Part shown: in pieces, positions 1-7,158 of the stretch
Layout of the letters: each line of letters begins with the position of its first letter
Numbering within the stretch: position 1 is the first letter of the stretch
Assembly (NCBI GenBank): GCA_946480525.1
Contig: CAMLLA010000217.1
Coordinates: 1-7,158 of the forward strand
DNA: 7,158 nucleotides
Source of the DNA: an uncultured Asticcacaulis sp.
Lineage (GTDB): Bacteria; Pseudomonadota; Alphaproteobacteria; Caulobacterales; Caulobacteraceae
Direction: 5' to 3'
The notes under the pieces: model-generated
The model's input: only the letters and a program-made list of their open reading frames with translations
Database searches by the model: none
What the model was told of the DNA's origin: nothing
Program-made: the position numbers and the translations under genes

Positions 1-60
1 GGCCAGAACACCCCAGGACACGAGCGAAAACAGGAAACGGACGACGATCAGCAAGGGCAT
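1..60 (-). CDS. N-terminus of an unidentified protein with a hydrophobic start (partial)
   Basis: Read on the minus strand, an ATG at 60-58 opens a frame that runs off the left edge after 20 codons. It begins MPLLIVVRF and continues with Leu, Val, Phe and Trp, so it looks like an N-terminal membrane helix or an uncleaved signal anchor. The start is well supported: a GGAGG lies 8 nt upstream (complement of 69-73). An upstream ATG (complement of 84-86) is in another frame. The gene is divergent from the membrane SRPBCC gene at 275 and shares a 214 bp spacer with it. Too little is visible to name a family. Confidence 0.6.
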   Translation of the reverse strand, partial: MPLLIVVRFLFSLVSWGVLA

Positions 61-274
61 GACGGCAACCTCCAGCAAGAGGGCATAAATGTCGGATTCA
101 CCATAAGTTTTCAGTGCGATCACCGGCCTGTGCCGTAGCAAAGCCCATCAATTCTCCTCGCCAGCCTGCCATGGAGCCGGCGTCGAAACGCCGCAACCCG
201 TCCCCGTTGCCGCGACGGCGCCATCGTGGCACGGTGAGATAACGGTGTCCGACAAGGACCAAGGGGGGCGTGAC
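61..274. promoter_or_regulatory. Divergent intergenic spacer
   Basis: This 214 bp spacer separates two divergent starts (minus strand at 60, plus strand at 275) and should carry both promoters. I cannot point to a convincing -35/-10 pair on either strand. The left part (about 84-120) is the most AT-rich and contains a GATTC (GANTC) site at 95-99. A perfect 6 bp inverted repeat, CGGCGT-CGAA-ACGCCG, sits at 178-193. It has no following T-run, so it is not a standard terminator. The plus-strand ribosome binding site AAGGGGGG is at 261-268. Confidence 0.4.
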
Positions 275-1270
275 ATGGAAGACTTCGTTCCGAGAAGACC
301 AAGACCACCAAAATCGAGTCCTGCCTGGCGGCGCGTCATGGCCGGTGTCTTCATCGCCGTGGCCTTGGCCGTCAGCGCCTACCTGATCATAAATTACACC
401 CGGATGACCAATGGCTACAGCAGCCTGTGGTTCCTGGCCGTCCTGCCTGCCTTCCTGTCGGCGCTGATCTGCTACATCGGCGATCCGACGCGCACCCGGG
501 GTTCGGCGCTTTACTGGCTGGTGCCGCCGATTCTGGTCGCGACGGTCGCCGCCGGATCGGTCTGGTTCCTGCGCGAAGGCATTATCTGCCTGATCATGCT
601 GTCGCCCATATGGCTGATTTCGGGCTGGGCCGGCGCTTTCATCCTGAGGCGGGTGCGCGGCAAACCCGTCGATACCGGCGTTTTTCGCTCATCGCTCCTG
701 TTGTTGCCGCTCCTGGCCGGACTGGCGGAAAACAGCCTGACCTTCGCGCCGCAGGACTTTACCGTGACGCGCCATGTAGAGGTCGATGCAAGGCCGCAGG
801 ACATTTGGCCTTATATCGTGTCCAACCCCCATATCGCGCCTTCGGAAGGCCGCTGGACCTTCTCCCAGAACATCGTCGGACTGCCCCGGCCAAGCGCCAC
901 CGTCATGAACGGCATGGGCAGGGGCGCCATACGTACCGCCTATTGGGGCGATCACATCCATTTCGACGAGGTCATTACCGGCTGGCAGCCCGGCCACCGG
1001 CTGGCCTGGGACTTCCGCTTCACCAATACCTCGCTGCAGGACTATACCGACAGACATATCTCGCCTGACGGTCCGATCCTGAAAGTGGCCTCAGGAGAAT
1101 ACCGCTTCGAGCGCCTGGCGTCCGGCAAGACGCGCGTGACGCTGAGCACGCGCTATACGGCGAAAACGCACGTCAACCTCTATGCTGCCCTGTGGGGAGA
1201 GCTGTTCCTGGGCGATGTCCAGAACAACATCCTTGGGGTGGTCAAGGACCGGGCGGAAAGGGGCGCCTGA
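275..1270 (+). CDS. Membrane-anchored SRPBCC (START/polyketide-cyclase-like) domain protein
   Basis: Encodes 331 residues from ATG 275, preceded at 6 nt by AAGGGGGG; an in-frame GTG at 245 adds 10 residues but has a poorer ribosome site. The N-terminal tail is basic and Pro-rich (residues 5-20). Hydrophobic segments follow at about 22-42, 49-69, 78-99 and 101-124, with a shorter one near 139-150. From about 160 to 325 the pattern is a SRPBCC fold: a first strand FTVTRHVEVDA, then PQDIWPYI (the usual helix after the first strand), a central GWQPGHRLAWDF segment, and a last strand RVTLSTRYTAKT followed by a long C-terminal helix. SRPBCC domains bind hydrophobic ligands in a deep cavity; the ligand here is unknown. 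With four helices the domain would be cytoplasmic and with five periplasmic; the sequence does not settle this. The stop lies 88 nt before the S9-like gene, so co-transcription is possible. The fold assignment is by pattern recognition and fairly firm; function is open. Confidence 0.8.
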   Translation: MEDFVPRRPRPPKSSPAWRRVMAGVFIAVALAVSAYLIINYTRMTNGYSSLWFLAVLPAFLSALICYIGDPTRTRGSALYWLVPPILVATVAAGSVWFLREGIICLIMLSPIWLISGWAGAFILRRVRGKPVDTGVFRSSLLLLPLLAGLAENSLTFAPQDFTVTRHVEVDARPQDIWPYIVSNPHIAPSEGRWTFSQNIVGLPRPSATVMNGMGRGAIRTAYWGDHIHFDEVITGWQPGHRLAWDFRFTNTSLQDYTDRHISPDGPILKVASGEYRFERLASGKTRVTLSTRYTAKTHVNLYAALWGELFLGDVQNNILGVVKDRAERGA

Positions 1271-1312
1271 TCCATCGGCACGATCCGGCAGCGCCTGGAC
1301 ATTGCCAAGCGT

Positions 1313-1350
1313 CCCCGGTTGTGATTTCCTCGCCGAAAATACAACCGGGG
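1313..1350 (+). promoter_or_regulatory. Perfect 10 bp inverted repeat covering the ribosome binding site of the S9-like gene
   Basis: CCCCGGTTGT (1313-1322) and ACAACCGGGG (1341-1350) are exact reverse complements separated by 18 nt. Inside the loop, TTTC (1325-1328) can pair with GAAA (1335-1338), lengthening the hairpin. The right arm's GGGG (1347-1350) is the core of the GGGGGA ribosome site for the ATG at 1359. In mRNA the hairpin would therefore hide that site. In DNA it could equally be an operator for a dimeric regulator. There is no T-run after it, so it is unlikely to be an intrinsic terminator for the gene upstream. Confidence 0.6.
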
Positions 1351-1358
1351 GAACATCG

Positions 1359-3596
1359 ATGAAATCGCTCGTATCCATCCTGGCCATAGCGGCCGCGCTT
1401 ACCGCCGCGCCCAACCTGGTCATGGCGCAGAACGACGGCGCCGTTGTCATCAAGGGCGTCAAGCGCGTCCGGCCACCCGCCGACGCCCCCCTGCCCGCGC
1501 TCGACATGTTCGTGAAACCGGCGCGGATCGAGCGCATCGCCCTGTCGGACGACGGCTCGCAGGTCGCCTTCACGACCCATGTCGACGGCAGCCATCTGCT
1601 GGCGCTTTACGATATAGCCACCGGAGCCAAGCGGGCGATCAAGCTCCAGGACGAGCCGCTGTCCCAGATCCGCTTCATTGGCAATACCCACCTGATGATC
1701 GCCCATACCCACACGGGTCTGCGCAGCACCTGCGCCAACGGCACGAACCAGCAGGCGCAAAACGGCTTCAACTCGATGGCGCAGCGCCCGGCCACGGACC
1801 TCAAGACTCCCAATAACGGCCCGGGTTCCGGCGTTGCCGCCGTCGAAGCCGCTCTGGCCTTCTCGGCGCTCAGCCGGCTGCAATCGCCGGCCTGCGTCAA
1901 CTACGGCACCATGGCGATCAGCGCGATCGTCGTCGTCGATCTCAAGACCGAGACCGCCACCCAGATCGGCTTTGGCCTGAGCGAATATCACCACGCCGCC
2001 CTGAACCTGCCCGTCACGATCGACAATGGCGGCAGGCCGGAGCTTATGGGCGGCTTCCTGGAACTGCGCGGCGAGTCGATGAACCGTCAGCCGACCCAGC
2101 GCGCCTATCTGTGGCGCGTCGACCCGGCGACCGGCGCGGGCAAGATGATCGACGACGGCGGCGGCGATCTCGACCGCGAATTCCGCTTTCCCGACGACTG
2201 GCTGATCGGCCCGGACGGCGCCGTTCTCGCGCGCACCCTGTATCAGTACGGCACCCAGACCTTTTCCATCCAGGTCAGGGATGGCAAAAAGTGGAAGCCG
2301 ATCCTGTCGCGTAAGGTGGCCCGGAATCTCGACGCCTTCGCACCGCAGATGGCCGGCCTGGGGCGGGATGGCCGCGCCATTCTGATCATCGACCGCGACG
2401 CGGACGGCGTCTACCGCTACCACGAAGTGTCACCCGAAGGCGCGCTGTCCCCGGCGCTCAATCCCGGCGACGCCACCACCGACCGGCCGATCTTCCATCC
2501 GCAGACCAAGAGACTTGCCGGCTTCGTGAGCCAGAAGGAAATGCCGGCCTACACCTTCTTCGACGCCGGGATGGCCAAGGTCTATGCCGCCGCCCAGGAT
2601 GCCGCTCCCGGCCAGGCCGTCAGGGTCGTGGCCATGGCGAACGATCCACGCAAGCTGATACTGTCGACCCACGGCGACGTCGAAGCCGGCAACTACTACT
2701 TTCTCAACCTGACGGATGGCAGCTATGTCGATCTTGGCAACGACCATGCCGCCGTCCCGGCCGAATGGATCGCCCGCCAGTCCGCGATCAGCTACAAGAG
2801 CCGCGATGGACAGGATATCCAGGCCATCCTCACCCTGCCGTCCAAGCCGCTGGACGAAAACCTTCCGATCGTCGTCCTGCCGCATGACGGCCCGGATGGC
2901 CATGACGCGCTGGGCTTCGACTGGCTGGCGCAATCGATCGCCTCGCGCGGCTTCGCGGTCCTGCAACCCAACTATCGCGGCTCGAACAATGCCGGCCCCG
3001 CCTTTACCGCCGCCGGCGATGGCCAGTGGGGAGGCGGCATGCTGAATGACATGGCCGATGGCGTACGCTACCTGGCCGAGGAAGGGATCGGCGACGCCAA
3101 ACGCGCCTGTATCGTCGGTAAGGGGTACGGTGGCTATGCCGCCCTGTCCGGCGCCGTTTCGGGCGACAATACCTACCGCTGCGCGGTGTCGATCGGCGGA
3201 ATTTCCGATGTCGCCGAATACAGGAGCTGGTACTCGGAGCACCGCTCGCGGCCCGACCCGGACGAACTGGGAGCCCTGGAACCCGACACGGCTTATCCGC
3301 GCGCCTTCAAGGTTACGGAAAAGTCCTATGTGCGGCTGAAACGCCGTCTGGGGACGGCCGACCTTGCCGCCATATCGCCGGTTAACAAGGCCGATAGCGC
3401 CGTGCCGACCCTGCTGATCCATCCGGAGGCCGACAGGGAAGTCCCGACGCAGCAAAGCCGCATCATGCGCGATGCCGGCAAGGGCCGGATCCAGTACCTG
3501 CAGCTGACCGACTGCGATCACGACCTGACGACCGAAACCTGCCGCCTGCAAGCGGCTCAGGCCGTGACGGATTTTCTGCTGAAGTACAACCCATAG
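1359..3596 (+). CDS. Exported S9 (prolyl oligopeptidase/DPP4-like) family protein lacking the catalytic serine
   Basis: Encodes 745 residues from ATG 1359, 6 nt after GGGGGA; the frame is open further upstream (ATG 1182), but that part overlaps the SRPBCC gene and lacks a signal peptide. Residues 1-23 form a Sec signal peptide with a likely cleavage at VMA|QN, placing the protein in the periplasm. Residues about 45-480 are strand-rich, as in the S9 beta-propeller, with an insert around 125-180 bracketed by Cys125 and Cys179. Residues about 490-745 are the alpha/beta-hydrolase domain: PHDGP at 508-512 (family HGGP), NYRGS at 538-542 with the oxyanion Tyr539, QWGGGM, then IVGKGYGGYAAL. Active S9 members have G-x-S-Y-G-G here; residue 589 is Gly (GGG at 3123-3125). 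Asp692 (HPEADREVP) and His721 (DCDHDL) keep the expected positions. Length and motif order are normal for the family and the frame is intact, so it is probably a folded but inactive peptidase homologue that acts by binding. Active enzymes of the family cleave short peptides. Confidence 0.88.
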   Translation: MKSLVSILAIAAALTAAPNLVMAQNDGAVVIKGVKRVRPPADAPLPALDMFVKPARIERIALSDDGSQVAFTTHVDGSHLLALYDIATGAKRAIKLQDEPLSQIRFIGNTHLMIAHTHTGLRSTCANGTNQQAQNGFNSMAQRPATDLKTPNNGPGSGVAAVEAALAFSALSRLQSPACVNYGTMAISAIVVVDLKTETATQIGFGLSEYHHAALNLPVTIDNGGRPELMGGFLELRGESMNRQPTQRAYLWRVDPATGAGKMIDDGGGDLDREFRFPDDWLIGPDGAVLARTLYQYGTQTFSIQVRDGKKWKPILSRKVARNLDAFAPQMAGLGRDGRAILIIDRDADGVYRYHEVSPEGALSPALNPGDATTDRPIFHPQTKRLAGFVSQKEMPAYTFFDAGMAKVYAAAQDAAPGQAVRVVAMANDPRKLILSTHGDVEAGNYYFLNLTDGSYVDLGNDHAAVPAEWIARQSAISYKSRDGQDIQAILTLPSKPLDENLPIVVLPHDGPDGHDALGFDWLAQSIASRGFAVLQPNYRGSNNAGPAFTAAGDGQWGGGMLNDMADGVRYLAEEGIGDAKRACIVGKGYGGYAALSGAVSGDNTYRCAVSIGGISDVAEYRSWYSEHRSRPDPDELGALEPDTAYPRAFKVTEKSYVRLKRRLGTADLAAISPVNKADSAVPTLLIHPEADREVPTQQSRIMRDAGKGRIQYLQLTDCDHDLTTETCRLQAAQAVTDFLLKYNP

Positions 3597-3598
3597 GA

Positions 3599-3622
3599 AA
3601 TCGCCTTTTGGGGGATTCTTTT
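3599..3622 (+). terminator. Weak candidate Rho-independent terminator after the S9-like gene
   Basis: Just after the stop codon, AATC-G-CC (3599-3605) can pair with GG-G-GATT (3611-3617) around a T-rich loop, with one G-G mismatch, followed by C-TTTT (3618-3622). The position suits a terminator, but the stem is short and imperfect and the T-run is only four bases. A GATTC site (3614-3618) overlaps the right arm. Confidence 0.25.
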
Positions 3623-3659
3623 CCGGCGCTGCGCAATCAGGATTTGCCAATGCCGTCAT

Positions 3660-3691
3660 GAGTGATTAACACTCGTCCGCGAATAGCGCGG
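3660..3691. repeat. Two adjacent short palindromes upstream of the histidine kinase gene
   Basis: GAGTG-ATTAA-CACTC (3660-3674) and CCGCG-AATAG-CGCGG (3677-3691) are each perfect 5 bp inverted repeats with a 5 nt centre, separated by 2 bp. They lie 54-85 bp before the kinase start in a 148 bp spacer. Each could be a regulator half-site pair, or together a weak mRNA structure. Neither is followed by a T-run. Confidence 0.35.
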
Positions 3692-3744
3692 CCGATGGGC
3701 GACGGTGTGCGTTCGCGTAAGTCTTGGACAGGCGGACCACGTAT

Positions 3745-5055
3745 ATGACAGCTCGTGACGACGTTATCATGCCCGCATCGCCAAGCTATGCGCCTGCGGC
3801 GCGCCCGACGCTGGACGATGTGATCGTCACCGAACGGCTCTATGAGCGGCCAAGCCGTCCTGCCGATTTCAAGCTGGAAAACCAGGCGTTGACGGCGCTG
3901 ATCGAAGTCATGAGCCAGGCGCCGGACGTCGTATTGCAAAAGCTGGCGGACACCGCCCTGTCCCTGTGCAACGCCGGGTCCGCGGGAATCAGCATCGCCG
4001 AAACGGACGGGCCGGAAGGCGTCTTCCGCTGGCACGCCACCGCGGGCCATTACACACGGTACCTCGGCGGCACCATGCCGCGCCATTTCAGCCCGTGCGG
4101 CGCCGTGCTCGAACGCGACGCGCCGTTGCTCATGGTCAACATGGTCAGGTATTACGACTACGTCTCGGTTCTGGACGCCCCGCCCCACGAAGTTCTGCTC
4201 GTCCCGTTCTACAGCAGGGGCGAGGCCATCGGCACACTGTGGGTCGTCGCCCACGACGGCACGCGCCAGTTCGACCGGGAAGACCTGCGCATCCTTCAGT
4301 CGCTGACGAACTTTGCCTCCATGGCGGTGCAGGCCTTCGCCAGGACGCACGAGCTGGAGCGCGCCAATCTCGCGGCGCGTGATGCCGGGGAACTGCGCGA
4401 ACACTTCATTGCCGTGCTGGGCCACGACCTCCGCAACCCACTCGGCGCCATCGCCAACAGCGCGGCCCTCCTGGAACGCGGCGTCCCCGCCGAACGCCTG
4501 CAGTCCATCGGGCACATTGTCGGCCAATCGGCACGAAGGATCGGCGAGCTGATCGACAACCTCCTCGACTTCACCCGGGGCCGTCTGGGCGGTGGCATCC
4601 AGGTCAATCGCACCCGTCTGCAAACGCTCGAGCCAGCCCTGAACGACGTCGTGACTGAACTGCGCACGGCCCATCCCGGCCACGCCATCGAAAGCCGGTT
4701 CCGCTTCACGGCCCCGGTTGCCGCCGATCCCAACCGCATCGCCCAGATGGTGTCGAACCTTCTGGCCAACGCCCTCATCCACGGCGACCCGGCAAAACCC
4801 ATCCGGGTCGAAGGCAGCTGCGATGTCGACATGCTGCGCATATCGGTCGCCAACGGCGGCCAGCCCATCCCTTCCGAGGTCATGTCCAAGCTGTTCAAAC
4901 CTTTCGAACGCGGCACCAAGAACGGCGATCGCGAAGGGCTGGGGCTGGGCCTGTACATCTGCTCGGAAATCGCCAGGGCGCATGGCGGCGAACTGACCGT
5001 CACCTCGACTGGCGAGGAAACCGTCTTCCGCTTCCTGATGCCGCAGGGCAATTGA
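3745..5055 (+). CDS. Soluble GAF-domain sensor histidine kinase
   Basis: Encodes 436 residues from ATG 3745, with AGGCGGA 8 nt upstream; the frame also has a TTG at 3724 and an ATG at 3769 with poorer sites. There is no signal peptide or membrane helix, so it is cytoplasmic. Residues about 44-195 are a GAF sensor domain containing the PRHFSPCG stretch with Cys118; its ligand cannot be told. A helical linker (about 198-218) leads to the HisKA dimerisation domain, with phospho-acceptor His227 in HDLRNPL. The HATPase domain shows the N box (NLLANALIHGD, Asn338 and Asn342), a G1 box VANGGQPIP (Asn370 in place of the usual Asp), an F box LFKPFERG and a G2 box GLGLGL at 398-403. All core elements are present, so it should autophosphorylate on His. 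No receiver-domain protein is in the window, so its partner is unknown. It follows the S9-like gene after 148 bp and precedes the TPR regulator by 128 bp on the same strand. Confidence 0.9.
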   Translation: MTARDDVIMPASPSYAPAARPTLDDVIVTERLYERPSRPADFKLENQALTALIEVMSQAPDVVLQKLADTALSLCNAGSAGISIAETDGPEGVFRWHATAGHYTRYLGGTMPRHFSPCGAVLERDAPLLMVNMVRYYDYVSVLDAPPHEVLLVPFYSRGEAIGTLWVVAHDGTRQFDREDLRILQSLTNFASMAVQAFARTHELERANLAARDAGELREHFIAVLGHDLRNPLGAIANSAALLERGVPAERLQSIGHIVGQSARRIGELIDNLLDFTRGRLGGGIQVNRTRLQTLEPALNDVVTELRTAHPGHAIESRFRFTAPVAADPNRIAQMVSNLLANALIHGDPAKPIRVEGSCDVDMLRISVANGGQPIPSEVMSKLFKPFERGTKNGDREGLGLGLYICSEIARAHGGELTVTSTGEETVFRFLMPQGN

Positions 5056-5065
5056 CAGCATCGAC

Positions 5066-5097
5066 CTGCCGCTACGGAACGCAGACCGACACGGCAG
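5066..5097 (+). repeat. Short inverted repeat after the kinase gene
   Basis: CTGCCG (5066-5071) and CGGCAG (5092-5097) are exact reverse complements 20 nt apart, beginning 11 nt after the kinase stop codon. They could form a hairpin at the 3' end of the kinase mRNA. There is no immediate T-run, so calling it a terminator would go beyond the evidence. Confidence 0.3.
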
Positions 5098-5116
5098 CCG
5101 GGATAGTTTCATAAAA

Positions 5117-5147
5117 TTCAGTTGCCCTTCGCGAACGCTGGTATATT
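5117..5147 (+). promoter_or_regulatory. Candidate promoter of the HTH-TM-TPR regulator gene
   Basis: The 128 bp spacer before 5184 has a marked AT-rich patch (5104-5120) followed by TATATT at 5142-5147, a good -10-like hexamer about 37 bp before the start codon. Upstream hexamers are poor: TTGCCC at 5122-5127 leaves only 14 bp of spacing, and TTCAGT at 5117-5122 leaves 19 bp. A GACTC (GANTC) site lies at 5151-5155. Together these suggest the regulator has its own promoter. Confidence 0.3.
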
Positions 5148-5183
5148 CGAGACTCCTACATCTCAGGCCGGGAGGGCGATGCG

Positions 5184-6491
5184 GTGCCAACCAATCGGTT
5201 AGACGGGTGGAAGTCCATCGGGGCGCACTTCGGGCGCGACCGCACGACGGTCATGCGCTGGGCGCGCGAACGCGGCCTGCCGGTCAAGCGCATTCCCGGT
5301 GGCAAGACCGGCACCGTCTACGCCGTAAAGGAAGAGCTCGACCGCTGGGCCGCCAGCCAGTCGAACCTGAGCGACGACGCTCCGGCAAGTCCAGCCGCCC
5401 TTCACCTGACCTCCCGGCATATGTGGATCGCCGGCATGGCCGCGGCACTTATTCTGACGGTGACCATCTTCGTGCTGGTCGTGACCGGGCATCCCGCCCG
5501 CTCATCGGTCGCCCTGCCGTCCGATCCCGCGGTCGCGGCCACCTATCTCAAGGCGCGCGACGACTGGGCAGCGCGCACACCGGAACGGCTGAAGGCCGCG
5601 ATAGCGGGTTTCGAAACCACGACGCGTCGCGATCCGGACTTCGCGCCCGGCTGGTCCGGGCTGGCCGACGCCTATCTGCTGTCGCGTGAATTCGGCGCCA
5701 TGGCGGACGCGGACGCCTTTCCGAAAGCAAACGCCGCCGCCGGGCGGGCCCTGGCGCTCGAGCCCGGCCTTGCCGGCGCGCATCGGGCGCAAGGCTTCAT
5801 CCTCTACTGGTGGGAAGGCCGGCCGGCAGAGGCCGGACGGGCCTTCCGCCGGGCCCTGGAGCTCGATCCGTCATCCGCCCAGACCCACTTCTGGTACGGC
5901 AATATCCTGGTCGACAACGGCCAGCATGTCGCCGCACAAAAGGAACTCAATGCCGCGCGCCTGATCGAACCGGGGTCGATCGCCATTCAGACCGACCTGG
6001 CGTGGGCGCGCTGGTCTGCGGGCGACACGGACGGCGCACGCACTGCCCTGACGGATCTCGTCCGCAACTATCCCGGCTTCGCCACCATTCACGACTGCCT
6101 GTCCGTCACTGCCCTGGCCGATGGCGACTATGTCGGCTACGTCGAGTCCTTAAGCGAATACGGCCGTCTGCGTCAGGATGCCTATCTTGCCGCCGATACG
6201 GCCGAACTGAGAGAGGCGCTGAAGGTCGGCGCAACCGACGTGCAGCGCCTTCTGATGGCGCGTGCGATGGACGAGATCAAGGCCGGCACGCGACGCACGC
6301 ACCTGTGGCCGGTCTTCCTGGCGTCGGTCGCCCAGGACCGCCGGCAAACGCTAAGGCTTCTCCAGGCAGCCGAAGCGCGCCGCGAGGTGTGGGGCCAGGC
6401 CGGCATTACCGCCCGCATCATCCGGCTGTGGACGGGCGACGAAGACATCATCCAGCTGGTGCGCCGGCGCAAGGCCGCGTCGGTGATCTAA
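5184..6491 (+). CDS. Membrane-bound one-component regulator: HTH, one TM helix, periplasmic TPR domain
   Basis: Encodes 435 residues from GTG 5184, with GGGAGG (5170-5175) 8 nt upstream; the nearby ATG at 5179 is in another frame and stops after seven codons. Residues 6-57 are a winged-helix DNA-binding domain of the excisionase/MerR-like kind: LDGWKSIGAHFGRDRTTVMRWARERGLPV, then a wing around PGGKTGTVYAV and the closing ELDRW. Residues 58-78 are a polar linker. Residues 80-101 are a single membrane helix, so the HTH is cytoplasmic and the rest periplasmic. Residues about 133-299 form about five TPR-like helix pairs; the clearest carry AFRRALELDP (220-229) and the LEP, LDP and IEP turns at 192, 227 and 261. 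The remainder is helical without a clear motif. The architecture parallels ToxR/CadC regulators, which bind DNA from the membrane in response to periplasmic signals. TPRs bind proteins or peptides, so the signal may be another protein. Targets are unknown; its own promoter and the exported gene downstream are candidates. Confidence 0.85.
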   Translation: MPTNRLDGWKSIGAHFGRDRTTVMRWARERGLPVKRIPGGKTGTVYAVKEELDRWAASQSNLSDDAPASPAALHLTSRHMWIAGMAAALILTVTIFVLVVTGHPARSSVALPSDPAVAATYLKARDDWAARTPERLKAAIAGFETTTRRDPDFAPGWSGLADAYLLSREFGAMADADAFPKANAAAGRALALEPGLAGAHRAQGFILYWWEGRPAEAGRAFRRALELDPSSAQTHFWYGNILVDNGQHVAAQKELNAARLIEPGSIAIQTDLAWARWSAGDTDGARTALTDLVRNYPGFATIHDCLSVTALADGDYVGYVESLSEYGRLRQDAYLAADTAELREALKVGATDVQRLLMARAMDEIKAGTRRTHLWPVFLASVAQDRRQTLRLLQAAEARREVWGQAGITARIIRLWTGDEDIIQLVRRRKAASVI

Positions 6492-6520
6492 CCTTCGGAT
6501 CAACCTGCCGCATCGCCCGT

Positions 6521-6575
6521 AAGGGAATCCGCAGATGCACACAGATCGCTGCTTCGCGGCGCACAGATGATCCGA
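6521..6575 (-). repeat. Hairpin-centred intergenic repeat, copy 1 (minus orientation)
   Basis: Read on the minus strand, this copy begins TCGGATCATCTGTG (complement of 6562-6575), continues through a short hairpin core (CGCTGC-TTC-GCGGCG at 6547-6561, one G-T pair) and ends ATCTGTGTGCATCTG-CGGATTCCCTT (complement of 6521-6546). Its outer 26 nt match copy 2 at 24 of 26 positions and its inner 14 nt match at all 14. The core differs in sequence and length between copies but forms a hairpin in both, as in REP-like palindromic repeats. Confidence 0.75.
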
Positions 6576-6598
6576 ACGCGCCGTGTCTGAGGGTGTGC

Positions 6599-6620
6599 CA
6601 ATCTGCGTAATCTGTGGACC
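6599..6620 (+). repeat. Short third relative of the intergenic repeat
   Basis: ATCTGCGTAATCTGTGGA (6601-6617) resembles the end of copy 2, ATCTGTGTGCATCTGTGGA, in the same orientation, with a one-base length difference between the two ATCTG motifs. It lacks the TCGGATCATCTGTG start and the hairpin core, so it is a partial or decayed copy. Confidence 0.5.
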
Positions 6621-6685
6621 AGCCTTCAGGCGCGAGGCACCGTCATCAAGTGATGCCCCCTCGCACGCCATCCATCACAACCCGC

Positions 6686-6747
6686 TCGGATCATCTGTGT
6701 CAGATGCGCGTCAGCGCATCCATCTGTGTGCATCTGTGGAGTCCCTT
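6686..6747 (+). repeat. Hairpin-centred intergenic repeat, copy 2 (plus orientation)
   Basis: This copy consists of TCGGATCATCTGTG (6686-6699), a perfect 7 bp hairpin GATGCGC-GTCA-GCGCATC (6703-6720), then ATCTGTGTGCATCTGTGGA and GTCCCTT (6722-6747). It is the inverted counterpart of copy 1, 110 bp away. Together the two copies give a 227 bp unit with a 26 bp terminal inverted repeat (two mismatches), a shape shared by REP pairs and small non-autonomous elements. No transposase or target-site duplication is evident. Confidence 0.75.
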
Positions 6748-6819
6748 AAAGGACAACCACACGCACACAGGAAAGCCATACCTGCGTTTACGACGCCCCC
6801 GGGACAACACCAAACTCCT

Positions 6820-6839
6820 GTTTGCAACAGTTTGCGACA
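6820..6839 (+). promoter_or_regulatory. Tandem 10-mer, possible operator
   Basis: GTTTGCAACA is followed immediately by GTTTGCGACA (9 of 10 bases identical), so the motif repeats at about one helical turn. A related CTTGCAAC occurs at 6877-6884. The pair lies 70-89 bp before the start of the downstream gene, a suitable place for a regulator site. The 8 bp palindrome GTCATGAC follows at 6842-6849. No clear -10 hexamer is seen at the right distance. Confidence 0.35.
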
Positions 6840-6868
6840 TGGTCATGACGGCCAAAAAGGCTCACGTT

Positions 6869-6891
6869 TCCCGGGACTTGCAACCCCGGGA
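6869..6891 (+). promoter_or_regulatory. GC-rich hairpin in the leader of the Tat-signal gene
   Basis: TCCCGGG (6869-6875) and CCCGGGA (6885-6891) are exact reverse complements around a 9 nt loop. The hairpin ends 4 nt before the GGAG ribosome site (6896-6899) of the gene at 6909. No T-run follows, so a translational or mRNA-stability role is more likely than termination. Confidence 0.4.
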
Positions 6892-6908
6892 CCGTGGAGC
6901 CGCCACAG

Positions 6909-7158
6909 ATGGCCAATCCCTCATCAGGACTGACGCGCAGGGCGCTGATGAGCGCCGCAACGGCTGCCATGTTCGGGCCCGCGGCAGCCCATGCGGCCGC
7001 GCGCTTCACGCCCTACCCGAACATCAAGGCAGCTATGCTGGCGCGCCAGACCGGACTGTTCAGGATCGCCGAGTTCGGCGTTTTCGAGACCATCCTTCTT
7101 TGCGTCAACGGCACGCCGATCGAGGACGCCTCCTCGCTTCCGCCGCTGGTGGGTGCGA
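6909..7158 (+). CDS. N-terminus of an unidentified exported protein with a Tat-type signal peptide (partial)
   Basis: An ATG at 6909, 9 nt after GGAG (6896-6899), opens a frame that runs off the right edge after 83 codons. The first residues, MANPSSGLTRRALMSAAT, carry a twin-arginine motif (T-R-R-A-L-M) followed by an Ala-rich hydrophobic stretch and a likely cleavage at AHA|AA near residue 29. The protein should therefore be folded in the cytoplasm and exported to the periplasm by Tat, often a sign of a bound cofactor. The mature part begins ARFTPYPNIKAAMLARQ; I do not recognise its family. Later in-frame ATGs (6948 and beyond) would destroy the Tat motif. It is the first gene downstream of the TPR regulator and a possible target of it. 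Confidence 0.65.
   Translation, partial: MANPSSGLTRRALMSAATAAMFGPAAAHAAARFTPYPNIKAAMLARQTGLFRIAEFGVFETILLCVNGTPIEDASSLPPLVGA

What the first reader, a model, noticed from the sequence alone, without database searches (positions are those of the whole stretch)
3105..3140. S9 peptidase homologue with Gly in place of the catalytic Ser
The nucleophile-elbow motif reads VGKGYGGYAAL, where active S9 enzymes have G-x-S-Y-G-G. Residue 589 is GGG; reaching a Ser codon such as AGC or TCG takes at least two base changes, and the preceding residue (Lys) is also unlike the Ala common in active relatives, so a single read error does not explain it. Asp692, His721 and Tyr539 are kept, the frame is intact and the signal peptide is good, so this is not a decaying pseudogene. 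Mammalian DPP10 has Gly and DPP6 has Asp at this position, and both act as non-catalytic partners of potassium channels. A bacterial periplasmic counterpart would be a binding or scaffold protein.
Basis: partly seen in the sequence, partly recalled or inferred. Interest (0 to 1): 0.72.

Follow-up and report, generated by a model that had tools for sequence, protein, structure and literature searches.

The report
Bacterial peptidase lookalike missing its serine
This gene encodes a probably exported protein built like a protein-cutting enzyme whose essential serine is glycine; the same swap is kept across a family of Asticcacaulis proteins and arose separately in a second bacterial group, which recalls the inactive human protein DPP10, though what the bacterial protein does is not yet known.

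Summary
Window 1359-3596 (+) encodes a 745-aa S9 (prolyl oligopeptidase) homologue with GKGYGG at the nucleophile elbow; Gly589 is GGG at 3123-3125. It is neither an error nor decay: 36 of 37 proteins of its clade (window included) have Gly there, the other being a broken copy. The clade is one branch (SH-aLRT 99) near Ser paralogues of the genus, and dN/dS is 0.09-0.34 in seven usable pairs.

Following it outward gave more. (1) Gly589 comes with Gly to Asp at residue 510 of the oxyanion loop (HGGP to HDGP): 35 of 35 clade members, 0 of 65 Ser sequences that have a letter there. (2) A second Gly clade (Terricaulis, Vitreimonas, Hyphomonadaceae MAGs) has Gly in 116 of the 120 listed members, Asp at that place in 73, His in only 2, and lies beside carA in the 8 of 19 loci examined. 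An AU test rejects a joint origin (p 9e-5), so the state arose at least twice. Human DPP10 also reads GKGYGG.

Best reading: a periplasmic pseudo-peptidase that binds but does not cut a peptide-like ligand; ligand and partner are unknown. A minority reading is new Asp510-based chemistry.

The parts
1359..3596 (+). S9 (prolyl oligopeptidase-fold) pseudo-peptidase gene, 745 aa, stop codon 3594-3596
   Evidence: An upstream start at 1182 would give 804 aa; the ATG at 1359 gives the signal-peptide-like start and the same length as P0002 (745 aa).
1359..1427 (+). Probable signal peptide MKSLVSILAIAAALTAAPNLVMA, next residue Q
   Evidence: Read from the sequence; no signal-peptide program was run. 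Residues 1-25 have pLDDT under 50.
1719..1898 (+). Propeller stretch peculiar to clade A at its ends (residues 121-125 and 174-180), with Cys125 (1731-1733) and Cys179 (1893-1895), a possible disulfide
   Evidence: Both Cys in 35 of 35 clade A and 0 of 21 Ser paralogues; low model confidence here.
2883..2894 (+). Oxyanion-loop motif HDGP; Asp510 codon GAC at 2886-2888
   Evidence: Asp in 35 of 35 clade A, Gly in 21 of 21 Ser paralogues.
2973..2975 (+). Tyr539 (Phe in 19 of 21 Ser paralogues)
2916..3587 (+). Peptidase_S9 alpha/beta-hydrolase domain, residues 520-743
   Evidence: Pfam PF00326, 2.9e-29.
3117..3134 (+). Nucleophile elbow GKGYGG; Gly589 codon GGG at 3123-3125 in place of Ser
3432..3434 (+). 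Asp692, triad Asp position, kept
   Evidence: 34 of 35 clade A.
3519..3521 (+). His721, triad His position, kept
   Evidence: 33 of 35 clade A.

Best explanation
A stand-alone, probably exported pseudo-peptidase of the S9 acylaminoacyl-peptidase type. SHOWN by sequence: clade-wide Gly at the nucleophile position and Asp in the oxyanion loop, Asp/His retained in nearly all members, purifying selection, and a second, separate origin in other Caulobacterales. INFERRED: with no nucleophile, and a carboxylate in the oxyanion loop, it cannot form the normal acyl-enzyme, so it holds a peptide or N-blocked peptide-like ligand in the propeller/hydrolase cavity without cutting it and acts as a periplasmic binding, sequestering or sensing protein. 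Which ligand, and what it signals to, is not known.
Against: No ligand, partner or phenotype. Neighbour genes differ between copies. His and Asp are kept in clade A, which pure binding need not require, although DPP10 keeps them too. Only 10 of 25 Asticcacaulis genomes have the clade, one of these only as a split copy (L054), and another genome has a further split copy (L052), so it is dispensable. The Gly-Asp coupling is not significant by independent pairs (median p 0.5, at most 2 informative pairs); active-site clustering of the six fixed differences gives p 0.084 with a site list chosen afterwards. In clade B 2 of 120 have Ser.
Confidence: 0.62

Rival explanations
1. It is still an enzyme with moved chemistry: Asp510 with His721 and Asp692 forms an Asp-His-Asp set, so a carboxylate from the oxyanion loop does the nucleophilic or general-base work of the former elbow Ser.
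For: Asp510 is the one new acidic residue among the six fixed differences (35 of 35), and His is kept in 33 of 35 clade A rows while the aligned column in clade B has it in 2 of 120.
Against: In clade B 72 members have Asp at this place with Gly and no His, so Asp there does not depend on His. DPP10 keeps His and Asp and is inactive. No coordinates were available to measure Asp510 to His721.
Confidence: 0.13
2. It is a partner subunit or regulator of the Ser S9 paralogues in the same cell, forming mixed oligomers.
For: Ser paralogues were read in 4 of the 10 clade A genomes (G001, G007, G010, G024), in tandem in A. solisilvae; S9 acylaminoacyl peptidases oligomerise (recalled).
Against: In the 18 stretches held around clade A copies (7-18 kb, some cut by contig ends) no second S9 gene was called. 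S9 matches occur in all 25 genomes, clade A in 10.
Confidence: 0.17
3. It feeds a chemotaxis or sensor protein encoded next to it.
Against: The chemoreceptor cases are probably one ancestral arrangement; other copies lie by GH43, enolase, MurJ, Dus and other genes.
Confidence: 0.06
4. Decay or sequencing error.
For: Split copies exist: L052 and L054.
Against: Clade-wide Gly, dN/dS well under 1, long open frames.
Confidence: 0.02

Closest known systems
Human DPP10 (S9B non-peptidase)
   Same: Ser to Gly at the elbow, the same six letters GKGYGG, His and Asp kept, propeller plus alpha/beta-hydrolase (PMC4350108, passages read).
   Different: DPP10 is a type II membrane protein of potassium-channel complexes; the window protein is a probably exported bacterial protein nearer acylaminoacyl peptidases by fold. 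Asp in the oxyanion loop is not mentioned in the DPP10 passages seen.
A. pernix acylaminoacyl peptidase (S9C; 3o4h, 1ve6)
   Different: An active enzyme with Ser and HGGP (recalled; HGGP as the oxyanion-hole motif of acylpeptide hydrolases, PMC3360023, passages); 18-22% identity over the aligned part.
Asticcacaulis Ser S9 paralogues (L003, L004, L006, L022-L036, L041, L098, L110)
   Same: Mostly 38-43% identical over the matched part, closest on the tree.
   Different: Ser (the set was picked by that motif) and HGGP; no Cys125/Cys179.
Clade B, Terricaulis/Vitreimonas/Hyphomonadaceae pseudo-S9
   Same: Gly at the elbow in 116 of 120, Asp in the oxyanion loop in 73 of 120.
   Different: His nearly always lost, lipoprotein-like start, place beside a carA-family gene, separate origin.

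Membership tests
Pfam PF00326 / S9 fold family | Profile match above the gathering score | tested here: met
   102.5 bits against 22.6.
Pfam PF00326 / S9 fold family | Propeller plus alpha/beta-hydrolase fold | tested here: met
   Model pLDDT 84; S9 structures aligned over residues 42-745.
Active S9 peptidase | Ser in G-x-S-x-G-G | tested here: not met
   Gly589.
Active S9 peptidase | Triad Asp and His | tested here: met
   Asp692, His721.
Active S9 peptidase (acylaminoacyl type) | HGGP oxyanion-loop motif | tested here: not met
   HDGP; His509, Gly511 and Pro512 kept.
Active S9 peptidase | Peptidase activity | not testable with these tools
   No assay.
DPP6/DPP10 pseudo-peptidases (S9B) | Non-Ser residue at the nucleophile position | tested here: met
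   Gly589; DPP10 has Gly651.
DPP6/DPP10 pseudo-peptidases (S9B) | Closer to DPP4 than to other S9 | tested here: inconclusive
   Acylaminoacyl peptidases rank higher by fold and by sequence profile, DPP4 is listed lower.
DPP6/DPP10 pseudo-peptidases (S9B) | Membrane anchor and Kv4 partner | not tested
   A signal-peptide-like start is read from the sequence; no partner is known.

The most novel reading that the evidence does not exclude
Nucleophile relocation: in Asticcacaulis clade A the catalytic side chain moved from the elbow (Ser to Gly589) to the oxyanion loop (Gly to Asp510), giving an Asp510-His721-Asp692 set that does new chemistry on a bound peptide or ester, while clade B took the same two steps and then gave up catalysis.
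Probability: 0.1. Interest if true: 0.88.

Novelty: new variant of a known kind. Interest (0 to 1): 0.6.

Why it matters
The best-known S9 non-peptidases are animal DPP6 and DPP10 (recalled; DPP10 passages). Here are two bacterial families that public annotation calls serine peptidases: A. excentricus CB 48 and Asticcacaulis sp. DW145 entries read 'prolyl oligopeptidase family serine peptidase', and clade B entries carry peptidase names too. The paired Gly-for-Ser and Asp-for-Gly states in two lineages suggest a sequence flag, GxG[YF]GG with HDGP, for S9 proteins unlikely to work as ordinary peptidases, and offer a natural repeat experiment on what a peptidase scaffold is kept for once its nucleophile is gone. 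The copy in A. excentricus CB 48, a named pond-water strain, makes it testable.

Tried and rejected
Conserved-neighbour search: around 18 clade A copies (7-18 kb stretches, simple gene calling of my own) no family other than the gene itself was found in more than 4 of 18 loci. Sugar-degradation genes (GH35, arabinofuranosidase, GH43, fucosidase, GH31, GH53) occur in several of these neighbourhoods but not as a fixed partner. The idea that neighbours are always signalling proteins failed: enolase, MurJ, Dus, M14 and alcohol dehydrogenase also occur.

Other nucleophile: no Ser, Thr or Cys was gained at the six positions fixed differently between 35 clade A proteins and 21 Ser paralogues (231, 304, 372, 510, 539, 589). 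The 21 were picked by the motif G.SYGGYA, so their Ser is by construction and odd paralogues such as L005 were left out.

dN/dS: the eighth pair (L044/L054, 0.40) is unreliable because the L054 frame runs out of register upstream; L053/L056 is partial; several dS values are near saturation.

Gly S9 outside Caulobacterales: the pattern hit 6 of 385 Alphaproteobacteria; only A. solisilvae is S9, the other five (L089-L093) are not. In the order sample 28 of 398 genomes hit; 23 carry an S9 frame, five are chance. The pattern misses members with other letters around the motif.

Against a clean picture: P0160 and P0189 in clade B carry Ser but not His. Asp at 510 with Arg at the His position in clade B: 49/23/17/27, Fisher p 0.0035, ignoring relatedness, suggestive only. 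L067 and L074 were not placed in the tree; of the 120 listed clade B proteins every eighth and P0189 went in. The AU test was chosen after the tree had been seen. The protein searches scored only about 8,000 candidates each, and one search listed 120 of 6,425 matches.

NCBIfam gave only matches far below cut-off, among them Dpp5 and, for P0009, the lasso-peptide isopeptidase model (59 of 400 bits); not pursued.

Geometry of Asp510 could not be measured: no coordinates were available to me.

Literature: in the listings of searches I saw no report of a bacterial Gly-S9 family; passages of four papers were read. GKGYGG occurs in one held paper, the DPP10 structure.

Full report
WHAT WAS CLAIMED AND WHAT IS THERE. 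The window carries one long S9 gene, 1359-3596 on the + strand, 745 aa. The elbow reads CIVGKGYGGYAAL and codon 589 is GGG at 3123-3125. Asp692 and His721 align with the triad positions.

THE FAMILY. A protein search returned 53 hits from about 8,000 scored candidates. P0002-P0037 with the window form clade A, 41-94% identical to it; every organism name given by a source is Asticcacaulis. Of these 37 rows 36 have Gly at 589; the other, P0037, is a broken plasmid copy without alignable letters there. The residue before Gly varies freely. The genus search (motifs) found clade A in 10 of 25 Asticcacaulis genomes (G001, G004, G005, G007, G010, G011, G017, G022, G023, G024; G017 only as a split copy), while all 25 have some S9 match. 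Ser was read in S9 loci from 19 of the 25, among them 4 of the 10 clade A genomes; the other genomes' S9 matches were not read at the motif. In A. solisilvae Ser paralogues stand in tandem.

NOT ERROR, NOT DECAY. P0002, 94% identical and from other data, reads GRGYGG. dN/dS (Nei-Gojobori) is 0.146 for the window against A. solisilvae, 0.091 for G005 against G007, 0.09-0.34 over seven of the eight pairs tried, and 0.11-0.30 in the catalytic domain of all eight; the eighth full-length value, 0.40, is spoiled by a split frame, and several dS values are near saturation. Gly589 is written GGG, GGC or GGT and Asp510 GAC or GAT, so the amino acids are held while the codons drift. The 21 Ser paralogues use TCC in 20 loci and TCA in 1; if the ancestor did too, the change took at least two base substitutions. 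Against this, a few copies are split between frames (L052, L054).

A SECOND CHANGE COMES WITH IT. Comparing 35 clade A proteins with 21 Ser paralogues from the genus (picked by the motif G.SYGGYA, so their Ser is by construction), six of 93 positions conserved in both groups are fixed differently: 231, 304, 372, 510, 539 and 589. Position 510 turns HGGP into HDGP. HGGP holds the oxyanion-hole glycines of acylpeptide hydrolases (PMC3360023, passages); in mammalian acylpeptide hydrolase the NH of one glycine of this loop is an oxyanion donor and small shifts of the loop change reactivity (PMC12514842, passages). In a wider set of 137 catalytic domains, Asp stands there in 56 of 69 Gly rows and in 0 of 67 Ser rows, two of which have a gap (one further row, L005, has an insertion in the elbow). 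The coupling is striking but rests on few independent events: the independent-pairs test has at most two informative pairs, and clustering of the fixed changes at the active site gives p 0.084.

IT HAPPENED MORE THAN ONCE. A DNA pattern for GxG[YF]GG[YF]AA hit 28 of 398 Caulobacterales genomes; 23 carry it in an S9 frame and five are chance. Nineteen of the loci (L060-L078) look alike; 17 were placed in the tree and fall in a second group, clade B. A protein search with one of them gave 6,425 matches; in the 120 listed, named ones include Terricaulis, Vitreimonas and Hyphomonadaceae MAGs, and in the alignment Gly stands at the nucleophile in 116 of 120, His in 2 of 120 (Arg 68, Ala 36), Asp at the 510 position in 73 of 120. 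Starts look like lipoproteins in 112 of 120 by a loose pattern. In all 8 loci fetched, of 19, the gene lies beside one gene family; the two members checked are carbamoyl-phosphate synthase small chain (carA) by Pfam. Two of these eight (L129, L130) hold shortened frames of the clade B gene. With the trait columns removed, clade A (21 rows) and clade B (33 rows) are each one branch (99 and 98), far apart; holding them together costs 142 log units, p-AU 9.2e-5, a test chosen after seeing the tree. Single Gly cases (P0038, L083, L081) lie elsewhere, and the tree needs at least seven changes between Gly and Ser. In a class-wide sample of 385 Alphaproteobacteria only A. solisilvae has an S9 with the pattern.

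HOW IT PROBABLY WORKS. Without Ser the normal acyl-enzyme cannot form, and a carboxylate in the loop that should steady a negative charge would oppose the normal chemistry (inference). The simplest reading is a protein that keeps the ligand cavity and propeller and gives up cutting: a periplasmic binder, buffer or sensor of peptide-like molecules. DPP10 is the precedent: Gly651, motif GKGYGG, His and Asp kept and hydrogen-bonded, no activity even after Gly to Ser (PMC4350108, passages). That the window shares even the Lys is probably coincidence, since that residue varies within clade A. What keeps me from excluding chemistry is His721, kept in 33 of 35 clade A proteins though clade B shed it.

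CONTEXT. No fixed partner. In A. excentricus CB 48 and Asticcacaulis sp. DW145 a chemoreceptor gene and then a beta-galactosidase gene follow; the chemoreceptors after the G005 and G007 copies have a dCache domain. In the window a GAF-histidine kinase follows; elsewhere glycoside hydrolases, enolase, MurJ and others are neighbours.

VERDICT. It is a new variant of a known kind, the S9 non-peptidase; everything about its function beyond loss of the standard mechanism is inference.

Noticed in passing
L005 / L058:12193-14130 (A. solisilvae): A tandem S9 paralogue with a one-residue insertion in the elbow (GWSAYGGYA) and HGAA instead of HGGP: possibly a third kind of altered S9.
   Followed up: partly
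L060-L078, L124-L131: Clade B: a large lipoprotein-like pseudo-S9 family nearly always without Ser and His, beside a carA-family gene in the 8 loci inspected; deserves its own study.
   Followed up: partly
L052, L054, L053, L055-L057: Clade A copies split between reading frames (L052, L054) and cut at contig ends in G024 (L053, L055-L057).
   Followed up: no
L081 (G383), L083 (G047), P0038: Isolated S9 proteins with Gly at the nucleophile outside clades A and B.
   Followed up: partly
window 3724-5052 and 5184-6488: GAF-HisKA-HATPase sensor kinase and a protein with a weak HTH_17 match plus TPR repeats downstream on the same strand.
   Followed up: no
L132, L133: Clade A genes on plasmids of A. 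excentricus CB 48 and Asticcacaulis sp. DW145 are annotated as serine peptidases with the term proteolysis, probably wrongly; G007, whose contig matches the CB 48 plasmid in length and position, was read and has Gly.
   Followed up: partly
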